Assembly: GCA_902570785.1 (NCBI GenBank)
Contig: CACFZK010000001.1
Location: 1 to 64,000, forward strand
DNA: 64,000 nucleotides
DNA from: an uncultured Pelagibacteraceae bacterium
GTDB taxonomy: Bacteria > Pseudomonadota > Alphaproteobacteria > Pelagibacterales > Pelagibacteraceae
Direction of reading: 5' to 3'
Translations under genes and position numbers: made by a program
Shown here: piece after piece, positions 1-64,000 of the stretch
How the letters are laid out: each line of letters begins with the position of its first letter
Position numbering within the stretch: position 1 is the first letter of the stretch
Notes under the pieces: generated by a model
What the model was told of the DNA's origin: nothing
Databases searched by the model: none
The model's input: the letters and a program-made list of their open reading frames with translations, nothing else

Positions 1-1
1 T

Positions 2-79
2 GAAATTTCAGACGGTGTTAAAGTAAATGTAATAAAGAATACAGTCCAAAGTCATTTAAAAAAAGAAGTAAAAAAATAA
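2..79 (+). CDS. yajC: YajC C-terminus (partial, preprotein translocase subunit)
   Basis: Open frame from window edge, EISDGVKVNVIKNTVQSHLKKEVKK*, immediately upstream of secD. Confidence 0.6.
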   Translation, partial: EISDGVKVNVIKNTVQSHLKKEVKK

Positions 80-85
80 TTTTTT

Positions 86-1639
86 GTGTTAAACTTTTCA
101 AATTCGAAAGTTGTTTCAATATATTTAACATTCATTTTAATCAGTGTATTTTCACTCACTAATTTTTTAAATTTTGAAAATTCTTTTTTAAAGAAAAAAA
201 TTAATCTTGGTTTGGATTTACAGGGTGGATCTTATTTACTTTTAGAGGTTGATAGCAGTGCGTTAGAAAAAAGACGTTTACAGTCAAAAGTAATACCAAT
301 TAAAAAAGTACTTAACGAGAATTCAATTAAATTTGATAATTTTATTATTAATGACGAAATAATTGAATTTACAATAGAAGAAAGGAATTTTAAAAACATT
401 GAAAAAATACTTAATCAAAAAAGTTCAAATGAAATTAATGTTTTTTTAGATAAATATAATTCATTCGAATTAGATTACATAATAAAAAATAATTTAGTAA
501 ATATATATTTGTCTAAATATGGGGTTATTAATCTTCGTTCAGCTGCTGTCGACCAATCCATTGAGATTGTTAGAAGACGTATCGATGAAATTGGTACCAA
601 AGAACCATCTATTCTTAAAAGAGGAAATAATCGTATTTTGGTTGAACTTCCTGGTATTAAGGATCCAGAAAGAATAAAAGAATTACTTGGTAAAACAGCT
701 GAGCTATCATTTAGATTGGTTACCAAAGACAATATCGAATTTGGTAGTGAAAAATTTATTATTACTGATACGCAAGAAGAAATATCTGTAAGTAAAAGAA
801 TAATTTTAAGTGGAGAAAACTTAATTGATGCTCAGCCAAAATTCGACAATTTAAATAATCAACCCATTGTTTCTTTTTCATTGGATAGATTGGGCTCTCA
901 AAGATTTGGTAGAGTAACGAGTGATAATATTGGTAAAAGATTAGCTATAATTCTCGACAACGAGGCAATAAGCGCACCAGTTATTCAAGATTCGATTACC
1001 GGTGGAAATGGAACGATATCTGGCAATTTTACTTTTCAAACAGCTACTGATTTGGCTTTACTATTGAGGTCAGGTGCATTACCCACACCATTAAATGTTG
1101 TTGAGGAAAGAACTGTTGGACCTGATTTAGGAAAAGATTCCATTGAAGCTGGTATTGTTTCGTTAATAATCGGCTTTCTACTAGTTGTTTTATTTATGTC
1201 ATTTAAATATAAACTCTTTGGTATAATTGCCAATATCTCATTGATTTCTAATCTTTTAATGTTAATGGGTATTTTAACATTATTAGAAGCAACCTTAACA
1301 CTACCCGGTATTGCAGGTGTAATTCTTACTGTAGGCATGGCCGTTGATGCAAATGTGCTTATTTTTGAACGTATTAAAGAAGAATTAAAAGGTGAAAATT
1401 CTAATATTCAGGCATTTGACTCTGGTTTTAAAAAGTCGATAGTAACAATTCTTGATGCAAATATAACTACGTTAATTGCTTCAATCATCTTATTTATATT
1501 TGGATCGGGTCCTGTCAAAGGTTTTGCTGTAACACTATCTATTGGATTGATTACAACTCTGTTTTCTGCATATTTTATATCAAGACATCTTACATCCAGA
1601 ATTGTTTTTAAAAATAGAGATAACAAAATTACAATATGA
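86..1639 (+). CDS. secD: Protein translocase subunit SecD (GTG start)
   Basis: LGLDLQGGSYLLLEVD, RRRIDEIGTKEPSI, GMAVDANVLIFERIKEE motifs; followed by secF. Confidence 0.96.
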   Translation: MLNFSNSKVVSIYLTFILISVFSLTNFLNFENSFLKKKINLGLDLQGGSYLLLEVDSSALEKRRLQSKVIPIKKVLNENSIKFDNFIINDEIIEFTIEERNFKNIEKILNQKSSNEINVFLDKYNSFELDYIIKNNLVNIYLSKYGVINLRSAAVDQSIEIVRRRIDEIGTKEPSILKRGNNRILVELPGIKDPERIKELLGKTAELSFRLVTKDNIEFGSEKFIITDTQEEISVSKRIILSGENLIDAQPKFDNLNNQPIVSFSLDRLGSQRFGRVTSDNIGKRLAIILDNEAISAPVIQDSITGGNGTISGNFTFQTATDLALLLRSGALPTPLNVVEERTVGPDLGKDSIEAGIVSLIIGFLLVVLFMSFKYKLFGIIANISLISNLLMLMGILTLLEATLTLPGIAGVILTVGMAVDANVLIFERIKEELKGENSNIQAFDSGFKKSIVTILDANITTLIASIILFIFGSGPVKGFAVTLSIGLITTLFSAYFISRHLTSRIVFKNRDNKITI

Positions 1640-2538
1640 TTAATAACTATAATTTTGAACAAAAATTTAAATTAGCAAACATCTCGTCAATGATTCTAGT
1701 TTTATTGAGCATTTTGATGATTTTGTTTAAAGGTTTAAATTTTGGAATTGACTTTAAAGGTGGAACATTAATGGAATTGAGATGTGACTCAACCAATATC
1801 CAAATTAGTGATGTGCGATCATCTTTTAATCAGCTCGATCTGGGAGATATTAATGTTAAAGAGTTTGGAAAAAAAGGAGACTATCTTATTAAGTTTGAGA
1901 GAAAAAGTTTTGACGATAAAATTAATATTAAAACTATCAAGGAGAAAGTTGCAAATGAACTTCAAGGAAATGTTGATTTTAGAAGAGTAGAAAATGTTGG
2001 TCCCAAGGTAAGCAAAGAACTTTTAGAGTCAGGTCTTTTAGCGATATCTTTGGCATTATCAGCAATGTTATTTTATATTTGGGTAAGATTTGAATGGCAA
2101 TTCAGTATAGGATCAATAATTGCAATTTTTCATGATGTTTTAATCACGATTGGTTTATTCTCTTTATTGTCACTTGAAATAAACTTATCAATTGTTGCAG
2201 CCGTCCTAACCATAGTGGGATATTCTATGAATGATACTGTTGTAATCTATGATCGTATCCGCGAAAACTTAAATAAATATTCAAGTTTAAAAATCGGTGA
2301 AATTTCAAATAAATCAATAAATGAAACTTTATCTAGAACTATTATTACTTCATCAACCACTTTGTTGGCTTTAATTTCAATCTTTATTCTTGGTGGTGAA
2401 ATTTTAAAAGGTTTTTCACTTGCAATGATTATTGGAGTTATTATTGGTACTTATTCATCAATTTTTGTAGCTAGTCCAATACTAAAGTATTTTAATGTGT
2501 CTTTTAAAACCATTTCAAAGGAAAAAGAAAAAAATTAA
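1636..2538 (+). CDS. secF: Protein translocase subunit SecF
   Basis: FGIDFKGGTLMEL, GYSMNDTVVIYDRIREN; overlaps secD stop. Confidence 0.96.
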   Translation: MINNYNFEQKFKLANISSMILVLLSILMILFKGLNFGIDFKGGTLMELRCDSTNIQISDVRSSFNQLDLGDINVKEFGKKGDYLIKFERKSFDDKINIKTIKEKVANELQGNVDFRRVENVGPKVSKELLESGLLAISLALSAMLFYIWVRFEWQFSIGSIIAIFHDVLITIGLFSLLSLEINLSIVAAVLTIVGYSMNDTVVIYDRIRENLNKYSSLKIGEISNKSINETLSRTIITSSTTLLALISIFILGGEILKGFSLAMIIGVIIGTYSSIFVASPILKYFNVSFKTISKEKEKN

Positions 2539-3134
2539 TAAAGATTTTGTGCTATAACCATCGTCATTAGCATCGGCAATGAAAGCAGTGTGTTAACCCT
2601 AGAAGTGATAACAGCAATTTTTGCATGTTTGGGTTTATCTTCAGCAGGACATTCAACTATCCCTAAAACTTTTTTTTGATTAGGCCAAATAATAAACCAC
2701 ACATTAAAAGCCATTATTATTCCTAACCACATACCAATACCAATAGCTGTATTTTTGCCACCAGTTCCAATACCAAGAATCATTGCGTCATGTACATAGC
2801 CATTTAAATATGCAACAACCAAACCAGTTACTATTGTAGCTAAAGCTGCCCACCGAAAATAAAATAAAACTGCAGGTGCAATAATTTTTGTAATTGCAGG
2901 TTTTTGTTCATCAGTGAACTTAGGCATATTTGGTATTTGAACAAAATTTAAATACCACAGCAATCCAATCCACATTATTCCAACCACAACATGCAAATAT
3001 CTAAACAACCAGCTCCAAAATAGTCTATCAAATGCCCAGTCTCCACCAGCAAAAAAAAGCCCTACGAACAACAAAATAGCTAATATAGCTGAAAGATGAA
3101 TAGTTTTTGAAAGTGATTGTAAAATGCTAACCAT
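2535..3134 (-). CDS. PuuD-like integral membrane protein (urate hydroxylase PuuD family, membrane domain only)
   Basis: Multi-TM, WLFRYLHVVVGIMWIGLLWYLNFVQ, MAFNVWFIIWPNQ. Confidence 0.6.
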   Translation of the reverse strand: MVSILQSLSKTIHLSAILAILLFVGLFFAGGDWAFDRLFWSWLFRYLHVVVGIMWIGLLWYLNFVQIPNMPKFTDEQKPAITKIIAPAVLFYFRWAALATIVTGLVVAYLNGYVHDAMILGIGTGGKNTAIGIGMWLGIIMAFNVWFIIWPNQKKVLGIVECPAEDKPKHAKIAVITSRVNTLLSLPMLMTMVIAQNLY

Positions 3135-3161
3135 AAATTATTATAACATAAAATTTAAATT

Positions 3162-6047
3162 TCATGCTGTTTTTTTCATTTTATTGTTAATAAGGTTTTT
3201 AAGAAATTTTCCTGTATAACTGCCCTCAATTTGCACGATTTTTTCGGGTGGACCCTCTGCAATAATTCTTCCACCATCCGAGCCACCTTCAGGACCCATA
3301 TCAACAATCCAATCTGCTGTTTTTATTACATCCAAGTTATGTTCTATGACGATGACTGTATTACCCGTGTTTACAAAAGCCCTCAATATTTCTAGTAGTT
3401 TTTTTATATCATGTGAGTGTAAACCGGTTGTAGGTTCATCAAGAATATAAAGTGTCCTCCCTGTAGATCGTTTCGATAATTCTTTAGCTAATTTAATTCT
3501 TTGTGCTTCCCCACCTGATAGAGTTGTGGCCTGTTGACCAATTTTAATATAACCTAAACCAACATGTTTTAAGGTTAATAATTTTGAATATATTGTTGGT
3601 ATATTTTCAAAAAAAACACAACCTTCTTCCACAGTCATATCCAAAACTTCTGCTATATTTTTATTTTTAAATTTTATTTCTAAAGTTTCTCTATTATATC
3701 TTGTACCTTTGCAAGCATCGCATGGAATATACACATCTGGTAAAAAGTGCATTTCGTATGTTATTACACCGTCACCTTCGCATGTCTCACATCTTCCACC
3801 TCTTACATTAAAAGAATATCTTCCAGGTTTATAACCTCTTGTTTTTGACTCAGGTAAATTTGCAAACCAATCTCTGATTGGACCAAATGCGCCGGTATAG
3901 GTTGCTGGGTTCGATCTTGGCGTACGCCCAATTGGTGATTGATCAATATCAATAACTTTGTCGATTAACTCAGTACCTCTATAGTTTTTAAATGACTTTG
4001 GTAATTTTCGTGATTTATTATTATTAAGTAATAAATTTAGTGCGTTGAAAAGCGTTTGCAGTACCAATGTTGATTTACCGCTACCAGAAACACCAGTAAC
4101 ACAAGTTAAAGTTCCTATGGGAACTTTCAAATCCACCTTTTGTAAATTATTACCAGTTGCACCTAAAATTTCTAAAAACCTTCCATTTTTTGCAGTTTTC
4201 CTTTTTTTTGGCACTTCAATTACTTTATTACCTGATAAATAATTTCCAGTTATACTTTCTTTAGTTTCAATAATTTTTTTTAATGTGCCTTCTGCTGTAA
4301 TTGTACCACCATTTATACCTGCTTCGGGACCCAGATCTACAATATGATCCGCGCTCTCCATTGTTTCAACATCATGTTCAACAACTATTACTGTGTTTCC
4401 TAAATCTCTAAGTCTTTTTAAAGCTGCAATTAGTTTTTTGTTATCTCTTTGATGTAAGCCGATAGAAGGTTCGTCCAAAACATATAAAACACCTGTCAAA
4501 CCCGAACCAATTTGAGAAGCCAATCTTATTCTTTGTGATTCTCCACCTGAAAGAGTTCCAGACTCTCTAGATAAAGTTAGATAATTTAAACCAACATTAA
4601 GTAAAAAATTCAATCTTTCATTAATTTCTTTCAGGATATGTTGTGCAATTTTTTTATCTCTTAGAGTCAGAATTTTATCTAAATTATCAAACCATTTTTG
4701 TGCATCTTCAATTGAAAATCTTGTAACTTCACTAATATTTAATTTATTAACTTTTACGCAAAGAGCCTCATCTTTTAATCTCATACCTTTACACTTGTCA
4801 CAACTCGTTTCGCTTTGGTATTGAGATATTTCTTCTCTTTTCCAATCACTGTCAGTTTCTAAGTATCTTCTCTCTAAATTATTAATTACACCCTCAAAAG
4901 TTTTCTTGGTATCATATTTCTCATAACCATCATCATAATGAAATTTTATTTCATCTTCATCTGATCCGTATAAAATTATATCTTGAATTTTTTTAGGTAA
5001 TTTTTTCCATTTAGTATCAAGGTCAAATTTATAATGTTTTGCTATAGATGCTAAAGTTTGAGCATAGTACATGGATGAGGATTTTGCCCAAGGTTCAATA
5101 CAGCCATCTGCAATACTTTTGTTTTTATCTGATACAACTAAATTAGCATCAACATTAAGATTGTGACCTATACCCTCACATTCTTCACAAGCACCAAAGG
5201 GACTATTAAATGAAAAAAGTCGAGGTTCTATTTCCTCAATTGTAAAACCACTTTCTGGACAAGAAAATTTAGATGAAAAAGTTATACTTTCCTTCTTTCT
5301 AAATTTCTTTGGAATTGTCTCGTTTTCATATTCTGCAATAAGTAAGCCATCTGATAATTTTAAAGCTGTTTCAATACTGTCAGCCAACCTATTTCCTAAT
5401 TTAGAATTTAAAACTATTCTATCAACTACAATTGATATGTCGTGTTTAACCTTTTTATTTAAATTTGGAAAATCATCTATATCATAGTACTCACCATCAA
5501 CTTTAATTTTTTGAAATCCTCTCTTTTTGTAATTTGAAATATCTTTTTTATATTCACCTTTTCTTCCTCTCACTACAGGTGACAAAAGGAAAATAGTTGA
5601 ACTTTTAGGTAGAGCTTTTACCTTATCAACCATATCACTCGCGGATTGCGAAACTATTGGTTTACCTGTAAATGGAGAATAAGGGATTCCAATTCTTGCA
5701 TAAAGAACTCTCATATAATCATAAATTTCAGTTACAGTTGCAACTGTAGACCTTGGATTTTTGGGAGCATTTTTTTGTTCTATTGAAATAGCGGGACTTA
5801 ACCCCTCTATTAAATCAACATTTGGTTTTTTCATTTTATCCAAAAATTGTCTAGCGTAAGCAGAAAGACTTTCTACATATCTTCTTTGGCCTTCTGCATA
5901 AATTGTATCAAAAGCAAGAGATGATTTTCCAGATCCTGATAAACCAGTTATTACTACTAATTTATCCTTTGGAATTTCCAAGGAGATGTTTTTTAAGTTG
6001 TGCTCTTTAGCCCCTTTAATCAATATCTTTTTCAACATTTTTTTCAC
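3162..6047 (-). CDS. uvrA: Excinuclease ABC subunit A
   Basis: [34 protein letters not shown]; two ABC cassettes, CxxC zinc motifs. Confidence 0.98.
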
Positions 6048-6070
6048 ACTTTAAAACAGAATGAGCTTAT

Positions 6071-6085
6071 ATTTACAATGTAAAT
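6071..6085. promoter_or_regulatory. 7-1-7 palindrome ATTTACA-A-TGTAAAT between divergent uvrA and ssb (candidate operator)
   Basis: Perfect dyad symmetry read directly. Confidence 0.35.
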
Positions 6086-6128
6086 ATGCTATAGTTATTT
6101 TTTATCAATATAATAAATCTAAGTTATT

Positions 6129-6587
6129 ATGTCAGGAAGTTTAAACAAGGTTCAACTAATAGGAAGATTGGGAGCAGACCCAGAAATCAAGCAAATGGTT
6201 AATGGTAAAAACGTCGCAAGGTTGAGTATTGCCACTAGTCAATCCTGGAAAGATAAATCGACAGGTGAAAAAAAAGAAAAAACGGAATGGCATAGAGTTG
6301 TGATTTTTAATGAGGGATTAGTGAGTATAGTTCAACAATATTTAAAAAAAGGTGCAAATGTTTATTTAGAGGGTCAGTTGAGCACAAGAAAGTGGAGAGA
6401 CGAAAAATTAGGACAAGACAAGTATTCAACGGAGGTAGTTTTACAAGGATTTAATTCATCCTTAACAATGTTAGGTGGTAATAACCAATCCATCAAAAAT
6501 TCTGAAAATAACAAAGATAAAAGTAATTTACCAAACGACCAAATTTCACAAGAAAATCCAGACCTAGACGACGAAATTCCATTTTAA
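6129..6587 (+). CDS. ssb: Single-stranded DNA-binding protein
   Basis: [25 protein letters not shown]-terminal acidic tail DLDDEIPF. Confidence 0.97.
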
Positions 6588-6591
6588 TCAA

Positions 6592-9165
6592 ATGCAAAAA
6601 TCAGAGATTAAAAATAGCAATATACCTAAATCTATTTTAGTTCATCAAGAAATGAGCTCGTCATATTTATCATATGCGATGAGTGTAATTGTTAGTAGAG
6701 CATTACCCGATGTAAGAGACGGTCTTAAACCTGTACATAGAAGAATAATATATGCAATGTACAAAGGAGGATATGACTGGAGCAGACCTTTTAGAAAATC
6801 CGCAAGAATTGTTGGTGACGTAATAGGTAAATATCATCCACACGGAGACCAAGCTGTTTACGATGCGCTTGTTAGATTGGTTCAAGATTTTTCGATGAGC
6901 TTACCCTTAATACAAGGTCAAGGTAATTTTGGATCAATAGACGGTGACCCTCCAGCCGCAATGAGATATACTGAAACAAAACTTTCTAAAGTTGCCCAAT
7001 TTTTAACGGACGGTCTTGAAAAAAATACAATTGATTATAGAAATAATTACGATGATACAGAGAAGGAGCCAGTAGTTCTTCCTTCACACTATCCAAATTT
7101 ATTAGTAAATGGAGCTGGTGGTATTGCCGTAGGTATGGCTACAAGTATACCACCACATAATTTAGGCGAGGTTATAAGCGGTACAATAGATTTAATAAAA
7201 AATAGAGATATAACAATATCTCAATTAATGAAACATATTCCCGGACCAGATTTTCCAACGGGCGGAATAATCATTGGTAAAGATATTATTAAACAAGGAT
7301 ATAATAAAGGAAGAGGTTCATTTAAAATAAGAGGTGAAATAGGTGAGGAGTCACTTAAAAATGGCAAATCAAGATTGATTTTAAAGTCAATTCCTTATCA
7401 AGTGAACAAATCCATTTTAAATGAAAAGATTGCAGAACTTTCTAGAGAAAAAAAAATTGAGGGTATCAGCGATATTAGAGATGAATCTAATCGCGATGGT
7501 ATTAGAGTTGTCATTGACCTTAGAAGAGGTGTTGAACCAGAAACAATAAAAAGGCAACTTTATAAGTTAACCTCTATAGAGTCATCTTTTGGTTTTAATA
7601 CCTTGGCAATTGTAAATGGAAGACCAAAAGTATTAAATTTAAAAGAATTTATTTCTGAGTTTGTTGATTTTAGAGAAAAAACTGTTGTAAGAAGAATTAA
7701 ATTTGATTTAAAAAAAACGGAAGAAAGAGCACATATTTTAATTGGTATCGCAACTGCCGTTGAAAACATCGATGCAATAATAAAAATTATTAAATCATCT
7801 AAAGATACTGAAGCAGCAAAAAAAAATCTGATAAATAAAAAATGGACTGTCAAAAAAAGTACAAAGCTTATATCTTTGATTGAAAAAAAACAGTCTGTCA
7901 CTAAATATCAACTTAGCAATCAACAAGTTGATTCAATATTAGAACTAAGATTACAAAAACTTACAGCTTTTGGAATTTCTGAAATTGAAACAGAAATTAA
8001 AAAGCTTTCTGAACAAATTATATATTTTAATAAACTACTTAAATCAAAAAAGGAATTATTTGCTTTAATTATAAAAGAATTGGAAGAAATAAAATCTAAA
8101 TTTTCTGTTCAAAGAAGGACTAAAATTATTGATGCTGTTTTAAATTATAATATTGAGGAAACAATTCAAAAAGAGTCTGTGGTTATAAATTTAACTAATC
8201 AAGGTTATATTAAAAGAGGTTCACTTGCTGCTGTTAAAACTCAAAAAAGAGGTGGAAAAGGTAAGACCGGTATTACAACAAGAGATGAGGATTTTGTTGT
8301 TAGAATTTTGTCAGGTAATTCCCACAGTCAAGTTTTGTTTTTTTCATCGCAAGGTTTAGCTTATAAACTTAAAGCGTGGAAAATACCAAAAGGAAGTTTA
8401 AATTCTAAAGGAAAATCCTTATTTAATCTTTTACCTTTAAAAACTAATCAATCAATTACATCAACTATGATTTTGCCCGATAATGAAGATGAGTGGAAAA
8501 AACTTTATGTTGTTTTTGCGACGAGCAGCGGCAAAGTGAGAAAAAATTCTTTAGTAGATTTTTTAAATATTAATGCGAGTGGAAAAATTGCAATGAAACT
8601 TGATGAAAATGATAAAATTATTGGAGTTGAAAAATGTCGTGAGGATCAAGACATCATTTTGGGGACTAAATTTGGAAAGTGCATTCGCTTTATGTCAAAA
8701 AAATTAAGACTATTTAAAGGAAGATCTTCAAAAGGAATAAGGGGTATTGATTTATCAGAAAAAGACTCGGTCATGTCCCTCTCCGTTGTTGACAATAATA
8801 AAGAAACTCAAGCCCTAATTAAAAAGAATGGAGCTAAAAAAGAAAATCTAGATAAATTTATATTATCTATTACAGAAAATGGTTACGGTAAAAGAACCTC
8901 TTATCATGATTTTAGAGTAACAAATAGAGGTGGGAAAGGTATCATAGGCATAATCAATTCAGCAAGAAACGGAAATGTAACTTCAACAATTATCGTATCA
9001 AATGAAGACGAAATAATTTTATCAACTGATAAAGGTAGGGTTATTAGATGTTCTGTAAAAGAAATAAGAATTGCTGGTAGAAATACACAAGGTGTAAGGA
9101 TAATCAAGTTATCAGGAGAGGAAAAAGTTGTTTCTGCTATAAAAATTGATGATAATATTTTGTAA
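6592..9165 (+). CDS. gyrA: DNA gyrase subunit A
   Basis: [41 protein letters not shown]; beta-pinwheel repeats. Confidence 0.97.
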
Positions 9166-9659
9166 TGAATAGAATTGGTATATATCCAGGAACTTTTGAT
9201 CCAATAACTTTTGGACACGTAGATATTATAAAAAAGTCTTTGAAAATTGTAGATAAACTTGTTGTTGCTATTTCAGACTCTTCAGATAAGGACTACTTAT
9301 TTTCAACAGATGAAAGAATGGAAATTCTAAAAAAATCGTTATTTAAAGATTTAAGACTCAAAAAAAATAAAATTCACATCGTTTCATTTGAAAATCTTAC
9401 TGTAAAACTATGTAAAAAATTTAAAGCATCGATCATTATCCGTGGATTAAGAGCTGTATCTGATTTTGAATACGAGTTTCAATTAGCCGGGATGAATAAA
9501 AAACTTGATGATAAAATTGAAACTATTTTTTTAATGTCAAGTATAGAAAATGAGATTATTTCATCAAAATTTGTAAAAGAAGTTGGCAAACTCAAAGGAG
9601 ATCTAAAGAAATTCGTTTCAAAATCTGTTATTAAAGCAATTAAAAATAAACTTGAATGA
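9165..9659 (+). CDS. coaD: Phosphopantetheine adenylyltransferase
   Basis: GIYPGTFDPITFGHVDII; IIRGLRAVSDFEYEFQLA. Confidence 0.96.
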   Translation: MNRIGIYPGTFDPITFGHVDIIKKSLKIVDKLVVAISDSSDKDYLFSTDERMEILKKSLFKDLRLKKNKIHIVSFENLTVKLCKKFKASIIIRGLRAVSDFEYEFQLAGMNKKLDDKIETIFLMSSIENEIISSKFVKEVGKLKGDLKKFVSKSVIKAIKNKLE

Positions 9660-10213
9660 AAAAAATACTTTTAATATTTGTAATTACTATATTTACAAAT
9701 TTAAAATTAATGGCCATGGAAAATAAAATTCTAATTAAACTTGATTACGGCATTGTTGAAATTGAACTTTTCAACGATAGTGCACCTCAACATGTTGAGA
9801 GAATTTTAACTCTTTCTAAAAATAAAGAATATGATGGCGTTGTTTTTCATAGAGTTATAGAAGGTTTTATGGCTCAAACAGGAGATGTTGAATTTGGCAA
9901 TTCAAATAAAGATAATTTTAATTTAGATAGGGTGGGGACAGGATCATCTTCATTTCCAGATCTTAAATCTGAATTTAATAATATACCACACGAAAGAGGA
10001 ACCGTATCTATGGCAAGATCGTCAAACCCCAATAGTGGTAATAGTCAATTTTTTATTTGTCTTGAGGCAGCTCCCCATTTAGATAGACAATATACTGTTT
10101 TTGGAAAAGTTATTAAGGGTATGGAGTTTGTTGATAAAATTAAAAAAGGAGATGGTCCAAATGGAATGGTATCTAATCCTGATAAAATTATAAGTATATC
10201 TATCAAAAAATAG
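9656..10213 (+). CDS. Peptidyl-prolyl cis-trans isomerase, cyclophilin type (signal peptide)
   Basis: VVFHRVIEGFMAQTGD, NSGNSQFFICL. Confidence 0.93.
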   Translation: MKKILLIFVITIFTNLKLMAMENKILIKLDYGIVEIELFNDSAPQHVERILTLSKNKEYDGVVFHRVIEGFMAQTGDVEFGNSNKDNFNLDRVGTGSSSFPDLKSEFNNIPHERGTVSMARSSNPNSGNSQFFICLEAAPHLDRQYTVFGKVIKGMEFVDKIKKGDGPNGMVSNPDKIISISIKK

Positions 10214-10216
10214 TTA

Positions 10217-11332
10217 ATGAGTTCAAAAAAATTTTTTTTTGAATTAGTAAAATCTAAAAATAATTATAGACTTGGCAAAATTCACACTAAAAGAGGAATA
10301 ATAAATACACCTGCTTTTATGCCAGTCGGTACCTTGGGAACAATAAAAAGCATTTTTACTGATGATATTTTAAAGACTGGTACGGAAATAATATTAGGTA
10401 ATACATATCATTTGTTTTTAAGACCTGGTATTGAAATACTTGGTAAATTTGGTGGACTACATAGCTATATGAATTGGCAAAGGCCTATACTAACAGACTC
10501 AGGTGGTTTTCAAATAATGTCTTTGTCGAAGTTTACCAAAATAGATAGGGATAAAGGAGCCTTTTTTTCATCCCATCTTGATGGTAAAAAATTTTTATTA
10601 AGTCCTGAAAAAAGTATTGAAATACAAAAAAAAATTAATTCTGACATTTTGATGGTTTTAGATGAATGTCCAAAACTTACAGAAGACAAGAAAGTTATAT
10701 CTAGTGCAATTGATACTTCTACACAGTGGGCAAAAAGATCTAAAATTGCTTTTGGAAAATCTAATTCCAAAGCACTTTTTGGAATAGTGCAGGGTGGTAT
10801 TTTTAAAGATCTACGTCACGAAAGCTTAGAGAAACTTATTGATATCAATTTTGATGGTTATGCTATGGGCGGATTAGCAGTAGGGGAAACTCAAGATCAA
10901 ATGCTTAAAACTTTAGAGGATACGACCTATCTAATGCCAAAAAACAAACCCAGATATTTAATGGGTGTTGGAACTCCCTCTGATATTTTGGGTGCAGTAA
11001 ATTATGGTATTGATATGTTTGATTGTGTTATGCCGACAAGATCCGGCAGAACTGGTTTGGCTTTTACATGGGAAGGCAAACTTAATCTTCGAAATAGTAA
11101 ATTTAAAGATGATAAAAGTCCACTTGATAAGAAATGTAAATTAAATAATTTAAATAAATATTCAAAAAGTTACTTAAATCATCTAATAAACACTAATGAG
11201 ATATTGGCCTCCATGTTAATTTCCTTACATAACGTTAATTTTTATCAAGAATTTATGAAAAAAATTAGAGAGTCGATTAAAACTGGGACATTTGAGGCCT
11301 TTTACAAAAAAAACATAAACAAGTATAACTGA
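10217..11332 (+). CDS. tgt: Queuine tRNA-ribosyltransferase
   Basis: ILTDSGGFQIMSL, FGIVQGGIFKDLR, GYAMGGLAVGE, YLMGVGTPSDI. Confidence 0.96.
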   Translation: MSSKKFFFELVKSKNNYRLGKIHTKRGIINTPAFMPVGTLGTIKSIFTDDILKTGTEIILGNTYHLFLRPGIEILGKFGGLHSYMNWQRPILTDSGGFQIMSLSKFTKIDRDKGAFFSSHLDGKKFLLSPEKSIEIQKKINSDILMVLDECPKLTEDKKVISSAIDTSTQWAKRSKIAFGKSNSKALFGIVQGGIFKDLRHESLEKLIDINFDGYAMGGLAVGETQDQMLKTLEDTTYLMPKNKPRYLMGVGTPSDILGAVNYGIDMFDCVMPTRSGRTGLAFTWEGKLNLRNSKFKDDKSPLDKKCKLNNLNKYSKSYLNHLINTNEILASMLISLHNVNFYQEFMKKIRESIKTGTFEAFYKKNINKYN

Positions 11333-11385
11333 TATTTACCAATTGAAATTTATCTTTTTTTATATATAAAAAGAGTTTCTTTAAT

Positions 11386-11461
11386 GGGCCCTTAGCTCAG
11401 TTGGTAGAGCACTTCCCTTTTAAGGAAGGTGTCGTTGGTTCGAATCCAACAGGGCTCACCA
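11386..11461 (+). tRNA. tRNA-Lys (anticodon TTT), CCA encoded
   Basis: GGGCCCT/AGGGCTC acceptor, CTTTTAA anticodon loop, GTTGGTTCGAATCCAAC T-arm. Confidence 0.95.
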
Positions 11462-11465
11462 CTTT

Positions 11466-12314
11466 TTAAGTTTTTAATGGTGGATATTCTAAAATTACTT
11501 TTGGTATCCACTTATTTAGGCTAATTATTCTATTATCGCTTGATGGATGAGTACTTAAAAATTGTGGAGGTTCTTTTCCTTTATGTGCCTTTTTCATTCT
11601 TTCCCACAAATTAACAGCTTCTTTTATATTATACCCTGACAAAGAAGAAAAAATTAAACCAAGATAATCTGCTTCACTTTCTTGTTTTCTTCCAAACGGG
11701 TTCATAATACCGAGCTGAAGAACATCCATACCTGTTGCTCTACCAACTGTATTACGTGTTTGAGATATTTTTCCTCCAGTAAGAATATCAGCTATTTGCG
11801 TAGTGACATTTACAGCCATGGCAGCACTCATTCTTTCAACTGAATGTTTTGCAACCGCATGCGCAATTTCGTGACCCATTACTGCCGCTAAACCATTAAT
11901 ATTTTTCGTAACATCTAAGATACCAGTATAAACGGCGATTTTTCCTCCCGGCATACACCATGCATTTTTAACTTTTTTATCATCAATCAAAATATACTCC
12001 CAGGCAAAATCTTTAGTAGGATCTGTTAAATTTTGATTTCGAAAAAAAACAGATACAGATTTTGATATTTTGTCTCCAATATCTATAATATTATTAAGAT
12101 CTTTACCTTTGTTTATTAATTTAACCTTTTTCGAATTCTTTAATTTTTCGTAGGCTTTAGCTGCTTGTGAATTAATCGCGCTTTCAGGATATATTTTTAG
12201 CTGTCTTCTATCAGTAATTGGCACTGTAGTGCACGATGATGTTAAAAAACCACAACAAGTACATCCAAAAATCTCAAGAAATTTACGTCTATTTATGTTA
12301 TAAAATTTCTTCAT
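11466..12314 (-). CDS. M48-family periplasmic metalloprotease
   Basis: VMGHEIAHAVAKHSVERM (HExxH), ESEADYLGL; N-terminal RRKFLEIFG plus lipobox-like LTSSC. Confidence 0.9.
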   Translation of the reverse strand: MKKFYNINRRKFLEIFGCTCCGFLTSSCTTVPITDRRQLKIYPESAINSQAAKAYEKLKNSKKVKLINKGKDLNNIIDIGDKISKSVSVFFRNQNLTDPTKDFAWEYILIDDKKVKNAWCMPGGKIAVYTGILDVTKNINGLAAVMGHEIAHAVAKHSVERMSAAMAVNVTTQIADILTGGKISQTRNTVGRATGMDVLQLGIMNPFGRKQESEADYLGLIFSSLSGYNIKEAVNLWERMKKAHKGKEPPQFLSTHPSSDNRIISLNKWIPKVILEYPPLKT

Positions 12315-12364
12315 TGCCGAATCTTAACAAAAAAAATTAGATTTGTATTTGAAAGAATATCGAT

Positions 12365-12976
12365 ATGGCAAAAAATAAACCAAAAAAATCCTTATTATCT
12401 TCGCTTCGTAATAATTTTATCGCTGGAATAGTTGTTCTTATACCTATTGGTATAACGCTTTACTTAACTATATTCATAATAAATATATCATCAAATTTAA
12501 TACCCAAAGAAATTAACCCTAACCATTATCTTCCATACAATATACCTGGTTTAGAAATATTAATTGCAGTTCTTTTAATTACAATTATTGGATGGATTTC
12601 ATTATCTTTTATTGGAAAAAGGCTTTTCAATTTTTTTGAAACTATATTAAATAAAATACCAATCATAAGAACTGTATACTCGGCCGTTGAGCAACTTATT
12701 GAAACTTTTACAAACAGTAAATCAGATAAAAAAACTGTGGTTTTGGTAGAATATCCTAGAAAGGGAGTTTACGCTGTAGGTTTTGCTACAAAAGAAAATA
12801 CTGGCGAAATTAGAAAAAAGGCAGGAAAGGAACTAATGAATGTATTCGTTCCAACAACACCAAACCCCACAAGTGGTTTTTTACTTATGTTTCCTAAAGA
12901 TGAAATTATTTATTTAGATCTATCTTTTGAGGAGGCATCTAAATTTATTGTTTCTGCGGGAAGTTTTAATCCTTAA
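12365..12976 (+). CDS. DUF502 family membrane protein
   Basis: FIAGIVVLIPIGITLYL, PIIRTVYSAVEQLIETF, FVPTTPNPTSGFLLMFP. Confidence 0.88.
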   Translation: MAKNKPKKSLLSSLRNNFIAGIVVLIPIGITLYLTIFIINISSNLIPKEINPNHYLPYNIPGLEILIAVLLITIIGWISLSFIGKRLFNFFETILNKIPIIRTVYSAVEQLIETFTNSKSDKKTVVLVEYPRKGVYAVGFATKENTGEIRKKAGKELMNVFVPTTPNPTSGFLLMFPKDEIIYLDLSFEEASKFIVSAGSFNP

Positions 12977-12983
12977 TTTTTTA

Positions 12984-15029
12984 CTATTTAATTTGATTAA
13001 TTATATCTGCTCGATCATATAACTTTATCAACTTTTCATATTTTTTTAGCGAACTAGAATTAAAAGTGTTCAATTTGTTTTCTGCTGATAAAAACAAATC
13101 TTTATGATGAACCGGATCAGCAAATTTGAAATTTTTAATACCACTTTGTTGAAAACCTAATAAATCACCATGTCCTCTAATTTTTAAATCTTCCTCTGCT
13201 ATAATAAAACCGCTATTAGTTTCTCTTAAAATTTTTAAACGTTTTTTCGCATTTTGAGTTAAATTTTTTTTATAAATTAAAATACAATAAGAAATTGATC
13301 TACCACGCCCAACCCTGCCTCTTAATTGATGCAGCTGTGACAAACCAAATTTATTAGCATCTTCTATTATAATTATATTCGCATCAGGAAAATTTATACC
13401 AACTTCAATTATAGTAGTACTTACTAAAATTTTAATTTTTTTATTTATAAATAAATTTAAGACTTTGTTTCTGTCTTCAATACTCATATTCCCATGTATA
13501 AGGCCAACATTGTTTGGAAATAATTTACATATATCGTTAAATTTCTTTTTTGCAGATGAAAAGTTAAGTTTTTTCGACTCTTCTATTAAAGGACATACCC
13601 AAAAAACTTGATAATTTAATTTAATTTGTTTTTCAATTAACGGAATTATTTCGTTTAATTTATTTTCAGGCTTTATTAATGTTACAATTTCTTTTCTGTG
13701 TTTAGGTTTTTCATTCAATATAGATATATCCATATCACCAAAAAAAGATAACATCATTGTTCTTGGTATTGGTGTTGCTGACATAGACAAAACATCACAG
13801 TTATCTCCACCTTTTTTTGCTAACTTTATTCTTTGCTTTACACCAAATTTATGTTGTTCATCAATAATTATGAAACCTAAATTTAAAAATTTTATTTTTT
13901 TTTGAAATAAAGAATGTGTTCCAAATAAAAAATTAATATTTCCATTACTCAAATTGTTTATAATTTTGTTTTTATCAGAACTCACAATTTTACTTGTGAG
14001 TAAATCAATATTTATCTTAGTTTTATTAAATAAATTGAGCGCTAATTCATAATGTTGTTTTGCAAGAATTTCAGTTGGCGCCATAAAAGCTACTTGAAAA
14101 CCGTCCTCAAGAACATTTGCAGCCGCAATTAAAGCTAATATTGTTTTCCCTGACCCAACATCACCCTGTAACAATCTGAACATTCGTGAGTCAGATTTTA
14201 AATCTTTGTCAATTTCAGCTAATATTTTATTTTGGCCTTTTGTAAGATTAAAACCAAAATTCTTTCTTACTATATCTGATAGTTTATTTTTAAAAATTTT
14301 TTTTCTTTTTTTCTTTATTTTAATGACTTTCCTAGCTGAATATAAAGTTAATAAATTTGATAATATTTCATCATAAGCAAGTCTTCTAAAATCATTAGAG
14401 AATATATCCAAATTATTTTCTGGATTGTGAAGATTATTTAAAGTTGTTTTTAGACTTTTGAAATTATTATTTTGTAAGAAACTATTGTCATGCCATTCAA
14501 AACTGTCATCTATTTTTTTAATAACATTTTCAATTAGTTTTCTGTAGTTTTTTTCTAAAAGGCCATCTGTTAAAGAATACTTTGGAAATATCTTAGCTAT
14601 TTCATCAACATGTTCTATTGGCTTAACGTATGTGGGGTTAGTAATCTGATAATTACTTTTGTAATAATTAATCTTACCACTAATAATAACAGACTTATTG
14701 AGTGGCAAAATTTTTCTTATGTATCCCTCATAACTATTAAAAAATACGATTTTTATTTTTTTATTATCATCCCCACATATAACTGTATTTGGTAAATTTC
14801 TCATTCTTGGAAAATTATATTTTAAAACATCTACCCGGACCGTTAGTACTTTCCCTATTTCTAATTTGTCTAAACTAGTAATTTTTGATCTATCTATAAA
14901 AGAATATGGAAGATCCCATAACAGATCTTTTACCTTTTCAATTTTCTTTTTTTGTAAATATTTTCTTGTTTTTGTTCCTACACCTTTTATGGTACTTATG
15001 TCTGATAGTAAAAAGTTAGAATTACTCAT
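12984..15029 (-). CDS. recG: ATP-dependent DNA helicase RecG (start re-set from 15077 to MSNSNFLL)
   Basis: LLQGDVGSGKTILALIA, GVKQRIKLAKKG, GRVGRGRSISYCIL. Confidence 0.95.
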   Translation of the reverse strand: MSNSNFLLSDISTIKGVGTKTRKYLQKKKIEKVKDLLWDLPYSFIDRSKITSLDKLEIGKVLTVRVDVLKYNFPRMRNLPNTVICGDDNKKIKIVFFNSYEGYIRKILPLNKSVIISGKINYYKSNYQITNPTYVKPIEHVDEIAKIFPKYSLTDGLLEKNYRKLIENVIKKIDDSFEWHDNSFLQNNNFKSLKTTLNNLHNPENNLDIFSNDFRRLAYDEILSNLLTLYSARKVIKIKKKRKKIFKNKLSDIVRKNFGFNLTKGQNKILAEIDKDLKSDSRMFRLLQGDVGSGKTILALIAAANVLEDGFQVAFMAPTEILAKQHYELALNLFNKTKINIDLLTSKIVSSDKNKIINNLSNGNINFLFGTHSLFQKKIKFLNLGFIIIDEQHKFGVKQRIKLAKKGGDNCDVLSMSATPIPRTMMLSFFGDMDISILNEKPKHRKEIVTLIKPENKLNEIIPLIEKQIKLNYQVFWVCPLIEESKKLNFSSAKKKFNDICKLFPNNVGLIHGNMSIEDRNKVLNLFINKKIKILVSTTIIEVGINFPDANIIIIEDANKFGLSQLHQLRGRVGRGRSISYCILIYKKNLTQNAKKRLKILRETNSGFIIAEEDLKIRGHGDLLGFQQSGIKNFKFADPVHHKDLFLSAENKLNTFNSSSLKKYEKLIKLYDRADIINQIK

Positions 15030-15045
15030 ATTTTGTATTAATATT

Positions 15046-15300
15046 ATGTCATTAAACAAAGAAGAGCTTAAAAACAAAATTATCTATAGAGCATCTTATA
15101 GAGGCACTAAAGAGATGGATATTTTAATGATAGGTTTTGTAAAGTCAATTATTGATAAATTAGATGTGGATCATTTAGAAGCATTAAACAAATTTATAAA
15201 TATGGATGATGAAGTTTTAATTTCAATAAAAAAAGAATCACAAATCAATCTTAAGAACAAGTTTATTGCTAAAATAGTAGATGAATTCCAAAAATTTTAA
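15046..15300 (+). CDS. sdhE: FAD assembly factor SdhE / DUF339 family
   Basis: In-frame start inside ORF 14866..15300; KIIYRASYRGTKEMDILMIGF (RG-x-x-E motif). Confidence 0.85.
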   Translation: MSLNKEELKNKIIYRASYRGTKEMDILMIGFVKSIIDKLDVDHLEALNKFINMDDEVLISIKKESQINLKNKFIAKIVDEFQKF

Positions 15301-15390
15301 TGGCGGAGAGGGTGGGATTCGAACCCACGAATGAGTTGCCCCATTGCTAGTTTTCAAGACTAGTGCTTTCAACCGCTCAGCCACCTCTCC
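15301..15390 (-). tRNA. tRNA-Ser (anticodon TGA), long variable arm, CCA encoded
   Basis: Reverse complement GGAGAGGTGGCTGAGCGGTTGAAAGCACTAGTCTTGAAAACTAG...CCTCTCCGCCA. Confidence 0.95.
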
Positions 15391-15448
15391 ATTGATTGCT
15401 TCTTAATAAGCTTTATACATTAAAGATACAAGAATTTCAGCAATCAAT
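15391..15448. repeat. Perfect 10-bp inverted repeat (ATTGATTGCT / AGCAATCAAT) abutting the 5' end of tRNA-Ser
   Basis: Arms 15391-15400 and 15439-15448 read directly. Confidence 0.6.
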
Positions 15449-15490
15449 AATTTTATAGAATGTAAAAAAATATTAGAATATAAGCTTAAA

Positions 15491-16486
15491 ATGAAAAGGA
15501 TATCATTTTTTTTAATTTTATTATTTAATATTTTATACTCAAACGCATATACTGACGACAGATTCAAAACATGGTTGGATGAGTTTAAATTAACCGCTGT
15601 TAAAAATGGTATATCTCAAGAAACTGTAAATTTAGTTATGAATGATGCTAAATTTCTATCTAAAGTAATCGAGTATGATAGATACCAACCAGAATTTTAT
15701 GAAGACACGTTCACTTACATTAAAAAAAGAGCAAATAAAGACAAAGTCACCAAAGGCATGTCTTTATATAATAAAGAACACTTAATTATAAAAGAAATAG
15801 AGAAAAAATTTTCTATAGAAAAAGAATTGCTATTAGCTTTAATGGGCATTGAAACTAATTATGGTAAATATCTTGGAAAAATGGATATAGTTTCATCACT
15901 TGCAACACTTAGTTACGATAAAAGAAGAAGTGTTTTTTTTACAAACGAGCTTTTAACTTTATTGAAGTTGGTAGACCAGAAAATTATCGATAAAGATATT
16001 CTGTATGGTTCATGGGCTGGAGCATTTGGTAATTTTCAGTTCATGCCAACTACAATTAAAAATTATGCAATAGATTATAATGGAAATAATGATATAGAAT
16101 TAAAAAAAATTGATGACTCTTTCGCCTCTGCCGCAAATTATATGAACAAAATTGGTTGGAAAAAAAACAAACCTTGTTTTTATAAAGTTGAACTTAAACA
16201 AAATATACCAACAAAGTATCTTAATAGTTCAGCAAAAAAATTGAAAAATAAAAGAAAAATTAAGTATTTTAAAAAATATATAAATCAACCTGAACAATAT
16301 GATTTTGACGAAAATCTAATTTCGGCAATAATAACTCCTGATAAAGATATTATTCCAGGCTCAAAAGTTTTGTCACCAGCTTATTTAGTTTTTAATAATT
16401 ATGAAAAGGTTTTAAAATGGAATAGATCATTAAGATTTGCTTTGGCTGTTTGTACATTAAAGGATAAATTCAAAAATGAGATATAA
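15491..16486 (+). CDS. mltB: Lytic murein transglycosylase (MltB family)
   Basis: LLALMGIETNYGKYLG, GSWAGAFGNFQFMPTT. Confidence 0.92.
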   Translation: MKRISFFLILLFNILYSNAYTDDRFKTWLDEFKLTAVKNGISQETVNLVMNDAKFLSKVIEYDRYQPEFYEDTFTYIKKRANKDKVTKGMSLYNKEHLIIKEIEKKFSIEKELLLALMGIETNYGKYLGKMDIVSSLATLSYDKRRSVFFTNELLTLLKLVDQKIIDKDILYGSWAGAFGNFQFMPTTIKNYAIDYNGNNDIELKKIDDSFASAANYMNKIGWKKNKPCFYKVELKQNIPTKYLNSSAKKLKNKRKIKYFKKYINQPEQYDFDENLISAIITPDKDIIPGSKVLSPAYLVFNNYEKVLKWNRSLRFALAVCTLKDKFKNEI

Positions 16487-17213
16487 TATTTTACTATTAA
16501 TTTTTATTTTTGTTGCATCTTGTTCAAATATACCATTATCAAAATCTAGTTCAGATTATGTTCCATATAAAAACTCAGGTTTTGCCCTAATATATAATCC
16601 TGATTTACATAAAAATGAAAAATTTTATAAAAAAATCAATAATAAAAATATGGAAATAGGTCATAATACTTTAAAAAAAAATTCAATCTTAAAAATCACA
16701 AATCCTGATAACATGAGATCTATTGAACTCAAAATAACAAAAAAGATTAATTATTCACCTTTTTATAAAATTATTTTGTCACAAAGGGTTGCTGATGAAT
16801 TACAACTAAATAAAGAAATGCCATTTGTTGATGTTACAGAAAGAAAAAAAAATAAATCCTTTGTAGCAAAGGTTGCTACCACACATACTGAGGAACAAAA
16901 GGTTGAAAATAAAGCACCCATAACCAAAGTTAAAATTGACAATATTTCAATTAATAAAAAAACAGACATTAAAAAAAGTAAAAAGTTTTCAATAATTGTT
17001 GGTGTTTTTTATTCTGAAATATCCACCAATGAACTAAAAGAAATCTTAGAAAGAGGGTATGTAAATAATGGTAGTCTAATAGTTAAAAAGCTTGGAAAAA
17101 ATAAATTTATGCTTTCATCTAAAGCATATACATCAATTAATACTTTAAAAAAACTTTACTTTGGGTTAAACAAGTATGGATTTGATGATCTTGAAATTGA
17201 ACAGCATGATTAA
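16476..17213 (+). CDS. rlpA: RlpA-like septal lipoprotein with SPOR-like C-terminus
   Basis: Lipobox VASC; SILKITNPDNMRSIELKI and IILSQRVADEL double-psi-barrel motifs; preceded by mltB and followed by dacC. Confidence 0.72.
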   Translation: MRYNILLLIFIFVASCSNIPLSKSSSDYVPYKNSGFALIYNPDLHKNEKFYKKINNKNMEIGHNTLKKNSILKITNPDNMRSIELKITKKINYSPFYKIILSQRVADELQLNKEMPFVDVTERKKNKSFVAKVATTHTEEQKVENKAPITKVKIDNISINKKTDIKKSKKFSIIVGVFYSEISTNELKEILERGYVNNGSLIVKKLGKNKFMLSSKAYTSINTLKKLYFGLNKYGFDDLEIEQHD

Positions 17214-18360
17214 GAAAATATTTATTTTTCTATTATTAACCCCATTGCTATTTACTACCCCATCAATATCAATGCCAAATATTGAGGCAAAAACATCAAT
17301 TTTGATGGATTATAATTCTGGAAAAATTTTATATGAAAAAGAAGCTGATATGAGCATATATCCTGCCTCAATGACAAAGATTATGACCTCTATAATTGTA
17401 TTTGATTTGTTAAAACAGGGGAGACTAAATTTAGATGATGAATTTATAATTTCTGAAAACGCATGGAGAATGTCAAGAAGTGGTTATTCCTCTATGTTTA
17501 TAATGTTAAATGACAAAGTGTCAGTAGAAGATTTGTTGCGTGGGGTAATCGTTGTTTCGGGTAATGATGCGTGTGTAGCATTGGCCGAAGGAATTGCTGG
17601 TACTGAAGAAAATTTTGCGGAAATGATGAATGAAAAAGCTTTAGAGATTGGTTTAACAAATACAAACTTTACTAATTCCTCAGGTCTTAATGATCCAGAT
17701 AATTATTCAACTGTTAGAGATATAGCAATTATGTCAAAATATTTAATAAAAAATTTTCCTAAATATTACGAATATTTTGCCGAAAAAGAATTTACTTGGG
17801 ACAGAACTGGTGGCGACCCTATAAAGCAAGGAAATAGAAATCCTCTGTTATATAAAAATATTGGTTCAGACGGTATTAAAACTGGCTATCTCGCTGTAGA
17901 AAAATATTCTCTAGCAAGTAGTGTAATTGGTGAAAAAAGAAGACTTATTGCTGTTGGAAGTGGTTTTCAAACTAAACAGTCAAGATCTTCCGAGTCTATG
18001 AAATTAATTTCATGGGGCTTAAGAAATACAAATACCTACGAAATATCTGATAAAGAGAAGCCTAATTTTGAATTTAAAACTTGGCTTGGAAAAAAGGATA
18101 AAGTTAAAGGAAAAACTAAAGAAGATGTGTTTTTAACACTCAACAAAAAAGACATTAGAAATTTTAAAGTTTTTATTAAATATGATGGTCCCCTTAAAGC
18201 GCCAATTAGGGAAAATGATAAAATCGGAGAAATAATTATCAAAACCGATAAAGAAGATGATATTACAATCCCAGTCTATGCATCAGAAGAAGTTAAAAAA
18301 GTTAACTTTTTTAAAAGCTTGTTTATGTCTTTCAACTATATGATTTGGGGAGATGTTTAA
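17206..18360 (+). CDS. dacC: D-alanyl-D-alanine carboxypeptidase (start re-set from 17176)
   Basis: YPASMTKIMT (SxxK), SGNDA, KTGY motifs, signal peptide. Confidence 0.94.
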   Translation: MIKKIFIFLLLTPLLFTTPSISMPNIEAKTSILMDYNSGKILYEKEADMSIYPASMTKIMTSIIVFDLLKQGRLNLDDEFIISENAWRMSRSGYSSMFIMLNDKVSVEDLLRGVIVVSGNDACVALAEGIAGTEENFAEMMNEKALEIGLTNTNFTNSSGLNDPDNYSTVRDIAIMSKYLIKNFPKYYEYFAEKEFTWDRTGGDPIKQGNRNPLLYKNIGSDGIKTGYLAVEKYSLASSVIGEKRRLIAVGSGFQTKQSRSSESMKLISWGLRNTNTYEISDKEKPNFEFKTWLGKKDKVKGKTKEDVFLTLNKKDIRNFKVFIKYDGPLKAPIRENDKIGEIIIKTDKEDDITIPVYASEEVKKVNFFKSLFMSFNYMIWGDV

Positions 18361-19009
18361 AAAGAAACCTTTTTTTATTGTTTTTGAAGGAATAGAAGGT
18401 TCAGGAAAATCTTATCTAAGCAAAAAATTATATAATAATTTAAAAAATAAAGGTTTCAAAATAATTAAAACTAGAGAACCGGGTGGAACACCAGGGGCAG
18501 AAAGAATAAGAAAACTAATTTTAAAAGATTATTTTGGAAAAAATAATATAAATTTGTTTGACAAATATACAGATACATTACTTTATTTAGCAGCAAGGAA
18601 TGAACATATTAAGAAAAAAATCGAGCCAGCTCTTGAAAAAAAAAAAATTGTAATTTGTGATAGATTCACTGACTCTACAACCGCCTATCAGGTAACAGGC
18701 AAGATAGTTAAACCCAGCTTTATAGAAAATATACATCGTGAAATATTAGGGAAAAATAAACCCAATTTAGTATTTGTTCTGAAAGTTAGTATTAATAAAG
18801 CACTTAAAAGGCTTAGAAAAAGAAAGGTTAAAAATAGATACGACAAATTTTCGAAATCTTTTTATATTAAGGCTCAACAGTCTTTTTTAAAAATAGCAAA
18901 AAAAAATAAAAAAAAATATTTTATTTTTGATAATTCAAAAGACTCAGCTATTATTGAAAAAAAAATCTTAAAAGTAGTACTAAAAAAACTAAACTCAAAT
19001 GGCATCTAG
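18353..19009 (+). CDS. tmk: Thymidylate kinase
   Basis: FEGIEGSGKSYLSKKL, TREPGGTPGAERIRKLI, CDRFTDSTTAYQ. Confidence 0.96.
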   Translation: MFKKKPFFIVFEGIEGSGKSYLSKKLYNNLKNKGFKIIKTREPGGTPGAERIRKLILKDYFGKNNINLFDKYTDTLLYLAARNEHIKKKIEPALEKKKIVICDRFTDSTTAYQVTGKIVKPSFIENIHREILGKNKPNLVFVLKVSINKALKRLRKRKVKNRYDKFSKSFYIKAQQSFLKIAKKNKKKYFIFDNSKDSAIIEKKILKVVLKKLNSNGI

Positions 19010-19943
19010 CAAAAGTTTTAATAATATTGATACATCATTAGATCTTTACGGGCATGAAGCCATTTTAATAAATTTTATTAAGCTGTTTGAAAATGGAAAT
19101 TTTCCAAAAGTAAGCTTAATCTCAGGTGAAAAAGGAATAGGTAAATTTACCTTAGTTTATCATTTTATTATATATATTTTTTCAAAAATGTACAAAGAAC
19201 CCTATAATTTAGATAAAAAATCAATCGGTAATAATAATTTGATTTTAAACAAAATTAATTCAAAAACCTTTCAAAACTTTATTTATTTTGCAAATGAAAT
19301 TAAAAATAAAGTATCTATAGAAAGAGTAAGAGAAGTCAAAAAAGAACTTTACAACTCTACATTAGACAACAATCCAAGATTCATTATTTTCGATGACGTT
19401 GAGTTTTTGAATACCAATGTTGTTAATTCTCTCCTAAAAATGATTGAGGAACCAGGAAGAAATAATTATTTTATTTTGATTAATAACAAGAGAAATAATT
19501 TAATGGAAACACTTAAATCTCGTTCAATTGAAACAAAAATATTTCTTAATCCTGACCAAAAAAATTTAATATTAAAAAAAATATTAAACAATCATGATAT
19601 TGATGATAATTTCATTTTTAATTATTCTTATCTTACATCACCTGGATTATTAATTAAATATTATTATATATTAACTGAAATGAATACTGAACTTAATACA
19701 TCTTTTTACGAATTAACTTCTAAACTCTTGGAAAAATATAAAAAAGATAAACAGGAAATTTATATTGATTGTATAAAATTCTTTTTAGAAATTAAATTTA
19801 ACGATAATAATTTTTTTCAAAATCAAAATATCATTTCTTTAATTAAATTTAAAAATGAAATTTTTAAAATATTGTATGAGTATAAAAGATTTAATCTTAC
19901 TAATAATTCTGTTTTAAATATTGTAAAAAATTCTATAATTTAA
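18999..19943 (+). CDS. holB: DNA polymerase III delta' subunit
   Basis: GHEAILINFIKLFENG, LISGEKGIGKFTL, NSLLKMIEEPGRNNYFILI. Confidence 0.88.
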   Translation: MASSKSFNNIDTSLDLYGHEAILINFIKLFENGNFPKVSLISGEKGIGKFTLVYHFIIYIFSKMYKEPYNLDKKSIGNNNLILNKINSKTFQNFIYFANEIKNKVSIERVREVKKELYNSTLDNNPRFIIFDDVEFLNTNVVNSLLKMIEEPGRNNYFILINNKRNNLMETLKSRSIETKIFLNPDQKNLILKKILNNHDIDDNFIFNYSYLTSPGLLIKYYYILTEMNTELNTSFYELTSKLLEKYKKDKQEIYIDCIKFFLEIKFNDNNFFQNQNIISLIKFKNEIFKILYEYKRFNLTNNSVLNIVKNSII

Positions 19944-19945
19944 CT

Positions 19946-21490
19946 ATGTCAAATAAAAGCTTTTATATTACAACGCCGATTTACTATCCCTCAGGAAAAC
20001 CCCATATGGGACATGCTTATTCAAGTATAATTGCAGATATTTTTGCTAGATTTAAAAGAAATGACAACTTTAATGTATTTTTTTTAACAGGAACTGACGA
20101 ACACGGTCTTAAGATTCAAAGAGAGGCTGAAAAAAATTCAAAAGATCCAAAGCTATTCTGTGATGAATTATCTTCAAAATTTAAAGAACTGACTAATATT
20201 CTTCATCTTTCTAATGATGACTTTATTAGGACAACCGAAGAAAGACATTTTAAGTCTGTTATAGATATTTGGACAAAGCTGGAAGAATCTAAAGACATTT
20301 ATTTATCTAAGTATAAAGGTTGGTATTCTGTATCTGATGAGGCATATTATGATGAAGATGAAATCGAAAATAAGAATAATATTAAGTATTCAAAAATCTC
20401 AGGATCAAAAGTTGAATGGGTAGAAGAAGAATCTTACTTTTTCAAATTATCATCATGGCAAGATAAACTTCTTAAATTTTACAATGATAACCCTAAGTTT
20501 ATTTTGCCCTTATCAAGAAGAAATGAAGTAGTTAATTTTGTTAAAAAGGGTCTTAAAGATTTATCAGTAAGTCGAACTTCTTTTAATTGGGGAATACCTG
20601 TTCCAACTAATTCTAAACATTTAATATATGTTTGGCTTGATGCACTAACTAATTATTTAAGTGCCTTGAATTACCCAAACACAAAAGATGAAAAATATAA
20701 AAGATTCTGGCCAGCTAATATTCATATTATTGGTAAAGATATTCTAAGGTTTCATGCAATTTATTGGCCTGCTTTCTTGATGGCGGCTAATATTCCTTTA
20801 CCACATAGGATATACGGGCATGGATGGATACTATCGGATGATAAAAAAATGTCTAAATCTCTAGGAAACATTTTAGATCCAATTGAGATAATAAATAATT
20901 TTGGGGTAGATCAATTAAGATATTATTTATCTAAAGAAGTATCGTTAGGAAATGATGGCAATATTTCTTTTAAAAACTTGACCAATTGTATTAATAATGA
21001 TTTGGCAAATAATTATGGAAATCTTTGTCAAAGAGTATTTGCTTTTATCAATAAAAACTGTGACTCAAAGATTCCTTCTTTAAATAAAATAGAAAAAGAA
21101 GACAAGAAATTAAATGAAGAAATCGTTAAATCAATATCTGATTTAAGAAATTTAATTGATAACCAAGAATTAAATCAATATCTCAAAAAAGTTATAAATA
21201 TTTCTTTCAACGCAAACAAATATTTTAATGATCAGAAACCATGGTCGTTAAAAGATAAAGATCCTGACAGAATGAATACAATATTATATACAATTCTGAA
21301 TCAAATTAGATCTATAAGTGTTTTATTAAATCCAATAATTCCGATTGCTACTGAAAAAGTTTTAAAAACTTTATCGATCGAAAAAGCAAATATAAATTTA
21401 GAGTCTTTAAAAAACACAGAAGAATTAAAACCAGGAATAAAATTGAAAAAGACCGACATTTTATTTAAGAAAATCGAAAATGATAATTGA
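19946..21490 (+). CDS. metG: Methionyl-tRNA synthetase
   Basis: TPIYYPSGKPHMGHAYSS, FFLTGTDEHGLKIQ, KMSKSLGN. Confidence 0.97.
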   Translation: MSNKSFYITTPIYYPSGKPHMGHAYSSIIADIFARFKRNDNFNVFFLTGTDEHGLKIQREAEKNSKDPKLFCDELSSKFKELTNILHLSNDDFIRTTEERHFKSVIDIWTKLEESKDIYLSKYKGWYSVSDEAYYDEDEIENKNNIKYSKISGSKVEWVEEESYFFKLSSWQDKLLKFYNDNPKFILPLSRRNEVVNFVKKGLKDLSVSRTSFNWGIPVPTNSKHLIYVWLDALTNYLSALNYPNTKDEKYKRFWPANIHIIGKDILRFHAIYWPAFLMAANIPLPHRIYGHGWILSDDKKMSKSLGNILDPIEIINNFGVDQLRYYLSKEVSLGNDGNISFKNLTNCINNDLANNYGNLCQRVFAFINKNCDSKIPSLNKIEKEDKKLNEEIVKSISDLRNLIDNQELNQYLKKVINISFNANKYFNDQKPWSLKDKDPDRMNTILYTILNQIRSISVLLNPIIPIATEKVLKTLSIEKANINLESLKNTEELKPGIKLKKTDILFKKIENDN

Positions 21491-22259
21491 TTCACATTGC
21501 CATCTAGATAACGAAAAACTTCAGCCAAGAATTAAGGAAATCATTGATAATGCTGAAAAATGTAATGTAAAGTATATGCTTACTATTTGCACTGACAATG
21601 AAAGTTTTAAGAAAATTATTGATATCTTAGAGACTTATAAAAATGTTTTTGGTACCTACGGTATACACCCACATGAGGCAAATAAATATAAGGATATTAC
21701 AATTGAAAATATTAGCAACCAACTATTAAAAAATAAAAAAATTATTGGAGTAGGCGAGAGTGGACTGGACTTTTATTATAATCATTCAGATGCAAATATA
21801 CAAAAAAAGGTTTTTTTAAAACATATTCAATCTTGCCAAGAAACATCCAAACCATTAATAGTCCACTCTAGAAATGCTGAAAAAGATACTTTAGAAATTT
21901 TATCCTCTGAGAAGAAAAATAAAAATTTTGAAGTTTTAATGCATTGTTTTACAGGAAGTAAAGAATTTGCGAATAGATTAACCGATATTGATTGTTATTT
22001 TTCTGCTAGCGGAGTTATTACTTTTAAAAAAAGCACAGAATTAGCAAAGACATTTAAATCAATACCAAATGACAAAATATTGGTTGAAACAGACTCTCCA
22101 TATCTATCACCGGAACCATTGAGAGGAAAAGTAAATCAACCTTCAAATATTGTGCATACAGTTAAATTTATTTCATTATTAAAAGGTACTACGAAAGAGG
22201 ATGTGGAAAAATTTACTACTAATAATTTTCAAAAATTATTTAAAACAAATATAAAATGA
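21480..22259 (+). CDS. tatD: TatD-family metal-dependent hydrolase
   Basis: MIIDSHCHLD, YGIHPHEA, GVGESGLDFYYN, LVETDSPYLSPEP. Confidence 0.95.
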   Translation: MIIDSHCHLDNEKLQPRIKEIIDNAEKCNVKYMLTICTDNESFKKIIDILETYKNVFGTYGIHPHEANKYKDITIENISNQLLKNKKIIGVGESGLDFYYNHSDANIQKKVFLKHIQSCQETSKPLIVHSRNAEKDTLEILSSEKKNKNFEVLMHCFTGSKEFANRLTDIDCYFSASGVITFKKSTELAKTFKSIPNDKILVETDSPYLSPEPLRGKVNQPSNIVHTVKFISLLKGTTKEDVEKFTTNNFQKLFKTNIK

Positions 22260-23023
22260 CCAAAATTACAATTTTAGGATGCGGTAGCTCCTTAGGATCT
22301 CCTTGGATTACTAATTATTGGGGCAAATTAAATAAAAAAAATAAATTTAATTTTCGGACAAGGTGTTCAGCTCATATTAAAAAAGGTGACTTATCTATTT
22401 TAATAGATACTTCACCAGATATAAAAAAACAAATACTTGATAATAAAATAAAAAATATTGATTGTGTTTTGTATACCCATGAACATGCAGATCAAACAAG
22501 TGGAATATTCGAGTTAAGACCTTTTTTTTGGAAAAATAAAAAGCCCATTGATATTTATGCAAATAAAAAATGTTTAAAACTTATTAAGGAAAAATATGAT
22601 TACTGTTTTTATGGTGGTGGTGGATACATTCCAATAATAAAAGGAAATTTATTAAAAAATAGTCTCATAATAAAAAAGAAAAATACTGAAATTAAATTCA
22701 AATCTTTTCTAATAAACCATGGTCTTATCAAAGCATCTGCTTTCGTGTTTGATAAAGTTGCTTATTTAAGTGATTGTAATGGTATAAATAAAAAAGATTA
22801 TAAAAATCTTAGTAATCTAAAATATTTGATAATTGACTGTCTAAAAATTAATCCTCATCCTTCTCATTTTAATTTAGATCAGGCCATTCAAGTAAGTAAT
22901 TTATTAAAACCTAAGAAAACAATTCTTACCAATCTTCACACAGATTTAGACTATAATTTTCTAAAAAAAAACCTCCCAAAACATATAAGGCCCGCTTATG
23001 ATGGTCTTTCCTTAAATATCTGA
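22256..23023 (+). CDS. MBL-fold metallohydrolase (PhnP/RNase Z-like)
   Basis: GCGSSLGSPW, ILIDTSPDIKKQ, YTHEHADQTSGI, NLHTDLDY. Confidence 0.9.
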   Translation: MTKITILGCGSSLGSPWITNYWGKLNKKNKFNFRTRCSAHIKKGDLSILIDTSPDIKKQILDNKIKNIDCVLYTHEHADQTSGIFELRPFFWKNKKPIDIYANKKCLKLIKEKYDYCFYGGGGYIPIIKGNLLKNSLIIKKKNTEIKFKSFLINHGLIKASAFVFDKVAYLSDCNGINKKDYKNLSNLKYLIIDCLKINPHPSHFNLDQAIQVSNLLKPKKTILTNLHTDLDYNFLKKNLPKHIRPAYDGLSLNI

Positions 23024-23024
23024 T

Positions 23025-23570
23025 TTACTGACTTAAAGCTTTTTCAATAACTTTGATAAATTTATTAGATGTAGGATTTGTCATTGAGGCAAAAGTGTCA
23101 AAGACTTTACCATTTTTATCTACAATAATTTTATGAAAGTTCCATTTAGGCACAGACTTTGAACCGTAAGTTTCTTTTGCCCATTTATAAAAAGGATGAG
23201 CATTTGAACCTCTAACTTCTTCTTTTTGGGTCATTGGAAAACTTATTCCAAATTTTGCCTCACAAAAATTTTTAACCTCTTCATTGGTTTGAAATTCCTG
23301 ATTAAAACTACTTGAAGGAACTCCAATTACGACTAATCCTTTTTCTTGATATTTTTCCCATATAGTTTGTAAATCTTCATACTGAGATGTAAAACCACAT
23401 TTGCTGGCTACATTAGTAATTACTATGACTTTATTTTTAAAGTCAGATAATTTTATCTCTTCACCATCTAAATCTTTGAATGAATATTCGTAAGCAATAT
23501 TAATATTGGCTTTAGAACTGTTTATACCGAATAAAGATATCATAAATAAAATTATTAAAGTTTTTCTCAT
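23025..23570 (-). CDS. Glutathione peroxidase family protein (Cys type, signal peptide)
   Basis: ITNVASKCGFTSQYEDLQ, WNFHKIIVDKNGKV. Confidence 0.93.
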   Translation of the reverse strand: MRKTLIILFMISLFGINSSKANINIAYEYSFKDLDGEEIKLSDFKNKVIVITNVASKCGFTSQYEDLQTIWEKYQEKGLVVIGVPSSSFNQEFQTNEEVKNFCEAKFGISFPMTQKEEVRGSNAHPFYKWAKETYGSKSVPKWNFHKIIVDKNGKVFDTFASMTNPTSNKFIKVIEKALSQ

Positions 23571-24748
23571 TATTTTTTTGAACCAAAAAAGATCAAACTA
23601 TATCCAAAAATAGTCGATAACAATGAGCCAAGTAGCACACCTATCTTAACTCCGTCCATATGTGTTTCTGCGCCAACAAAAGCCAAATTTCCCACAAACA
23701 AACTCATTGTAAAACCAATGCCTGTTAAAACTCCAACACCGTATAATTTTAACCAATCTGAATTATTTGGCATTTCAGCTAATTTTAGTTTTATTGATAA
23801 ATATGAAAAAATAAATACTCCAATTTGTTTTCCAAAAAACAAACCGCATAAGATACCTAGTGGAACGGGATTAAGTAAACTTTGAAATGTTAAGCCTTCA
23901 AGTGAAACACCTGCGTTTGCAAAAGCAAAAATCGGCATTATTCCAAAAGCCACATATGGTGAAATAGCATGTTCAAGTTTTAATAATAGTGAGTTCGTAT
24001 GTTTTTTTTTGTTACTTTTATGTGGTATTGTCAAAGCTAATATAACTCCTGCTATTGTTGCATGTATGCCTGAAACATGTGTGAATTCCCAAAGAAATAT
24101 TCCAACAATTAAATATGGAATAAAATTTCTTACATTAAATTTATTTAATATTAATAAAACCATCAAACATCCAAGCATTAAAAGTAAGTAAAAGTATTGA
24201 ATTTCACCAGAATAGAAAAATGCAATGATTACTATTGCACCTAGATCATCAATGATTGCTAATGCCGTCAGAAAAACTTTTAAAGAAAGAGGCACTCTTT
24301 TTCCTAATAAAGATAACACTCCTAATGAAAAAGCAATATCAGTAGCCGAAGGTATTGCCCATCCATTAAGTGTTTCAGCATCTTTGAAATTTATAGCAAC
24401 ATAAATTAAAGCTGGTACAACCATTCCACCTACAGCAGCAATGATTGGGAGCATCGCTTGCTTTGGATTTGATAACTCACCCTGTATAAATTCTCTTTTT
24501 ATTTCTAAGGATACCAAAAAAAAGAAAATAGCCATTAGAACGTCGTTTATCCAATGAAGCACACTTAACTTTAGACTAAAAGCACCAAAACCTAATTTTA
24601 AATAAGAGTTTAAAATATCAAAATAAGCCGTACTTAGGTCCGAGTTGCTAATTAATAATGCAATTATAGCTGCAAATAGTAATACGAGACCGGATGCTGC
24701 TTCTAGTTTAAAAAACCACTTAAATGGCTTTGAAATATATTGTATCAT
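23570..24748 (-). CDS. nhaA: Na+/H+ antiporter NhaA (start re-set from 24886 to MIQYISKPF)
   Basis: IPSATDIAFSLGVLSLLGKRVPLSLKVFLTALAIIDDLGAIVIIAFFYS. Confidence 0.95.
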   Translation of the reverse strand: MIQYISKPFKWFFKLEAASGLVLLFAAIIALLISNSDLSTAYFDILNSYLKLGFGAFSLKLSVLHWINDVLMAIFFFLVSLEIKREFIQGELSNPKQAMLPIIAAVGGMVVPALIYVAINFKDAETLNGWAIPSATDIAFSLGVLSLLGKRVPLSLKVFLTALAIIDDLGAIVIIAFFYSGEIQYFYLLLMLGCLMVLLILNKFNVRNFIPYLIVGIFLWEFTHVSGIHATIAGVILALTIPHKSNKKKHTNSLLLKLEHAISPYVAFGIMPIFAFANAGVSLEGLTFQSLLNPVPLGILCGLFFGKQIGVFIFSYLSIKLKLAEMPNNSDWLKLYGVGVLTGIGFTMSLFVGNLAFVGAETHMDGVKIGVLLGSLLSTIFGYSLIFFGSKK

Positions 24749-24759
24749 CTTAAATTCGT

Positions 24760-25626
24760 ATGAAATTAGATATTTCCCTTTATATACCTGTATACAACGG
24801 TGAAAGTACAATTGAAAGAGTTTTAAAAAGCGCATTAAAATTAGATCCTGGACCCAATGAAATAATTGTCGTAAATGATGGATCAACAGATGATACTCTC
24901 AAAATACTCAATAAATATAAGAACGAAATTAAAATAATTAACAATATAGAGAACAAAGGTTTGGCATATTCAAGAAATATTGGAATTGAAAAAGCATTAA
25001 ATGAAAATGTTGCTTCTATAGACTCAGATGTGGAAGTGTCTAGTACTTGGCTTAAAGAATTGAATGATACTAAAAATAAGTTTAATAGCGCAATGTCTGG
25101 CTCAAAATTAATTGAAAAATTAAAAGATGAAAACATATATAATATGTGGAGGCATATATACGCAACCCAAAATTCTTTTGGAAATGTTGATATTGGTAAT
25201 CTTGGTAGACCTCTATCTGGTTCGAATACACTTCTATCCAAGTCAATTTGGAGAGAAATAGGTGGCTATGAAATTCAATACAAAACTAACGGAGAGGACT
25301 CAAATTTTTGTCAAAAATTATTAAACTTAAATTATAAAACAAGTTATTGTTCTCAGGCTAAATGTTATCATTTAAGAAATGACAACTTAAAATCTTTATT
25401 AGATGCATCAAGGAGAGGCTATATCAGTGGGGCTGGGCTTAAAAAGCCAACATTGATGCGTTTTATGCAAAGATCAATAAGACATACAAAAGGATATCTA
25501 AAAAACGCTGTTAAAGATGCTACAAAATTAAGATTTGCTATGATGTACGTTGGTTTTAGAATTTGTTGGAATCACATAAATAAAGAATTTATCGGTTTAA
25601 TTAAAAATAAATCAAATTATGTTTGA
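24760..25626 (+). CDS. Glycosyltransferase family 2
   Basis: SLYIPVYNGESTIERVLKSAL, IIVVNDGSTDDTL, NGEDSNFCQKL. Confidence 0.9.
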   Translation: MKLDISLYIPVYNGESTIERVLKSALKLDPGPNEIIVVNDGSTDDTLKILNKYKNEIKIINNIENKGLAYSRNIGIEKALNENVASIDSDVEVSSTWLKELNDTKNKFNSAMSGSKLIEKLKDENIYNMWRHIYATQNSFGNVDIGNLGRPLSGSNTLLSKSIWREIGGYEIQYKTNGEDSNFCQKLLNLNYKTSYCSQAKCYHLRNDNLKSLLDASRRGYISGAGLKKPTLMRFMQRSIRHTKGYLKNAVKDATKLRFAMMYVGFRICWNHINKEFIGLIKNKSNYV

Positions 25627-25632
25627 AGTGAG

Positions 25633-25908
25633 TTGAGTTTGTTTTACGTTTATTTAATTATAAGTGAGAAATATAAAAATTTTAAAACATATGTAGGATA
25701 TACGAATAATTTAAAAAAAAGGTTAATCAAACACAACTCGAACAAAGGGGCAAAAAGTACAAGAGGAAGGATTTGGAAAGTAATTTTTAAAAAAAAATTT
25801 GAAACAAAAAAATTAGCTTTAAAATATGAACATTTTCTAAAAAAAAATAAATTATTAAGGAGTAAAATTAAAAACAAATATGTCAACAAAACACGTAGTA
25901 ATACTTAA
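25633..25908 (+). CDS. GIY-YIG nuclease domain protein (YhbQ-like)
   Basis: FYVYLIISEKYKNFKTYVGYTNNLKKRLIKHN. Confidence 0.83.
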   Translation: MSLFYVYLIISEKYKNFKTYVGYTNNLKKRLIKHNSNKGAKSTRGRIWKVIFKKKFETKKLALKYEHFLKKNKLLRSKIKNKYVNKTRSNT

Positions 25909-26914
25909 AAATGATGCAGTAGGGGATTTGGTTCACAGTTTAAATGGAATTTATAATATTATAAATAATACTGAAGTTGATAAGATTACCATATTTGTAT
26001 CGAAATTAAGTAAAAAATTTAATTTTTTATTTGATAACCCAAAAGTTCATATCAAAGTTATAAATTATAACTTATCGATAAATGAAAAAATTAAATTATT
26101 TTTTTTCATATTGAGTAACAAAATTAATAAAATATATATTTTAGCTCCAAAGAATTTTTTTTATTATCTTCCAATATTTTTTTTTAATATTAAATTTTAT
26201 GCATTATGTGTAGATAATATTAAAGGATACAAAAGGCCTTCATCTTTTTTAAGAAGATTTTTGTATAAATTTGTTATAAATGATAGGGCGGCACAATTTA
26301 AAAGGTTATCTACTGAAAAAATTCAATCTAAATTAACATCTGACAATAATGTGTTTAATAATAAATTTAGTATAAATATTAAAAAAAGTGATCTTTTAAA
26401 AAAAAGTTTACCAGAAAATTATATTTACTTTCATGCAAAAAGAAAAATCCTTAATGAGCTGGGGTGGGGTATTAATGAATTAAAAATACTTTTTGAAGAA
26501 ATTTTAAAATACACAAATTATTTAGTTGTAACAAAAGATATTGAAATAGATGAAAATACAAAGATTTTCAAAGAAAATTTTAATTCATTTGATTTTAAAA
26601 CACTAAAGTTTATAGATAATTCACAAAAAATTATTTTTTTTGATAATATTGATGGTGAAGATTTATATAATACTATTATTAATTCAAAAAAAGTTATTGC
26701 ATTTCATGGCATGATGACAAATTTAGCATCAATAAATAAACACAAAGTTTTAGATTTATTTCATTGCAATATAAATAATTGGGATGATTATCGAAATTAT
26801 CGTAATTCATTTTATGAATTTAAACCTAGTTACAAAGGATATGATTTTACCATTCCAAGTAAAAATATACAAAAAACTCTAAAAAAAATTAGGTATTCTT
26901 TAAAAAATGAATAA
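25880..26914 (+). CDS. Glycosyltransferase family 9-like (heptosyltransferase-like)
   Basis: HVVILKNDAVGDLVHSLNGIYNII N-terminus, FHGMMTNLASINKHKVLDLF. Confidence 0.68.
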   Translation: MSTKHVVILKNDAVGDLVHSLNGIYNIINNTEVDKITIFVSKLSKKFNFLFDNPKVHIKVINYNLSINEKIKLFFFILSNKINKIYILAPKNFFYYLPIFFFNIKFYALCVDNIKGYKRPSSFLRRFLYKFVINDRAAQFKRLSTEKIQSKLTSDNNVFNNKFSINIKKSDLLKKSLPENYIYFHAKRKILNELGWGINELKILFEEILKYTNYLVVTKDIEIDENTKIFKENFNSFDFKTLKFIDNSQKIIFFDNIDGEDLYNTIINSKKVIAFHGMMTNLASINKHKVLDLFHCNINNWDDYRNYRNSFYEFKPSYKGYDFTIPSKNIQKTLKKIRYSLKNE

Positions 26915-27818
26915 CAAATTAATAGTAAGACTTTCTAACAATTTAGGAAATCAAATGTTTATGTATGCATCTGCTTATGTATTTGCAAAAAAATTAAATA
27001 GAGAGTTCTTTTATGATGATGAAACAGCTTATCAAGGCAGCAGTTTATATAATTATAATTTAGACATATTTAAAATTTCATCTACTAGAGCACCCGAAAA
27101 TCTTAAATTCTTGAACAAATTTGGCTATGTTAAAAGAAAATTCTTAAAATATTTAGATAATTTTAATTCAAGAAAAATGTTTTATATTGAACCTCGAGAT
27201 CATAATAAAAATACCTCTTTTAATGACAAAATTCTCAATGGAAATTATAATGATAAATTATTTGTTGAAGGACATTTTGAGTCAGAAAAATACTTTAATT
27301 CACACATTAATGATATTAAAAGTGAATTTAGATTTAAAAATTACAAATCTTTCGAAAATAATCAGCTTTATAAAGATATAAAAAACTCAGAATCTGTATC
27401 TATATGTATAAGACAAAATCGTTTTTCTGAGAGAAAAAGAGCTATTACTATCAAGGATGAAGAAAATTCATTAATTTTTACAGAAGATCAGGTAAAATAT
27501 ATAGAAAAATCCATGAATATAATTAAGTCTAAAGTTACAAAACCTAAATTTTTTTTATGGTCAAATGATCTTAAAAAACTTAATAATTATTTTCCTGATA
27601 GTCAATTCACGTCTGTATCAACAAATAAGGTAGATTTTGATCTTTTTCTAATGTCACAAACAAAGCATTCTATCGTTATTCCATCGTCATTTAATTGGTG
27701 GGGGGCTTGGTTAGGAAAATCTAGCAAAAGTATTGTTATTAGGCCAACTAATGATCATTTCAGTAATTTTAATATTAACAATAAAGATTTTTGGCCAAAA
27801 GATTGGCTGGTAGTTTAA
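26907..27818 (+). CDS. Glycosyltransferase family 11-like (alpha-1,2-fucosyltransferase family)
   Basis: LIVRLSNNLGNQMFMYASAYVFAKKLNREF, FVEGHFESEKYF, IPSSFNWWGAWLG. Confidence 0.82.
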   Translation: MNNKLIVRLSNNLGNQMFMYASAYVFAKKLNREFFYDDETAYQGSSLYNYNLDIFKISSTRAPENLKFLNKFGYVKRKFLKYLDNFNSRKMFYIEPRDHNKNTSFNDKILNGNYNDKLFVEGHFESEKYFNSHINDIKSEFRFKNYKSFENNQLYKDIKNSESVSICIRQNRFSERKRAITIKDEENSLIFTEDQVKYIEKSMNIIKSKVTKPKFFLWSNDLKKLNNYFPDSQFTSVSTNKVDFDLFLMSQTKHSIVIPSSFNWWGAWLGKSSKSIVIRPTNDHFSNFNINNKDFWPKDWLVV

Positions 27819-28504
27819 TGTCAAATCTCAAAAAACTCTCACAACTTTATAAAGCTAACAAATTTGAGTTAGGCTACATCGATGTGTATGAAAAATATTT
27901 TGAAAATATTAAAGATAAAGAATTGAAAATATTAGAAATCGGAATTGACAAGGGGCCAAGTTTAAAGGTTTGGAGTGATTATTTCAAGAATTCAAAAATT
28001 ATTGGTTTAGATATTAAACCTGTTAATCTTGATATTAAAAATGTTGAACTTTTTTTTGGAGACCAAACTGATACGAAATTTCTTACTAAAATTGTAAATA
28101 AATATAAATATTTTGACATAATAATTGATGATGGAAGTCATATTTCCAAAGATGTCATAAAGTCTTTTAATTTTTTGTTTGATTACCTAAACGATGGTGG
28201 ATTATATTTCATAGAAGATTTACATTATTCCTATTATCCAAGATATGGTGGAAGTCGATTAAATCTTAACAAAAAAGGAACTTCTATGAATTTTTTAAAA
28301 TCTTTAACCGATTCAATAAACTATGAAAATTATGATCGTCCATTTTATAAAAAAGATAAATTTAATGGAAAAATTAATAATATAAATTTTTATCAGAATA
28401 TATGCGTAATATCTAAAAATCCTAGTAAAATTTATTTATATAAAGAAAGACCTAAAACATCTATTTTTGAAAAGATTAAAAAACTATTTTCAAAACTATT
28501 TTAA
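27818..28504 (+). CDS. Class I SAM-dependent methyltransferase (TylF/CmcI-like; start re-set from 27791)
   Basis: LKILEIGIDKGPSLKVWSDYF, DIIIDDGSHISKDVI, GGLYFIEDLHYSYYPRYGG. Confidence 0.75.
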   Translation: MSNLKKLSQLYKANKFELGYIDVYEKYFENIKDKELKILEIGIDKGPSLKVWSDYFKNSKIIGLDIKPVNLDIKNVELFFGDQTDTKFLTKIVNKYKYFDIIIDDGSHISKDVIKSFNFLFDYLNDGGLYFIEDLHYSYYPRYGGSRLNLNKKGTSMNFLKSLTDSINYENYDRPFYKKDKFNGKINNINFYQNICVISKNPSKIYLYKERPKTSIFEKIKKLFSKLF

Positions 28505-28510
28505 TTTAAT

Positions 28511-29221
28511 TTAAATGATTTGTTTTGAATTTAAAAATTCTTTATACAATCGTATATCAAATTGATTGTATTTACTTATCAATTCTATGTCTTTTTTTTC
28601 TAATTTATCTCTTGGAGCTATATAATTATTTATATATTTAACATCACTAGGTTTAATATTAAGTTTTTTTGATAATGACTTAAGCTCTAACTCGAGATTA
28701 TTAAAATCTATTACAAAATAAAAATTTTTAAGATTATTTTTCGCAATATTAAACAATTCTTCATTTAGATCCAAATTTAAATTACCGTTTATGAATTTAC
28801 ACATTCCATTCCTTACTCTCCAATCATTCATTAGATAAAACTCCAATCCTTCTTTAGCATGTATATGAAATGGAAGTGTTCTAAATTTTTTTTGAATAGT
28901 ATAACTAGAATGTACTCTGTCTATTGGATTTCTAATTGATGTTATATATTTAAATTTATTTGGATTACATGATAGAGATACCGCACTATGATGTACTCCA
29001 CTAAAAAAATCTTTGCTATTTTCTAATAAATAACTGTGTACAGTTGAACCTCCTGATCTTGGTATATGAACCAAGCTAAATTGATTTTTTTTAAAAACAT
29101 AATTGTTATTATAGATATTTGAATATTTTCTTTGATATAGATCAAATTTTGTTGTTTTAAATAGTCTATCAGAAACTTTAGCTGTAAATCTTTCAAATTC
29201 TTTTTTAATTTTGTTAATCAT
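28511..29221 (-). CDS. Sulfotransferase family protein
   Basis: FSLVHIPRSGGSTVHSYL (5'-PSB loop), ITSIRNPIDRVHSSYTI (3'-PB motif). Confidence 0.78.
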   Translation of the reverse strand: MINKIKKEFERFTAKVSDRLFKTTKFDLYQRKYSNIYNNNYVFKKNQFSLVHIPRSGGSTVHSYLLENSKDFFSGVHHSAVSLSCNPNKFKYITSIRNPIDRVHSSYTIQKKFRTLPFHIHAKEGLEFYLMNDWRVRNGMCKFINGNLNLDLNEELFNIAKNNLKNFYFVIDFNNLELELKSLSKKLNIKPSDVKYINNYIAPRDKLEKKDIELISKYNQFDIRLYKEFLNSKQII

Positions 29222-30178
29222 TTAAATCTTAATTTTATTTAAAGCATTATTTTTAAATAAATTTGCTTCCTTAATGTATCTTCTTACCATTTGAGTTGTT
29301 TTGTGTCCTGTCATAGCCATGATGCTTCTCTCGTCTGCGCCCGACTCTGCTGTTACAGTTGCAAAGCCAGATCTTAAACTATGTCCTGAAAAGTTTTGAT
29401 TGTCTATACCAGCTATTTCCAAATATCGTTTAATTATTAAAACTACTGTTTGGTCTGTTAATCTATGTTTTGTAAGAGAATTTCCTTTTGCAAATCTTCT
29501 AAAAATTGGACCATCTTTAATCTTTGATAATTCTAGCCATTTCTTTAAATGAAATACTGGACAATATTTTGTATTAGAGAAGTAGGGCAGGCCCTTGATC
29601 ATACCCTCTCCAAATTGATCAGTTTTTGATCTTCTGAGGGTTATTTTTAACCCTTCGGGTACAAATTCAAGATCATCGTAATCAATAGATATTAATTCAG
29701 TTCTTCTAAATCCACCACCAAAACCAGTTAATATAATTGTTTTGTCTCTAATCTTTTTAATTTCTTCTGCTTTATCTTCGTCTATTACTTTAACTATTGC
29801 TTTTAAATGATTGATTAATAATGGTTTTTTACCCTTTTGAATGCTTCCTTTTTTACGTTTAATTCCCATAAGGTTTTCAATAATAATTGGATGTTTTGTA
29901 TCAAGATAATGTCCTTTATGTTTATGGATCATGCTTATAGATACCAATCTGCGCCTTAGGGTACTCATTTTAGCGTTTTTATTAGTCAAATAAGTTAAAT
30001 ATAAAGCGACAATTTTAGGTTCTGTTGGCAATGACTTAAAACCGTGCTTAGAGCAGAAGGCGCCAAAATCTTTAAAATCTGATCTATAAGCTCTGATTGT
30101 GTTTTCGGCTTTAGAACTTTTAAGATTTTTTAAAGTTTCTTCATGTAAAGCTTTTAGGTCTGTAACTAGTTTATTCAT
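29222..30178 (-). CDS. Tyrosine recombinase / integrase (start re-set from 30199 to MNKLVTDL)
   Basis: GFGGGFRRTELISIDYDDLE (Arg), GHSLRSGFAT (HxxR), MTGHKTTQMVRRYIKEA (H...Y). Confidence 0.93.
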   Translation of the reverse strand: MNKLVTDLKALHEETLKNLKSSKAENTIRAYRSDFKDFGAFCSKHGFKSLPTEPKIVALYLTYLTNKNAKMSTLRRRLVSISMIHKHKGHYLDTKHPIIIENLMGIKRKKGSIQKGKKPLLINHLKAIVKVIDEDKAEEIKKIRDKTIILTGFGGGFRRTELISIDYDDLEFVPEGLKITLRRSKTDQFGEGMIKGLPYFSNTKYCPVFHLKKWLELSKIKDGPIFRRFAKGNSLTKHRLTDQTVVLIIKRYLEIAGIDNQNFSGHSLRSGFATVTAESGADERSIMAMTGHKTTQMVRRYIKEANLFKNNALNKIKI

Positions 30179-30190
30179 ATCTATTACTAT

Positions 30191-30209
30191 TGATAACAAT
30201 TAATTATCA
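30191..30209. promoter_or_regulatory. Imperfect dyad TGATAACAATTAATTATCA upstream of integrase start (candidate operator)
   Basis: 6-bp TGATAA/TTATCA arms read directly. Confidence 0.25.
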
Positions 30210-30274
30210 TTAGTAATATATTAAATGATTTTATATGTCAACAACTATAAAAGCTTAATTATATAAATTTCAAA

Positions 30275-30439
30275 ATGATAAAATATATTATTTTAGGTCT
30301 ATCAATTCCAATTATAGCTTTTTATTTTATGTACCGTTGGGAAAAGCTTAAGAATAAAAGCAAAAATTTAACGTTAATAACTGGTGTGGGCGTTTCAATA
30401 GTCGGGATTCTATTAATAATAGCCCTTTTAATTGATTAG
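30275..30439 (+). CDS. Small two-TM membrane protein, 54 aa (absent from supplied ORF track)
   Basis: MIKYIILGLSIPIIAFYFMYRWEKLKNKSKNLTLITGVGVSIVGILLIIALLID*; ends 3 nt before the next ORF. Confidence 0.6.
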   Translation: MIKYIILGLSIPIIAFYFMYRWEKLKNKSKNLTLITGVGVSIVGILLIIALLID

Positions 30440-30442
30440 TTT

Positions 30443-30844
30443 ATGTTTGAAAGTAGGAAAAGAGTTATTTTAGATAGAGGTCCAAGTTGGCCAGATTACG
30501 ATAAAGCAGAGCCTTTTATGATAAGGTACTACTTGCTATTTCGCAAAAGACCTAAGTGGTTTCCGTTTAATATATTGGTTCACAAGATACTCAAAGGAGA
30601 TAGAGGAGATTTACATGATCATTATTGGTCCTATATAACAATAATTTTAAGAGGTGGTTATTGGGAAACTAACGATAAAGGGACTTTTTGGAGAGGCCCG
30701 GGTTACATCGGTTTTAGAAAAAACACTGATAAACACAGTCTTAAACTTAAAGACAACAATCCAGCATGGACAATCATGTTAGTTGGCCCCCACCACTCTA
30801 CTAAAACAAGCTCAAAATATCAAAATGAAGTTAAAAGGAACTGA
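30443..30844 (+). CDS. Conserved hypothetical, cupin-like
   Basis: GDLHDHYWSYITIILRGGYWETND...GPGYIGFRKNTDKHSLKL, cupin-like spacing. Confidence 0.55.
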   Translation: MFESRKRVILDRGPSWPDYDKAEPFMIRYYLLFRKRPKWFPFNILVHKILKGDRGDLHDHYWSYITIILRGGYWETNDKGTFWRGPGYIGFRKNTDKHSLKLKDNNPAWTIMLVGPHHSTKTSSKYQNEVKRN

Positions 30845-31100
30845 ATTTCAAATTAAAGTTTGGAAATATCTGCTTACAATTCCCAAAGGCACTGTAAAAA
30901 CCTATAAACAGGTGGCGATAGCAATAAATAGCCCCTACTCAGCTAGAGCTGTTGGCAATGCAGTCGGTAAAAACCCCTATGCACCTAGAATACCCTGTCA
31001 TAGAGTTATAAAATCTAATGGATCGCTAGGTGGTTACTCAGGTTTAGGGGGTATAAAAACTAAGAAAAAACTGCTCAAAAAAGAAGGTTTTTTACTCTAG
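30825..31100 (+). CDS. ogt: MGMT-family protein, catalytic domain only (start re-set from 30783)
   Basis: GTEFQIKVWKYLLTIPKGTVKTYKQVA, NPYAPRIPCHRVIKSNGSLGGYSGG-like. Confidence 0.88.
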   Translation: MKLKGTEFQIKVWKYLLTIPKGTVKTYKQVAIAINSPYSARAVGNAVGKNPYAPRIPCHRVIKSNGSLGGYSGLGGIKTKKKLLKKEGFLL

Positions 31101-31162
31101 AAGTAAGCAATACCAACGTTTTTTGCAATCTGAGGATGTATTTATATAATAATTAAGGTTTT

Positions 31163-31246
31163 ATGCAGTATATTATGGTCTATAAGGCCAAACGCTCAAA
31201 ATAGGCCTATATATGGCCCATTAAATGCTATATTCCAATACTGCAT
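31163..31246. repeat. Long imperfect inverted-repeat element (candidate structured RNA or MITE-like remnant)
   Basis: ATGCAGTAT (31163-31171) / ATACTGCAT (31238-31246) perfect outer arms, internal AGGCC/GGCCT and repeated GGCC. Confidence 0.5.
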
Positions 31247-31476
31247 TGCTTAAAATTATCTATCGATAAAAGCTTCTTTAAAGCAACCAAAATCCTGATT
31301 TTTCTGAACTTTCTGTAGAAATATTTTACAAAAACCCTCTATTTACTGATCTTTCTTTAGATATGAGCATTAACCTAACAAAAATCGTCATAAATACAGA
31401 GTTTTTAAACTATATTTACCATCCAATTTATTGATTGCAATATTATTCAATTAAAACAATAGAATACAATTAATAA

Positions 31477-31495
31477 TTAAAGTAAAACTTTAATA
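31477..31495. terminator. Hairpin ATTAAAGT-AAA-ACTTTAAT downstream of AEC-transporter gene (weak terminator candidate)
   Basis: Perfect 8-bp dyad with 3-nt loop; AT-rich. Confidence 0.25.
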
Positions 31496-31515
31496 AATAG
31501 GACAGCTATTATTAC

Positions 31516-32415
31516 TTAATTAAAGAACCTTAAAGCGATATAAACTACTATAGGAATAGTTATAAAAGACATTAGTGTCGATGATACAATCACGCTAGCG
31601 ATATTGTCTACTGCCCTCTTCTTAGAATACATGGATCCAACTAAATAAGTAAGCACAGCGCTAGGCATAGCAGATTGGATTAATAGAACACCGGCCATGA
31701 AGCCATCTAAATTGAGAAATTTAATTGCGGCAAATCCGATTATTGGTCCAAGAACAACCCTAACTGCACCAAGTATTGTAGCATGTGTCCAGGAAACTAC
31801 TTTTAATCTTGTAAGGGCTACACCTAAAGCCATTAGAACTAAAAATATTGTAGTGTAAGTAAGTAAAAAAGTTGTATTTTCTAAATAACCTGGAACATCC
31901 CATTCAAAATAAAGAAATATAATAGATACTAAGATTCCGTATATTGGACCATTCTTAACTAAAATCATAAAGGAGAATTTTTTACTTGCTAGAAATATAC
32001 CAATAGTAAAATGTAATAATATAATTACTGATGCTATAGCTGAGGCTACTCCTAACCCAGCTGTTCCATAAGCAAATAAACAAATAGGAACTCCCATGTT
32101 ACCAGTGTTTGGCAAAAACATTGGTGGAAGTTCTGTTATTGGATCTTTCTTAAGAAGAATTAAAAATACAAAACCAATAGCGGCAAATATTCCCAAAATA
32201 ATTACAGCGTATAAAAAATATTCAGCAAATATTTCTAAGGTAACACCTGTTGTTGTGATTGTGTAAAATATCATTGCTGGAGTACCTATAGTTCCAGCAA
32301 AATTTGTAATAAATTTGGTATTAAATTTAGAATCTTTTTTACCTATATAGTAACCAATACCAATAATAAAAAAAACTGGAAAAAGTACATCTATTAATTT
32401 GAGGTAGAGTTCCAT
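31516..32415 (-). CDS. AEC (auxin efflux carrier) family transporter
   Basis: Multi-TM; FFIIGIGYYIGKK, NTGNMGVPICLFAYG, IQSAMPSAVLTYLVG. Confidence 0.88.
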   Translation of the reverse strand: MELYLKLIDVLFPVFFIIGIGYYIGKKDSKFNTKFITNFAGTIGTPAMIFYTITTTGVTLEIFAEYFLYAVIILGIFAAIGFVFLILLKKDPITELPPMFLPNTGNMGVPICLFAYGTAGLGVASAIASVIILLHFTIGIFLASKKFSFMILVKNGPIYGILVSIIFLYFEWDVPGYLENTTFLLTYTTIFLVLMALGVALTRLKVVSWTHATILGAVRVVLGPIIGFAAIKFLNLDGFMAGVLLIQSAMPSAVLTYLVGSMYSKKRAVDNIASVIVSSTLMSFITIPIVVYIALRFFN

Positions 32416-33419
32416 TAAACTCTTACATCAGATTTTTTTACTTTTCTCAAGGGTTTGTTAAAATTTATTGCTTTTTCAAATTCATTCAAACGTTTATAAA
32501 TTGATCTTAGCTCAGTTATACGAGTCCAATTTTGTAAAAATAATGAAAAACTACTTTGAACTTCTCTGAAAGCACTTGATGTTTGTATTAAAACACCTAA
32601 AGTCATAGCACCAGTAAATAAACCTGGCCCCATTAGTAAATATGGAACTATTATCATTGTTTGATTGTACATTATTAACCATAAGTCAAAATAACCGTAA
32701 TGTAAAAAAAGTCTGTGATAATTAAATTTAATTCCAGAAAAAAGCTCTAAAATTGTTGGAGGTTTTGCGTAATTTGCTCTATCGTCTTCTCCGTAAACCA
32801 GTTCTTTTCTAAATGCTGCTTCCACTTTTTGATTATTGTATTCTAAACCTGGTAATTTTATACCAACCAACCAACTAATAACTAAACCACCCAAACTTGC
32901 AGTTAATGATACCCAAACTAAGGAACCGGAAATATCTTTAAAAAAAGGAATAACAACATTGGATGATAGACCCCATAATATTGGTATAAAAGCTATCAGT
33001 AGCATTATTGCTCTAACAACTTGTAATCCTAAACTTTCAACAATTTTAGCAAAATTCATGCAATCTTCCTGGATTCTTTGAGATGCTCCCTCGACTTTGG
33101 CATCAACCTTTTTCCAATAAGGCATATAAGAGAAAGTCATTGCCTCTCTCCATCTAAAAGCCCAAAGTCTAGTAAAGTAGTTTGTAATTGTGTAAATTAT
33201 TACATATGGAATGGCTAATTTCATAAATAAGATAATCCCGTCATAAAATTCAGAGATATCTCTTTCAGTAGCTTTCTGAAGTAAGTCGTAAAATCCCTTG
33301 TACCACTCATTAATTTTAACATCTATCCAAGTTTGGGATAAAAGTGATAAAAATATAAAAAAGGCCCCACCCCATGACCACAAAAGCCATCTTCTTTCAG
33401 TAAAAAAACTTCTCCACAT
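32415..33419 (-). CDS. SbmA/BacA-like transporter
   Basis: SQTWIDVKINEWYKGFYDLLQKA, YFTRLWAFRWREAMTFSYMPYW, ASQRIQEDC. Confidence 0.85.
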   Translation of the reverse strand: MWRSFFTERRWLLWSWGGAFFIFLSLLSQTWIDVKINEWYKGFYDLLQKATERDISEFYDGIILFMKLAIPYVIIYTITNYFTRLWAFRWREAMTFSYMPYWKKVDAKVEGASQRIQEDCMNFAKIVESLGLQVVRAIMLLIAFIPILWGLSSNVVIPFFKDISGSLVWVSLTASLGGLVISWLVGIKLPGLEYNNQKVEAAFRKELVYGEDDRANYAKPPTILELFSGIKFNYHRLFLHYGYFDLWLIMYNQTMIIVPYLLMGPGLFTGAMTLGVLIQTSSAFREVQSSFSLFLQNWTRITELRSIYKRLNEFEKAINFNKPLRKVKKSDVRV

Positions 33420-33420
33420 A

Positions 33421-33705
33421 TTAATCTTTCAAAAAATTGTCCGAGTATGATTTAATTATAAAATCTGACTTCTTTGGCTCAATAACTTCATAAAGTAATT
33501 TGTTGTTTTTGGCATACTCGACGGCTTTATCTTTGGTAGTAAACTCCAAAATAACCTCTCCTATAGTATCATCACTAGACTCCCATCCCATAAGTGGGTT
33601 TGTAACATCGTGCCTAGTTTCAAACTTTAATACCCATTTTTTAGTTTTGCCTCTGCCGGATTGCATGGCTGTTTTAGATGGAATGTAAATTTTTGCTTTT
33701 TTCAT
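33421..33705 (-). CDS. ETC complex I subunit / NDUFS4-like protein
   Basis: AKIYIPSKTAMQSGRGKTKKWVLKFE...NPLMGWESSDDT...VILEFTTKDKAVEYAKNN. Confidence 0.88.
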   Translation of the reverse strand: MKKAKIYIPSKTAMQSGRGKTKKWVLKFETRHDVTNPLMGWESSDDTIGEVILEFTTKDKAVEYAKNNKLLYEVIEPKKSDFIIKSYSDNFLKD

Positions 33706-33706
33706 A

Positions 33707-34813
33707 TTAATTTATTGGTAAATTACAAATTTCTCCTGAAACCAACTTTTCTTCTAATTTAATTTTGAATTTTAACGATTTTTTGCAAAAATCTTTTTTC
33801 ATCATTGCAATTCCTACAACTTTTTTAAATTTAGGTGAAAAAGCGCCCGATCTTAATTGACCAATCACTTTGTTACTTGAGTCAAATAATGGTATTTCTT
33901 CTGATACATCAATTTTATCAATATCAATTTTAACACCCATAAGTTTTCTTTTAATTCCATTGTTCTTAATTTTTATAAGATTCTCTTTACCTAAAAATAC
34001 TATATCAGAATCTAAATCTACATACTTGTCAAAACCGCACTCCAAGGGATTGTCATTATTATCCATGTCACTCCCATAAGAAAGTAACCCACCCTCAATT
34101 CTTTCAGGATGATTTGGTGTACCAGGTTTAAGATTAAATTCCTTGCCGATTTTAAAAAAATGATCATAAAGATCTAAACCGTCACTTACATTTTCAACAT
34201 GAATTTCATAACCTCCTTGTTTTGAAAAACCTGATCTTGATATTAAAAATTTTTTTTTATCAAATTCAAAAAAATTAAATCTAAAGAATTTTAGATCCCT
34301 TATTTTATCTCCAAATATTTTTTTCATTATATCTAAAGACTTAGGCCCCTGAACGGCCAAGGTATCGATTTTAGCCTCAAAAATATTTACATCCATTCTT
34401 TTTACAGATGCTATGCCCTTCGCAAAAAGTAAAACGTCAGAGTCAGCAATGCATACTCTCCATTTATCGTCATTTACTTTATATATAAGTGGATCATTAA
34501 TTAAACCACCATCAGAATCTACCAGTGGTGCATAATAACACTTTCCTATTTTTGAGTCAGATAAATTTCGGCAAGTCATCAGTTGAACCAGCTCGGAAGA
34601 ATCTTTGCCAGAAATTTCGATTTCTCGCTGAACTGAAACATCCCAAATTTGAACATGCTCCTTTAAATGTTTGTATTCTTCTTCGGGTGTAGAAAAAGTA
34701 GTGGGTAATAGCATATGATTATAAACTGTGTAACTTTTAACTCCTTGTTTTTCAATTCTTGAAGTAAAAGGTGTGCCCCTTAATCGTCTCGATCTAGTTA
34801 AAATACTTTTCAT
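33707..34813 (-). CDS. dmdA: DMSP demethylase DmdA or close DmdA-like aminomethyltransferase-family protein
   Basis: YTVYNHMLLPTTF, HLKEHVQIWDVSVQREIEISGKD, ISRSGFSKQGGYEIHVEN, ERIEGGLLSYGSDMDNNDNPLECGFDKYV. Confidence 0.75.
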   Translation of the reverse strand: MKSILTRSRRLRGTPFTSRIEKQGVKSYTVYNHMLLPTTFSTPEEEYKHLKEHVQIWDVSVQREIEISGKDSSELVQLMTCRNLSDSKIGKCYYAPLVDSDGGLINDPLIYKVNDDKWRVCIADSDVLLFAKGIASVKRMDVNIFEAKIDTLAVQGPKSLDIMKKIFGDKIRDLKFFRFNFFEFDKKKFLISRSGFSKQGGYEIHVENVSDGLDLYDHFFKIGKEFNLKPGTPNHPERIEGGLLSYGSDMDNNDNPLECGFDKYVDLDSDIVFLGKENLIKIKNNGIKRKLMGVKIDIDKIDVSEEIPLFDSSNKVIGQLRSGAFSPKFKKVVGIAMMKKDFCKKSLKFKIKLEEKLVSGEICNLPIN

Positions 34814-35586
34814 TTTTTTAAAAATTCAGCAACCTTTTCTCTCATCTCAAAAGCGTTTTCAAGTATTATCATGTGACCACAATCTTTAATGATATGTGTT
34901 TTTGACCCAGGTATTAACCCTGAAAATTCCTTGCCTTTATCTAGCTTTATCATTTTGTCAAGCTCACCAAAAACGAAAAAAGTTGGGCATTTGATTTTTT
35001 TTATACTGCTGATTCCATTTTTATAGTTATTACAAGCGATAAGGTCTATTGCCAAAACTTCGCGGATTTCTCTAGACGAATTTAAAATCTTTTGAAGTGG
35101 GTTTCCTCCAAGAAATTGCTTAGAATATCCATATCCCCATTTCATCATTAAATTTATTGACTCAAAATCTCCTGCGTTTGCAAGATCTATTAAACTTTTA
35201 TTTACTGGTATTTGATATGAACCGGCAACAAAAATTAAATTTTTAATATTATCAGGGAATTTATTTGCATATTCTATAGCCACTAAACAACCCTGTGAAT
35301 GTCCTAATATTGTTAACTCTTTTATACCAATTACATTAACAACTTTGTTAAGCCAATCAGCCATTTCCTCTATTGATTTAAGAGAGGAACCTTCTGAGTT
35401 GCCATGGCCCGGTAAATCAAGTGCAAAAACATTAAATCCTTCATCAGCAAGATATTGATCAGTTAGAGACCAAACAACATGAGATTGACCGCTTCCATGA
35501 AGTAATATTATAGAATGTTTGTTTTTATCAAAAGTTTGACCAATATCTGAGGAGAAAACTTTTTTATTTTCTACTTCAAAAATCAT
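34810..35586 (-). CDS. Alpha/beta hydrolase
   Basis: ILLHGSGQSHVVW, LDLPGHGNSEG, LGHSQGCLVAIEYA. Confidence 0.9.
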   Translation of the reverse strand: MIFEVENKKVFSSDIGQTFDKNKHSIILLHGSGQSHVVWSLTDQYLADEGFNVFALDLPGHGNSEGSSLKSIEEMADWLNKVVNVIGIKELTILGHSQGCLVAIEYANKFPDNIKNLIFVAGSYQIPVNKSLIDLANAGDFESINLMMKWGYGYSKQFLGGNPLQKILNSSREIREVLAIDLIACNNYKNGISSIKKIKCPTFFVFGELDKMIKLDKGKEFSGLIPGSKTHIIKDCGHMIILENAFEMREKVAEFLKK

Positions 35587-36392
35587 TTATCTTGCCAATT
35601 AGGATTTCTTTTATTTATAAAGGCATCTATACCCTCTTCAGCATCAATTTTAAGCATATTCTCAACCATTACGTTGGACGCATAATCATAAGCTTCGGAT
35701 AAGCTCATGTTTATTTGATTATAAAAAGCTTGTTTGCCAATTTTCAGTGTCATAGCTGATTTCTTAGAAATTTTTAAAGCTTTTTCTAGCACAATGCTCC
35801 CAAGATCATTATCATTTATAACTTCATTAATTAAACCAATTTCAGCAGCTTTTTTAGAAGAAATTAGATCTCCATTCAAAAGCATTTCCATAGAATGTTT
35901 GTTCGAAACTGTTCTTGATAGGGCCACCATTGGCGTTGAACAAAATAGTCCGATATTAACACCAGGTGTTGCAAATCTAGATGATGTTCCTGCATAAGCT
36001 AAATCACAACTTGCAACTAATTGACAACCAGCTGCAGTAGCAGTACCAGAAACTTCGGCAATTATAGGCTTTGGATTGTTAATAATTGATTGCATTAGTT
36101 TTGAACATTTTAACATCACTTTTTTAAAATAGTCTCTGCCCTTATCAGAATTATCACGCCCTTTTTTTAATTGTTTTAAATCATGTCCTGCAGAAAATGT
36201 TTTGCCCTCAGCTGAAATAATAATCACTCGTATAGATTTATCATTAACAGATTTATCTAAAACAGACTGAATAGCTGACATCATCTCCTCTGACAAAACA
36301 TTGTGTTGTGAAGGGTTATTTAAAGTAATTCGAAGAATACAGTTAGAGTGGATTGAAGTTTTGACAAGTTGATTATTCATTGAACCGTTCAT
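35583..36392 (-). CDS. Crotonase-fold protein (ECHDC3-like), canonical Glu pair replaced
   Basis: ISAEGKTFSAGHDLKQL, ATAAGCQLVASCDLAYA, FATPGVNIGLFCSTPMVALSR. Confidence 0.85.
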   Translation of the reverse strand: MNGSMNNQLVKTSIHSNCILRITLNNPSQHNVLSEEMMSAIQSVLDKSVNDKSIRVIIISAEGKTFSAGHDLKQLKKGRDNSDKGRDYFKKVMLKCSKLMQSIINNPKPIIAEVSGTATAAGCQLVASCDLAYAGTSSRFATPGVNIGLFCSTPMVALSRTVSNKHSMEMLLNGDLISSKKAAEIGLINEVINDNDLGSIVLEKALKISKKSAMTLKIGKQAFYNQINMSLSEAYDYASNVMVENMLKIDAEEGIDAFINKRNPNWQDK

Positions 36393-36395
36393 AAA

Positions 36396-36845
36396 TTAAT
36401 TTATTTTTACTTTAACTTCTTTGGAAAGTGAATTTGATATAAAGCAATATCGATGAGCTCTATCTTGTACCTCTTTCATTTTTAAATTATCAACAGAGAA
36501 ACCGTTAGAAAACTCTACTTTTGGATTAAGTTCGATTTCAGTAACAGACATTAAACCTTTAAGATTTTTACCTAATTTTGCTACAGCCGTATCTTTATAG
36601 GATTTTACGGGCCATTTCATTTTGGCTGCTAACGCTAAAAAAGTCATCATGTGGCAACTACTTAAAGATGCTGCTAAAGTTTGTTCAGGATTAGTATTTA
36701 ATTCGTTCCCCCTCCAATCAGGTGCAGAATCTGCAATGATTTTTGTGTTTGGTGTAAATGTAATTTCATGTTGATTTGAATACTTTCCTGGGGACATATC
36801 TCCATTTTCGAGTTTCCAAATAAGATCAATTGATATTTTTGACAT
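36396..36845 (-). CDS. OsmC family protein
   Basis: NPEQTLAASLSSCHMMTFLALA, AHRYCFISNSL. Confidence 0.88.
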   Translation of the reverse strand: MSKISIDLIWKLENGDMSPGKYSNQHEITFTPNTKIIADSAPDWRGNELNTNPEQTLAASLSSCHMMTFLALAAKMKWPVKSYKDTAVAKLGKNLKGLMSVTEIELNPKVEFSNGFSVDNLKMKEVQDRAHRYCFISNSLSKEVKVKIN

Positions 36846-36852
36846 TTCAGGA

Positions 36853-38487
36853 TTAATTAAGATTTTTTGCTTTTTTTCTCAGTTCAAACTTTTGAATTTT
36901 TCCTGTCGAAGTTTTCGGCAATTCACAGAATTCAACTTTTTTTGGAACTTTAAATCCTGCTAGTGTTTCTTTACAAAAAGAAATTAACTCTTTTTCGGTA
37001 ACCTTTTTATCTTTAACGGTCTCTATAAAAGCGCATGGTACTTCACCCCATTTTTCGTCTGGTTTGGCTACTACAGCTGCAATAGATACCGATGGGTGTT
37101 TTGCCAAGGTATTTTCTATCTCTATTGAAGATATATTTTCACCTCCTGAAATAATTATATCTTTTGATCTATCTTGAATTTTTACATATCCGTCTTCATG
37201 CATAACTGCTAAATCACCAGAATGAAACCAGCCACCTTTCATTGCTTTGTCCGTTGAATCTTTATCTTTAAAATAACCTTTCATTACAACATTTGCCCTT
37301 ATCATTATTTCACCAATAGTTTTCCCATCTCTTGGAACCTCTTTCATGGTTTCAGGATCCATAATTGTTACACCTTCGGTGTTTGGATATCTTACACCTT
37401 GTCGTGCTTTTATCTCATTTTTTTTCTCTTCATCAAAATTATTCCAAGTATCATTCCAGGCACACTGTGTTACGTGACCATAAGTTTCGGTTAATCCATA
37501 AACATGCATTACATCAAAACCAAGAGCTTCCATTTTCTTAAAAATTATACTTGGTGGAGGAGCACCCGCTGTTAATACAGAGACTTTATGCTTTAATTTT
37601 TTTCTTTCACTTTCAGAAGCCCCAGTAATCATATTTAAAACAATTGGAGCGCCACCAAAATGAGTAATATTATATTTATCTATTAATTCAAAAATTTTTT
37701 TTATATCAATATTGCGTAAACAAATTGTACGACCATTTAACATAGGTACTGTCCAAGGATAACCCCAGCCATTACAATGAAACATAGGAACGACGGTTAA
37801 AAAATTTAATCTGTTTGGCATATTCCAAGCAGCTGCACTACCTGTTGACATTAAATATGATCCTCTATGGTGATAAACCACTCCTTTTGGATTTCCGGTT
37901 GTACCGGAAGTGTAACTTAACGATATTGCTTGCCACTCATCATCTGGCATCTTCCATTGATAAGTATCATCACCTGTTTTTAAAAATGTTTCGTACTCTA
38001 AGTCACCAATTTTTTCTGTTTTTGATTTATCAGCATGCTTATCGACAATATCAATTATAGTAATTTTATTTTCAAATGATTTTAATGCTTTTTTAACTTC
38101 TTTGTGGAGCTGTCTATCTACAACTAAAACTTTAGCATCGCTGTGATTTAAAATATAAGCAATAGTCTTTGCATCTAATCGAATATTTATAGTATTTAAA
38201 ACAGCACCAGTCATAGGAACAGAGTAATGAGCCTCAAAAATTTCAGGAGTGTTAAAAGCTAAGAAGGAAACTGTATCCCCTTTTTTAATTCCAATTTTTT
38301 CTAAAGCACTAGCAAACTTCACGCATCTATTATAAACCTGAGTCCATGTATATTTTCGATCCTCATAAATTAGTGCTTCATATGTTGGATATATGTCTTT
38401 AGCTCTTTGTAAAAATGATAGTGGTGTGAGTGGTACAAAATTCGCTTTATTTTTATTTAGATTTGTTTCGTAATGACTCATTATCAA
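36853..38487 (-). CDS. dmdB: Acyl-CoA ligase (AMP-forming), DmdB-like
   Basis: SLSYTSGTTGNPKGVVYHHRG, HVYGLTETYGHVT, GWFHSGDLAVMHEDGYVKIQDRSKDIIISGGENIS; co-directional with dmdA-like gene. Confidence 0.78.
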   Translation of the reverse strand: MIMSHYETNLNKNKANFVPLTPLSFLQRAKDIYPTYEALIYEDRKYTWTQVYNRCVKFASALEKIGIKKGDTVSFLAFNTPEIFEAHYSVPMTGAVLNTINIRLDAKTIAYILNHSDAKVLVVDRQLHKEVKKALKSFENKITIIDIVDKHADKSKTEKIGDLEYETFLKTGDDTYQWKMPDDEWQAISLSYTSGTTGNPKGVVYHHRGSYLMSTGSAAAWNMPNRLNFLTVVPMFHCNGWGYPWTVPMLNGRTICLRNIDIKKIFELIDKYNITHFGGAPIVLNMITGASESERKKLKHKVSVLTAGAPPPSIIFKKMEALGFDVMHVYGLTETYGHVTQCAWNDTWNNFDEEKKNEIKARQGVRYPNTEGVTIMDPETMKEVPRDGKTIGEIMIRANVVMKGYFKDKDSTDKAMKGGWFHSGDLAVMHEDGYVKIQDRSKDIIISGGENISSIEIENTLAKHPSVSIAAVVAKPDEKWGEVPCAFIETVKDKKVTEKELISFCKETLAGFKVPKKVEFCELPKTSTGKIQKFELRKKAKNLN

Positions 38488-40244
38488 TTAAAATTAGATT
38501 TCATCATAGTATCACTGCCAGTAATAGCTGATAAATAATGGCTCTGAACTCTTGGAAGGATTTTATCAAAGTAATATTTTGCAGTATTTATTTTATCTTC
38601 ATAAAAAGTTTTATTTTCTTTGAGTTTGGAGTGGCTTACCTTCAATATTTTTAACCATGAGTGAGCGAGAGCTATATATCCAAGAACCTTTAGATAATCA
38701 TTACAGGCTGCGCTTACATCGTCTTTTGATGATTTGTTTTTCTCACCAAGCCATAGTGTAAAATTATTTAGTAATTCTAAATACTTAAAAAATTTATCAG
38801 CAAATAAAGAAAGTTTATTGTCTTTTGCAAAATCTTTTACTTCATTTGAAAGTTGAGCAATATACTTTTCAAAAATTTTGTTATTTAAAATTTTTCTATA
38901 AACAAGATCAATAGCTTGAACAGAATTTGTGCCTTCATAAATAGGTGTTATTCTATTATCTCTAAATAATTGTTCGATTCCTTGATCCTTAGTGTAACCA
39001 TAACCTCCAAAAACTTGAATTGCATCATTTGTGATTTCCATTCCAATATCAGTAAAAAAGGATTTAATTATAGGAGTCATTAAAGCAACTATTTCATCAG
39101 CATTAGTTTTTATTTTTTTATCTGGATGGTTTAAACTAACATCTATTTGCTGAGAAACCCAAAAGGCTAAAGATCTCTGGCCTTCAATTAAAGATTTCAT
39201 GTTCATTAAGCTTCTTCTAATATCTGCATGCTTAATAATTATATCTGCCTCACCGTTCTTGCTATTATTTGCCTTGCCTTGTTTCCTCTCTTTTGCATAA
39301 GCTAACGCGTTTTGATAAGCTGTTTCAGAAATACCAAGACCTTGTATACCTACAACTATTCTCTCTAAATTCATCATTGTGAACATGGAACTAAGTCCTT
39401 TATTTTCTGGTCCAATCATAAAGCCTGTTGCTTCATCAAAATTCAAAACACAAGTTGGAGATCCTTTAATTCCCATTTTAGTTTCTATAGACGCGGTGTT
39501 AACACCATTTCGAGGTCCGACTGAACCGTTATCATTAACAACAAATTTAGGAACTAAAAATAAGCTAATTCCTTTTGTTCCAGAAGGTGAACCAGGAATT
39601 CTGGCTAAGACAAGATGGATAATGTTTTCTGTTAAATCGTGGTCACCTGAAGTAATAAATATTTTTTGACCTGAAATCTTATAAGAATTATCTTTTTGTT
39701 TAACAGCCTTAGTTTTTAATAAACCTAGATCAGTGCCACAGTGAGATTCCGTTAAACACATCGTCCCACTCCACTTACCCTCAACCATTTTTGGTAAATA
39801 CTTATCTTTTATTTTTTGATCTGCATGATGAAGAATGCAGTTATACGCGCCTATACTCAATTCACTATATAACTTAAAAGATAAACTAGCTGATGAAAGC
39901 ATTTCCTCAAAAAAAGTACTTACTGTTTTTGGCATACCTTGGCCACCATATTTAGGATCGCAAGATAAGGAAGTCCAGCCATCGTCAATAAACTTTTTAT
40001 ATGCCTCTTTATAACCCGGTGGTGATCTAACAATACCATTTTCATAAACGCATGGCTTTTCATCACCTATTTTAGCAAGCGGTAAAACAATTTCCTGATT
40101 TATTTTTGCTGCCTGTTCCAATATATCTTTTACTAAATCAGAATTAATTTCTTTATATTTATCAATTTCATTATAGTTTTTATTGTCTTTAAGATTATTG
40201 AATAAAAACATCATTTCATCCACTGGTGCGTTATAAGTTGTCAT
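38484..40244 (-). CDS. dmdC: Acyl-CoA dehydrogenase, DmdC-like (~586 aa)
   Basis: GTMCLTESHCGTDLGLLKTKA, VFGGYGYTKDQGIEQLFRDNRITPIYEGTNSVQAIDL. Confidence 0.75.
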   Translation of the reverse strand: MTTYNAPVDEMMFLFNNLKDNKNYNEIDKYKEINSDLVKDILEQAAKINQEIVLPLAKIGDEKPCVYENGIVRSPPGYKEAYKKFIDDGWTSLSCDPKYGGQGMPKTVSTFFEEMLSSASLSFKLYSELSIGAYNCILHHADQKIKDKYLPKMVEGKWSGTMCLTESHCGTDLGLLKTKAVKQKDNSYKISGQKIFITSGDHDLTENIIHLVLARIPGSPSGTKGISLFLVPKFVVNDNGSVGPRNGVNTASIETKMGIKGSPTCVLNFDEATGFMIGPENKGLSSMFTMMNLERIVVGIQGLGISETAYQNALAYAKERKQGKANNSKNGEADIIIKHADIRRSLMNMKSLIEGQRSLAFWVSQQIDVSLNHPDKKIKTNADEIVALMTPIIKSFFTDIGMEITNDAIQVFGGYGYTKDQGIEQLFRDNRITPIYEGTNSVQAIDLVYRKILNNKIFEKYIAQLSNEVKDFAKDNKLSLFADKFFKYLELLNNFTLWLGEKNKSSKDDVSAACNDYLKVLGYIALAHSWLKILKVSHSKLKENKTFYEDKINTAKYYFDKILPRVQSHYLSAITGSDTMMKSNFN

Positions 40245-42467
40245 TTAATTTATTAATGGTTTACTTGTTTTTAAAGTATGTACAATTCTTTTTTGTGTTT
40301 TATCTGTTTCTAAAAGTTTCATAAAGCTCTCAAGTTCTAATTTATACATCTGTTCTTCACTTATTTCCTTACTTAAATTAGTGTCTCCTCCACTCAAAAC
40401 ATTAGCTAATTCCTTACCTACTATCATACCATGATCAAGTATTTTTTTGCTATTATATAATTCATCAAGTACTTTTTGCATTTTTTTCCTTACTTGGTCG
40501 CCTGATAATTTAAATTTACATTTAACGGGAGGTTTAAAATTTTTGTTTTGTTCAATATAAGCTCTTGCCATAGGCAATAGATTGTTCCTGTTAATTATAA
40601 CTTCATGATTATCATCTAAAAATAAAAGAGGTTTTGCCTCAATAGGAGATGTGGCTGTTTTTGCATATCCTATTATATCAAAAACTTTAAGGGGTGCAAA
40701 ATCAGGGTCTTTACTGGCATCATCTGTTTGAGTCCACCTCCACAAAAGCTCTTTACACCCTCCGCCAGCTGGCACTAAACCAACAATAGTTTCAACTAAC
40801 CCCATCACTATATTAGTGTGTGATACAACATAATTGCTTTGCAGCAAGACTTCTTCGCCACCACCTAAAGACAAACCAGATGGTGCAGAGATTACTAATT
40901 TGTCACTATATTTTAAATGTTCACAGGTTTTTTGGAAATATTTAATGAATTTTTCAACAGATTTAAAATCTTTCTTTTTAACAAATTCCATTACATAATT
41001 TAAATTAACTCCTGCAGAAAACTGCATGCTCTCATTGATAATAATTAATGGTTTGTCTGTAGCTTTCATTAAAGCATCCATAGAATTATAATCTAAGGCA
41101 TTTGCTTTGGTGTCGAATTCTACAATATTAAAATCTTTAAACCTGTAGATTTCAGCTGAATCGTTTTTATCAATTTTAATTACTGATTTTTTTACCTTTC
41201 CTAGTGTTTCGATATCCGTATATTTTTGTCTTTGGTCATAAAACTTTTTTGCACTTTTATTTTTTAAATTTTCTAAAAACGAATTAGTTTTAATATCTCC
41301 AATTTTAATAAAAAAATTATCTAATCCAATGTTCTCCAACATTTCGAAAGGTCCCATAGACCAGTTAAAACCAAGTCTTAATGCTTCATCAATGTCATTG
41401 TACTCTTTTGTGATCTGTGGAACTAACGAAGATGAATAAAGAATAATTTTTGAAATTACTGCCCAGGCATATTTACCATACTGATCCTCTCTATTTATTA
41501 AATCTAATAAATTTATTTTATTAATTTGAAGATCAATTTTTTTTGCAGTTGAATAACTATTATTTTTTATATTTAAAGCTTCCAAAACTTTTTGATTATT
41601 AACTTTATTCATGCGGTAAAAACCACCTTTGCCTTTTCTACCAGTATAACCACTATCAATTAGCTTTTTTATTATTGGAATTCCTTGAGCAACTTTTTGA
41701 AATTCATCATTCTCAGGAAGTTCTTTTCTAAAGCTTTTTAAAACGTCCGACATTAGGTCAATACCAATCAAATCATATAAAGCAAAGACACCGGTTTTAG
41801 GTATTCCCATTGGTCGTCCAAATACAGCATCGGCTTCTTCTACAGATAAATTCATTTTAATTGCCTCTGTCATAGCGACTTGCATTGCATAGACACCAAT
41901 TCTATTTCCTAAGAACCCTGGTGTATCACCGCAAATAATTACTCCTTTACCAAGTCTTTTTTCGCAGAAATCTTTTAGTAAATTAATTTTATTTTGATCA
42001 TTTGATTTTTCACGGACAATTTCTAAAAGACCCATATATCTCACTGGATTAAAAAAGTGTGTTATACAAAAATCTTTTTTATCAGCATTATCCATTTTTT
42101 GAGAAAGTATTTTAAGTGGGATTGTTGAGGTATTTGAGGAAATGACAGATTCTTTTTTTCTTGCTTTTAATATTTTTTCATAAATTTCGTGTTTAATATT
42201 AATCCTTTCCACTACGGCTTCAATTATCCAATCAGCATCAGCAACATTATCAAAATTATCTGAAATATTTCCTGTTTTTAAGCTTTGAATTTTTGCGCTT
42301 TCGAAAAGCAAAGGTGGTCGAGATTTTAAAATTCTCTCTTTTGCTTTTTCAGCAATTTCAGTTTTTAAATCAAGTAATACAACAGGTATATTTGCATTAC
42401 ATAAATGAGCAGCAATCCCGCTACCCATTGTTCCCGATCCGATAATTACTACTTTTTTAATATTCAT
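40245..42467 (-). CDS. 3-hydroxyacyl-CoA dehydrogenase / enoyl-CoA hydratase fusion (FadN-like domain order)
   Basis: N-terminal [29 protein letters not shown]-terminal [19 protein letters not shown]...[14 protein letters not shown]. Confidence 0.9.
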
Positions 42468-42470
42468 AAA

Positions 42471-42547
<77 letters not shown>

Positions 42548-42594
42548 TTTAGAGAGAGTATATAACTTATATTTTTATTATTATCATTAAAAAA

Positions 42595-42671
42595 TGGCGC
42601 GCCCTGAAGGATTCGAACCTACGACCCTCGGTTTAGAAAACCGATGCTCTATCCAACTGAGCTAAGGGCGC
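42595..42671 (-). tRNA. tRNA-Arg (anticodon TCT), CCA encoded
   Basis: Reverse complement GCGCCCTTAGCTCAGTTGGATAGAGCATCGGTTTTCTAAACCGAGGGTCGTAGGTTCGAATCCTTCAGGGCGCGCCA. Confidence 0.96.
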
Positions 42672-42694
42672 AATTAAAATATTTATATATTTAC

Positions 42695-43765
42695 TTAAAA
42701 ACATACTAAATGGTCAATAAAAATAGGCGACTTAATACCAAATTTTTCATTTTTTTCATGTTGATGAATGTGGTGGGAGTGAACAAATACAGGGATTTCC
42801 TCTTTTTTATCAGTTTTTAAAGTATAAATAAAATTAGTTCCTCTAAATTTTCTGTCCACTACCTCTAACTTCAATTTACTTTGATCATCATGGATTAAAT
42901 CCTCCGGCTGTAATAATAATTTTACTTTTGAGCCAACTGGAAAATTATTTAATAATTTACCTCTTATCTCTCCTAGCTCTTGATGCATCAAACTATGAAC
43001 CGCACAATCAGTTTCTACAACTTTTACTTCAATAAATACTCCTCTATTTAAAAATTTTGCAACTTCGATAGAATTTGGTTCGTGATGAATGTTATAGGGC
43101 TTATCATACTGTTTTAAAGATTGATCTAATATAATGCCACATTTATCTCCAAGGAAAAAAGCTTCAAAAGAGTCGTGTGTTACAATTAAAGTTGTAATAT
43201 CAAATTCTTTCAAAATATTTTTGATTTTTTTTTGTAATTCTTCTTTTAAAGTAGCATCTATGTTTGCAAAAGGTTCATCTAGCAAAAGCAAATCAGGTTT
43301 GGAAAGTAATGATCTTGCCAGAGAAACACGTTGTGCTTCACCTGCACTTATTTGGTGGGGATATTTATTTTTAATATCCTCTAGGTGTAAAATTTTAATT
43401 AGATCACTGTCTGAGTAATTAAATTTAGATCCATTTTTTCTCTTTGATCCGATATTAATATTTTCTACAACATTAAAATGTGGGAATAGTGAATTGTCTT
43501 GAAAACACATTGCTATGTTTCTTTTTTCAGGTTCTAAATTAAATTTTTCAGATGAAATTATTTTGTCTTTAAGTTTAATCTCTCCGGATTTTAGATTTTG
43601 AAGTCCAGCAATCGTTCTAAGAATAGTAGTTTTTCCGACGCCTGATGGGCCGAGCAAGCAAACAATTTCGCCCTTTTCTTTAATTTTTAAAGATACATTT
43701 TTAACTTTATTATTATCACTAGCAATAAATGTTGCATTATTAATTTCTAAAAAGTTTGAAGGCAT
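42695..43765 (-). CDS. fbpC: Fe(III) ABC transporter ATP-binding protein
   Basis: LLGPSGVGKTTILRTIAGLQ, SAGEAQRVSLARSLLSKPDLLLLDEPFANID; C-terminal regulatory domain. Confidence 0.92.
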   Translation of the reverse strand: MPSNFLEINNATFIASDNNKVKNVSLKIKEKGEIVCLLGPSGVGKTTILRTIAGLQNLKSGEIKLKDKIISSEKFNLEPEKRNIAMCFQDNSLFPHFNVVENINIGSKRKNGSKFNYSDSDLIKILHLEDIKNKYPHQISAGEAQRVSLARSLLSKPDLLLLDEPFANIDATLKEELQKKIKNILKEFDITTLIVTHDSFEAFFLGDKCGIILDQSLKQYDKPYNIHHEPNSIEVAKFLNRGVFIEVKVVETDCAVHSLMHQELGEIRGKLLNNFPVGSKVKLLLQPEDLIHDDQSKLKLEVVDRKFRGTNFIYTLKTDKKEEIPVFVHSHHIHQHEKNEKFGIKSPIFIDHLVCF

Positions 43766-43780
43766 CTAGCTACTATAACT

Positions 43781-45397
43781 TTATTTTTCTGAAAGTATAT
43801 ATTTAGAAATAAACAATATAAATACACTTGCCCAAATTATTAAACATAATGATGGAAAAGCAGCTGCTTCTAATAAGTCTTGTGCGGCATATGAATAAGC
43901 TTTAGTCGCAAAAGTTTCAAAATTAAAAGGTCTTAGTATTAATGTAATTGGCAATTCTTTAATAATTTCTAAAGCTATTAAAACACCAACCAATATTATA
44001 TTGGTTTTTAAATACGGTAAATGAATGCTAGAAAAGGTTTTAAATTTTGAATATCCAAGAAGATATGCATTTTCATCAATTGAATTATTTATTTTTGAAT
44101 ATCCAGATTTGATTCCATTGTAAGAAAGTGAAAAAAATCTAACAAAGTATGCAATCACAAGACCAACTATAGAACCAATAAAAACATTCTTAAAACCATT
44201 AAATCCAAAAATGGAACTTAACAAGTCGCTAAACCAAGAAATAAATGTTATAAAAGCGACTGCTAAAATTATTCCTGGTAAAGCATAACCTGACACTGAG
44301 AAAGTAGACAAATAACTAATAAGTTTGTTTTTTGATACTCTATTTCCGTAATTCGTCATAAATGAAAATAAGATCAAAAATAAACTTGATAAAAATACCA
44401 ATAAAAGAGTATTCATATTTAGTGACCAAAAGTTTATATCCTGAAAATATTTTGGAAATTTTATCGTCCAATAAGTCATTTGAGAAACTGGGAAAACAAA
44501 ACTACAGAAAAATAAAATCGAGCAAAAACAAGTCGCAAAAATAGATTTTCCCCCCACTAACTGAATTTTTGGAATAGGCTTATTGCCTTTTGAATTTTGA
44601 TGATATTTTGCTCCTTTTCTTGATAGATTTTCAATAACAAACAATAGAAGGATAAAAAATAACAAAACAAAAGATAATTGATTTGCAGTTGTTAAATCGT
44701 CAAAAGAAATCCATGCATTGTAAATAGCTGTGGTCAATGTTGAAATACTAAAAAAATCTACTGTTCCAAAATCTGACAGAGTTTCCATTGCAACAAGCGA
44801 TAAGCCCACTACTATTGCAGGTCTTGCTGATGGTAAAATAATTTTAAAAAAACTTTCATATGATGATAAACCTAAATTTTTACCCACTTCTATAAGATTA
44901 TGAGATTGAAATACAAAAGAGGCTCTTGTTAAAACATAAACATAGCCGAACAAAGAGAAAGAAATTGAAAACATTGACCCAATTAATCCATCAAATTTAG
45001 GTATATTTTTATTATAATCTCCTTCTCCAAATAAAAATGTTAATATACTAAATGCGGTCCCATAATTTTCAAAAAAAGCAACTAAAGAATAAGCATAAAT
45101 GTAAGCTGGAACAGCAAAAGACAATATCAACGCCCATTTAAAAAAGTTAACTGCAGGAAATTTATAAAAAGAAACAAAATAAGCTGAGGTTACACCAAAA
45201 ATAAAAGTTAGTAATAAAACACCTAATAAAATTAAGAATGAATTGCTTAAATAATTTAAAAGCAAAGTTTCTGTTAAAAGATCTAAATAATTTCCTGTTG
45301 TATCAAAGAAACTTAAAAAAACTGTAAAAATAGGTATGGCTACTAGTAAAGGTACTAAAAACGCAAAAATAACCCAAAAATTTATCCTCTTTATCAA
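43781..45397 (-). CDS. fbpB: Fe(III) ABC transporter permease (two permease halves, TTG start)
   Basis: ~538 aa multi-TM; KIILPSARPAIVVGLSLVAMETLSDFGTVDFF EAA loop. Confidence 0.92.
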   Translation of the reverse strand: MIKRINFWVIFAFLVPLLVAIPIFTVFLSFFDTTGNYLDLLTETLLLNYLSNSFLILLGVLLLTFIFGVTSAYFVSFYKFPAVNFFKWALILSFAVPAYIYAYSLVAFFENYGTAFSILTFLFGEGDYNKNIPKFDGLIGSMFSISFSLFGYVYVLTRASFVFQSHNLIEVGKNLGLSSYESFFKIILPSARPAIVVGLSLVAMETLSDFGTVDFFSISTLTTAIYNAWISFDDLTTANQLSFVLLFFILLLFVIENLSRKGAKYHQNSKGNKPIPKIQLVGGKSIFATCFCSILFFCSFVFPVSQMTYWTIKFPKYFQDINFWSLNMNTLLLVFLSSLFLILFSFMTNYGNRVSKNKLISYLSTFSVSGYALPGIILAVAFITFISWFSDLLSSIFGFNGFKNVFIGSIVGLVIAYFVRFFSLSYNGIKSGYSKINNSIDENAYLLGYSKFKTFSSIHLPYLKTNIILVGVLIALEIIKELPITLILRPFNFETFATKAYSYAAQDLLEAAAFPSLCLIIWASVFILFISKYILSEK

Positions 45398-45442
45398 TTC
45401 TCCTCCTAAATTTAGTCCCCGGAGGAGTCCAGGGACTAAATT
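45395..45442 (-). promoter_or_regulatory. fbpA-fbpB intercistronic RNA element: 11-bp hairpin with anti-SD loop upstream of fbpB SD
   Basis: Minus-strand RNA AAUUUAGUCCC-UGGACUCCUCCG-GGGACUAAAUU-UA-GGAGGAG-AA-UUG; loop CUCCUCC complements SD GGAGGAG. Confidence 0.65.
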
Positions 45443-45456
45443 ATTCTAATATAAAA

Positions 45457-46500
45457 TTACCAGCCGGCTTCGTTCATTACTTTCAAAGCTTTAGCCTGGA
45501 GTTTTCCATAATTAGAAACTTTTGTTTTTAGATCTTGTTTAAAATCTAAACCAAATTGTGCAATTAATTTATTTGCTTTAACGCCAGGTATCATTGGATA
45601 CTCAAAAGTATTGTTTACAATATGCTGTTGAGCTTCAGGGGTTAAAAGAAACTCTAACAATTTAACTGCATTAGCTTTATTTGGTGCGTGTTTTAATATA
45701 CCGCCGCCACTAATGTTCATATGTGTACCTCTTCCGTCCTGATTTGGGAAGAAAGGCATTACTTTTTTAGCTGCCGCTTGTTGTTCAGCACCTTTGTTTC
45801 CAGATAACATTAAAGCTAAGTAATAAGTGTTTGCTACAGCCCAATCTGCTTCTCCAGCAGCTACAGCTAATATCTGCGCTCTGTCGTTACCAGTTGGTTT
45901 TCTAGCAAAGTTATTTACCATTCCTTTTGCCCAAGCTGCAGTATTTTTCTCACCATTATTTTTAATAAGTGATGCAACTAAAGACTGATTATAAATGTTG
46001 CTTGATTTTCTTATTACTACTCTACCTTTGTATTTAGGATCAGCTAAATCTTCATAACTCATATTCCATGAAGGATTAACTGTTTTTGGATTGTAATAAA
46101 TTATTCTTGCTCTTTTTGCGATTCCAACCCAATAAGGTGATCTAAAGTTAGCAGGTACAACTTTTTTAATAGCTGCCGAACTTGCTCCCTTTTGAAACAT
46201 TCCTTCTGATTGAAAAGCTCCTAATCTTCCAGCATCTGCAGTTATATAAATATCTGCTTTGCTGTCCTTCCCTTCTTCTTTAATTCTTTTTTGCAATGCT
46301 TTATCTTTTCCAGATACTACATTTACTTTTATTCCAGTTTTTGATGTAAATTTTTTATAAAGTTGAACATCAGAATCATAATGTCTTGCACTAAAAACAT
46401 TCACTTCTTTTGCAAAAACTGAATTTGCAACTAACAATGTTGAAAACAAACCAACAATAGCTACTCCAATTACTCTAATTAACTTATTCATATTTTCCAC
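45457..46500 (-). CDS. fbpA: Fe(III) ABC transporter periplasmic binding protein (FbpA/SfuC-type)
   Basis: VNVFSARHYDSDVQLYKKFTSKTGIKVNVVSG, RIIYYNPKTVNPSWNMSYEDLADPKYKGRVVIRKSSNIYNQSLVASL. Confidence 0.95.
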   Translation of the reverse strand: MENMNKLIRVIGVAIVGLFSTLLVANSVFAKEVNVFSARHYDSDVQLYKKFTSKTGIKVNVVSGKDKALQKRIKEEGKDSKADIYITADAGRLGAFQSEGMFQKGASSAAIKKVVPANFRSPYWVGIAKRARIIYYNPKTVNPSWNMSYEDLADPKYKGRVVIRKSSNIYNQSLVASLIKNNGEKNTAAWAKGMVNNFARKPTGNDRAQILAVAAGEADWAVANTYYLALMLSGNKGAEQQAAAKKVMPFFPNQDGRGTHMNISGGGILKHAPNKANAVKLLEFLLTPEAQQHIVNNTFEYPMIPGVKANKLIAQFGLDFKQDLKTKVSNYGKLQAKALKVMNEAGW

Positions 46501-46503
46501 CTT

Positions 46504-46518
46504 TGAGAATGGTTATCA
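46504..46518. promoter_or_regulatory. Fur-box-like 7-1-7 site TGAGAAT-G-GTTATCA
   Basis: Two differences from TGATAATnATTATCA, just upstream of fbpA start. Confidence 0.5.
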
Positions 46519-46524
46519 CATAAA

Positions 46525-46539
46525 TGATAATGATTATCA
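46525..46539. promoter_or_regulatory. Fur box, perfect 7-1-7 palindrome TGATAAT-G-ATTATCA
   Basis: Exact match to classical 7-1-7 Fur consensus, upstream of Fe(III) transporter. Confidence 0.75.
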
Positions 46540-46563
46540 ATGGCAAAAAGGTCGCATACCCTA

Positions 46564-47466
46564 CTATTTTAGTAGGAATAAAGAATAATATTTTTGATTA
46601 TCCAACCAAACTCGCTCAGTGGACCAACCAGTATTTGAAGCTAATCTTTTAAAAGATTGTAGAGTAAATTTATTCGAAATTTCCACTAAAATTCTTTCAC
46701 TCTTTTTTAAAAAAAAATTCTTATTACCGATTTTAAAATTTTGATTAATTTTGCTTACTAAAAAACCATGAATACATTTTAATTTAGTATTATAATATCC
46801 ATGATAATAAAAATCTTTAATATTTAGATTGGTATTTTGTGTTCTGTTTATAATATTGATTAAATTTAAACTAAATTTTGCTGTATACCCTTTTTTGTCA
46901 TTATAGGCTTTGTCAAGAGTTGTTTTATTTTTAATAAGATCAACACCAACGAATAAGTAGTTGTTTTTACTTATACTTTTTCTTAACTTTTTTAAAAATT
47001 TAATTTCCTCTTTATTGTAAAAATTACCAATAGATGAACCTAGAAAAAAATAAACTTTAGTTGTTTCTTTAAGATTGGGTATTTTAAATTGCTTAGAATA
47101 ATCGATTTTTTTAGGTTTTATTTTAATTTTTGGATATTGTTTTTTAAGTTTTTTTACTGACTCCCTTACATAATCTAACGATATGTCAAGTGGAACATAA
47201 TATTTTACATCTTTATTAATTAATAATTTTATCTTATCTATAGCTCCGCTTCCCAATTCTACATACGATAGCTTTCCATTAAATAGATTGGGTATTTCTT
47301 TAGAAATTTTTTTTAATATCTCTTTTTCTTTTCTTGTAGGATAATATTCTTTTTGTTTTGTGATTTCCTCAAAATATTTACTTCCCTGTAAGTCATAATG
47401 ATACTTTGATGGAATTCTTTTGTTTTTTTTAGATAAACCGGTAATAAGGTCTTTTTTAAATGTCAT
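46564..47466 (-). CDS. EgtD-family (histidine N-alpha-methyltransferase-like) SAM-dependent methyltransferase
   Basis: IPSKYHYDLQGSKYFEEITKQKEYYPTRKEKEIL, LSYVELGSGAIDKIKLL, FFLGSSIGNFYNKEE. Confidence 0.85.
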   Translation of the reverse strand: MTFKKDLITGLSKKNKRIPSKYHYDLQGSKYFEEITKQKEYYPTRKEKEILKKISKEIPNLFNGKLSYVELGSGAIDKIKLLINKDVKYYVPLDISLDYVRESVKKLKKQYPKIKIKPKKIDYSKQFKIPNLKETTKVYFFLGSSIGNFYNKEEIKFLKKLRKSISKNNYLFVGVDLIKNKTTLDKAYNDKKGYTAKFSLNLINIINRTQNTNLNIKDFYYHGYYNTKLKCIHGFLVSKINQNFKIGNKNFFLKKSERILVEISNKFTLQSFKRLASNTGWSTERVWLDNQKYYSLFLLK

Positions 47467-47503
47467 TTTGTTAAATTAAAGATTTAAAATTTGATCAATA
47501 ATA

Positions 47504-48370
47504 TTACCTAGTTTTAATATTATCTTGTGGAACGATTTTTTGAGTTATTCTGTCTAAAACTATTGCTAATATAACGATACCTGTTCCGCCAATTACAGCT
47601 GCGCCAATATCTAATCTACCAAGGGCAACATAAACAGTTAAACCTAGACCACCAGCTCCAATTAGAGCCGCAATTACTACCATTGATAAAGCCAGCATTA
47701 ATGTTTGGTTTACTCCTGCCATAATAGTCTTTAGTGCGAGAGGTAATTCAATTCTGTGTAAAATTTTAAATTTTGATAATCCTAAACTAGCACCTGCTTC
47801 TTTAAATCCTTTACCAACTTGTCTTATTCCTAGATTTGTTAGTCTGATTACTGGTGGTAATGCAAATATAATAGTTGCTACTACACCAGGTGTTAAACCA
47901 ACACCAAATAGCATCACAACTGGTATAAGGTAAACGAAGCTTGGAATAGTTTGCATTATATCTAATATAGGTCTTAAAATTATTTCAAAAACTCTACTTC
48001 TGGACGCGGCAATACCTAAAGGAATTCCAATAATCATACAAAATATAACGGCAGTAAAAATCATAGCAAGCGTTGTCATAGTTTCTTGCCACAAATCGAC
48101 TAAATCAATAGCGATTAAACTTATAGCTGCAAAAAAAGCGAATTTGATTCCGTTTGTTTTCCATGCAAAAAAAATAAATATTAAAATGACAATTGGAAAT
48201 GGTATCCAATTGAATAGAGTATCTAATCCTTCGAGAGTAGCATCAATGGGTGCAGCTAACTTCTTAAAGAGCGGCCGTTGTGTAAACAGCCACTCTTTAA
48301 TATTTCTTTCAATCCATTCTGCTATTGGAATGTAGATTTCATAGTCAGAAGGTGCAAGTTTTAAGTTCAC
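47504..48370 (-). CDS. proW: Glycine betaine/proline-type ABC transporter permease
   Basis: LWQETMTTLAMIFTAVIFCMIIGIPLGIAASRS, IMQTIPSFVYLIPVVMLFGVG. Confidence 0.94.
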   Translation of the reverse strand: MNLKLAPSDYEIYIPIAEWIERNIKEWLFTQRPLFKKLAAPIDATLEGLDTLFNWIPFPIVILIFIFFAWKTNGIKFAFFAAISLIAIDLVDLWQETMTTLAMIFTAVIFCMIIGIPLGIAASRSRVFEIILRPILDIMQTIPSFVYLIPVVMLFGVGLTPGVVATIIFALPPVIRLTNLGIRQVGKGFKEAGASLGLSKFKILHRIELPLALKTIMAGVNQTLMLALSMVVIAALIGAGGLGLTVYVALGRLDIGAAVIGGTGIVILAIVLDRITQKIVPQDNIKTR

Positions 48371-48388
48371 TGAACTTATAATTGCGGC

Positions 48389-49330
48389 TTATTTAATCCA
48401 ACTATTGAAAGTACTTTGGTTAGCCTTGATCCATTCAGCAGCATGCTTTTTGATTGCTCTTTCGCTTTTCTCGCCCGCATTCATTTTCATGTTTTGAGCA
48501 GCAATATCAGCTAGAGGAATTGATGCTTTTTTAAGCATCTTTTCTATATCTTTATTTGCTTTTAAGAAATCTGCGTTAGCAGCTGGTCTGATGTCATCAG
48601 CACCAAAACCCATATTAATTTTAGATTTTGTTGCATTGTCTACACCAACTTTTTTAGTACCGCTGTAAGGAACTTCTATCCAAACAACATCCTGTCCAAG
48701 TTTTAAAGCACCGACAGTCCAATTCGGAGTCCATGTATAAAATAACACTGGTTTTCCGTTTTTGTATTTAGCAACTACGTCAGCCATTGAAGCAGAGTAG
48801 TCAGCTTTTACTGGATTAATAAAATCACCTAAGCCTAGTTCAGCAAAGTGTTTTGTAATTTGCTTTTCGCAACCCCAACCTGGAGGGCAAGCAACCATGT
48901 CTGCTTTACCATCGCCATTAGAGTCCCATGCTTTAGCGTTTGCTTTAATATCCATTACGCTTTTGATTCCATACTTGTCAGCTGATTTTTTATCAACTAG
49001 ATAGCCTTGTAATCCGCCTTTTTTCATTACGTAACCAACTGTTTTAACTTTTCCTTTGGCTTCTTTGATGTAACCATCGTGAGTCCCAAACCATCCATTA
49101 ACCCATAGGTCTAGATCTCCCGCAGCTGCAGCTACGTAAAATACTGAAGGTTTGATAGCTTTAGGTTCAGTTACTGTGTGTCCCATTGCTTCCAAAGCTT
49201 GCTTATATATTTCAGCTTGGAAATAACCAGTATCCCAGTTCGCTTTTGCCATTTTAACCTCAGCAGCATTAACAGCGTTGGTGATAGTGATCGAAGTAAA
49301 CAGAGCAACTATTAACTTAAATAGTCTCAT
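48389..49330 (-). CDS. proX: Glycine betaine/proline-type ABC transporter substrate-binding protein (start re-set from 49363)
   Basis: Signal peptide MRLFKLIVALFTSITITNAVNA; ANWDTGYFQAEIYKQALEAMGHTV, CPPGWGCEKQITKHF; SD AAGGGGG before ATG. Confidence 0.92.
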   Translation of the reverse strand: MRLFKLIVALFTSITITNAVNAAEVKMAKANWDTGYFQAEIYKQALEAMGHTVTEPKAIKPSVFYVAAAAGDLDLWVNGWFGTHDGYIKEAKGKVKTVGYVMKKGGLQGYLVDKKSADKYGIKSVMDIKANAKAWDSNGDGKADMVACPPGWGCEKQITKHFAELGLGDFINPVKADYSASMADVVAKYKNGKPVLFYTWTPNWTVGALKLGQDVVWIEVPYSGTKKVGVDNATKSKINMGFGADDIRPAANADFLKANKDIEKMLKKASIPLADIAAQNMKMNAGEKSERAIKKHAAEWIKANQSTFNSWIK

Positions 49331-49426
49331 TTTTCCCCCTTGATTATTAATTAATAATTGCAAAAAACTAGCATGTATAAAATGTTAATGTAACCGGAAC
49401 ACAACTAAAAAGTGAATATAATTAGT

Positions 49427-49461
49427 CGCTTAAATAAAGGTTTTTTGACAATTTTTAAGCG
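49427..49461. repeat. 8-bp inverted repeat CGCTTAAA/TTTAAGCG overlapping a candidate promoter
   Basis: Arms 49427-49434 and 49454-49461. Confidence 0.45.
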
Positions 49462-49472
49462 TAATATATACA
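49445..49472 (+). promoter_or_regulatory. Candidate sigma70 promoter TTGACA-N16-TATACA
   Basis: Near-consensus -35/-10 upstream of the ORF at 49486. Confidence 0.5.
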
Positions 49473-49485
49473 AATAACCTTAAGA

Positions 49486-50277
49486 ATGATTTTTAAAAAG
49501 ATTAGATCGCTAGTAGGTAGGTTATTTAACGAAAATCAACAAATGCTGATAGTGATGTTTTTATCTGATGTTTTTTGGGGATTGAGGAAATATTTTTTGA
49601 GTGTTGTTATAGAGTATCCCGAGGAATTTTTAGAGAATTGGTCAAAAATCCGAAACCATTCTTCACAAGATAAAGAAAGAAATTTTACTGTTTATCAACT
49701 TATTAAAATTCACAATAAAATTTTTGAGGGAAAGAATACTAATATTATTGAATTTGGAACAGATAGAGGTGGTACTCTTAGAACAATATCAAATTTTACA
49801 AAAGCAAACACTAATATTTATGCGGTTGATAGTTTTGGCTTTCACGCTGATGAAATAAAAAAAAATGTTTCACAGTACGATACCCATTATCAAGGAAGGT
49901 ATAGACCGTTTACAAAAAAAACAAGATTTAAAAATTTTGATCATAGTAAAATGACAAATGAGTTAAACAAAATTCTTATAAAAAAAAATTCTAAATTAGA
50001 AACAATTGTTGGTTATTTTCCAAATTTGGAAAATGACAAATTAAAAAAAATATCAAATATTAAATATAGCTTTGTACATTTAGATTTTGATTTATATAAA
50101 CCTACTATTGATTGTTTTATATTTATTAAAGATAAATTAGAGAAAAATGCAATAATTTTAGTTGATGATTATAATTTTATAAACCAAGAAGGTGTAAAAA
50201 AAGCTGTTACTGATCTTAAAATTGACTTATCAAAAGGAATTCAAACTCAAAGTGGTCAATTAATTCTTTATTCTTAA
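49486..50277 (+). CDS. Class I SAM-dependent methyltransferase (TylF/CmcI-like)
   Basis: NIIEFGTDRGGTLRTISNFTKANTNIYAVDSFGFHADE, YSFVHLDFDLYKPTIDCFIFI, ILVDDYNF. Confidence 0.75.
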   Translation: MIFKKIRSLVGRLFNENQQMLIVMFLSDVFWGLRKYFLSVVIEYPEEFLENWSKIRNHSSQDKERNFTVYQLIKIHNKIFEGKNTNIIEFGTDRGGTLRTISNFTKANTNIYAVDSFGFHADEIKKNVSQYDTHYQGRYRPFTKKTRFKNFDHSKMTNELNKILIKKNSKLETIVGYFPNLENDKLKKISNIKYSFVHLDFDLYKPTIDCFIFIKDKLEKNAIILVDDYNFINQEGVKKAVTDLKIDLSKGIQTQSGQLILYS

Positions 50278-51480
50278 TTTATTAAGTAAATATTTCAAAA
50301 AACTTATACTTAAAATTATTTGAAAAGGTAAAATATAAATTTTATATCTCGGTAAAACTGCAAAAAAAGAATATAGTGCTACAATAAGTAAAAATGTAAG
50401 AATTAAATAATTAAATTTATTATTTTTTTTGTTAACTACAATGAGCCCGCAAAGGGACAATAACGAGATTAATACTATCGGATAAATATGAAAATAATTG
50501 TAATAATTCTTCTGGGATGAATTTAAATCAAAAAAATAAAAAGCGTATAGTCTTTTAAAATAAAGATTTATATATTTTCCTGGATCTTCTGTAATATAGA
50601 TTAAAGCCTGTTCTAGATATATTTTATCTTCATTAATTCTATAATGTATATCTTTTTTTACATTTTTAATTTTATTTTGTAGTTCCTTGGATGGAAACAG
50701 ATAACCTTCAACTTTGGCTTTTGGGTTATAGGCTTTCCAAACATTATAGCCAAAACCTGAGTGGATAATAAATTTATCAAAGGCTATATAATTTCTATAA
50801 ATGTAAGGTGATATTCCAATAATAGTAATCATTAAAATTAAAGAAATTGATTTAAAATTTATTTTTAAAAATAAAAGACAGTATAACAATGAAAATAAAT
50901 AGATTAAAACAAAATCTCTTCTAGTTAAAATTAAAATTGAAGATATGATTCCAATTAAAATAATATTTTTTAGATTTGTTTTTTTTTTTAACTTTAAGAT
51001 AAGATAAAAAAATAAAATATTTAAAAAAAGGTATATTGTTACCGATGATATTTGACAAGAGGAATATATAATTAAGGGGAAAAAAATAAAAATTATAGAT
51101 CCAATAATACTATAATTTCTATTAAAAAAAATAGAAAGTATTTTGAAGAAAAAAATTGGTGTTAATGATGAAATTAGAATTTGTGTAATTATAACGCTAA
51201 TAGGCAAGTAATCATTAAAACCTACCAGTAATGAATGTAAATAAATAAAATAACCATATATTGGAGGCATCCATAAGTTAGGGACGAACAAATCGTCAAA
51301 AACTAAAAGAGAGTATGAATTAAAATAATATAAATTATTTACTAAAATAGCCCATTCATTTTCCAAGTTTCTATCGCCATAATAGTAAGCAGTTAAAGAT
51401 CTTAAGATAAAAGCTGTAATAAAAAATAAAAAAAATAAATTTTTATCTTTGGCAAAAAGACTTAAATTTAATTTTGTCAT
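50260..51480 (-). CDS. Glycosyltransferase family 39-like membrane protein
   Basis: Multi-TM, FILRSLTAYYYGDRNLENEWAILVNNLYYF, RRDFVLIYLFSLLY. Confidence 0.68.
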   Translation of the reverse strand: MTKLNLSLFAKDKNLFFLFFITAFILRSLTAYYYGDRNLENEWAILVNNLYYFNSYSLLVFDDLFVPNLWMPPIYGYFIYLHSLLVGFNDYLPISVIITQILISSLTPIFFFKILSIFFNRNYSIIGSIIFIFFPLIIYSSCQISSVTIYLFLNILFFYLILKLKKKTNLKNIILIGIISSILILTRRDFVLIYLFSLLYCLLFLKINFKSISLILMITIIGISPYIYRNYIAFDKFIIHSGFGYNVWKAYNPKAKVEGYLFPSKELQNKIKNVKKDIHYRINEDKIYLEQALIYITEDPGKYINLYFKRLYAFYFFDLNSSQKNYYNYFHIYPIVLISLLSLCGLIVVNKKNNKFNYLILTFLLIVALYSFFAVLPRYKIYILPFQIILSISFLKYLLNKLRIKN

Positions 51481-51486
51481 ATTTTA

Positions 51487-52335
51487 TTAATCAATTTTTC
51501 TTACAAAAAAAACATAAACTAATGATGTTACAAACATTATAATTGCGTATGTTGCTGTAGGAATTAAGTAAGCTATATCATTAAATAATTGACTTGCTAC
51601 AAAAACAGCCAAAGTTCCGTTTTGAAGTCCACATTCAAGTGAAATAGATTTTCTTTGTGCAACTCCAGTTGAAAGAGACTTTGCAACATAATACCCAACA
51701 AGCATCATTATAATATTTAAAACTAAAGTAATTAAACCAGCTTGTTGAATATATCCTGTTATATTCGTCCATTCTTCAACCCAAATCGCTGCAAAAACAA
51801 TTACAAATAAAAGAACCGAAATTCTTTCAATTAGTTGGGATTTGGACATAATAAAATTTGCTGCGAATTTTCTTATTAACATTCCAATAATAACCGGGAG
51901 AGTCACAACCAAAAACATTTTTATTGATATTCCTGTCATAGAAATTTCTTTTGAAATTCCTGCTACTTCTAATAATTCTGCAGATTTAAAAACAATAAAT
52001 GGAACAGAAATGATGCTGATTAAACTGATAATTGCAGTTAATGAAATAGAAAGAGCCACATCTCCATTAGCAAATTTTGTAAGCACATTTGATGTAACTC
52101 CACCAGGCGCTGCAGCAATAATCATTACACCAAGTGCAATCTCTAAAGGTAAGCTAAATATTTTAAGCAATAGAAAAGCAATAATTGGTAGTAATATTAA
52201 CTGACATATTAAACCGACAAAAAAATCTTTTGGTTGTCTTGCTACTCTTAAAAAATCTCGACCAGTTAAACCTAATCCAAGTGCTAGCATTATTAATGCA
52301 AGCGCTATAGGCGCAATTTTAGTTACTACTTCCAT
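51487..52335 (-). CDS. Bile acid:sodium symporter family protein
   Basis: LIMLALGLGLTGRDFLRVARQPKDF, AAAPGGVTSNVLTKFANGDVALSISLTAI, LECGLQNGTLAVFVA. Confidence 0.92.
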   Translation of the reverse strand: MEVVTKIAPIALALIMLALGLGLTGRDFLRVARQPKDFFVGLICQLILLPIIAFLLLKIFSLPLEIALGVMIIAAAPGGVTSNVLTKFANGDVALSISLTAIISLISIISVPFIVFKSAELLEVAGISKEISMTGISIKMFLVVTLPVIIGMLIRKFAANFIMSKSQLIERISVLLFVIVFAAIWVEEWTNITGYIQQAGLITLVLNIIMMLVGYYVAKSLSTGVAQRKSISLECGLQNGTLAVFVASQLFNDIAYLIPTATYAIIMFVTSLVYVFFVRKID

Positions 52336-52338
52336 TTA

Positions 52339-53343
52339 TTAAATAAGTTTTGAAATTTGTATTGACGTATCACACATACGATTAGAAAAACCCCATTCAT
52401 TATCATACCAAGAAAGAACTCTGCTAAATTTGTTTTTGACTACTTGAGTTTGGGTAACATCAAATATTGAGCTGTGCACGTCATGATTAAAATCTTTAGA
52501 AACTAATGGTTTATTGTTAATTCCAAGAATGCCTTTTAATTCACCCTTAGCAGCTTTTATCATAGCTTCATTTATAGTGTCAGCAGTAACATCTTTTTTT
52601 GTTACTAATGTAAAATCAATTAAGGAAACATTTGGGGTTGGAACTCTTATGGCTGTACCATCGAGTTTACCTTTTAGGCTTGGTAAAACTAAACTCATTG
52701 CTTTAGCGGCGCCAGTTGAGGTTGGTATCATCGCTCCCTCAGTAGATCTTGCTCTTCTCAAATCTTTGTGAAGAGTATCCAATAATTTTTGATCTCCTGT
52801 ATAACTATGAATAGTGGTCATGTATCCATACTCAATTCCAAAACTATTTTCTAAAACCATTGCAACAGGTGCTAAACAATTTGTTGTACAAGATCCATTG
52901 GAAATAACATTGTGCTCTTTTTTTAAATCTTTGCTGTTTACTCCTTGAACAATTGTGAAATCTACATCTTTTCCTGGGGCTGATATTATAACTTTTTTAG
53001 CTCCTCCTTTTAAATGTTTGCCTGCAGTTTCTTTATTTAAAAATAATCCTGTGCATTCTAAAACAATATCTGCTCCTATCTTGCCCCAAGGTAAATTTGC
53101 AGGATCTTTTTCAGCAAATACTTTTATATTTTGATTTAAAATTTTAAAACCATCTTTCGAAGTGCTTACATCATGAGGAAGAGTTCCGTGAGTACTATCA
53201 TATTTAATTAAATGTGCATTAGTATCAATAGAACCAAGATCATTAATACCAACAATTTGAATTTTATCCTTATAATTCTCTAATAAAGCTCTAAGAATTA
53301 ATCTTCCAATTCTACCAAATCCATTAATTCCAACTTTAATCAT
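52339..53343 (-). CDS. gap: Glyceraldehyde-3-phosphate dehydrogenase
   Basis: [44 protein letters not shown]. Confidence 0.98.
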
Positions 53344-53422
53344 TTTTAATACACTTTATTATACAATGTTATAAACTTTATTTATATACTTTATGACAAT
53401 CATCAAACATTTTTTTAACTAT

Positions 53423-54376
53423 TTACCACTTTATTATAAATTTTTTATTGTTACATATTGCATCTATCAGTGCGTGCATTAAAGGTAAATCTTTTTGGCT
53501 AAAATCTTTTAAAACTTTTTTGCCTATTTCCATTGCCAATTCTGCTCCTTCAATTGTTTCATTAGCCATAAATTTTGCTTTGGCCTCAGTATACAAATGT
53601 CCCTTGCCTAATAGTTGTCCCATTTTACTATTTCTCCCCCCTGCACTACTTACATATAAATCACCCAAACCAGCAAGCCCATAAACTGACCTTTCAGATC
53701 CTCCTAGCAATTTAACGAATTTATTCATTTCAATAATTGATTTATTTAATAAAAATGCAGCAGTGTTTAATTCGATTGCAGACCCAATTATCATTGAATA
53801 AAAATTTTTAATAGCAGCACTTACTTCAATTCCAATTAAATCATTAGAAGTTTCAACAAAATAATAATTTGTTTTAATTAATTGACTAATCTCATTGGCT
53901 TTATTTATATTTTTATTAGCAAAAATAACTGCTGTTTTATTTCTTTTTGATAAATCTTTAGCCAAACATGGGCCGGCTACCACTGTAATTTCAGAGTTTT
54001 TAAATCTATCAGTAAGTATTATAAATTTATTGTTCTGTATATTTAAACCTTTTGTAAGCAATAATAATGGTGATTTTAAATAACTGGCCGCTTCTAATTC
54101 TTTAGAAATCCAATCTATACCTTTGGAATTGACACCAATTACTATTAAATCTGGTTTACTTTTTAATTGTTGTTGTAATTTGTCTACTTTTAAAAAATTA
54201 ATATTTTTTTCAAGATTACAATTTAAACTATGATGAAAATTATTATTAGAAAGTTCATTAATAACTTTATCCTCTAAAGGAGAACCTACAATACTTACTT
54301 GATGTCCATTATCTACACATGGAAAAGAAAACGCTGATCCCATAGCGCCTGCACCAATGATTAATATTTTAGACAT
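53423..54376 (-). CDS. gpsA: NAD(P)-dependent glycerol-3-phosphate dehydrogenase-like protein
   Basis: ILIIGAGAMGSAFSFPCVDNGHQVSIVG, VVAGPCLAKDLSKRNKTAV, EVSAAIKNFYSMIIG, GLAGLGDLYVSSAGGRNSKMG. Confidence 0.78.
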   Translation of the reverse strand: MSKILIIGAGAMGSAFSFPCVDNGHQVSIVGSPLEDKVINELSNNNFHHSLNCNLEKNINFLKVDKLQQQLKSKPDLIVIGVNSKGIDWISKELEAASYLKSPLLLLTKGLNIQNNKFIILTDRFKNSEITVVAGPCLAKDLSKRNKTAVIFANKNINKANEISQLIKTNYYFVETSNDLIGIEVSAAIKNFYSMIIGSAIELNTAAFLLNKSIIEMNKFVKLLGGSERSVYGLAGLGDLYVSSAGGRNSKMGQLLGKGHLYTEAKAKFMANETIEGAELAMEIGKKVLKDFSQKDLPLMHALIDAICNNKKFIIKW

Positions 54377-54379
54377 ATT

Positions 54380-55795
54380 TTAATTACTAAAAAAAAACTT
54401 TCTTATTATTAAAAAAATAGCTAGTAATTCGATTTTAGCTATTATCATAAAAAATATAAGTGAAATCTTAGAAAATATGAATAAACTAGCAAAATCAATA
54501 CTATCTAATCCATAAATACTTGAAGCCCTAGTATTGGTTAAGGTTAATAAAGACAATTTAAAAGAACTTTCGAAACCAAAAGAATCTAATAATAAGATAC
54601 TACTCAAAATAAATAAGCTGAGAAAAAAAAGTATAAATACTAAAAAAGCAATCCTAATATTGTCTTTACTTATTCTGTTATCTGAAAGCATTATTTTGGA
54701 GTTTAAAATGACATTCGGTTTTACAAGTCTATAAATTTCGAGAAAAAAAGCTTTTATTAAAATGTAGATTCTAATAAATTTAATACCTGATGTTGCTGAT
54801 AAAACAGAGCCTCCAAAAAGTGTCAATAATAAAAGAAATAAACTGAAATTATTTGGAATTGAGGTAATTTCTAAACCTGAATTACCAATACTACTTAGCA
54901 CACTGATAAAAACTTTTAATAAATCTAAATCAGTAATTAAATAAAATAATAAACAAAATGATAATGATAATATAAATATATAAAGGTCTTCTCCATGATT
55001 CTTTAAATTATTTCTACTAAAAAATAAGTTATAAAGTAGATAGAAATTAAAAATTGATATTAAAAAGCCTAAAATCAAAACTATATAATGAAGATTAGTT
55101 TTTAATATGTCATTCAACGTATTTGTTGGCAAAAAACCTCCTGATGATATTAAGGTCATTGATAGATTTAAACTATTAAAAATACGAACATCTGAAAAAA
55201 TAAAAAGCAAAAATATGATTATAGTAAGAATTAAATAAATAAAGAAAATTCTATAAGATACATTTAAAACATTTTTTGAAAAATTTGTTTTTTTTTCTAA
55301 GGTGAAAGCAAAGTCAATCATTTTAAAATTTATATTCTTATTAGAAAATATTAAAACTAAAAAAACCAAAAAATAAAAACCACCAAGCCACTGCGAGGAT
55401 GATCTCCATATTATAAGGGGGGGATCTAAGTTTTTTATATCTGGTATTACACTAAATCCTGTATTCGAAAGACCAGAAACAGATTCAAAAAGAGAATCAA
55501 TTAAAGAAACTTGATAAATACTTAAATGAAAAGGTATTGATATTAAAATTGATATTAATAAATAAATTAAAAAAATTAAAATAAGTTGGTCGTAAATATC
55601 AATATCTTCTTTTTTTGTTTTTCCAATAAAACACAACAACGACCCAATAAAAAATGATAAAAATAAAACTATTATGTAAGAATTAACATCAAGTAAGTAG
55701 TCAAAATAATAAGAATAAAAAATATTGAATAAAGATAAAATACAAACAGGAAAACAACTAAGACCTAAATAATAAAGACTAGACTGAATTTTCAT
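54380..55795 (-). CDS. trkH: Trk-type potassium uptake membrane protein
   Basis: SLFESVSGLSNTGFSVIPDI, WRSSSQWLGGFYFLVFLVLIF, adjacent trkA. Confidence 0.9.
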   Translation of the reverse strand: MKIQSSLYYLGLSCFPVCILSLFNIFYSYYFDYLLDVNSYIIVLFLSFFIGSLLCFIGKTKKEDIDIYDQLILIFLIYLLISILISIPFHLSIYQVSLIDSLFESVSGLSNTGFSVIPDIKNLDPPLIIWRSSSQWLGGFYFLVFLVLIFSNKNINFKMIDFAFTLEKKTNFSKNVLNVSYRIFFIYLILTIIIFLLFIFSDVRIFNSLNLSMTLISSGGFLPTNTLNDILKTNLHYIVLILGFLISIFNFYLLYNLFFSRNNLKNHGEDLYIFILSLSFCLLFYLITDLDLLKVFISVLSSIGNSGLEITSIPNNFSLFLLLLTLFGGSVLSATSGIKFIRIYILIKAFFLEIYRLVKPNVILNSKIMLSDNRISKDNIRIAFLVFILFFLSLFILSSILLLDSFGFESSFKLSLLTLTNTRASSIYGLDSIDFASLFIFSKISLIFFMIIAKIELLAIFLIIRKFFFSN

Positions 55796-55796
55796 T

Positions 55797-57164
55797 TTAT
55801 GAAGTTATTCTAAAAATATCTTCAACATCTTTTAATTGTTCTCTTTTGGATAACACAATTACTATATCATCTTTTTCAAAAATAAATTTAGAGCTTGGCA
55901 TCATCACTTTATTATTTCTAACAATTGCACCAATTCTAACTTGATCAGGCAAGTTTGAGTCTTTAATTGATTTATTAACAAGTTCAGATGACTCCAAAAT
56001 TTTTGCTTCTAAAAATTCATATTGACCATCAAGTAACGAATAAACAGTGTCTATGGTTCCCATATGGACATGCTTCATTATAGTAGATACTGTTGCCATT
56101 CTTGGATCAACTAAATCGTCAATCTTTAAAGACTCCTGTAAAATGTTATAATTATGTTTATTTATAATGGCTATTGTTCTTTTTGAAGGAGTATACTTTT
56201 CGGCTAAAACGCATGACATAATATTATCTTCGTCGTCGTCGGTTAAAGCAAAAACTGTTTCAATTTCTTCAATGTTTGCTTCCTTTAATATTTTCTCATC
56301 TAAAGGATCGCCACAAATAACAATAGAAGAAGAAAGTTCGCTGGCAATTTGTTCTGCTCTTACTTTGTTTTTTTCAATAATTTTTGTTCTTAGTCCCTCG
56401 CTTCCCTCAAGAAGTTTGGCTAGATGAAGACTTACATTTCCACCTCCTATAATTAGTATTTTTTTTGCAACTTTTTCATCGTGACCAAAAACAGATAGCA
56501 ACTTATTTATTTGGTCTGTGCTTACAACTAAGTAGACCTTGTCTCCAACTTTCATTTCGTCATTTTTTTTGAAAAAGACAAATTTTTCCTTTCTTTCAGC
56601 ACCAAATATATAAGCTTTAAATTCAGGAAAATTTTTTGTTAATTCATTTAAGGGAATATTTGCTATTGGGCATTTTTTCTCAATTAGAATCTCGAGTAAT
56701 TTTACTTTATCTTTAACGAACGGCACATTATCTAATGCTCCAGGTGCCTCAAGCTTTCTGAATAATGATTTAGCAACCTCTCTTTCGGGTGATATGATTA
56801 CATCAATTGGAATGTTTGTCTTACTATATAATTTACTCCACTTGCCCTCTAAAAATTCTTGAGATCTAATTCTTGCTATCTTTTTTGAGATATTAAATAG
56901 TGAGCTTGCAATCTGACATACAACCATATTAATTTCATCGTTTCTTGTAACTGCAATTATCATGTCAGTATCTTTCGCGCCCGCACTTTCAAGCACTGAG
57001 GGTAATGTGGCTCTTCCTACAATGCCTTTTACATCTTGAGTATCATTAATTTTCTTAATGTCTTCAGATGATTGATCAATAACAGTTACGGAATGACCCT
57101 GTGCCTGTAGTTGCTTACTTATTGAAAAGCCGACCATGCCGGCACCACAAATTATAATATTCAT
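55797..57164 (-). CDS. trkA: Trk potassium uptake protein TrkA
   Basis: MNIIICGAGMVGFSISKQLQAQGHSVTVID; second RCK IIGGGNVSLHLAKLLE. Confidence 0.96.
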   Translation of the reverse strand: MNIIICGAGMVGFSISKQLQAQGHSVTVIDQSSEDIKKINDTQDVKGIVGRATLPSVLESAGAKDTDMIIAVTRNDEINMVVCQIASSLFNISKKIARIRSQEFLEGKWSKLYSKTNIPIDVIISPEREVAKSLFRKLEAPGALDNVPFVKDKVKLLEILIEKKCPIANIPLNELTKNFPEFKAYIFGAERKEKFVFFKKNDEMKVGDKVYLVVSTDQINKLLSVFGHDEKVAKKILIIGGGNVSLHLAKLLEGSEGLRTKIIEKNKVRAEQIASELSSSIVICGDPLDEKILKEANIEEIETVFALTDDDEDNIMSCVLAEKYTPSKRTIAIINKHNYNILQESLKIDDLVDPRMATVSTIMKHVHMGTIDTVYSLLDGQYEFLEAKILESSELVNKSIKDSNLPDQVRIGAIVRNNKVMMPSSKFIFEKDDIVIVLSKREQLKDVEDIFRITS

Positions 57165-57166
57165 TA

Positions 57167-58528
57167 TTAGTTTATACCTTTGATGCCCAAAGATTTTAAT
57201 TTTCTATGGAGAGCAGATCTCTCCATGCCTATAAATTCAGCAGTTTTTGATATATTGCCTTTATTTTTTTTAAGTTGAGTGAGCAAATAATTTTTTTCAA
57301 AATTTTCTCTTGCTTGCTTTAATGGATAATCCATTGAAATACTAGTATTTTCCAGTGTACGTGAGGAATTTTTACTTAAAATTTCATGAAGCAATCTACC
57401 AATATTTGCTTTATTTTCATTTTGAGAAAGAATTGATATTCTCTCAACCAGATTTCTTAATTCTCTTACATTACCAGGCCAATTATAGGAATAGAGCAAA
57501 TCGTCATTAACATTAATTTCAATTCTTGGTATACCATTAATTTCAGATAGTTTAGTTTGAAAATAATCAATTAATAAAGGTATATCATCTGATCTTGAAT
57601 TTAGACTTGGTATCTCAATTGGTACAACGTTGAGTCTGTGAAATAAATCTTCACGAAAGTTTCCCATCAAAACCTCATTTTTTAAATCTTTAGATGTTGA
57701 TGAGATTATCCTAACATTTACATATATATCCTCTTTACCATTATACCTTTTAAATTTTTGATCTATTAGAATTCTTAAAATTTTAGCTTGTGTATCAAGA
57801 GGTATTTCTGAAACCTCGTCAATTAATAGGGTACCGTCCTTTGCTTTCTCTAAAAAACCATAGGTTATTGTTCCGTCATTATTTTCTGAACCAAAAAGCT
57901 CGATTTCATAATTATCACCTCTTAGTAAAGCTCCATTAATAACAATAAAAGGTTTTTTATTTCTTTGTGAATTTTTATGAATTTTTCTTGCTAAAAGCTC
58001 CTTCCCTGAACCAGTAGGACCTGATATTAAAATTCTACTATCGGTTGATCCAAGTTTTGTTATTAGCTTTTTTATTTTTAAAATTTGATTATTTTTACCA
58101 ATAAAGTCAAATGAATGAAAAGATCTATTCTCTAAGTGTGTATTTTCTTTTCTTAAATTTATATTTTCTAAACCACGACTAACAAAATTAAGCAATTGTT
58201 CTGGTGCAAAAGGTTTGGTTATAAATTCATAGGCGCCAAGTTTAAGTGACTCTACTGCCATTTCAACGTTAGCGTGACCTGATATCATGATAACAGGAAC
58301 AAGGTCTGTTACTGCTTTAATTTTTTTTAGTAACTCTATGCCGTCCTTATCACCTTTGTCTAATTTAACATCAATAACAGCTATATCTGGTAATTTTTTG
58401 TTAATTTCAAAAACTGCCTGATTGAAATTAGCAGCTTCTCTGACATTATAATTTCTATCCTTTAGTATTTCAGAAATTAAACTTCGAATATCAAAATTAT
58501 CGTCTATTACTAATACTTCTTGTTTCAT
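57167..58528 (-). CDS. ntrX: Sigma54-type response regulator NtrX
   Basis: Receiver domain IDDNFDIRSLISEIL; AAA+ ISGPTGSGKELLARKIH; NWPGNVRELRNLVERI; Fis-type HTH; follows ntrY. Confidence 0.93.
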   Translation of the reverse strand: MKQEVLVIDDNFDIRSLISEILKDRNYNVREAANFNQAVFEINKKLPDIAVIDVKLDKGDKDGIELLKKIKAVTDLVPVIMISGHANVEMAVESLKLGAYEFITKPFAPEQLLNFVSRGLENINLRKENTHLENRSFHSFDFIGKNNQILKIKKLITKLGSTDSRILISGPTGSGKELLARKIHKNSQRNKKPFIVINGALLRGDNYEIELFGSENNDGTITYGFLEKAKDGTLLIDEVSEIPLDTQAKILRILIDQKFKRYNGKEDIYVNVRIISSTSKDLKNEVLMGNFREDLFHRLNVVPIEIPSLNSRSDDIPLLIDYFQTKLSEINGIPRIEINVNDDLLYSYNWPGNVRELRNLVERISILSQNENKANIGRLLHEILSKNSSRTLENTSISMDYPLKQARENFEKNYLLTQLKKNKGNISKTAEFIGMERSALHRKLKSLGIKGIN

Positions 58529-60303
58529 GTAAAAAAAGGTAAGGTTATTATTATTTTAGCTCCTTCAGAATTTTTAAAGAAATTAATGTCTCCACCATGG
58601 TCATTGATAATTTTAGACACAATAGGTAGACCTAAACCTGTTCCTTGTTTTTTTGTTGTGAAATAAGGTTTGGTAATATTAATAACGTCTTTAAAACCTA
58701 TGCCATTATCGAGCATTTTGATCACTATATATTCATTATTTGTGCTTATTTCCAGAGTAATTTTTCCTTTAAAATTGCTATTTTTCTGTTTTTTTTCATC
58801 AATTGCTTCAATTGAATTTTTTATTAAATTTAAAAAGACTCTATAAAGATGTTCAGCATCACCTTTTATATAATAATTTGAATTAATTTGTTTATTAAAA
58901 GTTATAATTAATTCTTCATTGGACATTTTATAAAATGATATAGCTCTATTTAAAACATCTTGAATTTTAATCTTTTTTAAAATTGGTGAAGGCATTCGAG
59001 CAAAATCTGAAAATTCATTAACCAGTTTTTTAATGTCAACAATCTGTCTATTAATAGTTTCTAAATATTTTGAAAATTCAGATTTATCATCTTTAAGTTT
59101 TTCTGAATATTTTTCTTTTAGTCTATCAATAGATAATTGAATTGGAGTTAAAGGATTTTTAATTTCATGAGCAAGTTTTCTTGCAACAGACTCCCATGCC
59201 GAATATCTTTCTGAGACTAGTAACTTGTCTTGTTGTCTTTTAAGTCTGTCTATCATGTTATTAAAATTTTTATTAAGATTTTTTATTTCTTCATCTGTTT
59301 CTATCTCAGGAACTTTGCTGTCAAGTTTGCCTCCACTTATATTTTTTGAAGCTTTAATTAAATTTATAATTGGCTGGGTAAGCCTACCTGCAAAACTTAT
59401 AGCTAAAACAATAGTTAAAAACAATAACATGGAAACAATAATTACATAAATTATTGCAAAAGTTATTTTTATACCTGTTCTATTATTTTCAACAGTGTAG
59501 TAGAAATTAACTGCTTGTTCTGTATCATCTAGATATTGAAGCAACTGTGGTTGAATATTTCTAGATACATATAAATACGTATCTATAAAATCATTTAATT
59601 TCAACATATATGCAGTTTTATTCTCAGAACTAACATTTATGGATACTGGTTTACCAGACAAAGCTAAATCAAACTCTTCGTCTGTAGGTGATATAAATTG
59701 ATCATCTGGATTGTTTGTTTCACCAAGTAAAATTGTTCTAGTACTATCAATTAAATAAACTTCATCCAGTCTTCTTAAATTTTTTTGTATTCGAATACTA
59801 TTTTGAACTCTTTTTGGATTAGAAAATAAGATACCAGAAAATCTATTAAGATCAATTCCTACTAAAAAAATATCAGCCTCGACAGATCTTTTTGTTTCTT
59901 CAATGTAATTTTTTGCAACCTCATAAGAATTATTTACTGCTGATGTTATTTTTTGGTCAAAATATTTTTGCAAGCCCAAGTTAAATAAAATTAATGAAAA
60001 TATTGCAATTACAAGTGAGGGTATAAATGCAAATAGGGAAAATTGGAGAACATAATTTAAACTTGTTTTTGAACCTTCTTTTCCAGATTTGATTTTTAAA
60101 AATAATTTAGATGTTTCACGAATTAAGAGGATTAAAAATAATACTAGTACGGTAACATCTAAAATGAGCAAATACGGTAGATTATCTTCATTCAAAAATA
60201 TCAATTTTTGATTTATAAAAGTTATAAAGGTTAATAAACCTAATAAAATAGAAATAATTGATATGGTAAAAAACCATTTAAAATTTTTAATTGTATTTAA
60301 CAT
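58525..60303 (-). CDS. ntrY: Sensor histidine kinase NtrY
   Basis: HAMP; ARKLAHEIKNPLTPIQLSIDRLKEKY; LNLIKNSIEAI; GTGLGLPIVSKIINDHGG. Confidence 0.94.
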   Translation of the reverse strand: MLNTIKNFKWFFTISIISILLGLLTFITFINQKLIFLNEDNLPYLLILDVTVLVLFLILLIRETSKLFLKIKSGKEGSKTSLNYVLQFSLFAFIPSLVIAIFSLILFNLGLQKYFDQKITSAVNNSYEVAKNYIEETKRSVEADIFLVGIDLNRFSGILFSNPKRVQNSIRIQKNLRRLDEVYLIDSTRTILLGETNNPDDQFISPTDEEFDLALSGKPVSINVSSENKTAYMLKLNDFIDTYLYVSRNIQPQLLQYLDDTEQAVNFYYTVENNRTGIKITFAIIYVIIVSMLLFLTIVLAISFAGRLTQPIINLIKASKNISGGKLDSKVPEIETDEEIKNLNKNFNNMIDRLKRQQDKLLVSERYSAWESVARKLAHEIKNPLTPIQLSIDRLKEKYSEKLKDDKSEFSKYLETINRQIVDIKKLVNEFSDFARMPSPILKKIKIQDVLNRAISFYKMSNEELIITFNKQINSNYYIKGDAEHLYRVFLNLIKNSIEAIDEKKQKNSNFKGKITLEISTNNEYIVIKMLDNGIGFKDVINITKPYFTTKKQGTGLGLPIVSKIINDHGGDINFFKNSEGAKIIITLPFFT

Positions 60304-60352
60304 TTTAATATCTTCACATTTTACATAAATATAGGATAAATTAATATATATA

Positions 60353-61489
60353 ATGAGTTATTCCTTAATTTTACTAGCAGCAGGAAATAGCAAAAGATTT
60401 TCACATAGAACCCCAAAACCTTTCATTAAAATTGGTAATAGAACACTTTTGGAACTGTCATTATTAAAATTTAACAATATCAAGCAAATTAAAAACATTT
60501 TCGTTGTTATTAACAAAAATCACTTAAAATATATAAATAAAATCAAATCAAAAAAATTTACAAAAGTCATCGGTGGTAGAACAAGGCAAGAATCAACGTT
60601 TAGAGCTCTTAAATTTATAAAAAGAAAAAAAATCAAATGCTCAAAAGTACTTATACACGACTCTGCGAGACCAAATTTTTCACCTCAATTAATTCATAAA
60701 ATTATAAATAATTCGAACAAAAAGACAGTTATCCCAAAAATACCAGTTAATGATGCTCTAAAATCAATTTTGAAAAAGAACAAATTATTAAATTTAACTA
60801 GAGAAAATTTTTTTTTAACTCAAACTCCTCAATGTTTTAATTTTAGGGAGATACTAAATCTTCATTTAGAAAAAAAGTTTCTTTATAAAGATGACGATTT
60901 TTCATTAGTAAAGACATTAAAAAAAGTCAAATTTATTAAAGGTGAAAAAAATAATTTTAAAATAACGGACCAGGAAGATTTAAAAATGTTGAAAAACTAT
61001 ATGAATTTAAAAAATAAATTTGGAATAGGTTTTGATGTTCATAGACTTGTTAAAGGAAGAAAGCTTTATTTGGGAGGTTTAAATATTAAATCTAAACTTG
61101 GAACACTAGGACACTCAGACGGTGATCCGGTTTTACACTCAATTACAGATGCGATACTCGGTGCTTGTAATATGGGGGATATAGGTAAAATGTTTCCTGA
61201 CAAGGATAAAAAATTTAAAAATATTAGATCAACAATTTTATTAAAAAAAGTAATTGAAAAAATTAAATCTAGAGGTTTTAATATAAATAATTTAGATGTT
61301 AATATTATCACACAAGCACCAAAAATTAACAAATATAGAAAAAAAATTATTAGGAATATTTCAAAATTATGTGAGATTAGTGAAGATAAAATTAATATAA
61401 AAGGTAAAACAACAGAAAAATTAGGTGTGATTGGAAGCGAAAAAGCTATTGCTACTGAGGTAATCGCCTCAATAATCAAATATGATTAA
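60353..61489 (+). CDS. ispDF: Bifunctional IspD/IspF
   Basis: LILLAAGNSKRFSHRTPKPFIKI; FGIGFDVHRLVKGRKLYLGG; GHSDGDPVLHSITDAILGA. Confidence 0.95.
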   Translation: MSYSLILLAAGNSKRFSHRTPKPFIKIGNRTLLELSLLKFNNIKQIKNIFVVINKNHLKYINKIKSKKFTKVIGGRTRQESTFRALKFIKRKKIKCSKVLIHDSARPNFSPQLIHKIINNSNKKTVIPKIPVNDALKSILKKNKLLNLTRENFFLTQTPQCFNFREILNLHLEKKFLYKDDDFSLVKTLKKVKFIKGEKNNFKITDQEDLKMLKNYMNLKNKFGIGFDVHRLVKGRKLYLGGLNIKSKLGTLGHSDGDPVLHSITDAILGACNMGDIGKMFPDKDKKFKNIRSTILLKKVIEKIKSRGFNINNLDVNIITQAPKINKYRKKIIRNISKLCEISEDKINIKGKTTEKLGVIGSEKAIATEVIASIIKYD

Positions 61490-61994
61490 GAAATTAAATT
61501 ATTATTTTATTACTCTTTTTATTTTTGGCAACTTAATTGAAAGATATAGAGGGACATGGTCATCACTATTTACAACATTATTTTTATTTACATTAATACA
61601 GGTCTTGAAAATACCAATTTTAATAATCTCATTAACTTTAGTACTAATTTTCTTTTATTCCTTTTTTGCAATTAAATCTTGTTTGAATGATTTTAAAGAT
61701 GAAGATCCACAAGAAATAGTAATTGATGAATTTCTTGGACAATCAATTCCAATAATTTTGTACGAACTCTTTCACCCGAATAGAGCAAATACATTGATAG
61801 AAACCCTTCAGATATATTTTTGGTTTTTCCTTTTGTTTAGATTGTTTGACGGTCTCAAACCATTTCCAATAGATTACATAGATAAGAAATATAAAAATAC
61901 TTTTGGTATTATATTTGATGATGTTTTAGCTGGATTTTATGTAGTTATTTGTCTTGTATTATTTATGGTTGGAAAAACATTTTTTAATTCATGA
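61482..61994 (+). CDS. pgpA: Phosphatidylglycerophosphatase A
   Basis: RGTWSSLFTTLF, DPQEIVIDEFLGQ, FRLFDGLKPFPIDYID. Confidence 0.93.
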   Translation: MIKKLNYYFITLFIFGNLIERYRGTWSSLFTTLFLFTLIQVLKIPILIISLTLVLIFFYSFFAIKSCLNDFKDEDPQEIVIDEFLGQSIPIILYELFHPNRANTLIETLQIYFWFFLLFRLFDGLKPFPIDYIDKKYKNTFGIIFDDVLAGFYVVICLVLFMVGKTFFNS

Positions 61995-62464
61995 AAAAAT
62001 TAAGCAGAAAAGTTGTCGCTTTATTAAAGAAAAAGCAAAAAAAAATAGCTATTGCAGAATCTTGTACTGGTGGCATGCTTTCAAGCGCTATCACATCAAT
62101 AAGCGGATCTTCAAAAGTATTGTCTATGGGAATAGTTACTTACTCAAATAAATCAAAAAATCTACTTTTAAAAGTTCCTAAGCAAATAATTAAAAAACAC
62201 GGTGCTGTCAGTAATCAATGCTGTTCGTATATGGTTAATAATTTATCAAAGATCGCTAAAACTAATATATCCATTTCAATAACAGGAATTGCCGGGCCAA
62301 ATGGAGGAACCAAAGTAAAGCCTGTGGGATTAGTCTATATTGGGATCAAAAATAAAAATAAAGCTAAAATAATCAAATATTTATTTAAAAATAAGGGTCG
62401 ATCTAATATTCAAAGATCTGCTGTTAAAAAGTCTCTAAATTTAATTTTAAGTGTTCTTAAATAA
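61991..62464 (+). CDS. pncC: CinA C-terminal domain / nicotinamide-nucleotide amidohydrolase
   Basis: IAIAESCTGGMLSSAITSISGSS, SITGIAGPNGGTKVKPVGLVYIG. Confidence 0.93.
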   Translation: MKKLSRKVVALLKKKQKKIAIAESCTGGMLSSAITSISGSSKVLSMGIVTYSNKSKNLLLKVPKQIIKKHGAVSNQCCSYMVNNLSKIAKTNISISITGIAGPNGGTKVKPVGLVYIGIKNKNKAKIIKYLFKNKGRSNIQRSAVKKSLNLILSVLK

Positions 62465-62896
62465 ATTAATCGCTCTTTTTTCAAAAGCACTCGCGATTTC
62501 ACCGAGTCCTTTATCAAAAGATTTTTTCATAATCATGTTATAAAACACGTTTTTGATTTCAAAATCTATTGAAAAGTCAACTTCGCTTTGATTGTTTATT
62601 TCTCTAATTTGCCAAATATTCTTAAGATGTTTTAAAGGTCCGCCAATATTATTAACTAAAATTTTATCTTTTTGTTTGTAGTAAGTAACATGGCTTTTGT
62701 ATGTCTGATTTAAAAACTTTTTGCCCACAGTTAAATCTGCTTCTATCTCTGTAATATCTTTCATATCATTAATTTTATGAACCTTGCCATTCAAACACCA
62801 TGGAACAAACTCAGGATATTTTTCAATATCAAGTATCATTTTTATAAGATCTATTTTTTTACAAGGAATAATTTTTTTTATTGAAGCGTTTGGCAT
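62447..62896 (-). CDS. COQ10/RatA-like START-domain protein
   Basis: [38 protein letters not shown]. Confidence 0.88.
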
Positions 62897-63819
62897 TCGA
62901 TTTGTTCATCTCTTACTTTTTTTAGTTTTTTAAAATCTTCGTCAGCATGATAAGAAGATCTGGTTAAAGGAGATGAAGCAACTAATAAAAATCCCTTTGA
63001 TAAAGCAATATTTTTTAACTCAACAAATTCGTGAGGCTTGTAATATCTTTGAAGAGGATAATGTTTGGGTGACGGCTGAAGATATTGACCAATTGTTAAA
63101 AAATCAACGTTTGCAGTTCTTAGATCGTCCATAACTTGTAAAATTTCGTTTTTACTTTCACCCAATCCAACCATTAAACCGGATTTAGTAAATACATCTG
63201 GTTTAATTTTTTTTGCTGACTCTAATAATTTTATAGATGCAAAATATCTAGAACCTGGTCTTACGTTCAAATAGAGACTTGGTACGGTCTCAATGTTGTG
63301 ATTAAAAACATCGGGCGACGCCTCTAAAACTTTCTCAAACGCATTCCCTTTTCTTAAAAAATCAGGAGTTAAAACTTCTATAGTTGTTTTCGGATTATTT
63401 TTTTTTGTTTCAAAAACTACTTCTTTAAAATGATTTGCTCCTCCATCTTGTAAATCATCTCTATCTACTGAAGTAATAACAACATGGTTAAGTTTCAATT
63501 CCTTTACCGCTTTTGAAATTTTTTGTGGTTCAAGAGGATCTAGTTTATTTGGTTTTCCAGTTTTAACATCACAAAAAGCACAGCCTCTTGTACAAGTATC
63601 GCCCATTATCATAAACGTAGCATGCTTTTTGCTCCAACATTCAGTTATATTTGGACAATTAGCCTCCTGACAAACTGTATTCAAACCACTTTGATATACA
63701 ATCTCTTTGGTTTTAAAAAAAATTTTTGAGTCTAAAATTTTAGACCTTATCCAACTAGGTTTTTTTTTAATTGGATTAAAAGGTTTGTTAATTTTTTCTG
63801 GATGTCTACTTTTAGTCAT
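62878..63819 (-). CDS. lipA: Lipoyl synthase
   Basis: [39 protein letters not shown]. Confidence 0.98.
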
Positions 63820-64000
63820 TTATTTTAATAATAATTTCCTCTTTTTTTCCTAACATCAATTTATCTCTAATAAGAATATCAATAAAATCAAAATTAAGGT
63901 TTTCTGATAATAAAGAGTTTTTGTTCTCTAATACTTTAATTTCATTTGTTAACTTAATCTTTGTTTCTAACAAATGTTTTTCAAGTTTGTTTTTCTCAAA
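63816..64000 (-). CDS. FtsB-like septum formation initiator family (partial)
   Basis: Coiled coil [57 protein letters not shown], stop overlaps lipA start. Confidence 0.6.

Follow-up and report, generated by a model that had tools for sequence, protein, structure and literature searches.

The window, a stretch of 64,000 nucleotides of contig CACFZK010000001.1 from an uncultured Pelagibacteraceae bacterium, encodes on its minus strand an Fe(III) ABC transporter in the order binding protein (fbpA/sfuC), permease (fbpB/sfuB) and ATPase (fbpC/sfuA). We read the first gene as a putative sfuC on the basis of its homology with SAR11 sfuC and the last as a putative sfuA from gene order and motifs. 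In the spacer between sfuC and sfuB, the initial annotation had described an 11-bp stem formed by positions 45432-45442 and 45409-45419, and the sequence, the coordinates and the stem were all confirmed. The features, in the order in which they are read on the minus strand, were:

45457..46500, minus strand: fbpA/sfuC, periplasmic Fe(III)-binding protein, the upstream gene of the operon (open reading frame)
45432..45442, minus strand: 5' strand of stem S1, AAUUUAGUCCC (sequence, fold, 22 of 27 genomes of the genus)
45428..45431, minus strand: apical extension UGGA, whose partner in the RNAfold minimum is UCCG (45423-45420)
45421..45427, minus strand: anti-Shine-Dalgarno (anti-SD) CUCCUCC in the apex of the hairpin and complement of the Shine-Dalgarno sequence (SD) of sfuB; 5' side of helix S2
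45409..45419, minus strand: 3' strand of stem S1, GGGACUAAAUU (sequence, fold, conservation in the genus)
45400..45406, minus strand: fbpB/sfuB SD GGAGGAG, 3' strand of S2, kept together with the loop in 22 of 27 genomes of the genus
43781..45397, minus strand: fbpB/sfuB, Fe(III) ABC permease, TTG start at 45397-45395 (open reading frame, orthologues)
42695..43765, minus strand: fbpC/sfuA, the transporter's ATPase, which follows sfuB after 15 nt (open reading frame)

The hairpin of the window genus lies 14 nt past the sfuC stop (45457), and in the window only 2 nt link S1 to the SD. Orthologues of fbpA/sfuC adjoin the same spacer in near relatives. In the reading developed here, sfuB is the controlled gene.

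The site is singular in its genome. A scan of both strands of the 964,106 bases for hairpins with a stem of at least 9 bp, a loop of 8-16 nt and a loop complement of at least 7 nt in the next 22 nt returned the window site alone, and a pattern search of the same genome gave no further copies. Rfam was searched, as the initial annotation had proposed, with the window and representatives of three loop groups, but no family matched and no score was at or above the gathering threshold. A literature search for the sfuC-sfuB spacer element found no published description.

The RNAfold minimum for the window was a 15-bp stem with the tetraloop CUCC, at -22.2 kcal/mol and with z between -2.8 and -3.7, in which S1 was formed and the SD was free. 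RNAfold extends the stem through the UGGA:UCCG pairing, so that part of the 12-nt loop is closed in this minimum, and the pairing competes with that between loop and SD. Thus the anti-SD does sit in the apex, as had been claimed, but the predicted free loop is CUCC rather than all 12 nt. The GG:CC part of the extension was kept in the hairpin-bearing relatives, with C-G plus G-U in L020. At 37 °C, S1 alone with the anti-SD forced open had an energy of -13.9 kcal/mol, and the alternative hairpin that masks the SD (fold B) had -12.6 kcal/mol. Because the link is only 2 nt, the full 11-bp S1 and S2 are mutually incompatible and the base of S1 must melt for both to form; the shortened pseudoknot suggested in the initial annotation is possible on these terms, with the AU base opened and 5-8 bp of S1 kept. 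A rough model at 37 °C with a penalty of 9.6 kcal placed it at about -17 to -21 kcal/mol, which is on a par with the RNAfold minimum at best and falls short of it by about 5 kcal at worst. Rough fold energies were computed at 10, 20 and 37 °C.

Within the window genus, the stem, CUCCUCC and the SD were kept in 22 of the 27 genomes that have sfuC, and the sfuB tree united the CUCCUCC group in one clade (support 94). One compensatory U-A/C-G change between loop and SD separates L020 (CCUCCUCU:AGAGGAGG) from L022 (CCUCCUCC:GGAGGAGG). The element was absent from the five most diverged congeneric genomes, four of which have other hairpins lacking an anti-SD. Among diverged members of the genus, L024, L025, L026 and L027 have post-sfuC hairpins of the AUUGUG..CACAAU type without an anti-SD, and in L025 sfuB follows only after a further 550 nt or so.

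Elsewhere in SAR11, sfuB leaders occur in which a hairpin unrelated in sequence has a loop that matches the RBS of the same leader. The loop UCCUCUAA is complementary to UUAGAGGA over 8 bp (L157, L158), while many members of the large genus g3 have a UUACCC loop complementary to GGGUAA, the helix being 7-11 bp in most. The GGGUAA mostly precedes the start in these leaders; in L178-L183 the loop complement is AUGGGUAAU, which covers the start codon (AUG). Double changes in S2 gave UUUACCC:GGGUAAA (L145), CUUACCC:GGGUAAG (L132, L122) and AUUACCC:GGGUAAU (L178, L131), with a U-G intermediate in L142. The GUG/CAC stem base and the UUACCC loop were near-invariant in the UUACCC group, the remainder of the stem being variable. 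On the sfuB tree, the CUCCUCC clade was split from the UUACCC group with 100% support and UCCUCUAA nested within the latter, a topology that would suit either two origins or the wholesale replacement of loop and RBS together. A covariance model of the UUACCC form had 24 matches at E<0.001 in 250 g3 genomes, 23 of them directly before sfuB; the other (L249, E 2.6e-4) was in a fetched stretch without sfuB. The same model found nothing in the genome of the window; by sequence, the g1 and g3 forms thus cannot be recognised as members of a single family.

A small conserved CxxC open reading frame (e.g. ..NLNKLKTGCSPCM..EAKKME..) was seen between sfuC and sfuB in L028, L124, L145 and many other SAR11 that do not belong to the window genus. 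Where this frame intervenes, the hairpin still adjoins sfuB. In position the element follows the sfuB start rather than the sfuC end.

Both helices were evaluated statistically. In 16 UUACCC leaders, 94% of the S1 cells were paired, both sides had changed in 10 of 18 pairs, and none of 500 shuffles reached any of the whole-structure measures; sliding the partners by 1-3 columns lowered the pairing to 39-47%. S2 was scored on curated sequences because MAFFT misaligned the loops of L123, L126 and L131. In 31 curated leaders, all related to one another and picked because they have the motif core, the loop paired with its own RBS at a mean of -12.0 kcal/mol, compared to -8.4 kcal/mol when the RBS was exchanged and -6.0 kcal/mol for shuffled loops, and none of 20,000 permutations, which ignore relatedness, was as low. 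Within the UUACCC group the own RBS gave -11.1 and the exchanged RBS -9.95 kcal/mol (p 0.0006); given the choice of leaders and their relatedness, these p values are indicative only. The covariation that the initial annotation had proposed to look for is strong in S1; for S2 it is suggested by a small number of double changes and by the exchange of the entire pairing sequence, and there are leaders that depart from it.

The exceptions are several. L139 and L253 kept the hairpin and a UUUACCC loop but lost GGGUAA, L142 and L183 each have one mismatch between loop and RBS, and in a sample outside the window genus that was not chosen for the motif and came mostly from one genus, about 10 of 40 leaders had the match. 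A lineage with a GUG-stem hairpin and a UCUCCUU loop was considered as a further case of loop:RBS pairing and rejected, since the loop fits its own RBS no better than shuffles. L274 and L285 represent a natural hairpin-minus state in which sfuC is followed directly by AAGGG(U/C)AAAUAUG. For these reasons the masking pair, as judged from the leaders compared, is common but not universal in SAR11. Loss of complementarity under a retained hairpin, which the initial annotation had named, for close relatives, as an outcome that would count against the idea, occurs in L139 and L253. In 22 of the 27 window-genus genomes the match was kept.

Other structures were noted before sfuB. In the UCUCCUU lineage (L269, L271, L272, L275, L281, L294), the GUG-stem hairpin is followed, some 25-30 nt later, by an RBS lying inside the loop of an AT-hairpin (AUUAUAA-GGCGGA-UUAUAAU). 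L136 has a hairpin, AUAUUAGAGGAG-UAAUUUUA-UUCCUCUAAUAU, with SD-like and anti-SD-like arms, the actual RBS being unmatched. A different conserved, structured-looking element (GACGUCAA..UCUCUGGCUUAAAUGC..GCCGCUUUAGCCAGAGA..AUG), without an Rfam match, precedes sfuB in g4 and relatives (L137, L138, L146, L150, L155, L164) and could be a separate regulatory RNA.

Taken together, the comparisons suggest that the spacer is probably an RBS-masking, pseudoknot-capable leader of sfuB that restrains SfuB relative to SfuC. The stable S1 hairpin would expose, or partly expose, a pyrimidine-rich apex, and this apex would pair with the purine-rich RBS just downstream to give S2, either in a pseudoknot, for which the AU base of S1 opens, or in a hairpin that replaces S1. 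With S2 formed, 30S subunits would be barred from the RBS, while with S1 alone the RBS would be free. The permease, and probably also the ATPase that follows, would then be translated less than the binding protein encoded by the same mRNA, and some factor could possibly shift the balance between S1 and S2. We infer that S2 may form in the cell and lower translation, and that a signal, if any, might be iron, a cold-shock or other RNA-binding protein, or temperature. The throttle by RBS masking put forward in the initial annotation stands in so far as the loop:RBS match is kept in the genus and recurs with different sequences elsewhere, but as a rule for every leader it fails in L139, L253 and the UCUCCUU lineage. 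A constitutive throttle and a responsive switch are equally compatible with these observations.

Several known systems resemble the element in part. The E. coli rpsO (ribosomal protein S15) leader forms a pseudoknot that pairs with the RBS and early coding sequence and must be melted by the 30S subunit for initiation (PMC3858243). The sfuB leader is likewise pseudoknot-capable at a translation start, and, as in rpsO-type leaders, its hairpin lies upstream of the start with a loop complementary to the RBS/start region. It differs in gene, sequence and host, in having no known ligand, in its internal operon position and, in the window genus, in that the complement is the SD itself. In translational riboswitches of the SAM-II and preQ1 type, the RBS is masked by pseudoknot pairing. 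The sfuB leaders, unlike these, appear to lack a conserved aptamer core, only GUG/CAC and the pairing loop being shared, and the scarcity of sequence conserved across lineages outside the pairing regions speaks against an aptamer. The structured RNAs described in Pelagibacter (Meyer 2009, PMC2704228; HIMB5 study, PMC6429828) are also SAR11-specific intergenic structures; however, the former gives the spacer ahead of sfuC (SAR11_1238/1239) rather than the one between sfuC and sfuB, and in the main text of the latter no iron or sfu element was found.

The main rival is an internal terminator or stabiliser, that is, a partial terminator or a structure protecting the 3'-end of the sfuC message that yields an excess of binding protein, the loop:SD match being a by-product. 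In clostridial ABC importers, stem-loops with long, GC-rich stems and few U's stand behind the binding-protein genes and act as internal terminators (PMC9045158). As there, a stem-loop stands between binding-protein and translocator genes and more binding protein than permease would be expected; the 14-nt distance from the sfuC stop and the sfuC > sfuB > sfuA mRNA gradient in Pelagibacter fit as well. However, the SAR11 element differs in having no U-tract, in its loop complementary to the next RBS, which changes together with it, and in staying before sfuB when a small frame separates the genes. The initial annotation was correct that no U-tract follows the stem: the GC-rich hairpin with trailing U-tract of an intrinsic terminator was not found at the window hairpin, nor did a scan of the region detect any terminator-like site. 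We consider this explanation improbable. There is also a slim chance that the hairpin is the binding site of a regulatory protein, loop:RBS pairing being secondary or merely reinforcing repression. The near-invariant GUG/CAC base and UUACCC loop amid a variable stem in one large group, the retention of both in L139 and L253 without an RBS complement, and the proposal of CspE/CspL as RNA-level iron-stress regulators (PMC2864753) are in its favor, but the loop differs wholly between lineages (CUCCUCC, UCCUCUAA, UUACCC) and changes together with the RBS.

The remaining two explanations carry far less weight. Chance complementarity between a purine-rich SD and a pyrimidine-rich loop, kept by close relatedness alone, is in keeping with the near-invariance of the match within the genus and its absence from many SAR11, but is very improbable when the site is the only one of its kind in its genome and separate lineages have unrelated matching pairs and compensatory changes. 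An inverted repeat acting as a DNA operator can hardly be credited: the sequence does contain nested palindromes, but G-U pairs are retained in both S1 and S2, which points to RNA rather than DNA, strand and position are fixed at the sfuB start, and promoter-like signals in the region were at chance level only.

Masking of the sfuB RBS, the preferred reading, can also be considered in a cultured strain. Meyer et al. placed the HTCC1062 sfuC/SAR11_1239 spacer at 1181972-1182071 (PMC2704228), in agreement with sfuC at 1180958-1181935 in G053, which is thus very probably HTCC1062. The sfuB leader of G053 has a hairpin from 1180937, a start at 1180877 and a loop, AUUACCC, matching AUGGGUAAU, so that cultured HTCC1062 apparently carries an RBS-matching hairpin before sfuB. 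The SAR11 iron-limitation work mentioned in the initial annotation does exist: according to that study, iron limitation of HTCC1062 raised sfuC, sfuB and sfuA mRNA 16-, 10- and 5-fold and SfuC protein 27-fold, SfuB peptides were never detected, which the authors explained in part by insolubility, and protein changes were unexplained by mRNA changes (PMC2864753). No mention of a sfuC-sfuB element was found in the paper. This expression pattern is compatible with, but not evidence for, translational restraint.

A bolder interpretation, which we hold to be rather unlikely, is that the leaders constitute a family of translational switches, specific to SAR11 and responsive to iron or a protein; loop and RBS would have been jointly replaced several times, and the permease would be controlled by RNA refolding instead of a transcription factor. 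SAR11 have few transcription regulators and are thought to rely on RNA-level control. The element, located on an Fe(III)-uptake operon, offers a concrete, mutable target for the question of why protein and mRNA levels diverge, and it would be a case in which an RBS-masking structure was kept while its pairing sequence was exchanged. If the switch interpretation were true, the ocean's most abundant heterotroph would have its main Fe(III) transporter controlled, at the permease, by RNA.
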